Position numbers and translations under genes: made by a program
Notes under the pieces: generated by a model
What the model saw: the letters and a program-made list of their open reading frames with translations, nothing else
Told to the model about the DNA's origin: nothing
The model's database searches: none
Shown here: positions 1 to 64,000 of the stretch, in pieces
Layout of the letters: the number at the start of each line of letters is the position of its first letter
Numbering within the stretch: position 1 is the stretch's first letter
Source of the DNA: an uncultured Pelagibacteraceae bacterium
GTDB taxonomy: Bacteria > Pseudomonadota > Alphaproteobacteria > Pelagibacterales > AG-422-B15
Assembly (NCBI GenBank): GCA_902578305.1
Contig: CACHCK010000002.1
Span: 129,907-193,906 of the forward strand
Length of the DNA stretch: 64,000 bases
Direction of reading: 5' to 3'

Positions 1-514
1 GCATGATCAACTATTAATTTGCCCTCTTACATGGCAAAGTCAATTTGAAATAAAAGTATTAATCTCTAAACACAGAGACGGCGATATAATCGCTAGATTA
101 ATATCAAAACTTGGATTTAAAGCTATTAGAGGATCTACCCATAAATCTGGCAAAACTAAGAATAAAGGTGGGCTGACATCAGCGCGCCAAATGATAAAAT
201 CTCTTAAAAACGGTATTTCAATTGGAATCTCGCCCGACGGTCCTAAAGGACCACGCCACAAGGTCAGTGACGGCATCCTGAGCATCTCCCGTCTGAGTAA
301 TTCATCAATACTTCCTGTAGGAATAGGTTTTAAAAAAAAATGGGTACTGAATACTTGGGATAAATTTATTATACCAAAACCATTTAATCAAATCACGATA
401 ATCTGGGGTGAAGCAATTCCAGCCATAAAAGATGAAAAAAGTATTAATCAGACTAAGAATAAACTAGAAAGTAAAATGGAAAATTTAACTAAAAGAGCAA
501 ATAAAAATAATTAA
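1..514 (+). CDS. DUF374 lysophospholipid acyltransferase-like protein (5' truncated)
   Basis: Open in frame from base 2, so the protein enters from outside the window; the first visible ATG (191) is internal. The translated start shows the DUF374 hallmarks SKHRDGDIIA, a later RGST segment and SPDGPKGP, which are the conserved blocks of this LPLAT-type family. It is probably an inner-membrane-associated acyltransferase acting on a lipid A or Kdo-lipid intermediate. waaA, lpxK and an LpxL-like gene follow within a few bases each, which supports an envelope lipid role. The exact acceptor cannot be read from the sequence. Confidence 0.85.
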   Translation, partial: HDQLLICPLTWQSQFEIKVLISKHRDGDIIARLISKLGFKAIRGSTHKSGKTKNKGGLTSARQMIKSLKNGISIGISPDGPKGPRHKVSDGILSISRLSNSSILPVGIGFKKKWVLNTWDKFIIPKPFNQITIIWGEAIPAIKDEKSINQTKNKLESKMENLTKRANKNN

Positions 515-516
515 TA

Positions 517-1764
517 ATGCTTCCTTATTATAGTTATAGGTTAATTACGACACTCATAAGACCATTTATTGTTTTTTATATTCTTATTAGAATTTTAAAG
601 GGCAAAGAAGATAGATTAAGGGTAACAGAAAGATATGGAACAAGTGATATTAAGAGAAAAGACGGCAAGGTCATTTGGTTTCATGCCGCTAGTATTGGAG
701 AAAGTTTATCAATACTACCTTTACTAAAAAAATTAAACTCTGATAAATCCATTGATCAAATAATTCTTACTACCGGGACACTTACTTCTGCAAATATACT
801 CAAAGATAAGTTATCAAAAAAAATTATTCATCAATTTATTCCATTTGATGTTCCATCTTATATACATAAGTTTCTAAATCACTGGAGCCCCTCTTTGGCT
901 GTATTTGTCGAGTCTGAAATTTGGCCTAACTTTCTAACTGAGCTTAAAAAAAGAAATGTATGTTCTCTAATTGTTAATGGAAGAATGACAATTAAAAGTT
1001 TTAATAGATGGTCAATGCTCAGTGGATCATCAAAAAATCTATTTTCTAAAATTACTGCATGCTGTACTCAAAACAGTGATAGTGCTTTTTTTTATGAGAA
1101 GTTAGGTATTAAAAATACTATTAATACAGGAAATCTTAAATTTGCTTATAAACCTGATGAAATTATTTCAGATGAACTAAAAAAACTGAGATCCCTTACA
1201 AAGAAACGTAAAATATTTCTTGCAGCCAGCACACATCCTGGAGAGGAAGAAATAATTAAAAATATAACACTTAATTTAAAAAAAACCGTAAAAGACCTTC
1301 TAACAATTATTGTACCCAGACACGTAACTAGAAAATCATTTTTTTCATCATCTAAAGGACTTGGCTTATCTATCAGATCAAAGAAAGAAAAGATCAATGA
1401 TCGAACATATTTATATCTTGCTGATACAATAGGAGAATTGAACATATTTTATAGTTTAGCAAATATAGTTTTTATTGGTGGCAGTTTAGTGCCACATGGT
1501 GGACAAAATCCCATAGAAGCTGCTTATTTAGGTAAAAAAATATATCATGGCAAAAATATTCAGAATTTCATTGATGTTTACGACGTTCTTAATCAATTAA
1601 AATTTACTCAACAAGTAGAAAATGAACGCCAGCTAGAGCATTACGTTAAAGAAGCATTAGCTAACCCAAAGTCTATAAATAAGGATATTAATATAAATAG
1701 ACTAAAAAAAGAGGGTGATGATACAGTAAGTAAAGTACTGGAAGTTATTTACCAATATTTATAG
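517..1764 (+). CDS. waaA: 3-deoxy-D-manno-octulosonic acid (Kdo) transferase
   Basis: A 415-residue protein that transfers Kdo from CMP-Kdo to the lipid A precursor at the inner membrane. It has an N-terminal membrane anchor (about residues 8-27), then GKEDRLRVTERYG (29-41) and WFHAASIGES, whose Glu62 matches the conserved catalytic-base region of the family. The C-terminal GT-B half carries FIGGSLVPHGGQNPIEAA, the usual CMP-Kdo-binding signature. Length is normal. It starts 2 bp after the DUF374 stop and is followed 6 bp later by lpxK, so the four genes read as one operon. Confidence 0.96.
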   Translation: MLPYYSYRLITTLIRPFIVFYILIRILKGKEDRLRVTERYGTSDIKRKDGKVIWFHAASIGESLSILPLLKKLNSDKSIDQIILTTGTLTSANILKDKLSKKIIHQFIPFDVPSYIHKFLNHWSPSLAVFVESEIWPNFLTELKKRNVCSLIVNGRMTIKSFNRWSMLSGSSKNLFSKITACCTQNSDSAFFYEKLGIKNTINTGNLKFAYKPDEIISDELKKLRSLTKKRKIFLAASTHPGEEEIIKNITLNLKKTVKDLLTIIVPRHVTRKSFFSSSKGLGLSIRSKKEKINDRTYLYLADTIGELNIFYSLANIVFIGGSLVPHGGQNPIEAAYLGKKIYHGKNIQNFIDVYDVLNQLKFTQQVENERQLEHYVKEALANPKSINKDININRLKKEGDDTVSKVLEVIYQYL

Positions 1765-1770
1765 TTACGC

Positions 1771-2742
1771 ATGGAAAAAATAATATTGAATATATGGTAT
1801 TCCAATCAAATTTTTTATAGATTGGTCTCGTACGTACTTATTCCAATATCTTTACTATATTTATTAATTTTTTACTTAATTAGAATATTCAAAACTGAAT
1901 ACAAAATTGATATTCCAATCATATGTATAGGTAATATAAACTTAGGCGGCACAGGAAAGACCTCAACGCTTTTAGAAATTATTAATCATTTCAAAATTAA
2001 TAACAAAAATATTTGCGTATTGTTAAAAGGATATGGTGGTAAAAAAACTTTTTTTAAAAAAGTATCACCAGACGAGTCAGCGGTCCAAGTGGGTGATGAG
2101 GCAATTCTCTATTCAAATCATGTACCTACTTATATTTCAACAAACCGGAGGTTAGCTGTGAAAAAAATTTTAGATGATGTTAATCCTGATTTTATTTTAC
2201 TTGATGATGGTTTCCAAGATAAGTCTCTTTTTAAAGATAAAAACATTTTGATGGTAAATGGGGCACGTGGTTTTGGAAACGGATTATGTTTGCCAGCTGG
2301 ACCATTAAGAGAACTAATTAAGCCTGCGTTAAAAAAAGCCCAATTTTTAATTATTGTTGGCGATGATAAAACAAAAATAAAAAGTATGTATAAAAATATA
2401 AATATTGATACCCTTACCGCTTCGATAAAACCATTATATGTCGACAAAAATAAAAAATACTTAGCTTTTAGCGGTATTGGAAACAATCAAAGCTTCTTTG
2501 ATACTCTTATCGATAATAATTGCACTGTACTTAAAACAGTTGAATTTCCGGATCATCATTTTTTTTCAGAAAATGATCTTAACAAACTTAAAAAAATAGC
2601 GTCAGATAATAATCTTTCACTTATTACAACTGAAAAAGATTTTGTTAGAATTCCAAAAGAAAAAAGGGATGGAATTGAATGTTTAAAAGTGAAGATAAAA
2701 TTACACAACATGGACAAATTTATGCATAAACTGGTTAACTAA
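1771..2742 (+). CDS. lpxK: tetraacyldisaccharide 4'-kinase
   Basis: A 323-residue lipid A 4'-kinase that phosphorylates the tetraacyl disaccharide 1-phosphate to make lipid IVA. It has an N-terminal membrane helix (about 17-38), a P-loop GGTGKTS (59-65), the LpxK-typical LLDDGFQD block and the C-terminal TTEKDFVRIP block. Length matches the family. It lies between waaA and an LpxL-like acyltransferase with 5-6 bp gaps, consistent with a Raetz-pathway operon. Confidence 0.96.
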   Translation: MEKIILNIWYSNQIFYRLVSYVLIPISLLYLLIFYLIRIFKTEYKIDIPIICIGNINLGGTGKTSTLLEIINHFKINNKNICVLLKGYGGKKTFFKKVSPDESAVQVGDEAILYSNHVPTYISTNRRLAVKKILDDVNPDFILLDDGFQDKSLFKDKNILMVNGARGFGNGLCLPAGPLRELIKPALKKAQFLIIVGDDKTKIKSMYKNINIDTLTASIKPLYVDKNKKYLAFSGIGNNQSFFDTLIDNNCTVLKTVEFPDHHFFSENDLNKLKKIASDNNLSLITTEKDFVRIPKEKRDGIECLKVKIKLHNMDKFMHKLVN

Positions 2743-2747
2743 CTCTT

Positions 2748-3626
2748 ATGAAGATTTTTCTAAAAAGATATATTCGATATCCTTCCGAATTTATTCTATT
2801 TGTTTTTCTATATCTTTTATTTAAATTACTACCTCTCTCTATTGCTAGAAAACTAGGGGTAAGCATAACAACAAGCTTAGGCCCTTTATTTTCAATAAAT
2901 AAATTAGTAAAAAAAAATTTAAGAATTGCTTTTAAGGATCAAGATGAAAAATGGATTAATACTAAAGCAAAAAAAGTATGGGAAAATTTAGGGTATACAA
3001 TAGCTGAATATTCACATCTCAAAAAAATATTAAAAGATAAAATTAATGTAATTGAAAATGATCTTTACAGAGAAGCCTTCTCGGGTAGCGAAAGATCAAT
3101 CATCATATCTGCTCATAATTCAAATTGGGAAATACCAGGAATGTCCATAAGAAAAACAATGCATCGAACATCTGCGATTGTTAGAGAACCTAACAATCCT
3201 CTAATTAATTTTGTTTTAAAGAATCTTAGAGACAAATATAGTCTTAGATGTTTGAGTAAAAATAGAATAGGTACAAAACAATTACTTAATAATTTTAAAA
3301 ATGGTGAGTCAATTGCTCTGTTAGCTGATCTTCAGTTGTCGTCAGGTATTAGCCTTAATTTCTTTGGAAAGAGAATGAAGTTTTCATCTTTACCCGCACA
3401 ACTTGCCCTAAAATCTGGGTGTAAAATATTTTTAGGATGGCCTATAAGAAAAAATGATGGAAAATTTGAATTTGAAATTCACCAATCAATACATGCCAGC
3501 GATTATAAAGATACTTCAGATAACGTAGAGAAAATATCGGAGATAATTATTAATTATTATGAAAGTATGATTAAGAAATACCCGGAACAATATTTTTGGT
3601 TTCATAATAGGTGGAAACTGGACTGA
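2748..3626 (+). CDS. LpxL/HtrB-like lipid A acyltransferase
   Basis: A 292-residue protein with an N-terminal membrane segment (about 13-30) and the LPLAT catalytic pattern H-x4-E (H123 NSNW E128). The C-terminus, YFWFHNRWK, is the conserved ending of LpxL/LpxM-type enzymes. It probably adds a secondary acyl chain to Kdo-lipid A at the inner membrane. It is the last gene of the waaA-lpxK cluster and converges with the M23 peptidase gene 7 bp away. Which acyl chain or position it uses cannot be decided here. Confidence 0.9.
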   Translation: MKIFLKRYIRYPSEFILFVFLYLLFKLLPLSIARKLGVSITTSLGPLFSINKLVKKNLRIAFKDQDEKWINTKAKKVWENLGYTIAEYSHLKKILKDKINVIENDLYREAFSGSERSIIISAHNSNWEIPGMSIRKTMHRTSAIVREPNNPLINFVLKNLRDKYSLRCLSKNRIGTKQLLNNFKNGESIALLADLQLSSGISLNFFGKRMKFSSLPAQLALKSGCKIFLGWPIRKNDGKFEFEIHQSIHASDYKDTSDNVEKISEIIINYYESMIKKYPEQYFWFHNRWKLD

Positions 3627-3632
3627 TTTTAT

Positions 3633-4436
3633 TTAATTTTCTAATAAAAATAGTGGATCAACATAAGTATTAAAAACCATCACACCCCAATGTAGATGTG
3701 GTCCAGTTGACCTACCTGTTGATCCTACATTGCCTATTATATCTTTTTTGCTAACTTTTTGATTCACTGCAACGTTTACAGAAGACAAGTGGGCATAGAT
3801 AGATTTTACTCCATGACCATGATCAATGATAATTGTGCCTCCGGTATAATATAAATCACTTTCAGCATGAATGACTATTCCTTCATTACAAGACATTACA
3901 GGCGTTCCTTCATCAGCAGCAATATCAATACCTCTATGAGGGCTTTTTGCTTTACCATTAAGAATTCTTTGGCTGCCAAAAACTCCACTTATAATTCCAG
4001 TTGTTGGTTGAATAAATTCATCCTTAAAATAAGTCAAATCCATGTCTAATTTCTTCGCTTCTTTTATTACTTCATTTTCAGCAATAATTCGCTTTATGAT
4101 TTCATCATCAAGAGGTGTAACCATCTGTTCAGGTAGACCGTCAATTCTTTGAATATCATAATCTTGTTCTTCGATAGATATTTGGTGGATTAAGAAAATA
4201 CCATCACTGTTACTGTATGTAACATTTATTGGTTCTATTTGCTCTCGAGATATCGGGAAAACATAGTATCCATCATGACTTATTTTAATCGGTTCTCCAT
4301 CAACAAAGATTTCATTTGCTTCATTGTTTTGACCTATAACAAGACTTCCTTGTGGAAAACTTTTAGAAAGTTCAGATGAAAACGCGCATACGTTAAAATA
4401 AAATAAAAGAAGAAAAACCCTATTTACTAAGACCAT
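3633..4436 (-). CDS. M23 family metallopeptidase, exported
   Basis: 267 residues with an N-terminal signal peptide (hydrophobic about 2-19). The C-terminal LytM/M23 domain has PHRGIDIA (H167 and D171 as zinc ligands) and GPHLHWGV (H247, H249), with GGTIIIDHGHG before them. All ligands are present, so it looks like an active periplasmic peptidoglycan endopeptidase rather than an EnvC-type regulator. The N-terminal 140 residues resemble the beta-rich front domain of stand-alone M23 peptidases. Its start overlaps the DUF2093 gene by 17 bp. Confidence 0.93.
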   Translation of the reverse strand: MVLVNRVFLLLFYFNVCAFSSELSKSFPQGSLVIGQNNEANEIFVDGEPIKISHDGYYVFPISREQIEPINVTYSNSDGIFLIHQISIEEQDYDIQRIDGLPEQMVTPLDDEIIKRIIAENEVIKEAKKLDMDLTYFKDEFIQPTTGIISGVFGSQRILNGKAKSPHRGIDIAADEGTPVMSCNEGIVIHAESDLYYTGGTIIIDHGHGVKSIYAHLSSVNVAVNQKVSKKDIIGNVGSTGRSTGPHLHWGVMVFNTYVDPLFLLEN

Positions 4437-4629
4437 TTAGCTCTTTATATCTGTTTAGTGCCACTTCAGGTGATGCATAGACTTCTTGAAGTTCTACGTT
4501 CCAATATTTAAGATTTTCGAGTATAATTTTTTTTCCCGTTATTGAACATTCCACAAAATCACCAGGTGTCTTAACTTGAAAATGACCATGATTAAGAACA
4601 ATTTCAGCTTTTTTCTCAAAATTATTCAT
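4420..4629 (-). CDS. DUF2093 family small protein
   Basis: 69 residues, full length for the family. Recognised by VECSITGKKIILENLKYW followed by VELQEVYASPEVAL, the conserved DUF2093 core. No signal peptide or membrane helix. Function is unknown. It overlaps xseA by 8 bp upstream and the M23 peptidase by 17 bp downstream, so it is translated in the middle of a coupled three-gene unit. Adjacency to xseA is common in alphaproteobacteria. Confidence 0.88.
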   Translation of the reverse strand: MNNFEKKAEIVLNHGHFQVKTPGDFVECSITGKKIILENLKYWNVELQEVYASPEVALNRYKELNGLSK

Positions 4630-5926
4630 CTTTAATTTCCTTCACTTCAGCAGAAATTTTTGCAAAGCTTGTTTCAATAATTATATCTGTATCGTGTTCT
4701 ATATCTTTTTTTGACTTTATAACTTTATTTTTTAAGTTTTTTGTAACAGAGTACCCTCGATTTATAACTGACTTATAGCTCATACTTTCTAATAACTTTT
4801 CATTATAATTAATTTGATTGCGCATATTTTCTAAAAATAAGTTTGTAGAGCTATTTAATTTATCAAATTTTGAAATCAGTTTTTGTTGAAAATTATTTAC
4901 TTGTTCCTCTAAAATACGATAGTTAAGTGACTGAGTAATTTCTTTAAATTCTGATAACAGACTTTTTATAAACAATTTTAAAGAAACTGGCAATTTATCA
5001 CTTAGATTTTTAAATGAACTTAATTTATTTTCTAAATTACTATTAATTGAGTCACGAAGGTCTTTTTGAAGGTCTTTTAAATTGATTAAAAGCTCATCTT
5101 TATTAGGTGTACACAACTCCGCTGCTGCTGTAGGAGTTGGCGCTCTGAGATCGGACACAAAATCAATAAGTGTCGTATCTGTTTCATGTCCAACAGCTGA
5201 CAAAACAGGTATTTCACTAGCGAATACAGCTCTTACAAGAATTTCCTCATTAAATGCCCAGAGATCTTCAATGCTCCCTCCACCTCGGGCTACAATAATT
5301 AAGTCTGGAACTTTAATTTCGCTATCTTTTAGAGAGTTGTTAAATCCATTTAAAGCATCTGCTATTAAATGTGCAGCATCATCTCCTTGTACAGGAACTG
5401 GCCAAAGAATAACATCACACGGAAATCTATCTTCAAGTCTATGAATAATATCTTTTATAACTGCTCCAGTTGGTGAGGTAATAATACCAATTGTTTCAGG
5501 ATACAATGGAAGAGGCTTTTTGTGATCTTGATCAAAAATACCTTCTGACATTAATTTTTTCTTTCTTTGTTCAAGCAATGCCATTAGTGCACCCTCTCCC
5601 GCTGGTACAATTGAGTCTATAATAATAGAATAATCCGATCTTCCAGGGTATCTATCAGAATACCCTGTTGTAAGTCTCCCAGAGCAAATTACTTCAAGGC
5701 CTTCATCTGGCATAAAGCTTAGTTTTGCAACAGTGCTTCTCCATGCAATCGCTTTTATAATTGCATTTTCATCTTTAAGGTTAAGATATACATGTCCTGA
5801 TGCTGGCTTGCTTAAACCAGATACTTCTCCACGAACTTTCACATAGCCAAAGTTATCCTCAAGGGTCTCTTTAATTGAGGCTGAAATTTCAGTTACTGTA
5901 TATTCTTTGATGTTCTCTCTTACCAT
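4622..5926 (-). CDS. xseA: exodeoxyribonuclease VII large subunit
   Basis: A 434-residue large subunit of ExoVII, which degrades single-stranded DNA to oligonucleotides in both directions. It has an N-terminal OB-fold (about 8-110, with VRGEVSGLSKPASGHVYLNL), then the catalytic domain with the IIVARGGGSIEDLW and SAVGHETD motifs, and a coiled-coil C-terminal third. Length is normal. The small subunit xseB is not in the window. The gene diverges from purD across a 52-bp gap that must hold both promoters. Confidence 0.96.
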   Translation of the reverse strand: MVRENIKEYTVTEISASIKETLEDNFGYVKVRGEVSGLSKPASGHVYLNLKDENAIIKAIAWRSTVAKLSFMPDEGLEVICSGRLTTGYSDRYPGRSDYSIIIDSIVPAGEGALMALLEQRKKKLMSEGIFDQDHKKPLPLYPETIGIITSPTGAVIKDIIHRLEDRFPCDVILWPVPVQGDDAAHLIADALNGFNNSLKDSEIKVPDLIIVARGGGSIEDLWAFNEEILVRAVFASEIPVLSAVGHETDTTLIDFVSDLRAPTPTAAAELCTPNKDELLINLKDLQKDLRDSINSNLENKLSSFKNLSDKLPVSLKLFIKSLLSEFKEITQSLNYRILEEQVNNFQQKLISKFDKLNSSTNLFLENMRNQINYNEKLLESMSYKSVINRGYSVTKNLKNKVIKSKKDIEHDTDIIIETSFAKISAEVKEIKDE

Positions 5927-5978
5927 TTAATTTAAATATTAATGTGCTAATATAACAAGAAAATCAAAAATATACTTT

Positions 5979-7241
5979 ATGAAAATTTTAGTGATTGGCA
6001 GTGGGGCTCGTGAGCATGCGTTATGTTACTTGATATCTAAGAGCTCTCTGGTTTCATCTATTTATGCAATACCTGGAAACTACGGAATAAGTCAACTTGC
6101 TGAATGTGAACAAATTGATCAAACAGATTTTGAGAAAATATACGACTTCTGTAAAAGTAAAATGATAGAATTAGTCATTGTCGGCCCTGAAGTGCCATTG
6201 GTTGCAGGGATTGTTGATTTTTTTGGAGATAAAGAAATAAAAATCTTTGGACCAGATAAGTATGCATCGCAGTTAGAAGGATCCAAAGGCTTTATGAAAG
6301 ATCTTTGCAAACAAAATAGGATACCAACAGCTGATTATGCTCGATTTGATAATAAAGAAGAAGCTATAAACTATTTAAATGCACAGTCTTTACCTATTGT
6401 AATTAAAGCTGATGGTCTAGCTGCCGGGAAAGGCGTTACTGTTGCGGACACAAAGAAAATGGCAGAACAAGCAATAGATGACATTTTTGATGAAAAGTTT
6501 GGGGCAAATATGGATGTAGTTATTGAAGAATTTATGGATGGTGAAGAAGCGAGTTATTTTGTTTGTTGTGATGGTGAAGATTTTGTTTCATTAGAAAGTG
6601 CCCAAGATCATAAAAGAATTGGTGAAAATGATACAGGGCCTAACACTGGAGGAATGGGGGCATATTCACCTGCACCAATTTTTACACCTAGAATAAAAGA
6701 ACAAGTAGACAGAGAAATTATTACACCCACTCTCAAGGCCCTTAAAAAAAATGGACATCCTTATAAAGGTATTCTCTATGCTGGATTAATGATTAAAGAT
6801 GGTTATGCCCGATTGGTTGAATATAATATTAGATTTGGTGATCCAGAGTGTCAGGTATTAATGCTTAGAATGAAAAATGATTTAATTAAATTAGTTCTTG
6901 ATTGCTTGGAAGGCAGTCTAAGTAAAACTAAATTGGAATGGGAAGATGATAATAGTGCTACAGTGGTTGTGGCAGCAAAAGGTTATCCAGGTGACTATAA
7001 AAAAAATACAAAAATTATTGGCTATGAAAATTTTGAGAGTAATGATCTATTTCAAGTATTCCACGCAGGAACAAAACATGATGGAAATAACCTTCTAGCT
7101 AACGGAGGCAGAGTTCTTTCCGTAACAGCAAAAAATAAAAATCTAAGAGATGCTCTTAATATGATTTATGCTTACATCGGTCAGCTGGATTGGGCGGATG
7201 GTTATTACAGAAGAGATATAGGAAAAAAGGCAATTAAATGA
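5979..7241 (+). CDS. purD: phosphoribosylamine--glycine ligase (GARS)
   Basis: A 420-residue ATP-grasp ligase for the second step of de novo purine synthesis. It opens with VIGSGAREHAL and contains KADGLAAGKGV and GPNTGGMGAYSPAP, all diagnostic of PurD; VEYNIRFGDPECQ near residue 285 supplies metal and ATP ligands. Length is normal. Its stop overlaps the next start in an ATGA arrangement (7238-7241), so the downstream kinase-like gene is translationally coupled to it. Confidence 0.97.
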   Translation: MKILVIGSGAREHALCYLISKSSLVSSIYAIPGNYGISQLAECEQIDQTDFEKIYDFCKSKMIELVIVGPEVPLVAGIVDFFGDKEIKIFGPDKYASQLEGSKGFMKDLCKQNRIPTADYARFDNKEEAINYLNAQSLPIVIKADGLAAGKGVTVADTKKMAEQAIDDIFDEKFGANMDVVIEEFMDGEEASYFVCCDGEDFVSLESAQDHKRIGENDTGPNTGGMGAYSPAPIFTPRIKEQVDREIITPTLKALKKNGHPYKGILYAGLMIKDGYARLVEYNIRFGDPECQVLMLRMKNDLIKLVLDCLEGSLSKTKLEWEDDNSATVVVAAKGYPGDYKKNTKIIGYENFESNDLFQVFHAGTKHDGNNLLANGGRVLSVTAKNKNLRDALNMIYAYIGQLDWADGYYRRDIGKKAIK

Positions 7242-8305
7242 CTACTCGTGATGAAATATTTTCTGGTACTAAGGAGGTTGATGAAAAGTTAGTTTTTAAT
7301 AGTGATAATCTCAATGATTACTTAAAAAAAGTAATTGGAAGTGATTTTGATATTGTAAGTATAAAGCAATTTAAAGGGGGGCAATCCAATCCTACTTATT
7401 TGATTGAGGATAAAACAAAAAACTATGTGTTAAGGCGTAAACCACCTGGTAAATTACTAAAATCTGCACATGCGGTAGATAGAGAATATAAAGTCATTAC
7501 TGCACTTGGCAAGACTGATGTGCCAGTTCCTGAAACTTATTGTTTTTGTGAAGATGAAAACGTCATTGGAACACAATTTTTTTTAATGGATCATGTTGAT
7601 GGAAACATATACTGGGAACTTTTATTGCCAGACACAGATAACAATCAACGCCGTGAAATTTACCTATCCATGAATGATACGATTGCAAAACTTCATAACG
7701 TTGATTTTCAAAAAATAGGGCTAAGTGATTATGGAAAACACGAAAATTACATGGCAAGACAAATTCATCGTTGGACCAAACAGTATAAAGACTCTGAAAC
7801 ACAAAAAATCAATGAAATGGATAGTTTAATAGAATGGTTGCCAATAAATATTCCTGAAGATAATGAAACTACAATTGTACATGGAGACTTTCGTCTTGAT
7901 AATATGATATTTGATAAACAAAATAATAAAGTTATGGCTATACTGGATTGGGAGCTATCTACACTCGGCAATCCTATAGCAGATTTTACTTATCACATGA
8001 TGTCATGGCGACTTCCTGCTGCAGCGAAGGGTCTCGGAATGATGGGATCAAACTTAGAAGAGCTTAATATTCCCTCTGAACATGAGTACGCTGAAATGTA
8101 TTACAAAAAAACAGGCAGGAGTAAAATTGAAAACTGGGATTTTTACATGGCATATAACATTTTCCGCCTTGCTGGAATTGCGCAAGGAATTGTTGGAAGA
8201 GTTAGAGATGGGACAGCCTCAAGTTCGGAGGCTAAAAACTATGAGAGCTTTGTTCCAATATTAGGAAAATTAGGATGGAATATTGTGGAAGAGGCAGCAA
8301 AATAA
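7238..8305 (+). CDS. ACAD10/11-type phosphotransferase (APH fold)
   Basis: A 355-residue aminoglycoside-phosphotransferase-fold kinase. The nucleotide lobe has FKGGQSNPTYLI (45-56). The catalytic loop is HGDFRLDN (215-222) and the metal motif LDWELSTLGNP (236-246). The extended APH motif with WELSTLGNPIADF is typical of the kinase domain of ACAD10/ACAD11 and of bacterial LvaA-like proteins, which phosphorylate hydroxyacyl-CoA substrates. An acyl-CoA dehydrogenase lies 1.4 kb downstream on the other strand, fitting that role. The substrate is inferred, not shown. Confidence 0.85.
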   Translation: MTTRDEIFSGTKEVDEKLVFNSDNLNDYLKKVIGSDFDIVSIKQFKGGQSNPTYLIEDKTKNYVLRRKPPGKLLKSAHAVDREYKVITALGKTDVPVPETYCFCEDENVIGTQFFLMDHVDGNIYWELLLPDTDNNQRREIYLSMNDTIAKLHNVDFQKIGLSDYGKHENYMARQIHRWTKQYKDSETQKINEMDSLIEWLPINIPEDNETTIVHGDFRLDNMIFDKQNNKVMAILDWELSTLGNPIADFTYHMMSWRLPAAAKGLGMMGSNLEELNIPSEHEYAEMYYKKTGRSKIENWDFYMAYNIFRLAGIAQGIVGRVRDGTASSSEAKNYESFVPILGKLGWNIVEEAAK

Positions 8306-8310
8306 TTAAT

Positions 8311-9549
8311 ATGACAGAGCTGGATATAAATTTTGTAAGAGAACAATTCCCTGTTTTTCAAAACCCTAAAACTTCAAACTTTGCATTTTTTGAGAATGCT
8401 GGTGGCACATACGTGCCAAAACAGGTTATTGAAAAGTTAAATGATTTTATGACGACTAAAAAAGTACAACCGTATGGCGACTTTGGTCCGTCGATTGAAG
8501 CAGGTAATGAAATGGATAATAGCATAAGCAAAATTGCTGAACTCCTAAATATCAATAATGATGAATTTATGATTGGACCATCTACAACTATGAATATGTT
8601 TTTACTATCTAATGCTGTGAGATCGTGGCTTAACAATGGGGATGAAATCATAGTCACAAATCAAGATCATGAGGCAAATATTGGTGCATGGAGAAAATTA
8701 TCAGAACACGGTATCAAAATAAATGAATGGAAGTTTAACCCTGACTCCGCAGAACTAGAATTGGACGAATTAAAAAATCTCATAACAGAAAAAACAAAAT
8801 TTATTTGTGTCTGTCATACATCTAATGTTGTTGCGTCAATTAATAATCTAAAAGATATCATTACATTGGCGCATCAGAATAATATCAAAGTTGTTGGAGA
8901 CGGTGTAGCTTACATGGCACATGATATTGCGGATTTAAAAGATCTTGATATAGATTTCTATGGTTTTAGCCTATACAAAACTTATGGACCACATTTAGCA
9001 CTATTATATGGTAAGAGAGATTTATTACTTGAAACAAAAAATCTTAATCATGAATTCTTGGAAGGAAGTGTTCCATATACTCTTAATCCAGGTGGTCCTA
9101 ATCATGAGGAACTTGGATGTTTGTCAGGTATAACTGACTACTACGAAACTTTATATGATCATCATTTTGGCGAAAATAATTTAGATCTTCATCGCAAAGG
9201 TAAAAAAGTTTTTGAATTAGTATCTAAACATGAAGAGGTATTAATGAAAGAACTGATTGATTTTCTCAAAACAAAAAAAAATATAAGAATGATTGGCAAA
9301 CAAACACATGCCAGATGTGATCGTATGCCAACTGTATCATTCACTGTTAAAGATAAAAGCTCATTGCATGTAGCGCAGGAGGCTGGAAGAAATAATATTG
9401 GCATTAGAAATGGTGAATTTTATGCCTGGAGATGCTTGCAGGGTTTGGGCATTGAGCCAAATGATGGGGTAGTTAGAGTCTCTATGGTTCATTACAATAG
9501 CATAGAAGAGATAAGAAAATTAATAAGGTTTTTGGATAAAACTATTTAG
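8311..9549 (+). CDS. class V aminotransferase, cysteine desulfurase-like (VC1184 subfamily type)
   Basis: A PLP-dependent fold-type I enzyme of 412 residues. The PLP lysine is in SLYKTYGPHLALLYG, characteristic of the VC1184-like 'cysteine desulfurase-like' group rather than IscS/SufS. Other marks are FENAGGTYVPKQV near the N-terminus and SNVVASINN mid-protein. I chose ATG 8311 because the longer ORF from 8275 would overlap the previous gene by 31 bp and adds a non-conserved leader (MEYCGRG). The true reaction (desulfurase, lyase or aminotransferase) is not decidable from the sequence. Confidence 0.85.
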   Translation: MTELDINFVREQFPVFQNPKTSNFAFFENAGGTYVPKQVIEKLNDFMTTKKVQPYGDFGPSIEAGNEMDNSISKIAELLNINNDEFMIGPSTTMNMFLLSNAVRSWLNNGDEIIVTNQDHEANIGAWRKLSEHGIKINEWKFNPDSAELELDELKNLITEKTKFICVCHTSNVVASINNLKDIITLAHQNNIKVVGDGVAYMAHDIADLKDLDIDFYGFSLYKTYGPHLALLYGKRDLLLETKNLNHEFLEGSVPYTLNPGGPNHEELGCLSGITDYYETLYDHHFGENNLDLHRKGKKVFELVSKHEEVLMKELIDFLKTKKNIRMIGKQTHARCDRMPTVSFTVKDKSSLHVAQEAGRNNIGIRNGEFYAWRCLQGLGIEPNDGVVRVSMVHYNSIEEIRKLIRFLDKTI

Positions 9550-9709
9550 AGTTTTTTATATTTTTTTCTCGCTCTTTCCTCTGTCTTATTGACTCTTTCA
9601 TCGAAATATCTTCCAGATTGTGGTACTCATCCCAATAGCGATCAAATTCGTGTGACTTAACGTATCTTCCGTAATTATCTTTCTGGTAGGTTTTCTTCTT
9701 TTTTATCAA
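9542..9709 (-). CDS. small basic/acidic hypothetical protein, TTG start
   Basis: An in-frame 55-codon ORF filling the otherwise empty gap between the acyl-CoA dehydrogenase stop (9712-9714) and the aminotransferase stop, overlapping the latter by 8 bp. It starts at TTG 9709, 2 bp after the acyl-CoA dehydrogenase stop; ATT at 9712 is an alternative. The peptide contains YVKSHEFDRYWDEYHNLED and ends in a highly charged helix, RQRKEREKNIKNSK. Its composition is protein-like and not what random AT-rich DNA gives, and its position suggests it is the last gene of the tadA-acyl-CoA dehydrogenase operon. I recognise no family. Confidence 0.5.
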   Translation of the reverse strand: MIKKKKTYQKDNYGRYVKSHEFDRYWDEYHNLEDISMKESIRQRKEREKNIKNSK

Positions 9710-9711
9710 AA

Positions 9712-10917
9712 TTATAAGTATTTTTTTAATTCATTTCTTGCAATTGAGAGCCTATGCACTTCGTCTGGCCCGTCTGCTAATCGCAGAGTTCTCATTCCTG
9801 CATAAGCTTGTGCTAGGTGTGGGTCTGTTGTAACTCCAGCTCCTCCAAACGCTTGAATTGCATCATCAATAATTTTTAATGCCATATTTGGTGCAGCTAC
9901 TTTAATCATGGCTATTTCATTTTTAGCAACTTTGTTTCCTACTTCATCCATCATAGTTGCAGCTTTTAATGTTAATAGTCTGGTCATCTCAATGTTAATT
10001 CTAGCATCAGCAATTCTCTCTTGCCAAACAGAGTGCCTTACCACTTCTTTACCAAAAGCCTTTCTGCTCATTAGTCTTTTGCACATTGCTTCAAGTGCAA
10101 CTTCAGCAAGACCAATAGTTCTCATACAATGGTGAATTCGTCCAGGTCCCAACCTGCCCTGTGCAATTTCAAATCCCCTACCTTCGCCTAAAAGCATATT
10201 TTCTGGAGGAACTTTGACATCTTTAAATTCAACTTCAGCATGTCCATGAGGGGCATCGTCAAAACCAAAAACAGGCAAATGTCTTTTTATTTTGATACCT
10301 GGTGTGTCCTTATCAACGAGTATCATGGATTGTTGCTTGTGTCTGTCAGGATTATCTGGATCTGTTTTTCCCATGAAGATAAAAAATTGGCACCTTGGAT
10401 CCATTGCACCTGAAGTCCACCATTTTGTACCATTTAGTACATATTGATTTCCTTCTTTTTTTATTTCACTTTCAATATTTGTTGCGTCTGATGAAGCGAC
10501 TGCAGGCTCTGTCATGGCAAAAGCAGAGCGTATCTCACCTTCTAATAATGGCTTTAAGTACTTTTCTTTTTGTTCATCTGTTCCATATCGAACTAAAACT
10601 TCCATATTACCAGTATCAGGAGCAGAACAATTAAAAACTTCTGCAGACCACATTGCTCTCCCCATGATTTCACACATTGGCGCATACTCTGCGTTTGTAA
10701 GGCCGTGTCCATAGTCACTTTCAGGTAAAAATAAATTCCAAAGGTCTTCTTTTTTTGCTTCCTTTTTAAGATCTTCAATTACCGGCACCACCTGCCATCT
10801 GTCAGCTCCAAAATTTTCGATTTGACTATGATATGTTTCGTTGTTTGGATAAACGTGCTTATCCATAAAATTATTCAATCTATCCGTAGTTTCTTTTGCT
10901 TTTGGCGATATGTTCAT
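9712..10917 (-). CDS. acyl-CoA dehydrogenase (ACAD10/11-like)
   Basis: A 401-residue FAD-dependent acyl-CoA dehydrogenase. It has the FAD/substrate segment [16 protein letters not shown] and the variant [18 protein letters not shown], followed by [11 protein letters not shown] and [15 protein letters not shown]. The GRIHHCMR block is typical of the dehydrogenase half of ACAD10/ACAD11 and related bacterial enzymes rather than of short-chain acyl-CoA dehydrogenases. Its start shares one base with the tadA stop (TAATG at 10917). The nearby APH-fold kinase makes a split ACAD10/11-like pair plausible. Confidence 0.92.
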
Positions 10918-11366
10918 TATCTTTTACCTTTAAAAAAATTATTTATTAAGTTTTCACAGTCAGTTTTTGAAATATTATCATAAATTTCTGGCAAATGATT
11001 GCAATTTTTTGATATAAAAAAATTTAAGTTACCATTTATCGAACCATATTTTAAATCATCTGCACCATAATACAACCTCTTAAGCTTAGCTTTTGATATA
11101 GCGCTAGCACACATAATACATGGCTCTAAAGTCACGTAAATATTACAATCAACCAATCTATCAGAGTTAATCATTTTACACGCCTTTCTTATAGCGTTAA
11201 GTTCAGCATGGCCTACTGGGTCTTTTCTGCTAACCACTGAATTATGGGACCGGGCTAAAACTTTATCTTCCTTGTTAGTGATAACGCATCCAATTGGTAT
11301 TTCTCCAATTTTTAAGCCTTTTTTTGCCTCCTCAATTGCCATTGCCATGAATTTATTTTGTGTCAT
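10917..11366 (-). CDS. tadA: tRNA-specific adenosine deaminase
   Basis: A 149-residue deaminase that converts A34 to inosine in tRNA-Arg(ACG). It has the zinc/catalytic motif HAE (H53, E55) in [10 protein letters not shown] and the second motif [10 protein letters not shown] (C83, C86). Length is normal. It diverges from the pseudouridine synthase gene across a 32-bp gap and is translationally coupled to the acyl-CoA dehydrogenase downstream. Confidence 0.95.
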
Positions 11367-11398
11367 AAATATTTATTTAATATAAGCAATCCTAATTC

Positions 11399-12109
11399 AT
11401 GCCTACTTTGAGACAACAAAAATTAGTAAGAATTAATAAATTATTAGCACAGTCAACTAACTTTTCGAGAAGAGAAATAGATAAACTCATCGATGAGCAA
11501 AGAGTTGTTGTTGATAACGAATTGGTGATAAAACAAGGAGTTCAAATAAGTATCAACAGTATTGTAAAAATAGACAATAAACCTATTAACCTAAAATCTG
11601 ATCAGCAATTAAATGATATATATATTTTCAACAAACCAAGAGGATGCTTAGTAACAAAATCAGACCCAAAAAATCGAAAAACTATTTATGAATACATACC
11701 TAAAAAAAATCATAATTTAATTTCAATTGGACGACTTGATTACAATTCAGAGGGACTATTACTATTGACTAACAGCGGTAGCTTCAAAAGAAAGATGGAA
11801 TTACCCAAAAATAATTTTGAAAGGGTTTATAAGGTAAAAATACAAGGCTTTATTGATAATAAAATTATTAATACCTTATTGAGGGGTTATACGTATAAAA
11901 AAGTTAAATATAAACCTATAAAAGCATCATTCATTAGCAAAACAAATACTTACTCATGGATAAAAATGACACTTACTGAAGGTAAAAATAAAGAAATTAG
12001 AAATATTTTTGATTCTTTGAATATTACAGTCACAAGATTAATTAGAATAACTTATGGGGAATTTAAGCTTGGAAGTTTAAAAAAAGGGGAAATAAAAAAA
12101 GTTACTTAA
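11399..12109 (+). CDS. rluB: rRNA large-subunit pseudouridine synthase (RluB/RsuA family)
   Basis: A 236-residue pseudouridine synthase. The N-terminal S4 RNA-binding domain (about 8-60) begins VRINKLLAQSTNFSRREID. The catalytic domain has ISIGRLDYNSEGLLLLTN with the nucleophile D114, and the C-terminal GKNKEIRNIF block. The protein is lysine-rich and compact and lacks the basic tail seen in E. coli RluB. RluB, RluE and RsuA are hard to separate from sequence alone. rsmD follows 1 bp later, so both genes modify rRNA. Confidence 0.88.
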   Translation: MPTLRQQKLVRINKLLAQSTNFSRREIDKLIDEQRVVVDNELVIKQGVQISINSIVKIDNKPINLKSDQQLNDIYIFNKPRGCLVTKSDPKNRKTIYEYIPKKNHNLISIGRLDYNSEGLLLLTNSGSFKRKMELPKNNFERVYKVKIQGFIDNKIINTLLRGYTYKKVKYKPIKASFISKTNTYSWIKMTLTEGKNKEIRNIFDSLNITVTRLIRITYGEFKLGSLKKGEIKKVT

Positions 12110-12110
12110 A

Positions 12111-12680
12111 ATGAGAATTATTAGCGGAGAAAGAAAAGGTCATTCAATATTTAGCTTTAAAAGTAAAGATGTAAGACCACTTTCAGACAAAAATAGGGAA
12201 ACCATTTTTAATCTTTTAACGCATGGAAAAGAATTGGTAAAAATTAACTTTAGTCTTGAAAAAGCAAAAGTAATTGATCTTTTCGCTGGCACTGGTTCAT
12301 TTAGCTTTGAAGCTTTGTCACGTGGTGCTAAACACGCAACCATGGTAGAGAACAATCAACAAATGATAGATATAATTTATAAAAGCGCAAATAAGCTGGG
12401 GTATTTAGATAAGATAGCTGTTATATCTGAAAATGCTTGTTCATTTGAAGAGTATTCTGAAGCTACAAAGTTCAATCTTGCTTATATAGATCCACCGTAT
12501 GGAAAAAATCTTGGACTCAGAGCAATTAAAAATATTATCAAAAAAAACTTATTAGAAAAAGACAGTATAATCATCTTAGAAGAAGAAAAAAAATCTAAAC
12601 ACATCGAACTCTCAAAAATAATTCTTTTACGTGAAAAAGAATTAGGTAATTCTAAATTTAGTTTTTTTAAATTAATTTAA
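12111..12680 (+). CDS. rsmD: 16S rRNA (guanine966-N2)-methyltransferase
   Basis: A 189-residue class I methyltransferase. It has the SAM-binding motif VIDLFAGTGSFSFEALSRGA (from residue 54), the acidic loop MVENN, and the catalytic DPPYGKN (127-133). The N-terminus, MRIISGERKG, is the family opening (RIIxGxxrG). Length is normal for RsmD. Its last 9 bp overlap the end of the convergent pgi gene. Confidence 0.93.
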   Translation: MRIISGERKGHSIFSFKSKDVRPLSDKNRETIFNLLTHGKELVKINFSLEKAKVIDLFAGTGSFSFEALSRGAKHATMVENNQQMIDIIYKSANKLGYLDKIAVISENACSFEEYSEATKFNLAYIDPPYGKNLGLRAIKNIIKKNLLEKDSIIILEEEKKSKHIELSKIILLREKELGNSKFSFFKLI

Positions 12681-13697
12681 ATAACCCTTTTGAATATCAA
12701 CTGCATCTTGAGTAAAGGGGTCAACTTCCAATAATTCAGCAAGATAGATAACCCTTAGCATTTCTGATCCAAAAAAATGGCCGATCTTACTCATATCTTT
12801 ATCTTTAAAAATATATTTATTAGTATTCTCATTTATCTTTGATAGTGATTTACTCATGGCATCAAGATGATTTGAAAGTGTGATATTAATCAAATTCATT
12901 TTTGAGTATTCCATACCCATAATTTCAAAAAAAATATTTTTGGGTCCATCTAGATATAACTGTAAAAGACTGTGCTGGTCTTTTGGCATTTCAGATACTA
13001 CAGGTAAAACACCTTTGGCCTCTTTACCCAATGACTCAGCATATAATTGTTTTCGCCAATTACCAATTTCAATAAGCTCATCACCATAAATCAAATAAGC
13101 AAATATATTCTTTCCATCTTTTATTCTTTTAAAATCTTCCTCAGCCATATTCTTTATTTGATCTTTATCTTCTAATGCTTTTCTTCCTCCATTTAAAAAC
13201 TCATTGCACAGATCTTTATTAAAGTAAAAACTGGGGATAAGGCTATTATTACTAAAAATTGAAAATCTGCCTCCAATCTCGTTGCTTAGTTCAATAGTTT
13301 TTATTGATTTTTGTATAGACAAGTCTCTTAGTGGAGAAGACACACTTTCTGTAAACGAATAGAAATTTTTTGAAAAATCAATATTTCCATCTAGTTTTTT
13401 GATCATATATTCAAAGATGGTTAACGTTTCTGATGTTTGTCCAGATTTTGATACGAAAATGAAACCAGTCTCATCTAGTTGAGTATTGTTTAACAATTCA
13501 TTAATCATAACAGAATTTAAATGATCAACATATTGAACACGTTTTTCATTTAAAAAATGATTAATTGCTTTAGATCCCTGAGAAGAGCCACCTATACCGA
13601 CTACTAAAATTTTATTAAAGCTTTGATCCAGTATCCCTAACGATTCGGAATATGAGTTTTCAAGCTTATCAAAATCAAGAAATGGATAATTCATCAT
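12672..13697 (-). CDS. pgi: glucose-6-phosphate isomerase, short form
   Basis: A 341-residue SIS-fold isomerase converting glucose-6-P and fructose-6-P. It has GIGGSSQGSKAI near residue 34, FVSKSGQTSET, the EIGGRFS block, and EMPKDQHSLLQLYLDGP. E. coli Pgi is about 549 residues; here the N-terminal and C-terminal extensions are missing and the protein is close to a minimal two-SIS core. Catalytic elements (the Glu-rich GGRFS region and the DQHSL His) remain. It overlaps the SbmA-like gene by 4 bp upstream. Confidence 0.88.
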   Translation of the reverse strand: MMNYPFLDFDKLENSYSESLGILDQSFNKILVVGIGGSSQGSKAINHFLNEKRVQYVDHLNSVMINELLNNTQLDETGFIFVSKSGQTSETLTIFEYMIKKLDGNIDFSKNFYSFTESVSSPLRDLSIQKSIKTIELSNEIGGRFSIFSNNSLIPSFYFNKDLCNEFLNGGRKALEDKDQIKNMAEEDFKRIKDGKNIFAYLIYGDELIEIGNWRKQLYAESLGKEAKGVLPVVSEMPKDQHSLLQLYLDGPKNIFFEIMGMEYSKMNLINITLSNHLDAMSKSLSKINENTNKYIFKDKDMSKIGHFFGSEMLRVIYLAELLEVDPFTQDAVDIQKGYLN

Positions 13698-14692
13698 CGC
13701 ACTTCCTGACCAGCTGTTACGGTTGCTTGATCTATTTGTCTTTCAAACTCTCTCAATCTTTTATAAACACTTGCAAGTTCAATAATTGTTGGCCAGGCTT
13801 TAAGAAGATATTGCATTGACCCCTCAACTCTACCAAATGCCCTGATTATTTGCTGCATTACACCAAGAGTAACTACCCCGGCAACAATTGCAGGAGCTAA
13901 AAATACATAAGCTGATAAAACATTTGCCTGTAAAAATGCAATACGGCCAATATCGAAATATAGATATCTTATATAACTTAAAAAATGAATTTGCCTTACA
14001 TCATCAAATAATTCCTCAAGGGTTTTTGGTCTTACTGTTTCATCATCTTCAGCAATTACTAACATTTTTCTGTATGCCGCTTCTTGTTTTTGTAAATCGT
14101 ATTCAATACCAACAAGCCTTAAAATTAAACCAAGTCCAATTAAAAATAATGTTCCTCCTATAGACCATAATAATGCACCAACGACTAGACCATACTCCCA
14201 TTCACCAAAGAAAAATATTGGAATTCCAATACTCAAGCCAAACAGTATTGGCATAAATTCCACCAGGATCATTAAAGCTTCAATCAAACTTGTACCAAGA
14301 GACTCCATAATTCTTGAAAACTTTATGGTATCCTCTTGAACTCTTTGTGACGCACCCTCAATCTTACGCGCCTTATCATAGACAGAGTGATACCACTCAA
14401 CCATGGCAGTTCTCCATCTAAATAAAAAGTGATTAGTAAAATAACTTACAAGGACTGCAACTGCTACATACATTCCCGCTAGTGTTATAAAGGATAATAA
14501 ACTTGACCAATATTCTTCAATTGTAATGGCGTAAGGAGCAGACAAGGCTTCCTGTATCATGTCGTAAAACTCACCAAACCATTCATTAATTTTTACATCA
14601 ATTTGAACCTGAACCCACAGAGATGATAAGATAATAGCTGAACCAATGTATGCCCATAAAAACCATTTTGGATCTCTAAAAAACTTAAACAT
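13694..14692 (-). CDS. SbmA/BacA-like inner-membrane peptide transporter
   Basis: A 332-residue polytopic protein resembling SbmA/BacA: WFLWAYIGSAIILSSLWVQV at the first helix, then NEWFGEFYDMIQEAL, and FRWRTAMVEWYHSVY, which is the conserved loop of this ABC-transmembrane-like family with no ATPase domain. Homologues import peptides and modified microcins using the proton gradient. It is shorter than E. coli SbmA (406). It is translationally coupled to pgi by a 4-bp overlap, an association with no obvious functional reason. Confidence 0.85.
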   Translation of the reverse strand: MFKFFRDPKWFLWAYIGSAIILSSLWVQVQIDVKINEWFGEFYDMIQEALSAPYAITIEEYWSSLLSFITLAGMYVAVAVLVSYFTNHFLFRWRTAMVEWYHSVYDKARKIEGASQRVQEDTIKFSRIMESLGTSLIEALMILVEFMPILFGLSIGIPIFFFGEWEYGLVVGALLWSIGGTLFLIGLGLILRLVGIEYDLQKQEAAYRKMLVIAEDDETVRPKTLEELFDDVRQIHFLSYIRYLYFDIGRIAFLQANVLSAYVFLAPAIVAGVVTLGVMQQIIRAFGRVEGSMQYLLKAWPTIIELASVYKRLREFERQIDQATVTAGQEVR

Positions 14693-14703
14693 TTATAGAA
14701 TAA

Positions 14704-15318
14704 TTAATTTTGATAAGAGTTAAGTAAGTCATCCACTCTGTTAAGAAGATCATTCAAATCTTCGTTTTCATCAAAACTAGGAGCATCATCATACATTGTT
14801 TCATCAATTATTTCTGGCTTAAGCTGATCTTCTTCAGGAAGTGTTGTAATTTCATCTGTGTTTGATATTCCTTCCAAAAACTCTTCCTCGCTCAAACCAA
14901 TATTATCAGTTGTATCTAAAATGCTATCGTCATTTGTTACAACGTCTAATTCATTACTTTCAACAAGTGAATCTTCAATTACCTCATTAATAGGATCCTC
15001 AGGTAAAGTTGAATTATTTATATTTTGATCCTCGTTTACAAAATTATTATCAATAAATTCATCTAAGGATGATGTATCAGCATTACTAGGCACGCTGGTG
15101 GATGAGTCTTGTGTAATGATATCTTGAATATCTTCAGCTGACTCACCTGTAGGCGCGGCCTCCTCTACTTCCTCTTCGCCAACAACTGGTGGGGTTAGTT
15201 CAAAATCAGGAGGTATCTCTAGTGCTTTTTGCTTTAATGATGTGTAATCTCTGACTGTATTATTAGTACAAGCAGCAAAAATTAATAAAAAAAATATAAT
15301 TAAATAGTTACGTATCAT
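14704..15318 (-). CDS. DUF3035/BamF-like lipoprotein, acidic
   Basis: A lipoprotein of about 204 residues. I prefer ATG 15318 (MIRNYLIIFFLLIFAAC), which gives a proper lipobox (FAAC) close to the N-terminus; the upstream ATG at 15360 puts it 14 residues further in. After the lipid Cys comes VRDYTSLKQKALEIPPDFEL, the DUF3035 signature known from the alphaproteobacterial BAM-complex lipoprotein BamF. The rest is extremely Asp/Glu-rich and probably disordered. It overlaps lspA, whose product would process it, by 11 bp. Confidence 0.78.
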   Translation of the reverse strand: MIRNYLIIFFLLIFAACTNNTVRDYTSLKQKALEIPPDFELTPPVVGEEEVEEAAPTGESAEDIQDIITQDSSTSVPSNADTSSLDEFIDNNFVNEDQNINNSTLPEDPINEVIEDSLVESNELDVVTNDDSILDTTDNIGLSEEEFLEGISNTDEITTLPEEDQLKPEIIDETMYDDAPSFDENEDLNDLLNRVDDLLNSYQN

Positions 15319-15823
15319 TTTTAACGGTTTTATCATTTTCTTTTTTTGAGAACAACTCAAGTAAAATAATCAAAATACAGCCAAGCGTGATACTTATATC
15401 AGCTATATTGAATACATACCAATGATAATTGTTATAATGTAAATCTATAAAGTCTAATACGGCAGAATATTGATATCTGTCGAGCAAGTTACCCAACGCT
15501 CCTCCTATAATTAAACTAAATCCATAATAATAAATTTTTTTATTAATACTTATTGCATAAAAAAATACTGCTATAGCAATTATCGCCATAACAAACATAT
15601 AAATATAATTAACCATCGAAATTTCATTTTGAAATATTCCAAATGCAAAGCCCTTATTCCATATCAAGTGAAAATTAAGATATTTATTTATTGATGTTAA
15701 ATATTGTGAACTGAGATTTGATACATCAATGTTATAAACATTGATTACATAAAACTTTGAGAGTTGATCAGCTGCAAAAATAACCAGTATTAAAAATATA
15801 AATCTTCCAATGGTATGTATCAT
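15308..15823 (-). CDS. lspA: lipoprotein signal peptidase II
   Basis: A 171-residue inner-membrane aspartyl protease that cleaves prolipoprotein signal peptides. It has four hydrophobic segments and both catalytic-Asp motifs: GGALGNLLDR and VFNIADISITLG. NKGFAFGI is the conserved first block. Its ATG overlaps the ileS stop (15820-15823), a common ileS-lspA arrangement, and its 3' end overlaps a lipoprotein gene. Confidence 0.96.
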   Translation of the reverse strand: MIHTIGRFIFLILVIFAADQLSKFYVINVYNIDVSNLSSQYLTSINKYLNFHLIWNKGFAFGIFQNEISMVNYIYMFVMAIIAIAVFFYAISINKKIYYYGFSLIIGGALGNLLDRYQYSAVLDFIDLHYNNYHWYVFNIADISITLGCILIILLELFSKKENDKTVKNDT

Positions 15824-18633
15824 TTACTAAGCACTTCTTGACATCTATCGCAAACGTTACCTTTTAAATTAGAAAAATATTTCCAACAGCGCTCACATTT
15901 TTCACCATCGGTTTTACTTACATGCACTCCGATGTTTTTATCTAGTTCAGATATAAAGCTGTCACTTGAGGGCTTTTCATTTACAATTTCTAATTCACTA
16001 ATAATTGAAATATTTTCTAATACTTTTTGGTCAATCTTTTCGATTTCATCTTTAGATATGTAAAGTTTAACAGAGGCTTCAAGGCTGGATCCAAGAATTT
16101 TTTCTTTTCTCTTCACTTCGATTGCTCCGTTAATGACCTTTCTTAATTTTTTATACACTGCCCATTTAGTTGATAAATTTTTATTTATTAAAGTATCATT
16201 TAATTTTGGAAAATCTTTTTCATGTATGCTGTTTTCAAATCCAAATCGACTTTGCCAGGCTTCTTCAGTTGTAAAACAGAGTATTGGTGCAAGCAAACTT
16301 AATAAATCATGAAATAAAATATCTAGAACAGTTCGAGTAGATTTTCTTACTTTGTTATTTTTTGAATCACAATAAAGAGTATCTTTTCTTACATCAAAAT
16401 AGAAAGATGATAAGTCGTTTGTACAAAAATTAAATATCGCAGAAAAAACTTTTTGATACTCAAATATTTTATAGTTTGAGATAACTTCTTTTTTTAAACT
16501 CTCTAATTCTGATAAAATATATAAATCTAATTCATCAAGTTCATCCACAGATACTTTCTCGTCTTGATCAAAATCTGATAAATTACCTAAAATAAAACGA
16601 AGTGTATTGCGAAGTCTTCTATAGCTATCAATGTTGCTTTTTATGATTTCAGGCCCGATCTTTAAATCCTCAGAGTAATCACTGCTTGCTACCCAGAGCC
16701 TTAGTATGTCAGCGCCTGATTTTTCAATGACCTCTGCTGGCGAGACAGTATTGGATGATGATTTACTCATCTTTAGGCCATCTTCATGAAGTATAAATCC
16801 ATGAGTTAAAACAGACTCATAAGGCGCAACTCCTCTTGTGCCACAAGATTCTAAAAGTGATGAATGAAACCAACCTCTGTGTTGATCTGTTCCTTCAAGA
16901 TAAATAGATGCCGGCCAGATTTGATCATTTTTTCCATCTAAAACAAATGCATGTGTACAGCCTGAGTCAAACCATACATCTAAAATATCATTAACTTTTT
17001 TATATTCTTCCGGATTATAATTTGAACCTAATAATTCTTCTTTTGAATATTTAAACCACGCATCTGACCCTTCTTTTTCATAAAGTTTAATAATTTTTTC
17101 ATTTATTTCTTTATCAACCAGCGGCTTTCCTGTTTTAATATTGTAAAAGATAGATAAAGGTACGCCCCATGCCCGTTGTCTTGACACCACCCAATCAGGT
17201 CTTTCTTCAATCATTGAATAAATTCTATTTTTTCCCTGTTTTGGATACCATTTAACCTTTTCAATTTCGTTCAACGCTTTTTCTCTCAATTGATTTTTTT
17301 CCATACTAATGAACCATTGTGGAGTATTTCTAAAGATGACAGGAGCTTTTGATCTCCATGAATGAGGGTAGCTATGACGCAATGAACCCTTGCCTGCTAA
17401 ATTTTCATGCTTTTTTAGCTCAATGATAACTGCTACGTTTGCATCAGCATCTGATCCATCTTCATTAAAAATCTTTTTACCATTAAATAATGGTACGTGG
17501 GGAAAGTATTCACCATTTTCATCTACTGTATCAGGAACTTCGATACCATTTGTAATACCCAAATTATAGTCATCAGCTCCATGGCCAGGTGCTATGTGAA
17601 CGAAACCCGTGCCTTGCTCCAAGGTAACAAAATCAGCATCAAAAATTCTTACCTCAAAATCATAACCAGATTTTTTAAAAGGGTGATTACAAATAATTTT
17701 ATCTAAGTTTTTTACTTCTGATATTTTTTTTAATTCTCTAATTTTGCATTGAACTTTTACATTATCTAAAAGTTCATCTGCAATTATAATTTTATCTCCA
17801 ACTTGTGAAGTACTGTGTTCTTCTAAACTTACTACTTCAAACATTGAATACGTTATTGATTTACTGTAAGCAATTGCTCTGTTTCCTGGAATTGTCCATG
17901 GAGTTGTAGTCCATATAATTACAGATGCATCTTGACAAATTGTATCTGAACTCTCTTTTACTGGGAACTTTACGCAGATAGTTGTTGATTTATGTTCTTT
18001 ATATTCAATCTCAGCTTCAGCTAATGCAGTCTTTTCAACAGTTGACCACATAACAGGCTTTGACCCACGATATAAACTTTCGTTCTCAAGAAACTTAAAA
18101 AATTCTCTTACAATTATAGACTCTGCCTCATTTGACATTGTAGTGTAGGGAGAGTACCAATCTCCATTTATTCCTAAGCGAATAAATTCTTCTCTTTGTA
18201 TATCAATCCATTTTTCAGCAAATTCTCTGCATTCTTTTCTAAATTTTATAATATCGACATCATCTTTATTCTTTCCCTGTTCTCTATATTGTTCTTCTAT
18301 TTTCCACTCAATTGGCAAGCCATGACAATCCCAGCCAGGAATGTAAGAACTATCATTTCCAAGCATTTGTTGTGATCTTACAACAAAGTCTTTTAGTATT
18401 TTATTCAGGGCGTGCCCCATGTGTAAATGGCCGTTAGCGTAAGGAGGGCCATCATGTAATACGAATTTTTTTCTACTTTTTGATTTTTCCCTTAATTTTT
18501 CATAAACATTATCCTTTGACCAACCATCTAGAATTTTTGGCTCTTGCTCGGGCAGGCCAGCACGCATCGCAAAGGATGTCTTTGGTAAAAATAGAGTTTC
18601 ACTAAAGTCTATTTTATCATTTTTAGTGTTCAT
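15820..18633 (-). CDS. ileS: isoleucyl-tRNA synthetase
   Basis: A 937-residue class Ia synthetase of the bacterial (IleS1) type. The HIGH motif is HMGH (71-74) in PYANGHLHMGHALNK. The GWDCHGLPIEWKIE block is present, the KMSKS loop is intact (GLKMSKSSSNTVSP), and the C-terminus has a zinc site with CERCWKY and CDRCQEVL. The CP1 editing domain is present between HIGH and KMSKS. Length matches E. coli (938). Start chosen at 18633, 5 bp after the ribF stop. Confidence 0.97.
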   Translation of the reverse strand: MNTKNDKIDFSETLFLPKTSFAMRAGLPEQEPKILDGWSKDNVYEKLREKSKSRKKFVLHDGPPYANGHLHMGHALNKILKDFVVRSQQMLGNDSSYIPGWDCHGLPIEWKIEEQYREQGKNKDDVDIIKFRKECREFAEKWIDIQREEFIRLGINGDWYSPYTTMSNEAESIIVREFFKFLENESLYRGSKPVMWSTVEKTALAEAEIEYKEHKSTTICVKFPVKESSDTICQDASVIIWTTTPWTIPGNRAIAYSKSITYSMFEVVSLEEHSTSQVGDKIIIADELLDNVKVQCKIRELKKISEVKNLDKIICNHPFKKSGYDFEVRIFDADFVTLEQGTGFVHIAPGHGADDYNLGITNGIEVPDTVDENGEYFPHVPLFNGKKIFNEDGSDADANVAVIIELKKHENLAGKGSLRHSYPHSWRSKAPVIFRNTPQWFISMEKNQLREKALNEIEKVKWYPKQGKNRIYSMIEERPDWVVSRQRAWGVPLSIFYNIKTGKPLVDKEINEKIIKLYEKEGSDAWFKYSKEELLGSNYNPEEYKKVNDILDVWFDSGCTHAFVLDGKNDQIWPASIYLEGTDQHRGWFHSSLLESCGTRGVAPYESVLTHGFILHEDGLKMSKSSSNTVSPAEVIEKSGADILRLWVASSDYSEDLKIGPEIIKSNIDSYRRLRNTLRFILGNLSDFDQDEKVSVDELDELDLYILSELESLKKEVISNYKIFEYQKVFSAIFNFCTNDLSSFYFDVRKDTLYCDSKNNKVRKSTRTVLDILFHDLLSLLAPILCFTTEEAWQSRFGFENSIHEKDFPKLNDTLINKNLSTKWAVYKKLRKVINGAIEVKRKEKILGSSLEASVKLYISKDEIEKIDQKVLENISIISELEIVNEKPSSDSFISELDKNIGVHVSKTDGEKCERCWKYFSNLKGNVCDRCQEVLSK

Positions 18634-18638
18634 TTTGC

Positions 18639-19598
18639 TTAATTTAGAATTTTTTGTGCTTTAGATATATCTGATTTTAGTTGTTTTTTTAAGGCCTCTA
18701 CTCCTGAAAATTTCTTTTCATGCCTTATAAATTCAACAAAGTCGACTTTTAGCAAAGAATTATAAATATTCAATTTAAATCTAAATAGATGAACTTCCAA
18801 AATTTCAGTGTTCTTATGAAATGTTGGTCTGATACCAAAATTCGCAATTCCTTTAAGAGTTCTTTTCTTTGAATTTTTAAGGAATGAGGCTTCAATAGCA
18901 TATACTCCATATTTTGGTGCCACGTATTCATTTATATTTAGATTAGCAGTTGGAACACCAATTTTTCGGCCTCGTTGATCTCCTTTTATAACTTTTGACG
19001 TTATACTAAAATTGTTTCCCAAAAAATTTTTTGCCAATTTTACATTACCGTTTGAAATAAGCTTTCTAATATTTGTAGACGAATATATTTTCATCTTTGT
19101 TTTATTAAAAAGATAATTTGGTGTTTTTAATAATTTCACTGGGTTTACGTAAAATTGATTTTCTTTACCAAAATTCAGGAGAAACTTATAGTCGCCTGAT
19201 CGTTTATTACCAAATTTAAAATTCTTACCAACTAAAATATATTTCATTGATATTCCTCGAAGTAATATTTTTTTACAAAAGTCATTAGGTGTCATAGAGG
19301 ATATTCTTTTATTAAATTTTATTATTATTGCATAATCGATACCGTAAGATTTTAAGATTTCGAGACGTTCGTTCAACTCTGTTAATAAGAAACTTTTAAT
19401 ATTTTTTTTAAAATATTTCCGTGGATGCGGATCAAAAAGTAACACACCTATTTTTGTTTTTTGTTTATTTGTAATTTTTTTTGCTGAATTAATTATTGAT
19501 TGGTGCCCTTTATGAACTCCATCAAGATTTCCAATAATTAATACAGAATTCTTTGTATAATTTAATGATCTTCTATTTAAACTTTTAAAAACTTTCAT
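18639..19598 (-). CDS. ribF: bifunctional riboflavin kinase / FAD synthetase
   Basis: A 319-residue protein that makes FMN and then FAD. The N-terminal nucleotidyltransferase domain has IIGNLDGVHKGHQSII and later SSTNIRKLISNGNV. The C-terminal kinase domain has GRKIGVPTANLNI and GVYAIEA. Length is normal. Very lysine-rich, as expected for an AT-rich genome. It lies between a HAD phosphatase and ileS with gaps under 10 bp, matching the common ribF-ileS-lspA order. Confidence 0.95.
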   Translation of the reverse strand: MKVFKSLNRRSLNYTKNSVLIIGNLDGVHKGHQSIINSAKKITNKQKTKIGVLLFDPHPRKYFKKNIKSFLLTELNERLEILKSYGIDYAIIIKFNKRISSMTPNDFCKKILLRGISMKYILVGKNFKFGNKRSGDYKFLLNFGKENQFYVNPVKLLKTPNYLFNKTKMKIYSSTNIRKLISNGNVKLAKNFLGNNFSITSKVIKGDQRGRKIGVPTANLNINEYVAPKYGVYAIEASFLKNSKKRTLKGIANFGIRPTFHKNTEILEVHLFRFKLNIYNSLLKVDFVEFIRHEKKFSGVEALKKQLKSDISKAQKILN

Positions 19599-19605
19599 TT
19601 TTTAA

Positions 19606-20460
19606 TTAATTTAAAATTTCAGTATACATTAGAGTTTTGCAAGTTTCAGGTAAATTAGCTTTTGATATTCTCACTAAATCGTCATCATTTGCAATTTCAG
19701 TTTTATGAATACCATTTTTTATAAATAAAAAATCTAAATCTGAGTTGTGTGCCCCTAAGCAATCTGTTTTTAGGCTATCGCCTATAGCTAATATTTCGTT
19801 TTTATTTGTTGTATCTTTAGACAGTAAATCAGTCATTACAAAATCATATATTTCTGGATAAGGTTTTCCGTAATAAGTTACTTTACCTCCTAGTTTTTCG
19901 TAATATTTTCCAAGAGCGCCTGCACAATATATGCGTGCCTGACCTCGGTAGACTATTTCATCTGGATTAACACATACTATTTCTAAATTTTGTTTAAGAA
20001 AATTCTCAAAAATATTTTTGTAGTCCTCTGGGCGTTCATCGTTGTCATTATATAAGCCTGTGCAGACAACAAATTCTGAGGACTCTATGTCATTAGTTTT
20101 TTGAATATTTATATTTTCTAACAAGTCATAATCTTTTTCTGGTCCCAAATGATAATATGATTGGCCATGAACTTTAGAATTTATGTACTGTGTACCTGTA
20201 TCGCCTGAAGTATAAATTTTTTTAAATAATTCAGGATTAAGATTAAGTTTATTTATTAATCCATTTCTTACTACTGCCTCAGGTCTCGGAGCATTGGAAA
20301 TCAAATAAACATCAATATTATGTTCTTTCATTACCTTAAGATAGGATTTTGCATCAGAGAATACTTCAACACCATTATGAATAACGCCCCAAAGATCACA
20401 AAGTATGATTCTATAAGAAAGTGAAAATTCAGTAGCGCTTACGATTTTTTTAATTTCCAT
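19606..20460 (-). CDS. HAD-IIA family hydrolase (TIGR01459-like)
   Basis: A 284-residue HAD superfamily class IIA phosphatase. Motif I is LCDLWGVIHNGVEVF (nucleophile and acid-base pair D-x-W, with the second Asp replaced by Trp as is usual for TIGR01459). Motif II is in LISNAPRP and motif IV in AIGDSLKTDCLGA. TIGR01459 proteins are largely alphaproteobacterial and often sit beside ribF, as here. Substrate unknown. First gene of the HAD-ribF-ileS-lspA run; it diverges from the SDR gene over 64 bp. Confidence 0.9.
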   Translation of the reverse strand: MEIKKIVSATEFSLSYRIILCDLWGVIHNGVEVFSDAKSYLKVMKEHNIDVYLISNAPRPEAVVRNGLINKLNLNPELFKKIYTSGDTGTQYINSKVHGQSYYHLGPEKDYDLLENINIQKTNDIESSEFVVCTGLYNDNDERPEDYKNIFENFLKQNLEIVCVNPDEIVYRGQARIYCAGALGKYYEKLGGKVTYYGKPYPEIYDFVMTDLLSKDTTNKNEILAIGDSLKTDCLGAHNSDLDFLFIKNGIHKTEIANDDDLVRISKANLPETCKTLMYTEILN

Positions 20461-20524
20461 AATTATATTGAAATTATCCTATAAATTTATAATCTTCTTA
20501 TAAATTATTATGACATTTAATTAA

Positions 20525-21292
20525 ATGACACTTTTTAACTTAAAAGATAAAAATGCTATAATCACAGGATCTTCGAGAGGAATAGGCAAAGCTATAGCCT
20601 ACAGAATGGCAGAGCATGGTGCAAAAGTCATTATCACAAGTCGAAAGCTTGATGCATGTGAAGCAGTCGCTAAAGAGATAAATGATACATTTGGAGAGGG
20701 ACATGCAACGGCAATTTCATGTAATATTTCGGACAAAGAGCAATTAAAAAATCTTTACAAAAAATCGTTAGACTTCTGTGGCAATATTTCCACTCTTGTA
20801 TGTAATGCTGCAATCAATCCATATTTTGGACCATCAAATAATATACCTGATGAGGCGTTTGAAAAAATAATGAAGTCAAACGTGCAAAGTAATTTTTGGC
20901 TCTGTAATGAGGTGCTCCCAGATATGATCAAAATGAAAAATGGTTCAATTATAATTATTTCCTCGATCGCAGGTTTGCGCGGCAACAGCATGTTGGGTGC
21001 TTATGCTATATCAAAAGCTGCGGATTCCCAGTTGGCAAGAAATATATCAGTGGAATATGGAAGAGATAATATTCGTGCAAATTGCATCTCACCTGGTTTA
21101 ATAAAAACTGATTTTGCAAGAGCTTTATGGGAGAATGAGAGTATTTTAAAATCTATGACTGCCAAAGCAGCCTTAAAAAGGATAGGAATGCCTGACGAAA
21201 TTGCAGGTGCAGCAGTATATTTGGCATCTGAAGCTGGATCTTTTATGACTGGTCAAAACATCGTAATTGATGGCGGTGAGTCAGAACAATAG
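20525..21292 (+). CDS. short-chain dehydrogenase/reductase
   Basis: A 255-residue classical SDR. It has the nucleotide motif TGSSRGIGKAIA near the N-terminus, NAAI (NNAG equivalent) after it, SSIAG, the catalytic YAISKAA, and ends MTGQNIVIDGGES. Arg after the TGSS glycine motif and in the following strand suggests an NADP(H) preference. This subgroup resembles the glucose/3-oxoacyl-reductase-like SDRs found near acyl-CoA dehydrogenase/APH clusters. Substrate not decidable. Confidence 0.9.
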   Translation: MTLFNLKDKNAIITGSSRGIGKAIAYRMAEHGAKVIITSRKLDACEAVAKEINDTFGEGHATAISCNISDKEQLKNLYKKSLDFCGNISTLVCNAAINPYFGPSNNIPDEAFEKIMKSNVQSNFWLCNEVLPDMIKMKNGSIIIISSIAGLRGNSMLGAYAISKAADSQLARNISVEYGRDNIRANCISPGLIKTDFARALWENESILKSMTAKAALKRIGMPDEIAGAAVYLASEAGSFMTGQNIVIDGGESEQ

Positions 21293-21354
21293 CAAATTAT
21301 TGAAAATACTCGTTTTTTAGCTAATTCCAATAAAATCGAAATATTTTCCACCCC

Positions 21355-21383
21355 TTGACACACTTGCTCTAGATCACTATATG
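21355..21383 (+). promoter_or_regulatory. groESL promoter
   Basis: TTGACA (21355-21360) and TATATG (21378-21383) are separated by exactly 17 bp, 46 bp before the groES start. It also fits the alphaproteobacterial RpoH pattern CTTG-N17-18-CNTATNT, so heat-shock and vegetative sigma factors could both use it. A good ribosome site (TAGGAGA, 21415-21421) precedes groES. I find no CIRCE inverted repeat here, so HrcA control is not supported. Confidence 0.7.
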
Positions 21384-21428
21384 CCTAGGTAATTAAGCTT
21401 TGTGCAAACATATTTAGGAGATTAAGAC

Positions 21429-21743
21429 ATGAATTTTAGACCTTTACACGATCGTGTACTCGTTAGAAGACTGGATACAGAAGAGAAAACAGCAGGCGGT
21501 ATTATCATACCAGATACTGCTCAGGAAAAACCTCAAGAAGGCCAAATTGTAGCCGTCGGAAATGGAACTAAAAGTGAAGATGGTAAAGTAACACCGCTTG
21601 ATCTAAAGGTTGGCGATATCGTTCTTTTCGGTAAGTGGTCTGGAACAGAAGTAAAGGTTGATGGTGAAGAACTCTGTATTATGAAAGAGTCAGACATCAT
21701 GGGTGTTATAGATACAAAATCTAAATCAAAAAAGAAAAAATAA
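21429..21743 (+). CDS. groES: co-chaperonin GroES
   Basis: A 104-residue Hsp10. It starts [16 protein letters not shown] and has the mobile loop [19 protein letters not shown] that docks onto GroEL, and the roof-loop/core block [17 protein letters not shown]. The C-terminus has a short lysine tail (KSKSKKKK) longer than in most GroES. 22 bp separate it from groEL, with an AAGGAG ribosome site before groEL. Confidence 0.98.
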
Positions 21744-21750
21744 ATATTAA

Positions 21751-23415
<1,665 letters not shown>

Positions 23416-23439
23416 GTTGAGCTCATTAAAGCTAATCTA

Positions 23440-23467
23440 AAAAAACCCGGCCTAGCCGGGTTTTTTT
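23440..23467. terminator. bidirectional rho-independent terminator
   Basis: A perfect 6-bp GC stem, CCCGGC (23446-23451) with GCCGGG (23455-23460) and loop CTA, preceded by A-tract and followed by seven T's. Both strands therefore end in a U-run after the hairpin. It terminates groESL on the plus strand and hisS-hisZ-hisG on the minus strand; the hisG stop codon (23466-23468) overlaps the T-tract. It is the clearest intrinsic terminator in the window. Confidence 0.92.
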
Positions 23468-24167
23468 ATGAAATTCTATCTATAAAATAATTGAGTGTAT
23501 TTTCTAAATTTGTATTCCACTCAGCTACATTTGAAGTAAAAATATTTGCTGAAGATTCTAGTATAAGTCCATCATCAAGTACTCTTAGATTATTAGCTCT
23601 TAATGTTTCTCCTGATGATGTGATGTCAGTAATTATTTCTGCAAAGCCATTGAATGGAGCGCTCTCGGTTGATCCATCACTTTCTACAGTCCTATAATCA
23701 ACAACCCCACAATTTGAAAAATATTCATTTGTCAAATTCTTATACTTTGTTGCAACTCTAAGTCTTTTAGAGAATTTAGTTCTGTGCAAATGACAGATTT
23801 CTTCTAAGTCGGCCATTGTCATTACGTCAATCCATATTTCTGGTATAGCAACAACTAAATTCGCTTTACCAAAATTTAATTTAAGTTTTTTTGAAACCTT
23901 CTGGTTATAATTACTTATTTTTTCTTGTACTAAATCGTCACCAGTTAAACCAACATGAATGGACCCTTCATCAAGTCGATTTGTAATTTCTTTAGCACTT
24001 AAGAAATAAACAATTGCATTATCAAGACCCTCTATTGCCGCAATATACTCTCTATCATTTTCAAGATTACTAAAAATTATTTTTTTTTCTTCAAACAAAG
24101 ACTCCATGTCAGTTCTCAATCTACCTTTACTTGGCAATGCAATCCGAAGTTTATTTTGTATATTCAT
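23466..24167 (-). CDS. hisG: ATP phosphoribosyltransferase, short form
   Basis: A 233-residue catalytic subunit for the first step of histidine synthesis. It lacks the C-terminal regulatory ACT-like domain of the long form, so it needs HisZ, which is encoded immediately upstream. Recognisable blocks are LRIALPSKGRL at the N-terminus, GLTGDDLVQE and the PRPP-binding segment ESDGSTESAPFNGFAEIITD. The gap to hisZ is 2 bp. Confidence 0.95.
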   Translation of the reverse strand: MNIQNKLRIALPSKGRLRTDMESLFEEKKIIFSNLENDREYIAAIEGLDNAIVYFLSAKEITNRLDEGSIHVGLTGDDLVQEKISNYNQKVSKKLKLNFGKANLVVAIPEIWIDVMTMADLEEICHLHRTKFSKRLRVATKYKNLTNEYFSNCGVVDYRTVESDGSTESAPFNGFAEIITDITSSGETLRANNLRVLDDGLILESSANIFTSNVAEWNTNLENTLNYFIDRIS

Positions 24168-24169
24168 TC

Positions 24170-25297
24170 CTAAATCAGCTCAATTATATTGTTATTATTA
24201 GTTGCAAATCCAACTGCTGATAAGTTCGATTTAGAGCCTAAATCAATAAGCAATTTATCGTACCGCCCTCCACTAATTAATTCACTTTGATTATCAGGAT
24301 TATAAATTTCAAACATCATGCCGTCATAGAATTCAATTGTATGACCAAAGTCATTATCAAAATAATATTTTTCTATGTTACTTTTTTCTGATACAGCATT
24401 CACAAAATTCTCCATTTCCTCTACTTCACTCTCAAATGAAGAAACATGATTTGATTTAGTAAATTCGCGAAGTAGTGATGGAAATTCCGAAAGATTACAA
24501 CTCAATTTTAAAAAATTATTTATTAAATCAACAATTTTTTTTCCATCTTTCTGACTTATTACATTAAGACTTTTTAATTGAAATCGATCAACAATTTCCT
24601 CAACAGTTCGAGCACCTAAACCTCGAGCATTTTGTTTATTAATTAAATCTGTCAAGCCTTTGTCAGATACGTCATCTATATTAAATTTCTCTTGAAGCAT
24701 GCTATGCTTTTTTTCATTATCATACCCTACACCTTCACCTAATCTATCAAGTAAACTCCCAAAATATTTTCTTCTAAAAAAATGTCTTACTAATCTCTGT
24801 TTCCATCTAATTGGCAGCTCTAATTTGTTGATAAACTGATTAAATAATTTAATGCTACCAATTTTAATTTTATAGTTATCAATATTTAATTGACACATTG
24901 TATCTTCAGCTGTCTTTAAAATGAATGCATCCATCTCATGTATATTATTTAAATTTTTTTCAGAAAAAATGATCTCAATGCCAGACTGATTTAATTCAAT
25001 GGAATTATTTGATAACTCATTGGATGATCTGAATACAGGACCGCTGTAACATAACTTTGAATCACTGGATTTATTATTACTTGCAATAAAATTTTGACAT
25101 GTTGGTACAGTCATGTCTGGTCTCAAACATTTTTCTTTTCCTGAAGTATCAGTAAACGAATACATCTTTCTTCTAATTTCTTCACCTGAAGTTTCAAAAA
25201 ATATATCCGCATCAAACAGCAACGGAAGTTCAATATAATTAAATCCAGACTTAATAAAATAATTCTTTAAATTGATATTTAATTCTTGAAGTGACAT
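24170..25297 (-). CDS. hisZ: ATP phosphoribosyltransferase regulatory subunit (HisRS paralogue)
   Basis: 375 residues with a class II synthetase-like fold but no tRNA-binding C-terminal domain. Motif 2-like CLRPDMTVPTCQNF and motif 3-like ISGGRYDKLLIDLG are present, while the histidine-A block of HisRS is degenerate. This is the pattern of HisZ, which forms a hetero-octamer with short HisG and confers activity and feedback control. It lies between hisS and hisG with 2 and 6 bp gaps. Confidence 0.92.
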   Translation of the reverse strand: MSLQELNINLKNYFIKSGFNYIELPLLFDADIFFETSGEEIRRKMYSFTDTSGKEKCLRPDMTVPTCQNFIASNNKSSDSKLCYSGPVFRSSNELSNNSIELNQSGIEIIFSEKNLNNIHEMDAFILKTAEDTMCQLNIDNYKIKIGSIKLFNQFINKLELPIRWKQRLVRHFFRRKYFGSLLDRLGEGVGYDNEKKHSMLQEKFNIDDVSDKGLTDLINKQNARGLGARTVEEIVDRFQLKSLNVISQKDGKKIVDLINNFLKLSCNLSEFPSLLREFTKSNHVSSFESEVEEMENFVNAVSEKSNIEKYYFDNDFGHTIEFYDGMMFEIYNPDNQSELISGGRYDKLLIDLGSKSNLSAVGFATNNNNIIELI

Positions 25298-25303
25298 TTT
25301 ATT

Positions 25304-26692
25304 TTAATTCAAAATCTCATTTAATGCTGTCATCAGGTCAGAGCGATTAATTGTTTGTTGTCCAGCTTTTGCCTCTTTCCATTTGTCTCTATCGACAATG
25401 TCTTTTGAAACCTCTTTACCTTTATTTAAATCCTTAATTGATATTTCACCCTTTTTTAACTCTTCATCACCAGCAATGATCACAATATCTGCACCTTTGC
25501 GATCACAATACTTTAATTGCTTTCCAAGGTTTTTAGATCCAAATGATATTTCGCATGCAATACCTTCATTTCTAATTTCTTTAGCCATTGAAATATAATC
25601 CGGCATATTTTGATCATCTAAATTTGCAATTACCACTAATGGATTTTTCTTATCATCTAAAAGGTCTAATTGCTTTAACGCTACAATTAATCTATCAACA
25701 CCTATAGATATACCAGTAGCTGGAACATCCTCTTTCCCAAATCTTGAAATAAGTCTGTCATATCTTCCGCCTCCAGCAACTGAACCAAATACAATTTTTT
25801 CACCTTTCTGATTTTTAATATCAACAAGAAGCTCTGCTTCAAAAATCATTCCAGTGTAATAGTCGAGACCGCGAACAACTGATGAATCAAAACGAATTGG
25901 ATAATCTGGGAAATTTTTTATATAGGAGTTGAATTCTTCCATCTGGGCATTTGATTGGTTTGAATTGGTTATAAAAGAAATAATTTTATCAGCATCTGTC
26001 TCGCTTAAGCCCACGCCCTCCATAAAGTCACCAGATACATCTTTTCTTCCTTTTTGAAGCAACTCATTAACGCCCTCTATACCTAATCGATCTTTTTTAT
26101 CTACTGCTCTAAGAATTTTTGGTAAATCGTCCTCTTTGACATCTAAGTTCGAAAAAAGTTCTGTCCAAATTTCCCTATTTGAAAATTTTATTTCAAATTG
26201 TGAAGTATTTAGGCCAAACTCAATTAAAATATCACATACCATTACACACAGCTCTGCATCAATTAGTGTTGAACCAACTCCCACCACGTCAGCATCAAAC
26301 TGAAAAAATTCTCTGTATCTACCTGGTCCTGGTTTTTCATTTCTCCAAACTAGTCCTGATTGATAACGTTTAAATGGCTTAACGAGGTCTTGATAATTTT
26401 GAGCTACGTATCTTGCTAAGGGGGCCGTTAAGTCATATCTCAGTGATAGCCATTTCTCATCATCGTCTTGAAATGAAAATACACCTCCACTAGGCCTGTC
26501 TACATCAGGAAGAAACTTTCCAATGCTCTCAGTATATTCAATTGTGGATGTATCTAATTCAATAAATCCATACTTTAGACATTCCTTCTCTATTATCTTA
26601 GATACCTTTTTTCTAAGATTTAAAATTTCAATGTCACTGTCTTTAAAACCCTTCGGCAAAATTGCCTTTGGGTTATTTTTAATTTTACTCAT
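25304..26692 (-). CDS. hisS: histidyl-tRNA synthetase
   Basis: A 462-residue class IIa synthetase. Motif 2 is VWRNEKPGPGRYREFFQFDA, the HisA block is VRGLDYYTGMIFE, motif 3 contains GGRYDRL and GISIGVDRL, and an anticodon-binding domain follows. In E. coli the motif 2 loop reads RHERPQKGRYRQF; the RNEKPGPGRYREF form here differs at loop positions implicated in G-1/C73 recognition. That fits the window's own tRNA-His, which lacks G-1. Confidence 0.96.
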   Translation of the reverse strand: MSKIKNNPKAILPKGFKDSDIEILNLRKKVSKIIEKECLKYGFIELDTSTIEYTESIGKFLPDVDRPSGGVFSFQDDDEKWLSLRYDLTAPLARYVAQNYQDLVKPFKRYQSGLVWRNEKPGPGRYREFFQFDADVVGVGSTLIDAELCVMVCDILIEFGLNTSQFEIKFSNREIWTELFSNLDVKEDDLPKILRAVDKKDRLGIEGVNELLQKGRKDVSGDFMEGVGLSETDADKIISFITNSNQSNAQMEEFNSYIKNFPDYPIRFDSSVVRGLDYYTGMIFEAELLVDIKNQKGEKIVFGSVAGGGRYDRLISRFGKEDVPATGISIGVDRLIVALKQLDLLDDKKNPLVVIANLDDQNMPDYISMAKEIRNEGIACEISFGSKNLGKQLKYCDRKGADIVIIAGDEELKKGEISIKDLNKGKEVSKDIVDRDKWKEAKAGQQTINRSDLMTALNEILN

Positions 26693-26911
26693 TTTACTCC
26701 CACTATAAGTAAGATACTACAAAGTGTATTTATTTAATATAAAAAGGGGTTATTGCCCGCTGATTGTTTTTTTCAGCGAACTTAGATATGATAGTGATGA
26801 TGTTTAAATTTAAACATGAAGCTGAAATGCCTTATTTATTAATAAAAGTCAAATAATTTTAAATTTTTCTTAAAGTTTATAATAATTGCACTATTTTTAT
26901 CGAAAGTAGTT

Positions 26912-28102
26912 ATGGAAAATGATAGCAAATTAACAGTCACGTATGCCGCCTTAGGTCACTTACTAATGCATATGTTTGCTGCATTCTATTTTGTTATAGT
27001 TCTAGCAATTGAAGACGACTGGAAGCTTAGCTACGATGAATTACTAAATCTTTGGTTTTTAGGATCTTTACTTGTGGGTTTGGGAGCCCTTCCTGCTGGA
27101 TGGATCAGTGACAGATGGAGTCGTTCTGGAATGATTGCAATTATGTTCATTGGCTTGGGAATTAGTTCATTATTATGTGGCTTAAGCGGAAATAAAGTTT
27201 CTTTATTTATCAGTTTATCATTACTTGGATTGTTTTGCGCTATCTATCATCCCGCTGGAATTTCATGGGTTGTTAACACTTCAAAGAAAACTGGTAAAGC
27301 GCTTGGCTTTAATAATATTTTTGGGGGAGTAGGTATTGGATTAGGTGCCTTTTTTGCGGGTGTATTAATTGAACAATTTAATTGGCAAGCTGCCTTTATG
27401 CTGCCCGGATTGATCTCATTAGTAGTTGGACTAAGTCTAACCTATCATCTTAAATCAGGAAAAATATCATTAAAGAATATATCTTCAGAACAGTTTAAAG
27501 ATAATCCTGAAAAAAATCAGATGCTAAAAATTGCAATTATTATGCTGTTAAGTATTACATGTTTGAGCTTTGTTTATCAAATTCTTCAGACAAGTCTTCC
27601 AAAGGCAATTGATATCAGACTTACTGATAGTCTTGATTTATCTACTTCAGATATCGGCTACATAGTTGCTGCTATATATATTGTAAGTGGTTTAATGAAT
27701 TATGTTGGAGGTATTTTAACAGATAAATATTCTGAAAAGCTGATTTATTCAATTGGGATAGTTGGCCAAGGACTCCTCTTGCTCTTAATTGTTAGTCTTT
27801 CAAATTACTGGTTAATTGTGATAAGTCTTGCAATCGTTGCTTTTAATTCAAGTATACTGCCTGCAGAAAATTTGTTACTTGCAAAATTTTCACCTGAAAA
27901 ATATCAAAGCCTAGTCTACGGTATTAAATTTATTGTATCATTTACAGTTGGTCCTATTGCACTGATCATGATTTCGAGAAGCTATGATTTAACGGGTGAA
28001 TTTGGTGTACTCTACTTAGCTTTTGGGTTTGTGATGATAATTATGTTTCTGATTGTATTAACTCTACCTGTAAAAAAAGCAATAACTGGTACAGCTGGGT
28101 AG
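26912..28102 (+). CDS. MFS transporter
   Basis: A 396-residue inner-membrane protein with about 12 hydrophobic segments. The MFS loop 2-3 signature appears as AGWISDRWSRSGMIAIM, and GGILTDKYSEKLIYSIG is the equivalent in the second half. Substrate not recognisable; the fold resembles fosmidomycin-resistance/nitrate-type MFS members. Its last 16 bp (28087-28102) lie over the 3' end of the opposite-strand tRNA-His gene, so its C-terminus is encoded by antisense tRNA sequence. Confidence 0.88.
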   Translation: MENDSKLTVTYAALGHLLMHMFAAFYFVIVLAIEDDWKLSYDELLNLWFLGSLLVGLGALPAGWISDRWSRSGMIAIMFIGLGISSLLCGLSGNKVSLFISLSLLGLFCAIYHPAGISWVVNTSKKTGKALGFNNIFGGVGIGLGAFFAGVLIEQFNWQAAFMLPGLISLVVGLSLTYHLKSGKISLKNISSEQFKDNPEKNQMLKIAIIMLLSITCLSFVYQILQTSLPKAIDIRLTDSLDLSTSDIGYIVAAIYIVSGLMNYVGGILTDKYSEKLIYSIGIVGQGLLLLLIVSLSNYWLIVISLAIVAFNSSILPAENLLLAKFSPEKYQSLVYGIKFIVSFTVGPIALIMISRSYDLTGEFGVLYLAFGFVMIIMFLIVLTLPVKKAITGTAG

Positions 28103-28163
28103 ATTCGAACTACCGACCTCCTGAACCACAACCAGGCGCTCTAACCAACTGAGCTACAGCTGC
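28087..28163 (-). tRNA. tRNA-His (GTG)
   Basis: Cloverleaf with a 7-bp acceptor (GCAGCTG with CAGCTGT, one G-U at 1-72), anticodon GTG in TTGTGGT, T-loop TTCGAAT, and an encoded CCA (28087-28089). Base 73 is A and the base 5' of G1 (28164) gives U, so the usual G-1:C73 identity pair is absent. This is the state known for a large alphaproteobacterial clade. It is 5 bp downstream of tRNA-Phe on the same strand. Confidence 0.96.
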
Positions 28164-28168
28164 ATAAG

Positions 28169-28244
28169 TGGTGGCTCGAGGTGGAATTGAACCACCGACA
28201 CAAGGATTTTCAGTCCTTTGCTCTACCAACTGAGCTATCGAGCC
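28169..28244 (-). tRNA. tRNA-Phe (GAA)
   Basis: 76 nt including an encoded CCA. The acceptor GGCTCGA pairs with TCGAGCC. D-arm GCTCAGTTGGTAGAGC, anticodon GAA in CTGAAAA, and T-arm GGTGG-TTCAATT-CCACC are all canonical. It lies 5 bp upstream of tRNA-His in the same orientation, so the two are probably co-transcribed. Confidence 0.97.
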
Positions 28245-28313
28245 ATTTAATTAGTGATCCTAGTCTTTTATTCTATAACATTAATTCGTGCAAAGAAAAT
28301 ATTCTGAATACAG

Positions 28314-28670
28314 TTAATCCAGAAAAACCTTTAATCTACTGATTAATTGGTCAACATTATCAAATGCATTCATCTCATGGGAATTAATTATTAATTTAAA
28401 TTCATCCTTCTCATTAATAAAAACACATGGTAGCTCTGTTTTCTCATCAACAAAATCAAGTTCTTTTAGATGATCAATATAGTAGAATCGGCTATGTGCA
28501 TTTATCTTACTAAGAAATTCTTTCCACTTTATTTCTTTACCTAAATTGTTGTATGTAATTGAGCATAAGTTGCAGTCATAAGTTTTTGGCGATATTATTT
28601 TATGCGCCCAATCTATAAAGGCGTTTCCGATACCACTTTTTGCATTATAAATAAAAATTAATTCAATCAT
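28314..28670 (-). CDS. conserved small protein with CxxC, function unknown
   Basis: 118 residues, no signal peptide or membrane helix. The N-terminal part reads MIELIFIYNAKSGIGNAFID and is followed by SPKTYDCNLCSITYN with a CxxC pair, then a W-x2-F region. Alternating beta/alpha pattern suggests a thioredoxin-like or small alpha/beta fold, but I cannot assign a family with certainty. Its start overlaps the maf stop by 4 bp (ATGA), so it is expressed with maf. Confidence 0.75.
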   Translation of the reverse strand: MIELIFIYNAKSGIGNAFIDWAHKIISPKTYDCNLCSITYNNLGKEIKWKEFLSKINAHSRFYYIDHLKELDFVDEKTELPCVFINEKDEFKLIINSHEMNAFDNVDQLISRLKVFLD

Positions 28671-29233
28671 TTATATCCAGCTGAAATAAGGAGATTTTTC
28701 ACTTCAAACAAGGGTAAACCGACTACATTTGAGTAAGATCCATTTAGGGATTTGATGAAAGACTCTGCCATCCCTTGAATTTTATATGACCCTGCAACAC
28801 CTTGCCAGTCATTAGTTTTCATATAATCTTCTATATCTTGACCGCTTAATACTTTAAAACTAACAACTGTCGTAACAGTTTTTTTAAATATTCTATTTTC
28901 TAGATTTCTTATACAAATGGAAGTGCTGACTCTATGTCTTTTTCCCGATAGTCGAAGTAAGTTTTTATAAGCAATATTTTCGTCATCTGTTTTATCTATG
29001 AGTTTTCTACCAGTATAGGCAATCGTATCAGCAGTTAAAATTACTGAGTCTTTATGCTTATTATGAAAATGTTTTAGTTTCTCATGTGCTATACGTTTAC
29101 AATATTGAAGAGGTAGCTCATTACTTTTAATGGACTCATCTATATTTGGGGAAACTATCTCACTTGGATTAATGTTAAGTTTTGCTAATAACTCAAGTCT
29201 TCGTGGAGATGCGCTGCCTAGAATTAGATTCAA
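28667..29233 (-). CDS. maf: Maf-type nucleotide pyrophosphatase
   Basis: A 188-residue Maf protein that hydrolyses non-canonical or surplus nucleoside triphosphates. It has LGSASPRRLELLAKL at the N-terminus, ILTADTIAY with the catalytic Asp, the SGKRHRVSTSICI block, and AGSYKIQGMAESFIKSLNGS at the C-terminus. Length is normal. It lies 12 bp after infA in the murA-hisD-infA-maf run typical of alphaproteobacteria. Confidence 0.94.
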   Translation of the reverse strand: MNLILGSASPRRLELLAKLNINPSEIVSPNIDESIKSNELPLQYCKRIAHEKLKHFHNKHKDSVILTADTIAYTGRKLIDKTDDENIAYKNLLRLSGKRHRVSTSICIRNLENRIFKKTVTTVVSFKVLSGQDIEDYMKTNDWQGVAGSYKIQGMAESFIKSLNGSYSNVVGLPLFEVKNLLISAGYK

Positions 29234-29245
29234 AATAATCTCAAA

Positions 29246-29464
29246 CTACTTATATCGAAATATTATTCTGCCTTTGGTTAGATCGTAAGGTGTAACCTGA
29301 ACAAGAACCTCATCCCCGGCAAGTACTCTGATTCTATTTTTTCTCATTCTTCCTGCTGTATGTGCTAATACTTCATGGCCATTTTCTAACTCTACTTTGA
29401 ACATTGCATTGGGAAGTAAATCTGTAACCTTACCCTTGAACTCTAGTATTTCTTCTTTTGACAT
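29246..29464 (-). CDS. infA: translation initiation factor IF-1
   Basis: 72 residues forming one OB-fold, the full length of IF-1. It starts [20 protein letters not shown] and contains [20 protein letters not shown], then [13 protein letters not shown], and ends [11 protein letters not shown]. It binds the ribosomal A site during initiation. Gap to hisD is 3 bp. Confidence 0.98.
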
Positions 29465-29467
29465 AAA

Positions 29468-30763
29468 TTATTTTTTTGTAAGCCTATATTCTATTGATCT
29501 TGAATGCCCGTCAAGACCTTCATTGTCTGCGATTTTAATAGCACTATCTCCAACTTGTTCAATGCCTTCTTTTGAAAATTCAACAAGTGATATTTTTTTG
29601 AGAAAATCAAAAACAGATAGTCCAGAAGAAAATTTAGCACTTCTAGAAGTGGGAAGTACATGGCTTGGACCTGCTAAATAGTCTCCAAGTGCCTCAGGTG
29701 TGTTACGGCCCATAAAAACTGCTCCAGCATTTTTTATTCTTTTAAGAATATCTTTCGGATTATCAACTAATAATTCCAAGTGTTCTGGTGCTAATTTATT
29801 AGATAATAAAACAGCTTCTTCAAGATTTTGAGTGATAATTATCTTTCCATTATTTTGCCAGCTTGAAGCCGCTATATCCTTTCGAGGAAGGGAATCTATC
29901 TGGTTCTCGACTTCTTTATTTACAGCATCTCCTAATTTCTGATCGGTTGTTAAAAGTATACTTTGTGCGCTTTGGTCATGTTCAGCTTGAGCAATGAGGT
30001 CGGCTGCAACAATTTTTGGATCATTTTTTTCATCAGCAATAATGACTACCTCTGATGGGCCAGCAAACATATCAATGCCTATGAAACCTGAAACTTGTCT
30101 TTTTGCTTCAGCAACATAAATATTGCCTGGTCCAACAATTTTATTAACAGATTTTATGGTCTTGGTTCCATATGCCAGAGCAGCAACAGCCTGGGCACCT
30201 CCTATACAGTATATTTTTTTTATTCCACAAATTTTTGCGGCATATAACACTGAAGAACTTATAGCGGTATTAGTCATTGGTGTAACCATGGTGATATCTT
30301 CAACGCCAGCTACAACCGCTGGTATTGTGTTCATAATTACTGTACTTGGATAACTTGCAGTACCACCTGGAACATAAATACCCACTGACTCAACTGGACG
30401 CCAAACATACCCTAACTTTGAGTTAAGATTGTCTTCATAAACTAAATCATTCGGTAATTGCTTCTCATGATAAGTGCGAACACGATCCATTGATACTTTA
30501 AGCGCATCACAAAGATCGCTCGGCACGTCACGTGATTGCCTTTCAATTTCATCTTCTCCAAGCAGTATGTTGTTAATATCAAGGCTATTTTTATCAAATT
30601 GATGAGTATATTTCAAAAGCGCTTCATCTCCGTTTTTTCTAATATCGTCAATGATCGCTGCCACAGTCTGAGTAACGTCCGAATCACTTGATCTGTTCAT
30701 TGTGAGAAGATTATTAAAATCATTCTCAAAATTTTGATCTACAGAATTAATTATTTTTGTCAT
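29468..30763 (-). CDS. hisD: histidinol dehydrogenase
   Basis: A 431-residue zinc enzyme that oxidises L-histidinol to L-histidine in two NAD-dependent steps. It has ESVGIYVPGGTASYPSTVIM, IVGPGNIYVAEAKR, FAGPSEVVIIAD, the AQAEHDQSAQ metal-ligand block and APEHLEL. Length is normal. It overlaps the DUF2948 gene by 17 bp. The other his genes here (hisZ, hisG) lie about 4 kb away in a separate unit. Confidence 0.97.
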   Translation of the reverse strand: MTKIINSVDQNFENDFNNLLTMNRSSDSDVTQTVAAIIDDIRKNGDEALLKYTHQFDKNSLDINNILLGEDEIERQSRDVPSDLCDALKVSMDRVRTYHEKQLPNDLVYEDNLNSKLGYVWRPVESVGIYVPGGTASYPSTVIMNTIPAVVAGVEDITMVTPMTNTAISSSVLYAAKICGIKKIYCIGGAQAVAALAYGTKTIKSVNKIVGPGNIYVAEAKRQVSGFIGIDMFAGPSEVVIIADEKNDPKIVAADLIAQAEHDQSAQSILLTTDQKLGDAVNKEVENQIDSLPRKDIAASSWQNNGKIIITQNLEEAVLLSNKLAPEHLELLVDNPKDILKRIKNAGAVFMGRNTPEALGDYLAGPSHVLPTSRSAKFSSGLSVFDFLKKISLVEFSKEGIEQVGDSAIKIADNEGLDGHSRSIEYRLTKK

Positions 30764-31169
30764 TCTCTATTTTTTCAATATTCCAGGGTTCACCCTGATC
30801 TTCTAACTTGCATCTTATTATTTCAGTTTCGAGCTTTATAATTGCATCATTTTTGAAAAGCAATTCAATTTCTATATTTTTAGAATTGTTAGGATAATAA
30901 TTAAAAGTTACGAGTTCTAGTGTCTTATTTTTGTTCAATTGATCTATATTTTTTGAGTAAACCGATAAAACATCTTCAAAGCTTAGTACTGCTTTTATTC
31001 TTTGATCTACTTTATTTACTATTTTTTCCTCCCACATAAATCTAGTAATCATAAGAAAAAATGACCTAATTGATGGCAAATATTTGATATCGTTTACTTC
31101 AATAAGTCCGTCTTGAAGTATGGTTGAGATAATTTTTAGCTCGTCAGTATCAATTGCATTAAGATTCAT
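30747..31169 (-). CDS. DUF2948 family protein
   Basis: 140 residues. The N-terminus has LKIISTILQDGLIEVNDIKY and then PSIRSFFLMITRFMWEE, matching the DUF2948 pattern (QDA..V.D...LP..R.F....NRF.WE). No signal peptide or membrane helix. Function unknown. The placement between murA and hisD is the conserved alphaproteobacterial location for this family and supports the assignment. It overlaps hisD by 17 bp and ends the gap to murA at 5 bp. Confidence 0.85.
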   Translation of the reverse strand: MNLNAIDTDELKIISTILQDGLIEVNDIKYLPSIRSFFLMITRFMWEEKIVNKVDQRIKAVLSFEDVLSVYSKNIDQLNKNKTLELVTFNYYPNNSKNIEIELLFKNDAIIKLETEIIRCKLEDQGEPWNIEKIENDKNN

Positions 31170-31174
31170 TTATC

Positions 31175-32437
31175 CTAATTTATTCTCCGAATATCTGCAC
31201 CACAAGCTTGCAATTTTTTCTCTATTTTCTCATAACCTCGATCAAGATGATAAATTCGGTTCAATGTTGTTTCACCTTTAGCAACCAATCCAGCTAAAAT
31301 TAAACTTACCGAGGCCCGTAAATCAGTTGCCATGACTTGAGCTGAAATAAACCCTTTGCATGGATTAATAACTGCTGTTTTCCCTTTGGTTTCAATATTA
31401 GCGCCCATACGGTTTAGTTCTGGAACATGCATGAATCTGTTTTCAAAAATGTTTTCAGTTATTTGTGATTTAGATTTTCCAAGAGATAATAAAACCATCA
31501 TTTGTGCTTGTACATCAGTTGGAAACCCAGGATATTCCATTGTGTTAATATCAATACCATCAGAGATCTCGGATTGATTAACAATAATGCTATTCTCACC
31601 CATTGAGTAATTAATAGATAGCTCATTCAATAATTCCAATACATTGCTGATATGCTCAAGGTTCAGATTTGTAATCTTGAGATCGTTACCAATTATAGTT
31701 CCTCCAATTATATATGTGATTGCTTCTATGCGATCAGGGATAATTGAGTGGACAGCACCTTGGAGCTGGTCAACGCCTTGAATGTGAACGTTTCTGTTTT
31801 CTCCTAATTCGATTTTAGCGCCCATCTTATTAAGACAATCAATAAGATCCATAACCTCAGGCTCAACTGCGATATTTCTAATTTCACTTTCTCCTCGAGC
31901 AAGCGATGCAGCCATAATTATGTTTTCAGTAGCTCCTACTGATACTTTTGAAAAATTAATTTTATTTCCTTTTAAGCCATTTGGAGCGCTACATTTAATA
32001 TATCCACCATCTAATTCAAATGCTGCGCCAAGTTTCGTTAATGCATTTATGTGCAAATCTACTGGTCGAGCACCTATTGCGCACCCCCCTGGAAGAGATA
32101 CGCTAGCGTGCCTTTTACGTGCAAGTAATGGCCCAAGAACTAATATACTAGCCCTCATCTTTCTAACTAAATCGTACTCCGCTATTGTACTTTCAGAGTC
32201 TGAATAACGAAGTGTAAGACGATTTGTATTAACATCTTTTTTTGTAACATTGACACCAAGCGATGATAAAACTGCTGACATTGTATTTACATCAACTAAA
32301 TCAGGTACGTTTTCGAGTTCTAAATTTTCATTAGTAAGAATACTTGCAGCCATTATTGGGAGAGATGCATTTTTTGATCCACTGACAGGAACAGTACCCT
32401 GGAGAAGATTTCCTCCATTTATCAAAATTTTTTGCAT
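31175..32437 (-). CDS. murA: UDP-N-acetylglucosamine 1-carboxyvinyltransferase
   Basis: 420 residues, the first committed enzyme of peptidoglycan synthesis, using PEP. N-terminal KILINGGNLLQGTVPVSGSKNA is the family opening. The catalytic cysteine lies in LPGGCAIGARPVDLH, so this copy should be fosfomycin-sensitive. GFPTDVQAQMMVLLSLGKS and the C-terminal RGYEKIEKKL complete the match. It lies 7 bp after dcd. Confidence 0.97.
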   Translation of the reverse strand: MQKILINGGNLLQGTVPVSGSKNASLPIMAASILTNENLELENVPDLVDVNTMSAVLSSLGVNVTKKDVNTNRLTLRYSDSESTIAEYDLVRKMRASILVLGPLLARKRHASVSLPGGCAIGARPVDLHINALTKLGAAFELDGGYIKCSAPNGLKGNKINFSKVSVGATENIIMAASLARGESEIRNIAVEPEVMDLIDCLNKMGAKIELGENRNVHIQGVDQLQGAVHSIIPDRIEAITYIIGGTIIGNDLKITNLNLEHISNVLELLNELSINYSMGENSIIVNQSEISDGIDINTMEYPGFPTDVQAQMMVLLSLGKSKSQITENIFENRFMHVPELNRMGANIETKGKTAVINPCKGFISAQVMATDLRASVSLILAGLVAKGETTLNRIYHLDRGYEKIEKKLQACGADIRRIN

Positions 32438-32444
32438 GAACGAT

Positions 32445-32999
32445 TTAAAGTTTAGGTAAAGTAACCCCTGTTTGCATCATATATTTACCTTTACGATCTT
32501 TATATGAAACTTCTGGTGGCGCTTCTCCCTTATAGAATAAAAACTGGCACGCTCCCTCATTAGCATAAATTTTTGCAGGTAATGGAGTTGTGTTAGAAAA
32601 TTCTAAAGTTACGTGACCCTCCCACTCTGGTTCAAGAGGAGTAACATTTACGATAATGCCACATCTTGCATAAGTTGATTTTCCTAAACAAACTACAAGA
32701 ACATCGCGAGGAATTCTAAAATACTCAACGGTTCTTGCTAATGCAAATGAGTTAGGTGGAATAATGCATTCTTTACCTGGCCGATCTACAAACCCTTTAT
32801 CATCAAAGTTTTTTGGATCGACTAAAGCAGAATCTACATTGGTAAAAATTTTAAATTCTTCTGAAACTCTTGCATCGTATCCATATGATGAGAGACCAAA
32901 TGAAATTGTGCCTTCTTTTTTTTGTCCATCAACGAACGGTTCAATCATTCCTTCTTCCAAGGCTTTTTTCTTTATCCAGTTATCCGACATGATTGTCAT
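32445..32999 (-). CDS. dcd: dCTP deaminase
   Basis: A 184-residue trimeric enzyme that makes dUTP from dCTP. It has [20 protein letters not shown] at the N-terminus, [20 protein letters not shown] with the catalytic region, and [20 protein letters not shown]. Either ATG 32999 (MTIMSDNW) or ATG 32990 (MSDNW) could be used; the second gives the usual family start. It follows a 44-residue gene by 1 bp. Confidence 0.95.
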
Positions 33000-33000
33000 A

Positions 33001-33135
33001 TTAATCTTCTTTCTTTTGCCTTCTTTGAAACTCTTTTCTTTTTCTTAAATTTTGCCTTAGTGCCTCAGCAAGCCTTTCTGTGCTGTCGAGCTTTTTATCC
33101 TTTTGCTCTTCCTTCGAGGAATTGTTTGATTTCAT
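33001..33135 (-). CDS. 44-residue conserved-looking small protein
   Basis: A complete 44-codon ORF from ATG 33135 to TAA 33001-33003, one base before dcd. It is almost entirely charged, and its middle, [19 protein letters not shown], resembles a family of very small alphaproteobacterial proteins with an ALRxNLxRRK core. It overlaps the preceding small gene by 41 bp in a different frame, which implies translational coupling. It is too short for usual gene callers. Function unknown; nucleic-acid binding is possible from its basic helix. Confidence 0.65.
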
Positions 33136-33283
33136 CTTTATTTAACCCTGCTTTTTTTAATTCTTTGATGAGCTTTTCTTCTTCTTTTTTATCCGTGTTA
33201 TCAGAAAACTTAGCCTCACGTTTCTGCTGCTTGGCCATCGCTCTCTCCCCACGTTTTGATTTATAATCGTGATGAATACCCAT
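33095..33283 (-). CDS. 62-residue small basic protein
   Basis: I chose ATG 33283 (MGIHHDYKSKRGERAMAKQQ) because GGAG sits 6 bases upstream; the longest frame from 33316 would swallow that ribosome site. The protein is charged and helical, ending in [20 protein letters not shown]. No membrane segment. It overlaps the next small gene by 41 bp. The three genes (this one, the 44-residue gene and dcd) look like one unit. No family function known to me. Confidence 0.62.
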   Translation of the reverse strand: MGIHHDYKSKRGERAMAKQQKREAKFSDNTDKKEEEKLIKELKKAGLNKDEIKQFLEGRAKG

Positions 33284-33368
33284 AATTAACTCCATGAATT
33301 GCGCTACTTTATACAATATTTAATGGATTCTCTAGTAAAAACAAGGGACGCTCATTCCCAGTTATCTG

Positions 33369-34538
33369 CTACTCTTTTATGAATAAATCGCTTGAGAAAT
33401 CTGAAAACTTTTCTGAGCCACTTTCTGTAACACGTAATGAGTGACTTGCCTCTACTCCCCAATCACCAAATTGCATAACAGCAATCATATGAAAGGTTAC
33501 ATTTGGTTGTAAAATAGTTGGATCACCTTTTGATATGTTTATTGTGTGCTCACCCCAATCAGGTGGATAACCAATTCCAATAGAGTATCCAGTCCGAGAT
33601 TCCTTTTTGATATCGTATTTATCTAATACTGCCCAAAATTTTTGCGCAACATCATCTGCTGTATTGCCTGGCTTTATGGCTGATATACCCTCATTTAGCG
33701 CCTCATTAGTTGCATGTATGGCGTCAATTTTTTTTTGTTCTGCTTTTCCAAGCAGAACTGTTCTTGCAAGTGGTGCATGATACCTTTTATAAACACCGGC
33801 AATTTCAATTATTGTTGCTTCGCCCTTAACAAATCTTTCCTGCGTAGCCGTTAGATGTGAGGCAGAAGTCCCAGCTCCAGTTGGAAGTAAAGTTGCTATA
33901 CTTGAATATTCTCCTCCATACTCTGGAGTTCCATAAAACATTGCTTTTTGTATCTCTCCAACTGCATCACATTGTCTAACACCTGGATTGATAACATCAA
34001 TTGCAGTTTGCATTGATTTATCAGTAATTAAAGCGGCGTTTTTCATGAGATCAATTTCTGCATCTGATTTCACAAATCTTACCCAATTCACAAGGCGCTC
34101 ACAATCTTTCAGCGTGGCATCAGGAAGCCCATCTAATAATTTTTTATAACAAAATGCCGTGAAATAATGACTGTCCATTTCAAGTCCAATTGAAAGTTTG
34201 TCCCAATTTTTATTTTTAATTATTTCAATCAAATAATCATAAGGATGATTTGGCCATGTATGTATATATTTTTCAGCGTATACAATTATATTTTCTTGTG
34301 ACCAGCAGTTTTGAAGGAATGCCCCTCCAGCATCTTGATCACGTACGAAAAGTAAAGGTTCTTCTGAGTCTACATGTATAATTACACATTGAGCATAATA
34401 AAAAGACCATGCATCATAACCGGTAAGGTAATTTATGTTTGCTGTATCTTGAGAGATTAATAAATCAATACCCTTTTCTTGCATTGATTTTTTTACTTTA
34501 TTTAGTCTTTCAATATACTCACTTTTAGAAAATATCAT
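33369..34538 (-). CDS. M24-family hydrolase, ectoine hydrolase (DoeA/EutD)-like
   Basis: 389 residues with a creatinase-like N-terminal domain (INYLTGYDAWSFYYAQ) and a pita-bread C-terminal domain (GYSIGIGYPPDWGEHTINIS, FGDWGVEASHSLRV). The pattern closely follows DoeA/EutD ectoine hydrolases. The first M24 metal-ligand segment reads EIAGVYKRYHAPLARTV: where metal-dependent M24 peptidases have two aspartates, this has Glu and Pro. It should therefore act without the usual dinuclear metal site, as in creatinase. Its start overlaps the M20 amidohydrolase stop. Confidence 0.82.
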   Translation of the reverse strand: MIFSKSEYIERLNKVKKSMQEKGIDLLISQDTANINYLTGYDAWSFYYAQCVIIHVDSEEPLLFVRDQDAGGAFLQNCWSQENIIVYAEKYIHTWPNHPYDYLIEIIKNKNWDKLSIGLEMDSHYFTAFCYKKLLDGLPDATLKDCERLVNWVRFVKSDAEIDLMKNAALITDKSMQTAIDVINPGVRQCDAVGEIQKAMFYGTPEYGGEYSSIATLLPTGAGTSASHLTATQERFVKGEATIIEIAGVYKRYHAPLARTVLLGKAEQKKIDAIHATNEALNEGISAIKPGNTADDVAQKFWAVLDKYDIKKESRTGYSIGIGYPPDWGEHTINISKGDPTILQPNVTFHMIAVMQFGDWGVEASHSLRVTESGSEKFSDFSSDLFIKE

Positions 34539-35701
34539 TAATCATTAAGTCTTTCTTCAACAAGTTTAGACCAAAATGATGAACCAATGACAAGAAGCTT
34601 GTCGTTAAAATCATAATTTGAAGAATGTAAAGATTGTCCATGAGTTCCTTCTGTTCCATTTCCAATTAAAATATAGCATCCAGGCTTAACCATTAGCATC
34701 TGGGCAAAATCCTCAGAAAATAATTTTGGATCACAATTTCCATCTACTTTATCCTCTCCAAATAGGTCAGCTGCAACCTTACTTGCAAAAGCTGCTTGAT
34801 CTCTAGAATTAATTGTCATGTTTGTTCTTGTGAGGTAATTAAAATCATAATCGACACCATGTGCTTTCGCCGTTCCATCTACAATATCTTTCATGCTGCG
34901 TTCAATAATTTGATTGGCTTCTGGTGACAACGCACGTGCATCACCTGAAATGATAGAATGACCGGGTAGTATATTTTCATTGCCATCAGATTCAAATTTT
35001 GTGACTGAAACAACACCATTCATAGCTGGATTAATTTTTCTCGAAACAATTGATTGAAGAGCTGTTATTATTTGAGTACCTACTGTAATAGTATCAACGC
35101 CCATGTGTGGCAAGGCTGAATGACCTCCCTGACCTCTTAATTCAATTTTAAATAAACTTTCGCTTGCAGTGATAGTTCCTGCTCTTGTTGCAAAGGTTCC
35201 AAGTTCCATACCAGGCAAATTATGAAAAGCGTATACCTCATCCATTGGGAACTTTTCAAACAGCCCATCATCTATCATTGCTTGAGCTCCCTGAGTTTTT
35301 TCTTCATCAGGTTGAAAAATAAAATAAACAGTTCCGTTAAAATTTTTTGTATTACATAGATATTTAGCTGCACCTAGAGCCATTGCTGTATGACCATCGT
35401 GACCACACGCATGCATTTTACCTTCGTGATTGGACTTATACGTGCAGTCATTTTCCTCTGTTACCGGTAATGCATCCATATCTGCTCGAATACCAATACT
35501 TTTATTACTGTTTCCATTTTTGAGAACAGCAACAATTCCGGTCTTACCTATGCCTTCATATACTTCCAGTCCAAAACTCTTTAAAATATCCGCAACTTTT
35601 GATGAGGTTATATCTAAGTCAAAATTTAGCTCAGGATGCGCATGAAAATCATGACGCCACTCAAGCATTTCCTTCTCATAATTTTGTGTAACTGAATTCA
35701 T
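34538..35701 (-). CDS. M20 family amidohydrolase
   Basis: 387 residues. It has RADMDALPVTEENDCTY, the metal-binding KMHACGHDGHTAMALGAA and FIFQPDEEKTQGAQ, and the lid-domain entry GQGGHSALPHMGVD. This is the HipO/IAA-amino-acid hydrolase subgroup, which cleaves N-acyl amino acids. With the ectoine-hydrolase-like protein downstream it could deacylate a ring-opening product, but the dedicated ectoine deacetylase DoeB belongs to a different family, so the pathway assignment is tentative. Confidence 0.92.
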   Translation of the reverse strand: MNSVTQNYEKEMLEWRHDFHAHPELNFDLDITSSKVADILKSFGLEVYEGIGKTGIVAVLKNGNSNKSIGIRADMDALPVTEENDCTYKSNHEGKMHACGHDGHTAMALGAAKYLCNTKNFNGTVYFIFQPDEEKTQGAQAMIDDGLFEKFPMDEVYAFHNLPGMELGTFATRAGTITASESLFKIELRGQGGHSALPHMGVDTITVGTQIITALQSIVSRKINPAMNGVVSVTKFESDGNENILPGHSIISGDARALSPEANQIIERSMKDIVDGTAKAHGVDYDFNYLTRTNMTINSRDQAAFASKVAADLFGEDKVDGNCDPKLFSEDFAQMLMVKPGCYILIGNGTEGTHGQSLHSSNYDFNDKLLVIGSSFWSKLVEERLND

Positions 35702-35711
35702 GCGGAATAAT

Positions 35712-36854
35712 TTATAATTTTTTTCTTAGCCAGCTGTGAAACCTTTTAATTTCATACTCTTCAGGCATTAATGTTCCGTTTTTTCTTGTTGGATTATGTA
35801 TGCCTTTTTGATTCAGTTCGCAAGCTTCTGCATCTTGTTTCATGACTAATACAGCAAAATCAACAACATTTTTCATTGAATATTTTTTATCTTTAAGAGT
35901 TTCTTTTCTAAATACCCACTCTGCTGTAACTTCTGTAAGTTCCTCTGATAAAGGAAGAATACGAACCATTCTAATATGATCAGTAAATATTGCTAAAAAC
36001 ATAGAAGGCCAAGTAGTCATGTAAATGTAACCAGGAAAATCAGTTTGATTTTCCAAGTACTCTACTCGATGACCTTGTGCGCTTCCATTCATTGACCAAG
36101 TTTCAGTACCTTTTTTCATTCCACCTTTGTACTTTGGATCATCATGATGAGTAAAACGTTTCCAGTTTGGATCATCTTTAATATCTACTAACCTTCTTCC
36201 ATAAATAGGGACTAGGTCAGATAGTTCAGGATGAAGGTTGGGACAATGTAAACATTCACTATAATTTTCCCAAAATATTTTCCAATTACACTTAATTTGC
36301 TTCTTCCAGGTATGACCTATTTTATAGTCACTAACATTGAGTTGAGAAAAAGCATCACTGTAATCTGGAAATACTTTTTTTGCATTCCATTTAGCGTTTT
36401 TATTCATGTTAATAAAAACCAACCCATTCCAAACTTTAATTTTTACTTTTGTTAGACAATTTTCATCTTTTCTAAAATTTTTAGGATCAATAATAGATGT
36501 AGTTCTAACTAAATTTCCATTACTGGCGTTATATGACCATTGATGGTATGGGCAAACTAGTAAATTTGATTTTAGTTTGCCACTTTTTTCTTTTTTTAAA
36601 ATTGAACCTCGGTGACTACATGAATTATAAAAAGCATTTATTTCTCCTTCTTTATCTCGAACAATGAGTATATTAAATTTACTGATTTCAACTGTGTGAA
36701 AAGATAAAGGTTTTGAAATAGTGTCCACGTGGCAAACATATAGCCATTCTTTAGACAAAACTTTTGAAATCTCTTTATCGAATTGCTTTTGATTGAAATA
36801 CCAATTTAAAGGTAGAGATTTTTCAGTTTTTTTTAAAATATATCCTTCTGACAT
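35712..36854 (-). CDS. Rieske-type ring-hydroxylating oxygenase alpha subunit
   Basis: 380 residues. The N-terminal Rieske domain has CSHRG and CPYHQW as the two 2Fe-2S ligand motifs. The catalytic domain has the mononuclear-iron motif NYSECLHCPNLHPEL with the two histidines. This architecture covers aromatic dioxygenases and also quaternary-amine demethylases such as carnitine or glycine-betaine monooxygenase. The neighbours (M20 and ectoine-hydrolase-like M24 enzymes) make a nitrogenous osmolyte more likely than an arene. No reductase gene is adjacent. Confidence 0.9.
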   Translation of the reverse strand: MSEGYILKKTEKSLPLNWYFNQKQFDKEISKVLSKEWLYVCHVDTISKPLSFHTVEISKFNILIVRDKEGEINAFYNSCSHRGSILKKEKSGKLKSNLLVCPYHQWSYNASNGNLVRTTSIIDPKNFRKDENCLTKVKIKVWNGLVFINMNKNAKWNAKKVFPDYSDAFSQLNVSDYKIGHTWKKQIKCNWKIFWENYSECLHCPNLHPELSDLVPIYGRRLVDIKDDPNWKRFTHHDDPKYKGGMKKGTETWSMNGSAQGHRVEYLENQTDFPGYIYMTTWPSMFLAIFTDHIRMVRILPLSEELTEVTAEWVFRKETLKDKKYSMKNVVDFAVLVMKQDAEACELNQKGIHNPTRKNGTLMPEEYEIKRFHSWLRKKL

Positions 36855-36899
36855 GCTTGTAAAAATTTTATACCCTTATATTGTCTAAGACTAGATATT

Positions 36900-38828
36900 A
36901 TGAGAAAAATTCATTGGATTATCCTACTCAGTACATTAGGTTTTTTGATTTTAATTGGTTCTCTTTATTTATACAACTTATACAATGTACCTGTCCTGTC
37001 AAAGGAAGACATTCAAAAACTATCCGAAGAGGCAAAAGAGCAAAGAGAGAATATTACTAAGCAAACCATTTTTGAACCATTTGAGTTTAAAAAGCCAAGT
37101 AAAAATAAAAATGTATACTTTGGTGATCTTCATGTTCACTCCAGTTTATCATTCGACTCATATATTTTTGGAAACCGTTACGGCTTAGAAGAAACTTATA
37201 ATTTTGCAAAAGGTGAGCCAATGCAGAATATGTTTGGTGAAACGATGCAAATTTCAAGACCACTTGACTTTGCAGCTGTTACTGATCACGCAGAAACATT
37301 TGGCCTTCAAGAAAGTTGTGCTGACCCAGAAATTACTGATGAGTCACGACTTACATGTGAAAGACTGGAGTCTCCTAGCTATCGTTTTTTTATTGGTCTG
37401 CGTGAAACTTCAGTTGCGCGACCGCCAGTCAGTATCATGTCCGAAGCAATAGGAGATAAGGAAAAAGAAAAGCGTTTTGTAAGATCAACATGGGATAAAA
37501 TTATAAAAGCTGCAGATCTTCATTATGAGCCTGGAAAATTTACAACTTTCGTTGCATACGAATATTCACCTACATTACCTGATGGTGGATATAATCACAG
37601 GAACGTCATATTTAAAAATAATACAGTTCCAGAAAAAGCTTATTCGCTGTTTGATGCACATACTGCCATTGATTTGTGGAAAAAATTGATAGAAAACTGT
37701 AATCATCCATGTGAATTTATGACAATACCGCACAACGGTAATAGATCATGGGGATATGCGTTTGCAAATCACACCATAGACAATGATAAATATACAATTA
37801 ATGATTGGAAACTCAGAAATGATAACGAACCGTTAGTTGAAATTTTTCAAGATAAAGGAAGTTCTGAGTGCAGTACATTTTTTGGAAGCACAGATGAAGA
37901 ATGCGATATTGAGCAGTTTTATCCAAAGTGTAAAAAGGAAAATGATACTCTTTGTATTCAGGAAACTTCTATGGCGCGCGATGGTCTAAAAATTGGACTG
38001 ACCCTCGAAGATGAAATAGGCTTTAATCCACTTGATTTTGGTATGATTGGTAGTTCTGACTCACATAATTCAAATCCTGGGGATACTGAGGAATGGGATT
38101 ACAGAGGTCGCACTAGTTTTGTTGGACCATCTAAAGTGAGAGTGAAGGATGGTTTACTTTTAACTCAACTAGTAAATAATCCAGGCGGACTAGCCGCAAT
38201 TTGGGCTGAGGAAAATAATAGAGATGCATTGTTTGAGGCAATGCAAAAAAAAGAAGTGTATGCGACCAGTGGTACGCGAATTAAATTAAGATTTTTTCTA
38301 AATTTCAATGGCACCGAAGAATTACTAAACTCATTAGACCCAATAGCTGAGTCTTATAAAAATGGTCATCCAATGGGAAGTACGGTAATGAATGGTTCGA
38401 TGCAACAACCTAAATTTTATATAACTGCTGAGAGAGATTCGTTGAGTGCTCCTTTAGACAAAATTCAAATTATCAAAGGGTGGACTGAGAATGGAAAAAT
38501 AAATGAAGTTGTTTACGATGTGATTTGTAGCGATGATAGAGAAATAAATAATAGAAGCAACAAATGTAAGGAAACTAAAGCAAGTGTAAATTTTGAAAAT
38601 TGTTCTTTCGATGAAAACTATGGATCTGATCGATTAGAAGTAATTTGGACGGATACTGAATATACACCTGATCAAAATACATTTTATTATGCAAGAGTTA
38701 TTGAAAATCCTACTTGTCGTTGGTCAACTTATGATAGTATTAGAATTGATCAAAAACCTGCTAAAAATTATCCAAAAATTATGCGTGAGATGGCATGGTC
38801 TTCACCTATTTGGATAAAAAATAAATAA
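36900..38828 (+). CDS. DUF3604 protein, membrane-anchored PHP-like
   Basis: 642 residues with an N-terminal membrane anchor (about 7-27) and a large extracytoplasmic part. DUF3604 marks are NVYFGDLHVHSSLSFDSYIF, DFAAVTDHAETFG and GSSDSHNSNPG, which resemble PHP-domain metal ligands (HxH, D-H, SDSH). Family function is unestablished; a periplasmic metallo-phosphoesterase is a reasonable guess. It diverges from the Rieske gene across 45 bp and is followed 4 bp later by a carbonic anhydrase. Confidence 0.87.
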   Translation: MRKIHWIILLSTLGFLILIGSLYLYNLYNVPVLSKEDIQKLSEEAKEQRENITKQTIFEPFEFKKPSKNKNVYFGDLHVHSSLSFDSYIFGNRYGLEETYNFAKGEPMQNMFGETMQISRPLDFAAVTDHAETFGLQESCADPEITDESRLTCERLESPSYRFFIGLRETSVARPPVSIMSEAIGDKEKEKRFVRSTWDKIIKAADLHYEPGKFTTFVAYEYSPTLPDGGYNHRNVIFKNNTVPEKAYSLFDAHTAIDLWKKLIENCNHPCEFMTIPHNGNRSWGYAFANHTIDNDKYTINDWKLRNDNEPLVEIFQDKGSSECSTFFGSTDEECDIEQFYPKCKKENDTLCIQETSMARDGLKIGLTLEDEIGFNPLDFGMIGSSDSHNSNPGDTEEWDYRGRTSFVGPSKVRVKDGLLLTQLVNNPGGLAAIWAEENNRDALFEAMQKKEVYATSGTRIKLRFFLNFNGTEELLNSLDPIAESYKNGHPMGSTVMNGSMQQPKFYITAERDSLSAPLDKIQIIKGWTENGKINEVVYDVICSDDREINNRSNKCKETKASVNFENCSFDENYGSDRLEVIWTDTEYTPDQNTFYYARVIENPTCRWSTYDSIRIDQKPAKNYPKIMREMAWSSPIWIKNK

Positions 38829-38832
38829 GTGA

Positions 38833-39456
38833 ATGTTACCAAAAGATCTCATCAATAAATATAGAGACTGGAAAGAAAGCTCTTTCGCGCAAGAAAAAGA
38901 TCACTTTGAAAGACTTGCAAAAGAAGGTCAGTCACCTAAATACATGATCATATCATGCGTAGATTCAAGGGTTGATCCGAATGCTATATTCAAATCAAAA
39001 GCTGGTGAAATGCTAGTTCATAGAAATATTGCTAATATAGTACCACCCTATAGTCAATTAACGGAACATAGCGGAACAATTGCAGCTATCGAATTTGGTG
39101 TAACAGCATTAAATATTAAAAATATTATTATAATTGGGCACTCAGGATGTGGAGGTATAAAGAATGGGTATCATATGTGTCATGAAAATAATTTTGATGA
39201 TAACTCATCAATTTCTAATTGGCTTAAGTTACTAAAACCAGTGTACGATAAAATTTCAGGCGAAGGAAACGATGAGAAAGTTAAGTACATGGAGAAAGAA
39301 AGCATTATCGTATCATTAGAGAATTTAAGTAAATATCCCTTTATAAGTACTGAAGTAAAGTCAGGTCAAATTATGCTTTATGGGGTTTGGAATGATATTG
39401 GATCTGGATCTATAGAGACGTATGATTTTGAGAAAAAAAAGTTTGATTCAATTTAA
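38833..39456 (+). CDS. beta-class carbonic anhydrase
   Basis: 207 residues. The zinc ligands are in ISCVDSRVDPN (Cys, and the Asp-Arg dyad) and IIIGHSGCGGIKNG (His, Cys). It interconverts CO2 and bicarbonate in the cytoplasm. Start at ATG 38833, overlapping nothing. It converges with the DUF1826 gene 1 bp away. Co-orientation with DUF3604 may be incidental. Confidence 0.94.
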   Translation: MLPKDLINKYRDWKESSFAQEKDHFERLAKEGQSPKYMIISCVDSRVDPNAIFKSKAGEMLVHRNIANIVPPYSQLTEHSGTIAAIEFGVTALNIKNIIIIGHSGCGGIKNGYHMCHENNFDDNSSISNWLKLLKPVYDKISGEGNDEKVKYMEKESIIVSLENLSKYPFISTEVKSGQIMLYGVWNDIGSGSIETYDFEKKKFDSI

Positions 39457-39457
39457 T

Positions 39458-40105
39458 CTAATTTAATTTAAGAACTTCTGAAGAATATACGGAATTTAAA
39501 TACTCCGGATGATCAAGTTTCATTAATATTGAAGGACCATTTAGAGCAGAATCAGGTGTGCGATGAAGTATACCATTGCTACCACCGGTAAATATTGCAA
39601 TGTTCCATTTATCAATGAAATGTAATTTACTTTTATCTCTAACGATCTTTTCATTTGGTTCACCTGCCTCATAGGCTAGACGGTCAGCATCCTGATTTTG
39701 TATCCATTCTGTACCTTGTCCAGCATAAGTGACCAAAAGACGTCTTGGTACGTTATCAACATGATAACGTCTACACTCTCGTTTTGTCCCAAGCCAAAAG
39801 CAAAGTGTATCAGTTTTTTCAATCAGTAAGAATGTTCTGCAAACGGTTTCCATATCTGCAAGCCAATAATTATAAAACTCAGTTGAACTTAACTGGTTAG
39901 GAATTATTTCCTGGACCAAATTTTTTAAATCTTCTTTCAAATTAATTGAACTAAGAGTGCCCTCAATTCCAAAGTCATTTTTCATTAATTTTTGAAAGAA
40001 AGAACCTGCACCCTCAGGTTGTTCACGCTCCAATATACCTAATTTATAGTCAGTATCCTTGAATTCTTTTAAAGATTCTAGATTGTCAGCTTTAAATAAG
40101 CTCAT
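39458..40105 (-). CDS. DUF1826 family protein, zinc-regulon associated
   Basis: 215 residues. The DUF1826 core is visible as CRRYHVDNVPRRLLVTYAG followed by GTEWIQNQDADR, and the later IAIFTGGSNGILHRTP. The conserved His, Asp and Cys residues suggest a metal-binding or cupin-like site. DUF1826 genes are commonly found in Zur regulons. Here the gene is 18 bp after znuA on the same strand, behind the Zur box at 41312-41326, so it should be zinc-repressed. Biochemical role unknown. Confidence 0.85.
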   Translation of the reverse strand: MSLFKADNLESLKEFKDTDYKLGILEREQPEGAGSFFQKLMKNDFGIEGTLSSINLKEDLKNLVQEIIPNQLSSTEFYNYWLADMETVCRTFLLIEKTDTLCFWLGTKRECRRYHVDNVPRRLLVTYAGQGTEWIQNQDADRLAYEAGEPNEKIVRDKSKLHFIDKWNIAIFTGGSNGILHRTPDSALNGPSILMKLDHPEYLNSVYSSEVLKLN

Positions 40106-40123
40106 GGAAAATATTTTGTAGAA

Positions 40124-41278
40124 TTAGCAATTTTCAAATGAAGATGCCATGTCACCTATTAGATCAAAATAAAGATCTCTTCCTGGCTCCAATTCAGCTC
40201 CTAATGGATCTAAAACGGCAGACTTTATACCAGTATCACTTGCAATTGTTTCTGCAATACTTGGGTTAAATTGAGGCTCTGAAAATAAACAATTAACACT
40301 CTCATGTTCAATTACTTCTCTTATTTCTGCAAGTTGCTTCGCACCAGGCAACACCTCAGGATTTACAGTAAGAGCACCAATTACTTCAATACCAAATCTC
40401 TGCTCAAAATATTGATAGGCATCATGAAACACAATGTATGTTGCATCACTATTTATTTTTGATCTTGTATTGTCTATTAACTGGTCAAGGTCATTAATAG
40501 CATTCGCAGCATTGGATGAATAAATTGATTTATTGGCAGGATCAATTTCAGATAATTCTTCTGAAGCAATACTTACAATTGTTTTTGCTATTTCTGGATC
40601 TAGCCAAAAATGTATATCGTGCTCACCGTGATGGTGACCGTGATCATCATGTCCTTCGTGTTCATCATGATCGTCATGTCCGTCAGCGTGTTCTTCATGA
40701 TCGTCGTGACCTTCGTGTTCGTTGTGTTCGTCATGTTCATCATGTTCGTCATGTTCGTCGTGTTCGTCATGTTCATCATGTTCGTCATGTTCGTCGTGTT
40801 CGTCGTGTTCATCATGTTCATCATGTTCGTCGTGTTCGTCGTGTTCGTCATGATCATCGTGTCCATCAGCATGATCTTCGTGTTCATCATGGTCATCGTG
40901 ATGATCATCAAATACATTTTTTTCTCTAAATTTTAGAAGCTCAATCTGATCAGAATCCATGAGTGTTACCCTTTTTGCACTGGCAGCAATTGAGTCAAGT
41001 GGTGTTTCCAAGAACGACTCTAAGTCTTCTCCGATCCAAAAAACGATATCTGCTTCTTGTAGCATTGTAGCGTGTGAGGGTTTCAATTGGAATGTGTGAG
41101 GAGAAGAACTTCCGTCAACAAGCAGATCAGGACGTCCAACACCATCCATAACATAACTTACAAGTGAATGTATTGGTTTTATTGATGTTACAACTTTTGG
41201 TTCAGCCTCAGCAGAAGAAATAAAGGAGAATAAAGATAGAGATGATAGTAATAGGCCAAATTTATGTTGTAATTTCAT
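40124..41278 (-). CDS. znuA: zinc ABC transporter substrate-binding protein with giant His loop
   Basis: 384 residues from ATG 41278; the longer ORF (41356) would overlap znuC and the Zur box, and 41278 gives a proper signal peptide (MKLQHKFGLLLSSLSLFSF, cleavage near AEAEP). It has VVTSIKPIHSLVSYVMDG, the ligand histidine in SSPHTFQLKPSHATMLQ, HFWLDPEIAK after the loop, and FHDAYQYFEQRF. Between the halves is a loop of about 100 residues made almost only of His, Asp and Glu, far longer than the usual ZnuA loop. Confidence 0.94.
   Translation of the reverse strand: MKLQHKFGLLLSSLSLFSFISSAEAEPKVVTSIKPIHSLVSYVMDGVGRPDLLVDGSSSPHTFQLKPSHATMLQEADIVFWIGEDLESFLETPLDSIAASAKRVTLMDSDQIELLKFREKNVFDDHHDDHDEHEDHADGHDDHDEHDEHDEHDEHDEHDEHDEHDEHDEHDEHDEHDEHDEHDEHNEHEGHDDHEEHADGHDDHDEHEGHDDHGHHHGEHDIHFWLDPEIAKTIVSIASEELSEIDPANKSIYSSNAANAINDLDQLIDNTRSKINSDATYIVFHDAYQYFEQRFGIEVIGALTVNPEVLPGAKQLAEIREVIEHESVNCLFSEPQFNPSIAETIASDTGIKSAVLDPLGAELEPGRDLYFDLIGDMASSFENC
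40616..40911. repeat. tandem 9-bp repeat coding for (Asp-Glu-His)n in znuA
   Basis: About 300 bp of imperfect 9-bp units reading DEH on the minus strand, with roughly a dozen consecutive DEH units flanked by DDH, EGH and ADGHDDH variants. Synonymous changes (GAT/GAC, CAT/CAC) break up the DNA repeat, while the peptide period stays exact. This indicates selection on the peptide; copy number should vary between strains. The open frames in the other five frames here are repeat artefacts. Confidence 0.9.
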
Positions 41279-41311
41279 AGTATAATTGCTTTCATTAATA
41301 ATTGAGTATAG

Positions 41312-41326
41312 TGTTATAATATAACA
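41312..41326. promoter_or_regulatory. Zur box between znuA and znuC
   Basis: The perfect palindrome TGTTAT-AAT-ATAACA lies in the 70-bp divergent gap between znuA (41278) and znuC (41349). It has the same core as the site at 43312-43332 and matches the known shape of alphaproteobacterial Zur sites. It contains TATAAT (41315-41320), a plausible -10 for znuC with TTCATT 18 bp upstream, so Zur bound here would block RNA polymerase for znuCB-zur and probably also for znuA. Confidence 0.82.
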
Positions 41327-41348
41327 AATTTTTAATAGCAAGTTTTTA

Positions 41349-42101
41349 ATGACCAATAATCCAAACGTCCTTGTAAAAATCTCTAACGCAGGGATTCAGA
41401 AGAGCGGCAAATGGCTTGTAAAGGATGTTAATTTAGAAATTCATAGGGGTAAAATAGTTACAATTATTGGTCCCAACGGCTCAGGAAAATCAACAACAGC
41501 AAAAATTGTCCTTGGTCTTCATAAAAAAATTGAGGGAAATGTTCAGACGTTCACTAAAAAGATCTCATATGTCCCCCAGAAAGTATCAATAGATTGGACT
41601 TTACCCATTAGGGTTTTGGATTTTATGGTTTTAACAGAAGATTTAGAACCTCAAGAGATAAATGATGCTTTGAATTTAACTGGTGTTGATCATTTAATAT
41701 CGAGAAATCTCAGAGACTTATCTGGCGGTGAATTCCAAAGGGTACTACTTGCTAGAGCTATTGCAAAAAAGCCTGAACTTTTAGTTTTAGATGAACCAGT
41801 TCAGGGAGTTGATTTTGCAGGTGAAGTAGCTTTGTATGGACTCATTAAAAAGATATCTGAAACATTAAATTGTGGTATTCTTCTGATTTCTCATGATTTA
41901 CATGTAGTTATGTCGGCTACTGATTATGTTGTTTGCCTAAATGGTCATGTTTGCTGTTCGGGTACACCTGTAGATGTGGCACGTGATAAACACTACAAAG
42001 AATTATTTGGTGAAAAATCATCACAATTATTATCAATATACGAACATGACCACGACCATGTACACACTGCTGATGGAGACATAGTAAAAGAAAATGTTTG
42101 A
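41349..42101 (+). CDS. znuC: zinc ABC transporter ATP-binding protein
   Basis: A 250-residue ABC ATPase. Walker A is IIGPNGSGKST, the signature is LSGGEFQRV, Walker B is LLVLDEPVQG, and the H-loop is LLISHDLHVV. The C-terminal tail carries EHDHDHVHTADGD, a His cluster typical of ZnuC proteins. It energises ZnuB import of zinc delivered by ZnuA. It overlaps znuB by 8 bp. Confidence 0.96.
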   Translation: MTNNPNVLVKISNAGIQKSGKWLVKDVNLEIHRGKIVTIIGPNGSGKSTTAKIVLGLHKKIEGNVQTFTKKISYVPQKVSIDWTLPIRVLDFMVLTEDLEPQEINDALNLTGVDHLISRNLRDLSGGEFQRVLLARAIAKKPELLVLDEPVQGVDFAGEVALYGLIKKISETLNCGILLISHDLHVVMSATDYVVCLNGHVCCSGTPVDVARDKHYKELFGEKSSQLLSIYEHDHDHVHTADGDIVKENV

Positions 42102-42891
42102 TGATTTCTTATTCAGAGCTTTAATAGCAGGAATTGGAATTGCTCTTGTTACTGGTCCACTAGGATGCTTTGTTGTATGGCGACGTTTATCTTTTTTTGG
42201 TGACACGTTAGCTCATTCAGCTTTGTTGGGAGTCTTGTTGTCTGTTGCATTTGATCTAAACATATCACTTACAATTTTTACTGTATCATCTCTAATTGCT
42301 CTTCTGTTATTAAGATTACAGAAAACGACTAACTTACCAAGCGATGCTCTGTTAGGTTTGTTATCTCATTCCTCATTAGCAGTGGGATTGGTAATACTGG
42401 GATTTTTATCTTTTATTCGATTCGATATTATGGGAGTTCTATTTGGAGATATACTCTCAGTAAATGTAAATGACTTGCTTGCTATTTGGATTGGTGGAGC
42501 CATTATTCTTTTAGTTTTATGGTTTATTTGGAAACCGTTGTTTGCCTCAACAGTAAACTATGAGCTCGCTGAAGCCGAGGGCATGAATCCGGAGAGAGTA
42601 AATGCAATTTTCACGATTTTGCTAGCTGCACTTATAGCGATTTCAATAAAAATGGTAGGATTATTACTAATTACTGGAATGCTGATTATCCCTACAACAA
42701 TGGCTCGTAATTTATCTAATAATCCAAAACAGATGGTTATTTTATCAATTATTGGCGGTCTTTTATCAGTGTTTATTGGATTATATACTTCATTTGAAAT
42801 TAACACATCTTCAGGACCAACAATAGTTGTAGTTGCGCTAATTTTATTTATCTTATCATTAATAGGAATCAAAAAAAGAAACTATGGATAA
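42094..42891 (+). CDS. znuB: zinc ABC transporter permease
   Basis: A 265-residue ABC-3 family membrane protein with about 7-8 hydrophobic segments. It has CFVVWRRLSFFGDTLAHSALLG near the start (shown here only as a match to the family block; the His in LAHSALLG is conserved), AEAEGMNPERVN in the ATPase-contact loop, and LLLITGMLIIPTTMAR. It overlaps both znuC (8 bp) and zur (8 bp). Confidence 0.95.
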   Translation: MFDDFLFRALIAGIGIALVTGPLGCFVVWRRLSFFGDTLAHSALLGVLLSVAFDLNISLTIFTVSSLIALLLLRLQKTTNLPSDALLGLLSHSSLAVGLVILGFLSFIRFDIMGVLFGDILSVNVNDLLAIWIGGAIILLVLWFIWKPLFASTVNYELAEAEGMNPERVNAIFTILLAALIAISIKMVGLLLITGMLIIPTTMARNLSNNPKQMVILSIIGGLLSVFIGLYTSFEINTSSGPTIVVVALILFILSLIGIKKRNYG

Positions 42892-43306
42892 GAAGAGTAA
42901 ATCTTTATCAAAAAATCAAAAAATTGTTTTGGACTTCATTCAGAAGAATAAAAAGCCTGTTAAAGCATATTCAATCTTATCTAATGTTCAAAAAAAAGGA
43001 ATTAATGCACCTCCCCAAGTTTACAGAGCATTAGATAAATTAATTGAAATTGGAAAAATTCATCGAGTTGAGAGTCAAAATTCATTTGTTGCTTGTAAAA
43101 TTTCAAACTGTGACACACCCCATAAAACTGTTTTTTCTATTTGTAATTCTTGTGAAATTGTCTCTGAAATCAATGATCCAAAACTATTTAAAAATTTAAA
43201 AGATTTTAGAGATAAAGATGGAACAGTATTTGATGGATATAATTTAGAGTTTTTTGGAACTTGTAAATCTTGTAAAAATAAACAAATTGAAAATACGAAG
43301 CATTAA
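42884..43306 (+). CDS. zur: Fur-family zinc uptake regulator
   Basis: 140 residues. The N-terminal winged helix (SKNQKIVLDFIQ through VYRALDKLIEIGKIHRV) is Fur-like, and the C-terminal part has two CxxC pairs (CNSCEIV and CKSCKNK) for structural zinc. Its position as the last gene of znuCB with an 8-bp overlap, and the two palindromes nearby, identify it as Zur rather than Fur. With zinc bound it should repress both operons, including its own. Confidence 0.93.
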   Translation: MDKKSKSLSKNQKIVLDFIQKNKKPVKAYSILSNVQKKGINAPPQVYRALDKLIEIGKIHRVESQNSFVACKISNCDTPHKTVFSICNSCEIVSEINDPKLFKNLKDFRDKDGTVFDGYNLEFFGTCKSCKNKQIENTKH

Positions 43307-43311
43307 AATAT

Positions 43312-43332
43312 AAATGTTATAAAATAACATTT
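43312..43332. promoter_or_regulatory. Zur box upstream of the zrg-like operon
   Basis: A perfect 21-bp palindrome, AAATGTTAT-AAA-ATAACATTT, 57 bp before the DUF2796 start and 5 bp after the zur stop. Its inner 15 bp have the same half-sites as the box at 41312-41326. The longer symmetrical arms suggest stronger binding. This puts the downstream four-gene operon under Zur as a separate transcription unit. Confidence 0.82.
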
Positions 43333-43389
43333 TTCTAGACACCTAAATATTTTTTCAATAAGATTTTTAAAAAATTCTCAGGAGATAAA

Positions 43390-44019
43390 ATGAAAAAAAG
43401 TATTTACTATTCACTATTAATGTCTGCGATGATGTCAGTTGCAGCCGCAGAAGAAACAAGGCAAGTTGACAAGCATGAACATGGGGTCGGTGAGTTAAAT
43501 ATTGCTGTAGAAGGCAGTGCCATAAATCTAGAGTTTATGATACCTGGCGCAGATATTGTTGGGTTCGAGTATGAAGCAAAAAGTGATAGTGATATAGCAT
43601 TGGTAAATACAGCTCTTTCCAAATTTCAAGATTTTGAAAACATCTTTACTTTATCTAGCAGTGGAAATTGTAATTTAGTCGATGCTGAAATTGACATAAA
43701 TCAGGGAGATGAGCATGAAGATGAGCATGATCATGAAGATGAGCATGATCATGAAGATGAGCATGATCATGAAGATGAGCATGATCACGAGGATGAGCAC
43801 GATCATGATGAACATGAAGAAGAAGCTCACAATGAGTTTGTTGCTCACTATTCATTTACTTGCGGTAACGTAAAAGAAATTGACAGAATAGACTTTCCAT
43901 ATTTTACTACTTTTCCTAACTCTGGAGAGCTTGAAATACAATTTGTATCTGAAGTTGGATCCACGAGTTTTGAAGTGGAAGGAGATAAGCCTTTCATAGA
44001 CTTAAAAGGAAAAATTTAA
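43390..44019 (+). CDS. DUF2796 (ZrgA-like) periplasmic zinc protein
   Basis: 209 residues with a signal peptide (cleavage near VAAAEE). It has KHEHGVGELNIAVEGSAINL and MIPGADIVGFEYEA, the DUF2796 core found in Vibrio cholerae ZrgA. A His/Asp/Glu repeat of about 40 residues (EHDHED units, 43709-43826) follows the conserved SGNC region. It is likely the zinc-binding component of a secondary zinc uptake system. A good ribosome site (AGGAG, 43379-43383) precedes it, and a Zur box lies just upstream. Confidence 0.85.
   Translation: MKKSIYYSLLMSAMMSVAAAEETRQVDKHEHGVGELNIAVEGSAINLEFMIPGADIVGFEYEAKSDSDIALVNTALSKFQDFENIFTLSSSGNCNLVDAEIDINQGDEHEDEHDHEDEHDHEDEHDHEDEHDHEDEHDHDEHEEEAHNEFVAHYSFTCGNVKEIDRIDFPYFTTFPNSGELEIQFVSEVGSTSFEVEGDKPFIDLKGKI
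43709..43826. repeat. tandem 18-bp repeat coding for EHDHED units
   Basis: About six near-identical 18-bp units of the form GATGAGCATGATCATGAA inside the DUF2796 gene. Unlike the znuA repeat, the DNA copies are almost identical, suggesting recent slippage expansion. The peptide is a second, independently built His/Asp/Glu zinc sponge in the same regulon. Confidence 0.88.
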
Positions 44020-44706
44020 TTGGATGAAAATATTATTAAAATTGACTCTGTAAGATTTCATTGGTCAAAAAAAAGTAGCTTTAAAATATTTGTCCCCAAT
44101 TTCGAGATCAATAAAGGTGAAAAGGTTCTTTTATTGGGAGAGAGTGGCTCAGGCAAGACAACTCTTCTTTCATTAATTTGTGGGTTTTTAAACCCTTTAT
44201 CTGGAAGCATATCAATTAATGGAAGTACGATAAATAAGCTTTCTTCTAAAACTAAAGATGAACATCGAGCAGATAATATAGGTATTATTTTTCAGCAATT
44301 TAATCTGCTCCCATATGCAAATGTTATAGATAATATTGTTCTGCCTCTTTATTTCTCAAAAGTAAGATCTGCTAATGTAACTAATCAAAGAGAGTCGGCT
44401 TTAAATCTTTGCAAACAATTGAGATTACCTGATGATATTGATCAATATAAAGCAAGTAGTCTTAGTGTTGGGCAGCAACAAAGAGTAGCCGTGGCAAGAG
44501 CATTGATAGGCAATCCTTCCTTAGTTATTGCAGATGAACCCACATCTTCGCTAGATACAGATGCACAACAAATTTTTTTAGACCTAATGTTTGAACAGAT
44601 TTCGAATAACAAATCAACTTTACTTATGGTATCTCATGATAGATCGCTTGCTGAACGATTTGATCGATTAATATATATCAATGAAGTGTTAACCCGAGAA
44701 GATTAG
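44020..44706 (+). CDS. ABC transporter ATPase of the zrg-like operon, TTG start
   Basis: 228 residues of the LolD/MacB-type ATPase group. Walker A is LLLGESGSGKTT, the signature is LSVGQQQRVAVARAL, Walker B is LVIADEPTSSLD. It begins with TTG directly after the DUF2796 stop (TAA-TTG at 44017-44022); the only nearby ATG is out of frame. It pairs with the FtsX-like permease 2 bp downstream. In the Zrg system the equivalent pair is required for zinc uptake. Confidence 0.9.
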   Translation: MDENIIKIDSVRFHWSKKSSFKIFVPNFEINKGEKVLLLGESGSGKTTLLSLICGFLNPLSGSISINGSTINKLSSKTKDEHRADNIGIIFQQFNLLPYANVIDNIVLPLYFSKVRSANVTNQRESALNLCKQLRLPDDIDQYKASSLSVGQQQRVAVARALIGNPSLVIADEPTSSLDTDAQQIFLDLMFEQISNNKSTLLMVSHDRSLAERFDRLIYINEVLTRED

Positions 44707-44708
44707 AT

Positions 44709-45959
44709 ATGTTGTTAAAACTTTCATTGAGCTCTCTCTACGCAAGATTAGTAACTGTAGGTATGACCGTTATTGCGATTTCCTTTTCTCTAATGCTTTA
44801 CATGAGTGTAGAAAAATTAAGAACATCTGCTTACACAAGTTTTACAGATACAATTTCTCAAACAGACTTAATTATTGGTGCAAGAGCCAGCTCAGTTCAA
44901 TTGATGCTCTACTCTGTATTTAGGATTGGTAATGCTACCAATAACATCACCTGGGAAAGCTACTTGGATGTTGTGAATAAAGAAGAAGTTGATTGGGCAG
45001 TGCCAATTTCACTTGGTGACAGTCATAAAGGTTTTCGGGTTATGGGAACAAATAAAGATTTCTTTGCTCGTTATAAGTATAGAGGTGGTCAATCAATAAA
45101 TATTGATAAAGGATACTTATTTGAAGATCTTTATGACGTAGTGTTGGGTGCTGGAGTAGCTGAAAAACTAGGATATGACATAGACACGCCACTAATCGTA
45201 GCGCATGGGCTTCAATCATTTTCAGAGCATGACGATCAACCATTCAGAGTTTCTGGAATATTAGAAAAAACGGGTACGCCAGTAGACAATACTGTGATTG
45301 TGAGTTTGGCCGCAATTGAAGCAATACATGTTGATTGGTCTACTGGAGCAAAAATTCCTGGGCAAGAAACACCCATTGAAGAAATCCGAAAAATGGACCT
45401 TACTCCTAAAAATATTACTGCCGCTCTCATTGGAGTAAAATCAAAATTAACAATCTTTAATCTTCAGCGATGGATCAATGAGTATCCTGAGGAGGCAATG
45501 ACAGCAATTCTACCTGGTGCAGCGCTACAGGAACTCTGGCGTGTTGTTGGTGTGGTTGAAAATTTATTATTGGGCATATCAATTGTTGTCATATTTACAA
45601 CATTGATTGGCATGACAGCTATCATGTTTTCAAGTTTAAGCGAAAGAAGAAGAGAAATGGCAATTTGGAGAGCAATGGGTGCATCACCTAGAACTGTTGT
45701 TGGATTGTTGATGCTTGAAGCAATTTTTATATCTGTGCTTAGTATTTTGTTAAGTGTTATTTTATTATTCTTCTCATTATCTATCTTGCAACCTTGGATC
45801 GATTATAATTATGGTATCTTGGTGAATGTTGAAATGTTATCTTTAAAAGATATGTATGTGTTCATGACATTTATTTTTGCATCCATAATAGTTAGCTTAT
45901 TACCTGCAATCAGAGCGTACTGGTTCTCAATAAATGATGGGATGACAATTAAAATCTGA
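44709..45959 (+). CDS. FtsX-like ABC permease of the zrg-like operon
   Basis: 416 residues with the MacB/LolC topology: one N-terminal helix (about 14-32), a large periplasmic domain (about 35-280), then three C-terminal helices. The FtsX-domain loop SSLSERRREMAIWRAMGASP is clear, as is LPAIRAYWFSINDG at the end. Such permeases usually move or extract periplasmic or membrane-bound cargo rather than import ions, so its role in zinc handling is likely mechanical. Its stop overlaps the DUF3299 start (TGATG at 45957-45961). Confidence 0.9.
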   Translation: MLLKLSLSSLYARLVTVGMTVIAISFSLMLYMSVEKLRTSAYTSFTDTISQTDLIIGARASSVQLMLYSVFRIGNATNNITWESYLDVVNKEEVDWAVPISLGDSHKGFRVMGTNKDFFARYKYRGGQSINIDKGYLFEDLYDVVLGAGVAEKLGYDIDTPLIVAHGLQSFSEHDDQPFRVSGILEKTGTPVDNTVIVSLAAIEAIHVDWSTGAKIPGQETPIEEIRKMDLTPKNITAALIGVKSKLTIFNLQRWINEYPEEAMTAILPGAALQELWRVVGVVENLLLGISIVVIFTTLIGMTAIMFSSLSERRREMAIWRAMGASPRTVVGLLMLEAIFISVLSILLSVILLFFSLSILQPWIDYNYGILVNVEMLSLKDMYVFMTFIFASIIVSLLPAIRAYWFSINDGMTIKI

Positions 45960-46420
45960 TGAAAAAATTAAAATATTTAATAATCCTTTCATTATTTATC
46001 ACAACTGCCGCATATGCTGTTCCCAAAGAAATAGACTGGGATGATTTGATTCCATGGACTGCGGTCTTTAGTCCTGGAGAAGTGAAATTCAACAAAAGCT
46101 TGGTTGATAAAGAAATTAAAATTCCAGGATATGTACTTCCTTTAGATACATTTGGCCGAGGAGTGAATAGCTTTCTGTTGGTTCCATATATAGGCGCATG
46201 TATTCATGTTCCGCCTCCAGCGCCTAATCAACTCGTTTATGTGGAAGCTGAAAACCCATGGGAAGGATTAGCTTGGTGGGAACCCGTATATGTTACTGGA
46301 ACAATGAAAATAGAAACCCAAAATATTGAGGACCTTGCGATTGTTGGGTATGAAATGGCAGCAAGCAAGATTGAGTATTACCGTGGCGAAACAGGAGTAC
46401 ACGGCTTTTTTGATTGGTAA
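45959..46420 (+). CDS. DUF3299 periplasmic protein of the zrg-like operon
   Basis: 153 residues with a signal peptide (MKKLKYLIILSLFITTAAYA). The DUF3299 signature is intact: KIPGYVLPLDTFGRGVNSFL, then LLVPYIGACIHVPPPAPNQL with conserved Cys-His, and WEPVYVTGTMKIE. The CIHVPPPxPNQ block looks like a metal site. DUF3299 proteins recur with DUF2796/ABC operons. It is translationally coupled to the permease. Confidence 0.87.
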   Translation: MKKLKYLIILSLFITTAAYAVPKEIDWDDLIPWTAVFSPGEVKFNKSLVDKEIKIPGYVLPLDTFGRGVNSFLLVPYIGACIHVPPPAPNQLVYVEAENPWEGLAWWEPVYVTGTMKIETQNIEDLAIVGYEMAASKIEYYRGETGVHGFFDW

Positions 46421-46425
46421 ATAAA

Positions 46426-47931
46426 TTATTTTTTATACATTTCTTCATCTGAGTATGGAAACCACCAGAAATCTTGTGGCTGACAATCAGGATCGATCAT
46501 CACAGTCTTGGTATCTCTAAATGTCTCTAATCCCTCCGCACCTAATTGTCGACCCATACCAGAGAGTTTTGTTCCTCCAAAAGGGCCAGCATCATTATCA
46601 AGCAACGGTGCATTTACCCAAACCATTCCTGCCTGGAATTGTTCTGAAGCACGAATTCCCTCTGATAAATCTTTTGTGTAAATGTTAGCACCAAGTCCAT
46701 ATCTAGAGTTATTTGCTTTCTCCATTGCCTCTTCAAAACTAGATACTTTACAAATTGGTGCTACTGGACCAAAGCTTTCATTGTTAAATATGCTCATTTC
46801 ATCATTGCAATCAACCAGCACAGTTGGTGCAACAAACCAGCCTTTATTAAACTGACTTAGTCGCCCTCCACCCTCAACAGCTTTAGCGCCTTCATCTAAA
46901 GCTTTGTGTAAAACGTTTTCGTATCGCTCTCTCTCTTTTGATGAAACAATAGGTCCCATATCAACTTTATCAAGACCATTACCAACTCTAATTTTTTTTG
47001 TTTCTTCAATTAATTTTTCAACAAACTCATCATGAATTTTTTCATGCACAAAAAATCTTTCAGCTGAAACACATATTTGTCCACAGTTCATATAAGCAGA
47101 AAATGCAGCCGCTCGTGCAGTAATATCCATAGGAGCTGACGGCATAACAATAAAAGGATCATTTCCTGAATTTTCAATTAATGATCTTTTCATAAGTTCA
47201 CCACATTTAGAGGCAATACTTACCCCAACTGGAACGCTTCCTGTAAATGCAACCATATGCGTATCTTTATGTTCAACCAATGATTTTCCAGCTGCAGCTT
47301 CACCTGTTACAACTTGAAACAATCCATCTGGTAAAGCCTTGAAAGCTTCAGCAAATAACAGTGTAGTTAGAGATGTGTATTGTGAAGGCTTGATAATGAC
47401 AGCATTCCCCGCAGCCAAAGCAGCACTTGCTTCCCATGCAAGTAATACCATTGGATAATTAAATGGTAAGATTAAAACACATGCACCCAAAGGTTGTTTG
47501 AGTGTGTAATGAAACTGTCCTTCAACAGCAGAGCCAATAACTTTTCCTGTTTCACCTCTGCCCATCTCTGCATAAAAACGAATATTGTGAATACTCCAAT
47601 GAACTTCATCCATTGATTCTTTATAAGGTTTCCCCATTTCTCTTGTCAGTGCTTCAGCAAATAGTGGAGCCATTTCACCCATCTTGTTTGCGACCTCATG
47701 CAAAACATGACTTCGATCAAGTGGTGATTTTTGATTCCAGGCCTTTTGAGCTTTGTTTGCAATAGATACAACTTCATCAATTTCAGATTGTGAAGTCTCA
47801 GGAATTTCTCCGATTTTGTTTTCAGTTGCTGGGTCGATTACATCAATAGATTCCGTTGATTGACTTTTATAAAATTTACCATCCATATAAATTTTGGAAC
47901 TAATTTCACTGAAACGATCTAAAACTGACAT
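46426..47931 (-). CDS. NAD(P)-dependent aldehyde dehydrogenase
   Basis: 501 residues. The catalytic Cys is in YMNCGQICVSAERFF, the general-base Glu in IENSGNDPFIV, and the cofactor motif is FTGSVPVGVSIASK. The C-terminal NAPLLDNDAGPFGGTKLSGMG block is similar to succinate-semialdehyde or betaine-aldehyde type enzymes. The substrate is open. It converges with the zrg operon 5 bp away. The small TM-protein gene lies upstream on the same strand. Confidence 0.93.
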   Translation of the reverse strand: MSVLDRFSEISSKIYMDGKFYKSQSTESIDVIDPATENKIGEIPETSQSEIDEVVSIANKAQKAWNQKSPLDRSHVLHEVANKMGEMAPLFAEALTREMGKPYKESMDEVHWSIHNIRFYAEMGRGETGKVIGSAVEGQFHYTLKQPLGACVLILPFNYPMVLLAWEASAALAAGNAVIIKPSQYTSLTTLLFAEAFKALPDGLFQVVTGEAAAGKSLVEHKDTHMVAFTGSVPVGVSIASKCGELMKRSLIENSGNDPFIVMPSAPMDITARAAAFSAYMNCGQICVSAERFFVHEKIHDEFVEKLIEETKKIRVGNGLDKVDMGPIVSSKERERYENVLHKALDEGAKAVEGGGRLSQFNKGWFVAPTVLVDCNDEMSIFNNESFGPVAPICKVSSFEEAMEKANNSRYGLGANIYTKDLSEGIRASEQFQAGMVWVNAPLLDNDAGPFGGTKLSGMGRQLGAEGLETFRDTKTVMIDPDCQPQDFWWFPYSDEEMYKK

Positions 47932-48055
47932 AAGTTCTTCCCCTTTTTATTCTCTAAAATTTTAGATAAAAGATGAATACGAGACAACAAATATTATCTG
48001 ATATGAAGTAAATTTTTAATCTTTTCGGTACCAGTACAAACGCACCGAAAGGATT

Positions 48056-48235
48056 TTAGCCACTTATGGAGAAAAACATCAAGCCAAGAAAACCTGTCGC
48101 GATCACAAAGCTTGATAAAAGTTTAGGGGTTCTAGAAAGTTTAAGCTTTGTGGTTGAAGGTATAATCACGAGAGTCGATTCACCGTTGTAGGATTGTCTT
48201 CTTATGTACTGAGGTTTCATTTTTGACTTTTTCAT
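48056..48235 (-). CDS. 59-residue single-TM protein with RxSYxxEST leader
   Basis: A complete ORF from ATG 48235 (or ATG 48220) to TAA 48056-48058, filling the 400-bp gap between the aldehyde dehydrogenase and the ABC transporter. The N-terminus reads QYIRRQSYNGESTLVIIP, followed by a basic stretch and one hydrophobic segment (about 40-57) that ends the protein. The leader is similar to that of the island protein at 50313. It could be a tiny membrane protein or a truncated relative of such exported proteins. Too short for normal gene callers. Confidence 0.6.
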   Translation of the reverse strand: MKKSKMKPQYIRRQSYNGESTLVIIPSTTKLKLSRTPKLLSSFVIATGFLGLMFFSISG

Positions 48236-48340
48236 GTTTGATAAAAATATACCTAAAAAGCAAGGCTCAATTTTGATAAAAATATGTTCAAAACAAGATA
48301 GAAGTGTTTATTTTCAAAAATTTGCTGGTATAAGGGACCG

Positions 48341-49264
48341 ATGCAAAATGTCGTCTCAGTAAAAAATTTATCTAAAACTTACAGTAATCAATTTCAGGCG
48401 CTCAATAATATTAATTTAGATATCAAACAGAATGAAATATTTGCACTTCTTGGACCTAATGGTGCAGGTAAAACAACTTTGATTAGTATTATCTGTGGAA
48501 TTGTAACACCAAGTATTGGGACAGTTGAGGTTGGTAATTACGATATTATTAAAGATTATAGAAAAACTAGGTCACAAATTGGACTTGTACCTCAGGAGCT
48601 AACCTTAGAACAATTTGAAATTGTTTATAACAATGTGTCCTATACGAGAGGCCTATACGGCAAACCTCCTAATCCTCAACATATTGAAAAAATACTAAAA
48701 GATTTAAGTTTGTGGGATAAAAAAGACTCCAAAATTAACGAGCTTTCTGGTGGAATGAAAAGACGAGTCTTGATTGCTAAAGCTCTTTCTCATGAACCTT
48801 CAGTCTTATTTCTTGATGAGCCAACAGCCGGAGTTGATGTCGAATTAAGAAAAGACATGTGGGAAGTCATTAAGAATTTAAGAAATAAAGGTGTTACAAT
48901 AATTTTAACAACTCATTATATAGAAGAAGCAGAGGCAATTGCTGACCGGGTAGCCGTCATTAATAAAGGTGAGATGATAGTAGTTGATGAAACTTCAAAT
49001 TTGATAAAAAGTTTGGGCCAGAAAACTCTAACAATTGATTTACACGAAACAATTACGACATTACCTGAGTCTCTAAATAATTATAAACTTACGATAGTTA
49101 ATGATGGTTTATCAATTGATTACCAATACGATACACAAAGCAAACAAACTGGAATAACCTCTCTCCTGCAAGATATGAAAGAAGCCGGATTAAAATTAAA
49201 AGATTTAAATACAGAACAAAGTTCACTTGAAAAGATCTTTGTAGAATTGGTAAAGGAAAAATAA
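48341..49264 (+). CDS. ABC-2 type transporter ATP-binding protein (YadG-like)
   Basis: 307 residues. Walker A is LLGPNGAGKTT, the Q-loop is LVPQELTLEQFE, the signature is LSGGMKRRVLIAKAL, and Walker B is LFLDEPTAGVD. A C-terminal extension (about 230-307) is typical of ABC-2 exporters. With the following permease it should form a YadGH-like exporter; the substrate is unknown. The permease start is coupled (TAATG at 49262-49266). Confidence 0.93.
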   Translation: MQNVVSVKNLSKTYSNQFQALNNINLDIKQNEIFALLGPNGAGKTTLISIICGIVTPSIGTVEVGNYDIIKDYRKTRSQIGLVPQELTLEQFEIVYNNVSYTRGLYGKPPNPQHIEKILKDLSLWDKKDSKINELSGGMKRRVLIAKALSHEPSVLFLDEPTAGVDVELRKDMWEVIKNLRNKGVTIILTTHYIEEAEAIADRVAVINKGEMIVVDETSNLIKSLGQKTLTIDLHETITTLPESLNNYKLTIVNDGLSIDYQYDTQSKQTGITSLLQDMKEAGLKLKDLNTEQSSLEKIFVELVKEK

Positions 49265-50025
49265 TGAATTTTTACGCAATCAGAGCAATTTATTTTCATG
49301 AAATGGATCGAATGAGAAGAACCCTTTTTCAAAGCGTACTTTCACCTGTGCTCTCGACTTCTTTATATTTCATTGTATTTGGTTCAGTTATTGGGGGCAT
49401 GATTCCGCAAATTGAAGGTGTTAGTTATGGATCTTTCATCGTACCTGGTTTATTAATGCTGACTTTGTTAACTCAAAGTATATCAAACTCTTCGTTTGGA
49501 ATATTTTTTCCAAAATTTACTGGATCGATTTATGAAGTCCTTGCGGCACCTATTTCCTCTTTAGAAATAATCATAGGATTTGTTGGCGCAAGTGCAACTA
49601 AATCACTTATTGTTGGCGTCATTATACTCATTACTGCAACTTTCTTTGTCGAGCTAGAAATTCAATATCCCTTATTAATGCTTTTTCTTCTGGTATTAAC
49701 ATGTCTTACATTTAGTCTTTTTGGATTTCTAATTGGACTACTCAGTGAAAATTTTGAACAGTTGCAAGTTGTGCCACTTATCATCGTCACTCCTTTAGTT
49801 TTTTTAGGCGGTAGTCTCTATACTGTAGAAATGCTTCCAGAATTTTGGCAAAACGTAACATATTTTAACCCTGTTTTATATCTTGTGAATGGTATGAGAT
49901 GGTCTTTTTATGGGGCATCCGATATTAATATTTGGGTCAGTGTAATCTCTCTAGTTGCTTTCTTAAGCATTTGTGTTGCTGGCGTGGCAATTGCTATCAC
50001 AAAAGGCTATGGTACAAAGGAGTAA
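49264..50025 (+). CDS. ABC-2 type transporter permease (YadH-like)
   Basis: 253 residues, six hydrophobic segments. Blocks typical of the ABC-2 family are YGSFIVPGLLMLTLLTQSIS and IVTPLVFLGGSLYTVEMLPE, then YFNPVLYLVNGMRWSFYG. It ends 9 bp before the left direct repeat of the genomic island, so its transcript may have originally run into the tRNA-like gene. Confidence 0.93.
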   Translation: MNFYAIRAIYFHEMDRMRRTLFQSVLSPVLSTSLYFIVFGSVIGGMIPQIEGVSYGSFIVPGLLMLTLLTQSISNSSFGIFFPKFTGSIYEVLAAPISSLEIIIGFVGASATKSLIVGVIILITATFFVELEIQYPLLMLFLLVLTCLTFSLFGFLIGLLSENFEQLQVVPLIIVTPLVFLGGSLYTVEMLPEFWQNVTYFNPVLYLVNGMRWSFYGASDINIWVSVISLVAFLSICVAGVAIAITKGYGTKE

Positions 50026-50034
50026 TTTCTATTA

Positions 50035-50073
50035 AGCCCCTATCGCTTAATAGTAAAGCAGGTCATTGGTAAT
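50035..50073 (+). repeat. attL-like 39-bp direct repeat (5' half tRNA)
   Basis: Identical over 39 bp to 58505-58543, with four more matching bases upstream past one mismatch. It covers the acceptor 5' strand, the D-arm and the anticodon loop of the tRNA-Thr-like sequence, and stops just after the anticodon loop, where left and right sequences diverge (TAATG versus GATCA). Break-up within or next to the anticodon arm is a usual crossover place for tyrosine integrases. Confidence 0.85.
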
Positions 50074-50312
50074 TAATGTATTAATGGTATCTGGCTATTT
50101 CCTGAGACTTTTAAAATAATTCATTATGCTGTGCAAACTGCTAAATAACTGAGGTTTTGTCTTACTATTCGATAGAGTGATAATATCTCCTGAATAATTG
50201 AAGTTGTGTCCTATTTGTGTCCTAGAAATTTATTGATCACAAATAAACCTTATTCCAAACAAAATTATGACGAGTTGATTTAATAAACTTTCTTTGACAG
50301 AAAGGAATCAAA
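50074..50312. other. island left-end non-coding region
   Basis: About 240 bp between the left repeat and the first island gene. No open frame is convincing. It holds the left arm-like repeat (50194-50224) and a weak ribosome site (GAAAGGAAT, 50299-50307) for the gene at 50313. Confidence 0.6.
50194..50224 (+). repeat. left arm-like repeat of the island
   Basis: A 31-bp sequence that begins ATAATTGAA and contains two tandem TTGTGTCCTA units one base apart. It matches 58420-58450 at 29 of 31 positions. Both copies lie inside the island, about 120 bp from the left core and 55 bp from the right core, and are in the same orientation. Arm-type sites of tyrosine integrases have this arrangement. 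Function is inferred. Confidence 0.65.
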
Positions 50313-51011
50313 ATGAATCAACATAATTTTATTACACGACGTTCTTACTCAAATGAATCTACAATTCTTATTAATCCAGCAAAAAAAATTCATGAATACA
50401 AAAAAAGAAATCTTAGACTTAAATCAAGCTTAATTTTTATTTTTTTCATCTTTTTCTTACTTTTAAGCTATTCTGCTTTTGCATTGGAAAATCGCTCCTC
50501 TTGGGAATTATGGCATGATGAGGATTACGAATATACCTATATAGATTCGTGGGGCAGCATAAATAAGGCTGACTTGATGACACTGACTATTAATAATAAT
50601 GATTGTGACGCTCTTTCAGTAAACTTTTTTATTAATAGTCATGATCGTGAAAGAGCAAAGGATGGAAAAAAATTTATTCTTGAAATCACTGAAACTCCAC
50701 ACGAGGGTGAAAACTGGCAAGAATATAAAAGTGAAATTTTTATAAATTACTCAGAACTTATTAATGACAGTATTGTTTATGTCCTTGCTTTTGATCATAA
50801 ATTTGAGACCCAATATTGGATTGATCGTTTAGAAGAATTAGGCCCTTTTTATTTTCATTTAAGTATTCACGAAGATGCAAATGAGCAATCAGATCCTAGC
50901 AAATATTTTGAACACACAGATAATCATTGGAACATGGCAACTCTAAAACAAGTTTTAAAAAAAGCTTATCGTAATTGCAGATTGAAAACATTTAATCAAA
51001 CTTCTGTTTAG
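50313..51011 (+). CDS. exported island protein of unknown function with RxSYxxEST leader
   Basis: 232 residues. An unusual cytoplasmic leader (FITRRSYSNESTILINP) is followed by a basic stretch and one strong hydrophobic segment (about 44-64) ending SAFALEN, which could be a signal-peptidase site. The mature part is acidic, with two Cys (NDCDALSV and AYRNCRLK) that might form a disulfide, and looks beta-rich. No family recognised. The leader matches the 59-residue gene at 48056. First gene of the island. Confidence 0.7.
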   Translation: MNQHNFITRRSYSNESTILINPAKKIHEYKKRNLRLKSSLIFIFFIFFLLLSYSAFALENRSSWELWHDEDYEYTYIDSWGSINKADLMTLTINNNDCDALSVNFFINSHDRERAKDGKKFILEITETPHEGENWQEYKSEIFINYSELINDSIVYVLAFDHKFETQYWIDRLEELGPFYFHLSIHEDANEQSDPSKYFEHTDNHWNMATLKQVLKKAYRNCRLKTFNQTSV

Positions 51012-51081
51012 TTTTCAATATGTCTGAATATTTTGAGAAAATAAATATCATTTTACTAAATTGCATCTGATCAACCATAAT

Positions 51082-51651
51082 ATGTCTTCAAAGCCAAAGT
51101 TAAATTTTGTTTTCTACTTTTTTTTTATAGTTTTTATTGGAGCTATTACAACTGAAGCGAGTGAATTTCCTTATTTTTGTGAGATAAAGATAAGTTATTA
51201 TCCTGGTGAAGATGGGCAAGCATATGAAGAATATCATAAAAGTGGTAATTCGGTAAGAGGTAAGACCATGATCTTTCACGGAGAACATCCATCTCACGGT
51301 CCATTTAAGCAGCTTGGAGTAAAACTCTTGGCTGATGTCTGCTATAAAAATGAAAAAACAGGTCAAGTATACGTCGAGGATCCCGAGGATTTATGGATAA
51401 GGAATTCAGATATTAATATTCAAAAGCACAAATATTCACTCACTGACTTTATATTGATATTTCTTGATGATGATAAGACAAATGATGAAAATGATAATTG
51501 TGAAGATAAATGGTGGACTTCATTTGAAGAGGATAAAAGAGTAATTATTAGTGTTGCAGATATTTGGCAAGGAGCGACTGCTCATTATTCTACAACTTAC
51601 GCCATCTCACCAAAGGATATCATGATGAATGGAAAGTGGATTTGCTCTTAA
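51082..51651 (+). CDS. secreted island protein of unknown function
   Basis: 189 residues from ATG 51082; a TTG at 51061 is an alternative. The signal peptide is clear (NFVFYFFFIVFIGAITTEAS). The mature part is acidic, has four Cys (FCEI, DVCYK, NCED, WICS), and contains many Tyr and Trp. It looks like a small periplasmic, disulfide-bonded beta protein. Like the gene before it, it ends in a Cys-containing segment (GKWICS). No family recognised. The gap to the helicase gene is 180 bp, with no gene. Confidence 0.7.
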   Translation: MSSKPKLNFVFYFFFIVFIGAITTEASEFPYFCEIKISYYPGEDGQAYEEYHKSGNSVRGKTMIFHGEHPSHGPFKQLGVKLLADVCYKNEKTGQVYVEDPEDLWIRNSDINIQKHKYSLTDFILIFLDDDKTNDENDNCEDKWWTSFEEDKRVIISVADIWQGATAHYSTTYAISPKDIMMNGKWICS

Positions 51652-51831
51652 TATGGAAGAATTAGATACAGCTTTAAATCTCATATTTTTTTAATGGCAA
51701 TTTTTGATTTAGTTGATGTAACCATCTTCATGATTGAGACATAGCCACGAATAAATGGGAGTAAAATAACAACTGACTCAAATTTGATTTACCTTGCTAT
51801 ATATTTGTCATAAAAATATCATACAAAGGTT

Positions 51832-54800
51832 ATGTCTACAATTATTACATCCAGAAACTACGATCGTGAAGTTCTAAATATAATCAATAACATTATACCG
51901 GGATGCAAGAATATATATATAAGAGTCGGCTATTTTTATTTTTCTGGTTTTTCATTAATTGCTAAAAGCCTTATAAAAAAAAATATTAAGATTTTAGTTG
52001 GAATGGAAGCAGATAAAACTACAAACGATTATCTTAGAAATTTTTCAAATACGGTAGATAAAGATGAAATTTTAGACAAACCCGTTGAAAGAGACGCTTA
52101 TTTCATTTTTAAAAATAAATTAAAAGATGGTACTTTAGAAATTCGCCAAAATATTACGCCGGATCATTCTAAAGTATTCATATTTGAGTATACTGATAAA
52201 AACTCTAAAATTTTTAATGGTCCTGGTCAAACAATGATAGGATCCTCAAATACATCTCACTCAGGATTTATCACAAATACTGAAACAAATGTATTACTAC
52301 CAAGTCCAGAGAATTTTCAGTCATCAAGTTTAGATTTTAGAGATGATTGGGAAAATTCAATCAAACTTTTAGATAAAACGAACTTTAGTGATTTTGAAAA
52401 ATTTTCAAGTAAGTTTCCGTTTGAACAAAAACCTAGTCCTTATTTAATGTTTGTAAGGGTTTTGAATGAATATTTTAAAGATAGAAGTGAAGAAACAATA
52501 AAACTTCCTAAAGATATTACAGAGGATTACTTTGAAAATTTTAAATATCAGCAAGACGCAATTGCCAGGGGTCTTGATATCTTAAATGATCATAATGGTG
52601 TGTTGATAGCTGATGTTGTAGGTTTAGGTAAGAGTATAATAGCATGTGCTATTGCTAATAATTTAGGATTAAGAACAATCGTAATTTGTCCTCCACATTT
52701 AAAAGAACAATGGAAAGATTATTTATACAAATTTAAAGTAAGAGGAGGCAGAGTTTATACCTCAGGAAAAATCTTAGATGCTTTAAGTGAAGATACCCCT
52801 GGCCAAAAATTAATAATTATTGATGAGGTTCACAAGTTTAGAAACGATGAGACCAAAGATTATTTGAATCTCTATCAATTATGCCATGACAGTAATGGTA
52901 AAGGACCAAATAAAGTCATACTATTATCTGCAACTCCTTTTAACAATAAACCCAGTGATACTTTTAGCTTAATAAAATTATTTCAAATACCTAAAAGATC
53001 AACATTGCAAACAATACGAAATCTATCATCGTATTTTGAAAGACTAAACAAAAGCTATAACAGCCTAAAGAGAGAACAATTAAAAAATACTAGGAGTGCT
53101 AAAGAAATAAATGATGATTTCAAAAATATAGGCGAGGAGATTCGAAGTATTATATCTCCTTTGACAATAAGAAGGTCTAGAATTGATCTTGAAAATATAA
53201 AATCATATGACAATGACTTAAAAAAACAGAAAATCTATTTTCCTAAAGTAGAGGATCCTATTTTATTAACATATGATTTAGGTTCTATTGAGGAAATTTA
53301 TAAAGAGACCTTAAAAATCATTTCACCTGATAATACTGAAAGTAATTATAAATGTGCAAGGTATAAACCATTAACTTATGTCAAACCTAATCACTTATAT
53401 GAAGTCTTAGATGCTGGTGGATATAATGATGATGAAAAGAAAAATAAATTACCACAACAACAACAAAATATTCATGATTTTATAAAAAGAATGATGGTTA
53501 GAAGATTCGAAAGTAGTACATTCTCGTTTTCCATAACATTAGACAGAGTTATAAAATCTAACGAAAGAATGATTGAGTATTATGAAAAAAAAGGTGAAGT
53601 GCCCATTTACCCGCGGAATCAAATGCCTGATTTAGAGGAACTTTACGGCAGTGAGGATGATGTTCAAGTAGATGATTATGATATCATTAACGAGACTAAA
53701 CTTCAAAAATTAAAAGATAAGGGCCTTTGGTTCATTAAAAAAGATCAATTGAAAATTGATTATATTAAGGATATTAAAAATGATTTAAATTTACTGCTAT
53801 CAGTTCGTGAGAAATGGGAAATTTTAAAAAATAAAAAGTTTAAAGACCCTAAAACTGAGAAATTTAAAGCAATTATTCAAAATCAATTAAAAAAAGATCC
53901 TAAAAGAAAAATAATAGTTTTTACAGAATTTTCAGATACAGCAAATTATTTATTCAAAACAATTTTTAATGATTTTAAAGCAAGTATTTATACATCGACT
54001 GAGTCCTCAAATAAAAAAAAGAAGACTGAAATAAAAGAAAATTTTGATGCTTCAAGCAAAATTCAAAAAAATGATTATGATATATTGATTGCTACCGATG
54101 CTATATCTGAAGGGTTTAATTTACACAGAGCAGGTACAATATTCAATTACGATATTCCTTATAATCCTACAAGAGTTGTTCAGAGATTTGGACGAATAAA
54201 CAGAATAAACAAAAAGATGTATGATAAATTATATATATATAATTTTTTTCCAACAGATATTGGAGAAACAGAAGTAAATTTAAAAAGAATAACTGGACTT
54301 AAGAAAATGATGTTTAATGCGATATTTGGAGAAGATACAAAAGTATTAACAACTGATGAAACACTTGGAAGTTATTTTCAAAAGGAGTTTGATGAAATCT
54401 ATCGAGAAACAGAATCGCCAGAAACTTATTTTGAAAATATTATCTATGATTTAAGAGACTCAAATCCAGAAATTATTATGGAAGCAAATAATATTTCAAA
54501 AAGGGTTAAAGCAAAAAGAAAAATTCACTCTGATGACGGATTATTGATCTTTTCCAAAAAAGGTGACATACCCAAATTTATCTTTTCAAATAAAAATAAA
54601 CAAACAAGCAATTTAAGTGCAGTAGAGGCTCTTAAAATATTTGAGGCAAAACCAGATGAGAAACATCTAAATTTTGACAGAAAATATGAGTCACTTTACG
54701 AAGAAATTAAATCTCAAATATTTTTTTCTGAAAAGGAAATCTTGCCTCCAAATAAAAAAAGGAAAGACTTAATTAATAAATTAGAATTACTGTCAAAGGA

Positions 54801-55035
54801 GAGCAGATACACTGATTATTATTCAAAATTATATACTGTTGTTAAGGAACTTGATGCTTTAACACCAATGCAACTTAAAACTATAAGAAAAATAACTGCG
54901 AAAACCTGTGATAAAAATATAAAAGATATAATGGAAGTGATACCTGAGAGACTGCTTAAAAATCTATTAAAAACATATCACGAACTTGAGATTAAAAAAG
55001 ATGCTGTAATTATTACTGAACAAATAAATGATTGA
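51832..55035 (+). CDS. PLD-nuclease / SF2 (SNF2-like) helicase fusion
   Basis: 1067 residues. Residues about 1-180 form a phospholipase-D-like nuclease with the HxK motif as DHSKVFIF (H112, K114) and GSSN (137-140). Then an SF2 helicase: GLGKS (264-268), DEVH (331-334), SATPF (366-370), FTEFSDT near 700, ATDAISEGFNLH near 755 and QRFGRINRI near 785. A C-terminal region of about 270 residues is unassigned. PLD plus helicase followed by a methyltransferase gene (8-bp overlap) indicates an ATP-dependent restriction system. Distinct from type I HsdR, which has a PD-(D/E)xK nuclease. Confidence 0.9.
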   Translation: MSTIITSRNYDREVLNIINNIIPGCKNIYIRVGYFYFSGFSLIAKSLIKKNIKILVGMEADKTTNDYLRNFSNTVDKDEILDKPVERDAYFIFKNKLKDGTLEIRQNITPDHSKVFIFEYTDKNSKIFNGPGQTMIGSSNTSHSGFITNTETNVLLPSPENFQSSSLDFRDDWENSIKLLDKTNFSDFEKFSSKFPFEQKPSPYLMFVRVLNEYFKDRSEETIKLPKDITEDYFENFKYQQDAIARGLDILNDHNGVLIADVVGLGKSIIACAIANNLGLRTIVICPPHLKEQWKDYLYKFKVRGGRVYTSGKILDALSEDTPGQKLIIIDEVHKFRNDETKDYLNLYQLCHDSNGKGPNKVILLSATPFNNKPSDTFSLIKLFQIPKRSTLQTIRNLSSYFERLNKSYNSLKREQLKNTRSAKEINDDFKNIGEEIRSIISPLTIRRSRIDLENIKSYDNDLKKQKIYFPKVEDPILLTYDLGSIEEIYKETLKIISPDNTESNYKCARYKPLTYVKPNHLYEVLDAGGYNDDEKKNKLPQQQQNIHDFIKRMMVRRFESSTFSFSITLDRVIKSNERMIEYYEKKGEVPIYPRNQMPDLEELYGSEDDVQVDDYDIINETKLQKLKDKGLWFIKKDQLKIDYIKDIKNDLNLLLSVREKWEILKNKKFKDPKTEKFKAIIQNQLKKDPKRKIIVFTEFSDTANYLFKTIFNDFKASIYTSTESSNKKKKTEIKENFDASSKIQKNDYDILIATDAISEGFNLHRAGTIFNYDIPYNPTRVVQRFGRINRINKKMYDKLYIYNFFPTDIGETEVNLKRITGLKKMMFNAIFGEDTKVLTTDETLGSYFQKEFDEIYRETESPETYFENIIYDLRDSNPEIIMEANNISKRVKAKRKIHSDDGLLIFSKKGDIPKFIFSNKNKQTSNLSAVEALKIFEAKPDEKHLNFDRKYESLYEEIKSQIFFSEKEILPPNKKRKDLINKLELLSKESRYTDYYSKLYTVVKELDALTPMQLKTIRKITAKTCDKNIKDIMEVIPERLLKNLLKTYHELEIKKDAVIITEQIND

Positions 55036-58000
55036 TTTTAATGAAAACTATCAAAGAGAAAATTTTCAATATTTCTTAAAAGAGTTTTTACCAAAAGATT
55101 ATATACAAACTGAAAATGAACTTAAAATTGATAAGAATAATAAATATTTTTGTAAAGCTACTTTATTAGGTAGAGTTAAATCACTAGATGATTTAATTAT
55201 AATTGAAGTAAAACGAATTAAGTCAGAAAAAAGTCGTATTGTTATTACGAAGCAATTATTTAAATTGTTAGAGCTCTACGGATACTCAAAATCATTAATA
55301 ATTACTCACTCAGATAAAGAAAATCATTACAGGTTTTCTCTAATTACAAGTGAATTGAAGTGGACCTCGGAAAGTAAGGTAAAAAAAATATTTTCAAATC
55401 CTAAAAGATTATCTTTTCTACTTGGCGAAAATTCTAGAATTCATACTGCAACTAGTAATCTTATTAAAAAGGGTAGAGTAAGGGATTTCTCTGACTTATT
55501 TCAACGATTTGATATTGAACTTGTAAATGATGAATTTTATGAAAAATACAAAAATTTATTTTTTGATTTAACTAAAAAATTAGAAAAAGATAAGGAGTTT
55601 AGCACTTTCGCAAATGAAATTAACTTAGAAATTAAGCATTTTGCTAAGAAACTACTAGGTCAGATAATTTTTTGTTATTTTCTACAGAAGAAAGGTTGGC
55701 TTGGAATAAAAAAAAATAAACAGTTTGGAAGTGGAGACTTATCATTCTTAAGAAATCAATTTGAAAAATTGGGTAACGATAAAAATTTTTTTAATGAATT
55801 TTTGGAATATTTTTTTTATGAAGGATTAAACAAACAAAATAATGATAATTATGTGCATAGTATTGGGTGCAGAGTTCCATATATTGGTGGAGGATTGTTT
55901 GAATATCATGAAGGCTACGATTGGAGAAAAGAGGATTTAAACATACCTAACTCAACATTTTCTAACCCTGAAAAGAGCGGAATTCTTGATGTATTTGATC
56001 TTTACAATTTCACTGTGGATGAAAATGAAACGGTTGATGTAGAGATTTCAATCGACCCTGAAATGCTTGGCAGAATTTTTGAGAGCCTATTGGATGAAAA
56101 TCTCAGATTAAAGCGAGGGGCATTTTACACACCGAGAACAATAGTAAAGGAAATGTGTGAAGAAAGCCTTATTAATCACTTGTCCTTAAAATTGAAAAAT
56201 GATCTTAAGTATAATGATGTATTTAATTTTATTAAACACAGCGAAATAAGTGGAGTTGATAATAAAATAATAAAAAATGCTAAACTAGTTGATGATACCT
56301 TAGAGAAAATAAAAATATGTGATCCAGCAATTGGTTCAGGTGCTTTCGCCGTTGGATTTGTTAATTTAATCTCAAAGTTGCGTAACACCATAAAAAATTA
56401 TATTGAAAGAAAATATAAAAATAGTGTTTACCATTTTAAAAGAGAATGTATTCAAAATGCTATTTATGGAGTTGATATTGACTCATCTGCAGTTGAAATA
56501 GCAAAATTAAGATTATGGCTTTCATTAATTGTTGATGATGCAGACTATTCATCTACCGAGCCCTTACCATATTTAGATTATAAAATAATGCAAGGCGACT
56601 CATTGATTGATGAATTTTACGGATATAAGTTCAGTATCAATAAGAATGAAAAAAAACAATATAGTTTGGATGAGAATCCTCGAGAAATTGAGGATTTAGT
56701 CAATAAATTAAATAATGTTCAAAAAGAATATATGAACTTAAAACAATTTACTAAAAGATCTGAGGCAAAACAAAAAATTAACAAAATATTATTAGAGATA
56801 TTTAAAACTATTACCTCTCATGTCCCAATCTTAGATACAAATACTAAACATAAATCTGATAACCTTACAAAAAATGATTATGTTTTGGGGCACAACAGAG
56901 ATTTTTTTTGCTGGGAATTATTTTTTGCTGACGTCTTTTATGTTAGGAAGGGATTTGATATAATTATAGCTAATCCACCTTATGAAGTTTTAGACTCAAA
57001 TGAGGTTTCATCATCTCGTATAGCGCAACTTAGAAAAAATCATATTTTTAATCCAGCTAAAGAAGGGCAATTAAATTATTTCAAACTTTTTTTAGCAAAG
57101 TTCCTGACGCATTTAAATGATAATGGAGTTTCAGCATTTATCTTTCAGAATTCTTTTCTAGGGGATAAAACATGTACCAAAATAAGGAAGTTTGTTTTTG
57201 ATGATAATAGGTTATTAAGTTTAAGTTCTTTTCCCGAGAGGGATGATGCAAATAAGAGAGTATTTAAGTCAGCTAAAATGTCAGTTTGCATTGCACATAC
57301 ATCTAAAATGATAGAGAGCGATTATAAATTTAGACTAGAAGTATGGAAAGATAGAAATAAAGATGAAGGATTTAAGACCAGTTTTGATAAGGTATTTATT
57401 AAAAAGGATCCTTATTACAGAATTCCATCTATAGATAAATTTGGATTAAGCATATATTTTAAAATGCTTCAGAATTCAAATGTTTTAAAATTAAGTGATA
57501 TTGCAAAGGTTTATTCTGGTGAATTAGATATGACAATTCACAAAAAATTTTTTTGTGAAAAGAAAGATAATGTATTTTCATCTACTATTCTTAAAGGTGC
57601 GAATATACAAAGATATTTTGTCACCAAAGAAACCTCACAAGGTAAACAGGAATTTCTTAATAAAGAAGCTTTTCTCAGGGTGAATAAATCAGCTAGGTCA
57701 AGTTCATACTCTGAGGAACGTATAGCAATGCAGGGTATTACAGGAGTGAATGAAAAGTACAGAATTAAATCCTGCTTAGTAGGGAAAAATTATTTTTTAG
57801 CGAATAGCACAAACTTTTTAATAAAGTTAAATCCTAGTTTTTCTAATCAAGAACTAATAACTTATTTGAACTCTAAATTAATAAATTGGTTTTTTCGAAT
57901 ATTTAGTACAAATTCAAATGTTAATACTTATGAAATAAATATATTACCGCTTATTATTTTCTCGAAAGAGAATAAAAAGAAAATTTCTGATGAGTTTGAG

Positions 58001-58111
58001 AAATTAATTGGTAATTATGATGAAAGTTCTGACTATAATCTAAATAATATAATTTATGAAACTTTTGGTTTAAATAATCAGGAAATAAAATACATTGACT
58101 CTTTCTTTTAA
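55028..58111 (+). CDS. Eco57I-like adenine-specific DNA methyltransferase
   Basis: 1027 residues. KRGAFYTPRTIVKEMCEESL introduces the catalytic core; SAM motif I is DPAIGSGAFAVGF (from about 432); the catalytic motif IV is NPPYEVLD (about 649), for N6-adenine. The last 230 residues (LKLSDIAKVYSGE to STNSNVNTYEINILP) resemble a TaqI-type target-recognition domain. The N-terminus has IIIEVKR near residue 60, reminiscent of a PD-(D/E)xK core, but a full motif is not evident. It is translationally coupled to the PLD-helicase gene and presumably modifies self DNA. Confidence 0.9.
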   Translation: MIDFNENYQRENFQYFLKEFLPKDYIQTENELKIDKNNKYFCKATLLGRVKSLDDLIIIEVKRIKSEKSRIVITKQLFKLLELYGYSKSLIITHSDKENHYRFSLITSELKWTSESKVKKIFSNPKRLSFLLGENSRIHTATSNLIKKGRVRDFSDLFQRFDIELVNDEFYEKYKNLFFDLTKKLEKDKEFSTFANEINLEIKHFAKKLLGQIIFCYFLQKKGWLGIKKNKQFGSGDLSFLRNQFEKLGNDKNFFNEFLEYFFYEGLNKQNNDNYVHSIGCRVPYIGGGLFEYHEGYDWRKEDLNIPNSTFSNPEKSGILDVFDLYNFTVDENETVDVEISIDPEMLGRIFESLLDENLRLKRGAFYTPRTIVKEMCEESLINHLSLKLKNDLKYNDVFNFIKHSEISGVDNKIIKNAKLVDDTLEKIKICDPAIGSGAFAVGFVNLISKLRNTIKNYIERKYKNSVYHFKRECIQNAIYGVDIDSSAVEIAKLRLWLSLIVDDADYSSTEPLPYLDYKIMQGDSLIDEFYGYKFSINKNEKKQYSLDENPREIEDLVNKLNNVQKEYMNLKQFTKRSEAKQKINKILLEIFKTITSHVPILDTNTKHKSDNLTKNDYVLGHNRDFFCWELFFADVFYVRKGFDIIIANPPYEVLDSNEVSSSRIAQLRKNHIFNPAKEGQLNYFKLFLAKFLTHLNDNGVSAFIFQNSFLGDKTCTKIRKFVFDDNRLLSLSSFPERDDANKRVFKSAKMSVCIAHTSKMIESDYKFRLEVWKDRNKDEGFKTSFDKVFIKKDPYYRIPSIDKFGLSIYFKMLQNSNVLKLSDIAKVYSGELDMTIHKKFFCEKKDNVFSSTILKGANIQRYFVTKETSQGKQEFLNKEAFLRVNKSARSSSYSEERIAMQGITGVNEKYRIKSCLVGKNYFLANSTNFLIKLNPSFSNQELITYLNSKLINWFFRIFSTNSNVNTYEINILPLIIFSKENKKKISDEFEKLIGNYDESSDYNLNNIIYETFGLNNQEIKYIDSFF

Positions 58112-58505
58112 CAAGAGACTTTGATCCATCAGGCATGAAAGTTCCAAAAACTACTTTCAAATACTTGCATGTTATATCTTCAAAAACTCTCATTTGGTAA
58201 ACTAGTTTTTTTTGAAACTTATCACACAGGAGGTTTTGAACATCCTACTCCATCAATCTATAACAAGCGGGCAACTGTACATATAAGGGGGGTTTGTAAT
58301 TAATTGATTCATAATTTAACTCTGTATGAAACAAAATGATTTTATTCATTCAACAGATTTTATGTAAATGTATTAGTACAAATAAAACAGATAGTTAAAG
58401 TACAGACAATGTCCCGTGGATAATTGAATTTGTGTCCTATATGTGTCCTACAATAATTTTACAAATTTAGGTTTGTAAGTTATTGATAAGACTCATAAAT
58501 ATTTA
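58112..58505. other. island right-end non-coding region
   Basis: About 390 bp with no gene I can support. It contains a 43-codon open frame ending at 58298-58300 that shows no family resemblance, the right arm-like repeat (58420-58450), and the start of the right core. No relic of an integrase is visible in any frame. Confidence 0.6.
58420..58450 (+). repeat. right arm-like repeat of the island
   Basis: Matches the left copy (50194-50224) at 29 of 31 bases, with tandem TGTGTCCTA units. A third TGTCC lies a little upstream (AATGTCCCGTGG, 58409-58420). It lies 55 bp inside the right core repeat. Confidence 0.65.
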
Positions 58506-58543
58506 GCCCCTATCGCTTAATAGTAAAGCAGGTCATTGGTAAT
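58505..58543 (+). repeat. attR-like 39-bp direct repeat
   Basis: Right copy of the island core, continuous here with the 3' half of the tRNA-like cloverleaf. The intact tRNA-like gene therefore has its 5' half from the island junction and its 3' half from the chromosome side. Confidence 0.85.
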
Positions 58544-58579
58544 GATCAGCCGCTGGAGCGTAACCAGCTAGGGGCACCA
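58506..58579 (+). tRNA. aberrant tRNA-Thr (GGT)-like cloverleaf
   Basis: 74 nt that fold completely: acceptor GCCCCTA/TAGGGGC (7 bp), D-stem GCTT/AAGC, anticodon stem GGTCA/TGATC with loop TTGGTAA (anticodon GGT), T-stem GCTGG/CCAGC, then A73 and encoded CCA. The D-loop AATAGTA lacks the G18-G19 pair and the T-loop AGCGTAA is not TTCRANN, so the normal elbow cannot form. It may be a decayed tRNA kept as an attachment site, or a specialised tRNA. The M50-gene stop codon on the other strand begins at the next base (58580). Confidence 0.55.
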
Positions 58580-60688
58580 CTAAAATCCACTTTCTCTGAT
58601 TAACGTTGATGAAATCAAATTAAATAAATTCTGAAAAATATTATAGTTTTCAGTCTGAATTTTTACTTTACCTGCTGTTTGCCATTGAACAATCTCAACT
58701 TCTGTACTAGTAGAAAAATTAAGTTGGTACAAAGCTTCTTCCGGTCGATAAACAACTTTTCCATCTCCCTTGACTTCACGAGATGCAATTGATCCACCAA
58801 AAGTGGATACTAATGATAAGTATGGAAGTTCTTCTGTTGATGTATTATTTTGTGAAATCAAGACAACTTCTGCTTCATCAAATTCATTATTTTTTGGAAC
58901 AAAATAGCCACTTGTATTACCTTCAAGTTTATCCAAATCATTCTCGCTTATAAATGCAACAACTTTAGTGTCATTGAATTGAACAATAGAAAATAATTTT
59001 TCTTTTATATTGACCCACTGTCCATTATTTAAATACTTAAGGTCTTTTATTACCCCGCTCATAGGTGCATAAATTGATAGATTTTCATTTTCTTCTTTAA
59101 GACTTTTAAGAATTTCAAATTCTACTTTTAATTGGTTTTCTAATACCATGAGATTACTCATATCGGCCTCTGATCCAATTCGACGATCTAGTTTTTGTTG
59201 TATCATCTTTACGCGCTCAATTGCTTTATCAACTTTATTTGATAAAGACGGACTCATCATTGTGATTAATAAGTCACCCTTTTCGACTTTTTGATCCGAG
59301 ATAACAAGTATCTCTTTTATCTCAGAAGCTTCTGTTGGATAGATATCGACCACTTCCCCTCGATCAATTACTGCCGGAAGACTGAGTGAACTTCGCCATG
59401 GTACTAACATTGCTGCCAAAAATACTGAGAAAATAAAAATTGATCTTAAAGAAGTCCAATTAAAACGCATGTACCTTCTGAGTCCCCACCACTGTTTAAT
59501 TTCTCTCCAAATTGGTAGTAAAATGAACCAAACAATCTCAATAATGAACAGAATTATGCCAAGAATTTTGAATGTTAAATAATAAACCAATAAGGCAATT
59601 CCAATAAATATGAAGAAGCGATATATCCATGTCATCCATGCGTAAATGATAAAAGTCCACCGTCTTTGACTCATGAGTTGTTCCGGTGGTTGGAATTTAA
59701 ATCCAAAGATCCATTCTCTAATCTGCCATCGACCTAAAGCAAAAGAGCGCGGTTGAAGATTTTCCGCTTTAAGAAAATCTGAGAGCACATAGTAACCGTC
59801 AAATCGCATAAACGGGCTGATATTAATAAGAAGTGATGATATCCAGCTTGAAGTTGCAATGAAAAATGAAGCACTTTTGATAACGCCTTCAGGGGCTACA
59901 GCCCAAACAAATGTAGCGAGAAGGGCAAGATGCAATTCAGTCAACATGCCAGCAAAATTAATCAGTAAGCGTTTTCTATGGTCAGTTAATTTATAAGCAT
60001 CGGTTGTATCTGTGTACAAGAAGGGGAAAAAAACCAGCATTGCAAGACCAATAGAAGAAACTTTACACTTATAATAAGTTGCAACGTATGCATGCCCAAG
60101 TTCGTGTAGGGCTTTTACAAAAACAATCGTTATACCGAATAAAATCAATCCATTTAAATTAAAGAAATAAGAAAATGTTGTTAAAAATGTTTCATAATTT
60201 TGGATTGTTAAAAAAATACCAATGATGCCTAGAATATAAATTATAAGTCTGCTGGTTCGCGATCCAAGAAATAATGCAAATGGTAAACTGTTTTCAAGAC
60301 CATTTCCTGGTTTGAATAATGGAATTTTAAAGAACAAATAATTATGAATAATTTTTAACAGCCAATGTTTGTTAAGTTTCTCTTTTTGAACAACTAAAGA
60401 TTTAACTTCATCACCTGTTTTCTTAATAGTTAAATTATTGAGATTTAGAAAACTGATAAATTCTTCAATTTCTTCTTGTGTAATAGACAGATTACTTTTT
60501 TTAATTTTTTCAATAAATTCTGTTGTCTCTATTCCACTTGACCAATTTTTAAGAAGATCAAATGCTTTTTTATTTATCGAAAAGTATTTATTTCTTAAGG
60601 AGTCATAAAGAAGCCATGACGCTGAACCGTCCTCTTTCTTGGGTCCCTCACTGAGTTTTAGATCTTGTCGAATAGACGGTACAATCAT
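58580..60688 (-). CDS. PqqD-like / M50 peptidase / HlyD fusion membrane protein
   Basis: 702 residues. A PqqD-like domain (about 1-95) precedes a multi-spanning site-2-protease-type domain with HELGH (195-199) and the second metal motif INISPFMRFDGYY (D297). A single helix then leads to a periplasmic HlyD/lipoyl-like half (about 445-680, with VVDIYPTEASEIKEILV and APMSGVIKDLKYLNNGQW). Such fusions accompany large exported surface proteins. Last gene of a four-gene operon with the GAF-HlyD and HlyD proteins; it begins right after the previous stop. Confidence 0.88.
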   Translation of the reverse strand: MIVPSIRQDLKLSEGPKKEDGSASWLLYDSLRNKYFSINKKAFDLLKNWSSGIETTEFIEKIKKSNLSITQEEIEEFISFLNLNNLTIKKTGDEVKSLVVQKEKLNKHWLLKIIHNYLFFKIPLFKPGNGLENSLPFALFLGSRTSRLIIYILGIIGIFLTIQNYETFLTTFSYFFNLNGLILFGITIVFVKALHELGHAYVATYYKCKVSSIGLAMLVFFPFLYTDTTDAYKLTDHRKRLLINFAGMLTELHLALLATFVWAVAPEGVIKSASFFIATSSWISSLLINISPFMRFDGYYVLSDFLKAENLQPRSFALGRWQIREWIFGFKFQPPEQLMSQRRWTFIIYAWMTWIYRFFIFIGIALLVYYLTFKILGIILFIIEIVWFILLPIWREIKQWWGLRRYMRFNWTSLRSIFIFSVFLAAMLVPWRSSLSLPAVIDRGEVVDIYPTEASEIKEILVISDQKVEKGDLLITMMSPSLSNKVDKAIERVKMIQQKLDRRIGSEADMSNLMVLENQLKVEFEILKSLKEENENLSIYAPMSGVIKDLKYLNNGQWVNIKEKLFSIVQFNDTKVVAFISENDLDKLEGNTSGYFVPKNNEFDEAEVVLISQNNTSTEELPYLSLVSTFGGSIASREVKGDGKVVYRPEEALYQLNFSTSTEVEIVQWQTAGKVKIQTENYNIFQNLFNLISSTLIRESGF

Positions 60689-62026
60689 TTATATTCCTAA
60701 AAATTGACGACTGATATTGATTGGAACTCTGAAGATATAATAAAAAAGAGATGTCCGATCTCCATAAATTTTTGCTGATCCTCGTAATCCAATGCGCGGC
60801 GGCTCAATATTATCCTCAAGGCTAGCGTGTATTTTATAAGCTAAAATATTCTCAGCAGTTAATTCAGGTTTATAAGAAGTTCTTAATATTTTACCTTCAA
60901 TTGAACTTAACGGGCTGCTGTCTAAAAACACCTTAACTCTTGCTGATTTTTCAATAAAGAGTGAATCTTTTGTTGGTAAGTAAATTAGAAATTCAATATC
61001 GTCCGAATTTGCAATAGTTAGTATCTTTTCACCTATATTTACAGGACGACCTTGCCAATCAATAAAATCTTCAACAACAGCAACTCCCGAAACCTCCGCT
61101 TTTATAACAGAATATTTTAATTGTTCCTCGGCATAAGCAACTTGCTTTTTCTTCAACGCAACTTCAGTTGATAGTTCAACAAGCTTTGCTTTTGCTTCAT
61201 CGTTTGTAAAAGAGGATTGTTTAGCCCTTAGCAATTCTGCTTCAGCAACTTCCAATTCTTGTAAGTTTATTTCATATTGAGATTTAAAATTAAGATCATC
61301 TAATTTTACAAGCTCCATGCCAATATCAACAGCATCATTTGTGTTTACTAATACTTTTTTCACTACACCATTCACTGGCGATGTAACAACTGACGGATTT
61401 TTAGCGATAACCTCAACAGGAGCAACTGCAGATATGTTAATTGGCATAAACATAGCAAGTGCAATTGCTGATAATATTAGCCACTTTAGCCACCCTGAAA
61501 AAATTTTACCAAAAAAGGATAAAATCGATCCTCGAGATAAAAATGAGTCCAATGCATGACTGAATGTTTCAGCTATGTGTTGCAGCAGTTCTTTCTCTGT
61601 ATTTGAAACTTTTGCAGATCGTACAATAACTAGAGAACCCAAATCGCCCTTTGTTCTTGAAATTAATGGAACAACCATTAACTCGTTTGGAAAATTTTCA
61701 GGTAAATCTAAATTTGAACCATCTTCTCTTAAATCACTAATTGAAACTTCTGAAAAAACTCCAGTTTCAACTTTCTTTTTATTTATTAGTCTTTCAACAA
61801 ATGTAACTGTCGGCGCTGTTCTATCTACAACTGAAATATCTGAAATTGTTTGGACTTTCTGTCGACCCGTAGCAGACTTTGTGAGGAAAAATAAAAAATT
61901 ATAATCAACAACACTTCTTAACTCGTTTGCACAAACGAATCCGAGTTCGGATAAGTTTTCTGCTGTCCGAAATTTTTTCTCAAGAGTAATTAATCTTGCT
62001 ATTTTTATTGAAGTATTATCATTCAA
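60689..62026 (-). CDS. GAF-domain / HlyD membrane-fusion adaptor
   Basis: 445 residues. The N-terminal half (about 1-160) has GAF-like character, including the segment ELMVVPLISRTKGDLGSLVI, and is cytoplasmic. One membrane helix (about 177-195) is followed by a lipoyl/barrel-sandwich adaptor (VTSPVNGVVKKVLVNTNDAV), a coiled-coil hairpin (about 230-290) and the second lipoyl half. A cytoplasmic sensor attached to an export adaptor is unusual and suggests signal-gated export. It overlaps the upstream HlyD gene by 4 bp. Confidence 0.87.
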   Translation of the reverse strand: MNDNTSIKIARLITLEKKFRTAENLSELGFVCANELRSVVDYNFLFFLTKSATGRQKVQTISDISVVDRTAPTVTFVERLINKKKVETGVFSEVSISDLREDGSNLDLPENFPNELMVVPLISRTKGDLGSLVIVRSAKVSNTEKELLQHIAETFSHALDSFLSRGSILSFFGKIFSGWLKWLILSAIALAMFMPINISAVAPVEVIAKNPSVVTSPVNGVVKKVLVNTNDAVDIGMELVKLDDLNFKSQYEINLQELEVAEAELLRAKQSSFTNDEAKAKLVELSTEVALKKKQVAYAEEQLKYSVIKAEVSGVAVVEDFIDWQGRPVNIGEKILTIANSDDIEFLIYLPTKDSLFIEKSARVKVFLDSSPLSSIEGKILRTSYKPELTAENILAYKIHASLEDNIEPPRIGLRGSAKIYGDRTSLFYYIFRVPINISRQFLGI

Positions 62027-62742
62027 AACGTTGCTGTCCCACTCATGCCTGGCAGTAATGTATCATAATTTTCATCAAATTTTGCAGTAATGTCGATTGT
62101 TTGGCTAACAGGATCGATGTTAACACCAATAGTATGAATTTTGGCGCTATATGTTTGCCCATTTTCATCAATGCTGATTTTCATTGGATAACCCTCATCT
62201 ATCCAAGCCAGCCATTTGCTTGAAACAATCAGTTTGGCCTCAAGAATGCCAGAACCAATGATTTCGACCAATGGCTGCTGCCTTTCAATACTCTCAAACT
62301 CATTAACAAAAACTTTAGATACTTTGCCATCGTAAGGGGCTTTAATTATGCATCGATCTGTATTGAGTTTAGCAATCTGTAATTCAGCTTCTGCACGCTT
62401 TACATCGATTTCTGATAACTGAACCTCATATTCACCAATGGATCTCATCAAGGCAAGGTCTTGATTGCTCTTTAGAGTTACTCTTGCACTCTCTAATTGT
62501 GCTTCAACAACTTTTCTTTGTTCTTCATAAAATGAACAGTCAAATTTAATTAAAATATCAGACTCTTTGAATTTAGATCCTTCATCAATTGGAATTGATT
62601 CAACTTTTGCAGCAAGTTCACTTGAGAGTGTTGCCTCTTCGGTTGCAGTTACTAAAACACGTGTGGAATATTCTTCTGCCAACAAATTATAAGGCAATAA
62701 TATGCAGCACGCTGTTACTGCAAATGTTACAATTTTGTTCAT
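62023..62742 (-). CDS. periplasmic HlyD/RND-type adaptor protein
   Basis: 239 residues with a signal peptide (MNKIVTFAVTACCILLPYNL, cleavage near LLAEE). It has the adaptor pattern: first lipoyl half (ATEEATLSSELAAKVESIPI), a coiled-coil hairpin (about 75-125), second half with CIIKAPYDGKVSKVFVNEFE, and a beta-barrel region to the end (TLLPGMSGTATF). Its small size suggests it lacks the membrane-proximal domain. Coupled to the GAF-HlyD gene by a 4-bp overlap (ATGA at 62023-62026). Confidence 0.88.
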   Translation of the reverse strand: MNKIVTFAVTACCILLPYNLLAEEYSTRVLVTATEEATLSSELAAKVESIPIDEGSKFKESDILIKFDCSFYEEQRKVVEAQLESARVTLKSNQDLALMRSIGEYEVQLSEIDVKRAEAELQIAKLNTDRCIIKAPYDGKVSKVFVNEFESIERQQPLVEIIGSGILEAKLIVSSKWLAWIDEGYPMKISIDENGQTYSAKIHTIGVNIDPVSQTIDITAKFDENYDTLLPGMSGTATF

Positions 62743-62753
62743 AAAGGTATTTA

Positions 62754-64000
62754 TTAACTTACTAGAGATACAATCTTTTCGCCATAGCTATCTGCTGCCT
62801 TAGCATGCAGCCTTAATTGTTCATCAAGTGGAATGAAAGAGATTTCATCGTTTGTTGCAGAATTTTCGCCATCTGACTCAGTTTCAGTTATCTCATTAAG
62901 ATCAATCTCAACTTCAATAATTCTTTCTTTTCCATCTTCGTCTTCAGCAATAATTTTCAGTTCAAGAACTTGAAGGCTTTCAGTTAAGAATGCTGGAGCC
63001 GCTGAGCCTGTTCTACCTTTTGAAGGATCAGCTGCAATTTTTCCAGTTTCAGGATCAATTGTAATCCAATCAGGCAATGCGCCGCCACCTTTGAGCTCTG
63101 CTTTGTACATTTTCACATTTGACTGATTGTCGTCAATTACATCAACTGTGAATTGGCCCGCATCCATCTGAAGACTGCTTAGCTTCATTGTTCCTTCAAA
63201 ATCTGTTTGAGCGTTCAAATTATTATTTGCTGTATTACTTGATGCATTGTTGTTCTCTCTGATCAAATTTACATTTGAATCATTATCAACAACTACCCTT
63301 GCCTCATCAACGGCTCCCCTTGTGAAATCTTGGTCGCCTTTAATTTTAGCTTTATCTAAAACGATATTAATATCTCTGGTATTTCCGTCCTTATCAAGAG
63401 CTACCAACTGAACCTCAACCGCTTCAACACCTTCTGGCATATCGGCTGTTGTTTCTCCAGTTTCAGGATTGACTCTAATCCATTCAGGTAAAGCTTCACC
63501 GTTAGACAGCTGACCTGAATACAACTCCACATTTTTCTGATTATCATCATTTAGTTTAACTCCAACTTTTAGATCAGATTCTGTATCGCCTGAAACTTCG
63601 TTTGCAACAGCATCCATTAATCTCAAACCGCCATTAAATTTTAATGGTTTTGAAAGAGATGCTGTATCAGCAATTGAAACTGTATCAAGTGTTAAGCCAT
63701 CATCGCTGATTGCTGGTGCTTCAGTAATCGTCTCCTGAATAGCTGCTAAATAATCTTTTTTTGGTTTAATAACAATGGGTTTAGATGGAGGTGTTGGTTC
63801 TTCATTTGTCTCTTTTTCAACCATTTCTCCTGGTTTAGGATTTACTGTAATTGTGAACGTGTGATCAGCATAAAGTCCTTCACCATCAATTGCTCTAATT
63901 GTAATTGTATATGTTCCAGGTGTGTTAATGGTCCCATGGAGTTTATTTTCTTTTAATCTCAGTCCATCTGGCAGACTGGTTTCCGCCTCTGTTTCAGGAT
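62754..64000 (-). CDS. large surface protein with cadherin-like repeats (5' end outside window)
   Basis: Open to the window edge; the ATG at 63824 is internal. The visible 415 residues include the tail of a putative-Ig/CADG repeat (GTYTITIRAIDGEGLYADHT), a proline linker, then two related repeats of about 105 residues. Each repeat has DDNQ-x2-V, GEALPEWIRVNPETGE or GGALPDWITIDPETGK, and ends in EVEI or INIV strands. Acidic and low in Cys, as expected for a calcium-binding adhesin. It ends with a short region (LHAKAADSYGEKIVSLVS) that may be the export signal. Likely cargo of the adaptor proteins downstream. Confidence 0.8.
   Translation of the reverse strand, partial: PETEAETSLPDGLRLKENKLHGTINTPGTYTITIRAIDGEGLYADHTFTITVNPKPGEMVEKETNEEPTPPSKPIVIKPKKDYLAAIQETITEAPAISDDGLTLDTVSIADTASLSKPLKFNGGLRLMDAVANEVSGDTESDLKVGVKLNDDNQKNVELYSGQLSNGEALPEWIRVNPETGETTADMPEGVEAVEVQLVALDKDGNTRDINIVLDKAKIKGDQDFTRGAVDEARVVVDNDSNVNLIRENNNASSNTANNNLNAQTDFEGTMKLSSLQMDAGQFTVDVIDDNQSNVKMYKAELKGGGALPDWITIDPETGKIAADPSKGRTGSAAPAFLTESLQVLELKIIAEDEDGKERIIEVEIDLNEITETESDGENSATNDEISFIPLDEQLRLHAKAADSYGEKIVSLVS

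Follow-up and report, generated by a model that had tools for sequence, protein, structure and literature searches.

Several kinds of mobile or formerly mobile islands lack the enzyme that inserts them. Cis-mobilizable elements (CIMEs) are described as decay products of ICEs or IMEs that are moved by accretion with a neighbour (PMC5704250). In the family of ssrA islands of Dehalococcoides, integrase-less members occur that contain no integration module (PMC3146451). MITEs and CALINs keep only their recombination sites, the enzyme being provided from elsewhere (PMC11389934). Other small elements bring their own enzyme: excision of the known satellites requires satellite-encoded integrases (PMC10803314), and tycheposons carry a tyrosine recombinase (PMC10872708).

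The locus described here is an 8.5 kb island in a 64 kb window (the whole stretch analysed, contig C2:129907-193906) of genome G000, which comprises 1.24 Mb in 34 contigs and is 94.6% complete. Among the named kinds, the CIME comes nearest: the island likewise keeps attL and attR at a site-specific integration site without integrase or transfer genes (PMC5704250), and as in the Dehalococcoides ssrA islands, members of an island family are found without the enzyme (PMC3146451). Unlike for CIMEs, neither a conjugative parent nor a neighbouring integrase is seen, and matched arm classes mark several types of cargo; the one autonomous relative detected, in genome G007, is satellite-like. With P4-like and PICMI-like satellites the island shares a tRNA-type attachment site, small size and putative defence cargo (PMC10803314); it differs from phage satellites (PICI, PICMI, P4-like) in having no integrase, regulator or replication gene of its own, these being present in the G007 element only. 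Tycheposons and VEIMEs of marine bacteria (named in PMC11389934, PMC10872708) are also tRNA-bounded cargo islands of streamlined plankton, but no tyrosine recombinase of the tycheposon kind is present here, although the island is bounded by the tRNA-Thr gene at 58506-58579.

Boundaries of the island and its target tRNA

The island spans positions 50035 to 58504 and is bordered by a 44-bp direct repeat (50030-50073 and 58500-58543, 43/44 identical). An earlier note on this DNA had claimed perfect 39-bp direct repeats flanking 8.5 kb and a tRNA-Thr-like gene as the site. The repeat indeed includes an identical 39-bp core (50035-50073 and 58505-58543), and its right copy lies in a gene with GGT anticodon that is recognized by Rfam (58506-58576, 50.9 bits) and missed by ARAGORN. 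The boundary features are:

50035-50073, plus strand: attL core, a 39-bp copy of the tRNA-Thr(GGT) 5' half without the 3' half; perfect direct repeat of 58505-58543
50074-50228, plus strand: attL inner (arm-side) region, matching sister genomes G013 and G032 at 91.0-92.3% and G016 at 69% despite unrelated cargo
58375-58504, plus strand: attR inner (arm-side) region, matching G013 and G032 at 87.6% and G016 at 67%
58505-58543, plus strand: attR core, tRNA 5' half; perfect direct repeat of 50035-50073
58506-58579, plus strand: tRNA-Thr(GGT) gene with noncanonical T-loop, the integration target; Rfam tRNA match of 50.9 bits and compensatory stem changes across the genus

Since the left copy consists of the 5' half only and is not detected by Rfam, the repeats do not represent two independent tRNA genes, and this possibility was ruled out; the attL half-copy is also present in G013, G032 and G016. 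A chance repeat was likewise ruled out by a whole-genome arm search and a shuffle test on the window (see below). The target is the sole GGT tRNA-Thr among the 30 tRNAs detected in the host genome, and genus-wide comparison revealed compensatory changes in its acceptor, anticodon and T stems. Its T-loop (AGCGTAA) and D-loop (AATAGTA) are both noncanonical and identical in 27 genomes; a tRNA that is under selection yet without the TTC consensus is odd.

Arm sites and IHF site

Each island end bears a tandem arm, TTGTGTCCTANNTGTGTCCTA, both in the same orientation. The repeat extends over 49 nt at 84%, and within it ATAATTGAA.TTGTGTCCTAT.TGTGTCCTA matches at 29/31 positions. The 31-bp arm-like repeat of the earlier note is thus present at both ends at the identity given there; its supposed place inside the core has to be corrected, as the arms belong to the interior of the element, the left one 130 bp and the right one 54 bp away from its core. 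Allowing up to three mismatches, the tandem motif TGTGTCCTANWTGTGTCCTA occurs exactly twice in the 64 kb (0.03 expected; two occurrences reached in 0/100 shuffles), and with up to two mismatches the two island copies are the only arm matches in the whole host genome. The sites are:

50204-50224, plus strand: left arm site, TTGTGTCCTATTTGTGTCCTA, from motif searches; 130 bp inside the left core
58430-58450, plus strand: right arm site, TTGTGTCCTATATGTGTCCTA, from motif searches; 54 bp inside the right core
58476-58488, minus strand: IHF-consensus site (TAAGTTATTGATA on the plus strand) between right arm and core; perfect consensus

At the matching place in attR, the IHF-consensus site is found in G000, G013, G032, G016, G009 and G005, at a background of 0.23 per kb, and the host genome encodes three proteins of the HU/IHF family. 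Core, arms and IHF site are arranged as in attL/attR pairs of the lambda/P4 type.

Three arm classes were distinguished. Each of them is also located beside integrase genes or tRNAs on DNA that is otherwise unrelated, and for this reason the tandem repeats at the island ends are read as predicted arm sites. TGGTGTAAA arms are found in L155, where tRNA-Thr(GGT), the arms and the integrase all lie within 1.3 kb, and in L150, L151 and L154, TGCTACATA arms in L148, and TGTGTCC arms in L103 (after an integrase C-terminus and before tRNA-Met), L112 (tRNA-Pro), L114 and L164, most of the integrase calls having been made by inspection of C-terminal sequence and not by family search. On a Prochlorococcus contig (L114:6702-7894), two tRNA-Pro(TGG) genes lie ~1.1 kb apart, one of them adjoined by the same TGTGTCCTA arm pair.

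Genes carried by the island

Four genes were annotated between the attachment sites:

50313-51011, plus strand: exp1, predicted exported or membrane-anchored protein, 232 aa (ORF); homologue in the G016 island at 51%
51085-51651, plus strand: exp2, predicted exported protein (ORF); homologues at 57-75% in six genomes of the genus
51832-55035, plus strand: PLD + SNF2-type helicase, DrmD-like, 1067 aa; Pfam Helicase_C, SNF2-rel_dom and PLDc_2, PADLOC DrmD and HKD+Snf2
55028-58111, plus strand: Eco57I-family adenine methyltransferase, type IIG-like, 1027 aa; Pfam Eco57I and TaqI_C, PADLOC REase_MTase_IIG at 331.6 bits

The start of the methyltransferase gene overlaps the stop of the helicase gene, and the pair is a probable, putative defence cargo. 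Membership in DISARM, which needs the core drmA, drmB and drmC plus drmD or drmMI, was rejected; the cargo offers only a DrmD-like helicase and a methyltransferase that is nearer to type IIG than to DrmMI according to PADLOC. The earlier proposal of a defence module and two exported proteins is therefore retained in a qualified form: the pair is consistent with defence, and exp1 (no match in Pfam or PHROG) and exp2 are predicted to be exported, but they are genus-specific accessory genes that are also found at another chromosomal locus. In several sister genomes the exp1/exp2 pair (51085-51651; L176:9549-10825) is located near rpe and acs-like genes, and in G040 it adjoins an apparent type I restriction cluster. 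No packaging or phage-interference signal typical of phage satellites was found in the island. Outside it, the product of 40124-41356 is a zinc-binding transport protein that looks ZnuA-like on inspection and contains a long tract of His-Asp-Glu repeats.

Occupancy of the same site in sister genomes

The empty site expected by the earlier note exists in eight sister genomes (G017, G011, G027, G039, G031, G002, G025 and G041), where the flanks are contiguous in the order ABC-permease gene, tRNA, HlyD-type gene; the upstream sequence of G023 and G036 resembles this arrangement. Further copies of core and arms, also anticipated, were found at the ends of other islands. G013 and G032 harbor integrase-less islands of 3.6 kb and 2.7 kb, respectively, with core, arms and IHF site as in the window and with cargo (T5orf172 and DUF4116) unrelated to that of the window. 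The G000 and G013 islands share essentially no sequence beyond their ends, which match at 91.7% across 206 bp and at 86.7% across 211 bp. The outcomes named beforehand as speaking against an attachment system were an empty site lacking from every relative, absence of further copies of core and arm, and repeats that belong to two separate tRNA genes; all were tested, and none occurred.

The 9.5 kb integrase-less island of G016 contains exp1/exp2 homologues and has a TGCTACATA-class arm at both ends; its remaining genes (CHAT-like, helicase, sigma-factor-like) were named by eye from the sequence. A TGTGTCC-class attR end lies directly upstream of its attL core, so the insertion of this island took place in the attR remnant of an earlier element. 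At attR, G009 spells the arm in a third way, and the contig of this genome breaks off within the island. The same island junction has different left neighbours in different genomes. At the same tRNA, urease operons are found in G024 and G038 between decayed att ends with a TGCTACAT-type arm (L060:3211-8455 and L049:5029-10408, tRNA forward, from the ABC-permease side to the tRNA), and G003 has the same attR end. These urease islands may be metabolic cargo that arrived by the same route.

An autonomous relative and the search for a helper integrase

The absence of a recombinase from the unit, as stated in the earlier note, was borne out: neither the ORFs between the repeats nor Pfam searches of the island yielded an integrase (the latter no transfer genes either), and a six-frame search of the host genome with stops read through detected XerC and XerD and no other recombinase. 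Non-Xer integrases are nearly absent among 43 genomes, some of them 99-100% complete, and G007 holds the only intact phage-type tyrosine integrase found in this set. A short, different integrase-like gene was observed near tRNA-Gly in G030 (L101).

The G007 enzyme, a tyrosine-type integrase with an Arm-DNA-bind_3 domain, is encoded on a 9 kb element (L100:8130-17306) that also codes for a TOTE-type primase/DUF5906 protein and gives a weak AlpA-like match. The ends of this element bear arms of a third sequence, as the pairs TGGTGTAAATATGGTGTAAA and TGGTGTAAATGTGGTGTAAA, with the architecture known from the window and with arm-to-crossover distances (in arm orientation) of ~130 bp on the left and ~65 bp on the right, compared with ~133 and ~87 bp in the window. 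Its integrase gene starts just inside the left arm, the position of exp1 in the window. The element splits tRNA-Thr(GGT) at the anticodon loop without visible restoration of the gene, which suggests that this tRNA is dispensable in G007 or that the assembly is mixed. An integrase beside other copies of the arm, as the earlier note had envisaged, is accordingly found in part: an arm-domain integrase adjoins arms of the same type, but their sequence is different. Together, core, arms, tRNA target, empty sites and the G007 enzyme uphold the view of a tyrosine-recombinase attachment system.

No integrase with TGTGTCC arms was detected in 397 genomes of the order, and the TGTGTCC-type arm pattern is on no other contig of the family. 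Searches of IMG/VR and phage records with the core, attL or attR sequence yielded no helper. Low-E att matches in enterobacterial phages were AT-rich 50-bp matches and judged to be chance, as was L044, the sole viral arm match of the first search; a relaxed arm search of viral contigs gave matches of 53-66% GC, one of them (L164) at an integrase end, and no AT-rich marine helper candidate. Relatives of the G007 integrase were not confirmed in IMG/VR, nor found elsewhere at E <= 1e-15 in the 397 genomes.

Mobility of the islands

The islands are regarded as site-specifically integrated, integrase-less elements whose movement probably depends on an integrase that acts in trans and comes from an unsequenced phage or satellite, a reading given a probability of roughly 0.6. 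Site-specific insertion is evident from the sequence comparison, and action in trans would be the favoured reading. A lambda/P4-type tyrosine integrase would have inserted the island at tRNA-Thr(GGT), the island supplying its own copy of the tRNA 5' half so that the tRNA gene stays intact. The ends would represent attL and attR, with a tandem arm-binding site on each and the IHF site in attR. An arm-domain integrase from an infecting phage, or from a G007-like satellite, would bind these arms in trans, excise the island and re-integrate it, and the island would spread in this way with its probable helicase/methyltransferase defence pair aboard.

An unlikely alternative is an immobile CIME: the island would have brought an integrase gene of its own, have shed it cleanly and by now be fixed, its intact arms reflecting recency only. 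This nevertheless agrees with the lack of a helper in the searches made, with the decayed att ends around the urease operons of G024 and G038, which indicate that islands at this site do become fixed, and with the G007 integrase occupying exactly the position of exp1. Repeated clean loss would, however, be needed for four islands without integrase or detectable remnant. Moreover, the sites are conserved above the rest of the att regions: between G000 and G013, arms and IHF site show 0 changes in 49 positions versus 47 in 277 elsewhere (p = 2.5e-4), and p falls to 8e-7 when the attL core copy, which is without known host function, is added, both values assuming independent positions. Because the ends of the G013 and G032 islands (98.7% and 96.9%) are more alike than their flanks (92.1% left, 95.6% right), and the right flank of G032 is 99.0% like that of the empty-site genome G039, the comparison points to recent movement of these two islands. 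For the island of the window, similarity to G013 is not greater at the ends than in the host flanks, so recent movement is best seen in G013 and G032.

Homologous recombination via the conserved flanks, after a single ancient site-specific insertion and with arms that have no present role, would equally carry islands between lineages, and the trees of left-side and right-side flanks do disagree. It is nonetheless improbable, given that islands with unrelated cargo have the att ends alone in common, that G016 shows a separate event, in which an island of a different arm class entered an attR already in place, and that the same junction is flanked by different left neighbours. The 34 contigs and 94.6% completeness of the assembly leave room for an integrase encoded by the host genome on missing DNA; the near absence of non-Xer integrases even from genomes that are 99-100% complete, and of the arm pattern from every other contig of the family, makes this very improbable.

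Implications for streamlined ocean bacteria

Compared with the known kinds, the novelty lies in islands with unrelated cargo and matched arm classes but no integrase, in a genus that is almost integrase-free (one intact phage-type integrase in 43 genomes). Movement in trans, if true, would make them a tyrosine-integrase counterpart of MITEs and CALINs; those depend on transposases or integron integrases, whereas the enzyme used here would be an arm-domain integrase of the phage type. More tentatively, such islands could form a class of att-only hitchhikers: retaining their matched sites (arm, IHF and core) but encoding no integrase, they would borrow an arm-specific one from incoming phages or satellites, with different arm classes following different helpers and all competing for one tRNA-Thr gene. 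Each matched arm class predicts one specific helper integrase, which renders the idea testable. One tRNA of this genus is the site of swap-in islands holding accessory genes, among them defence genes and urease, and islands that keep the recombination sites alone would, if the reading is true, explain how cargo is exchanged without mobility genes being carried.
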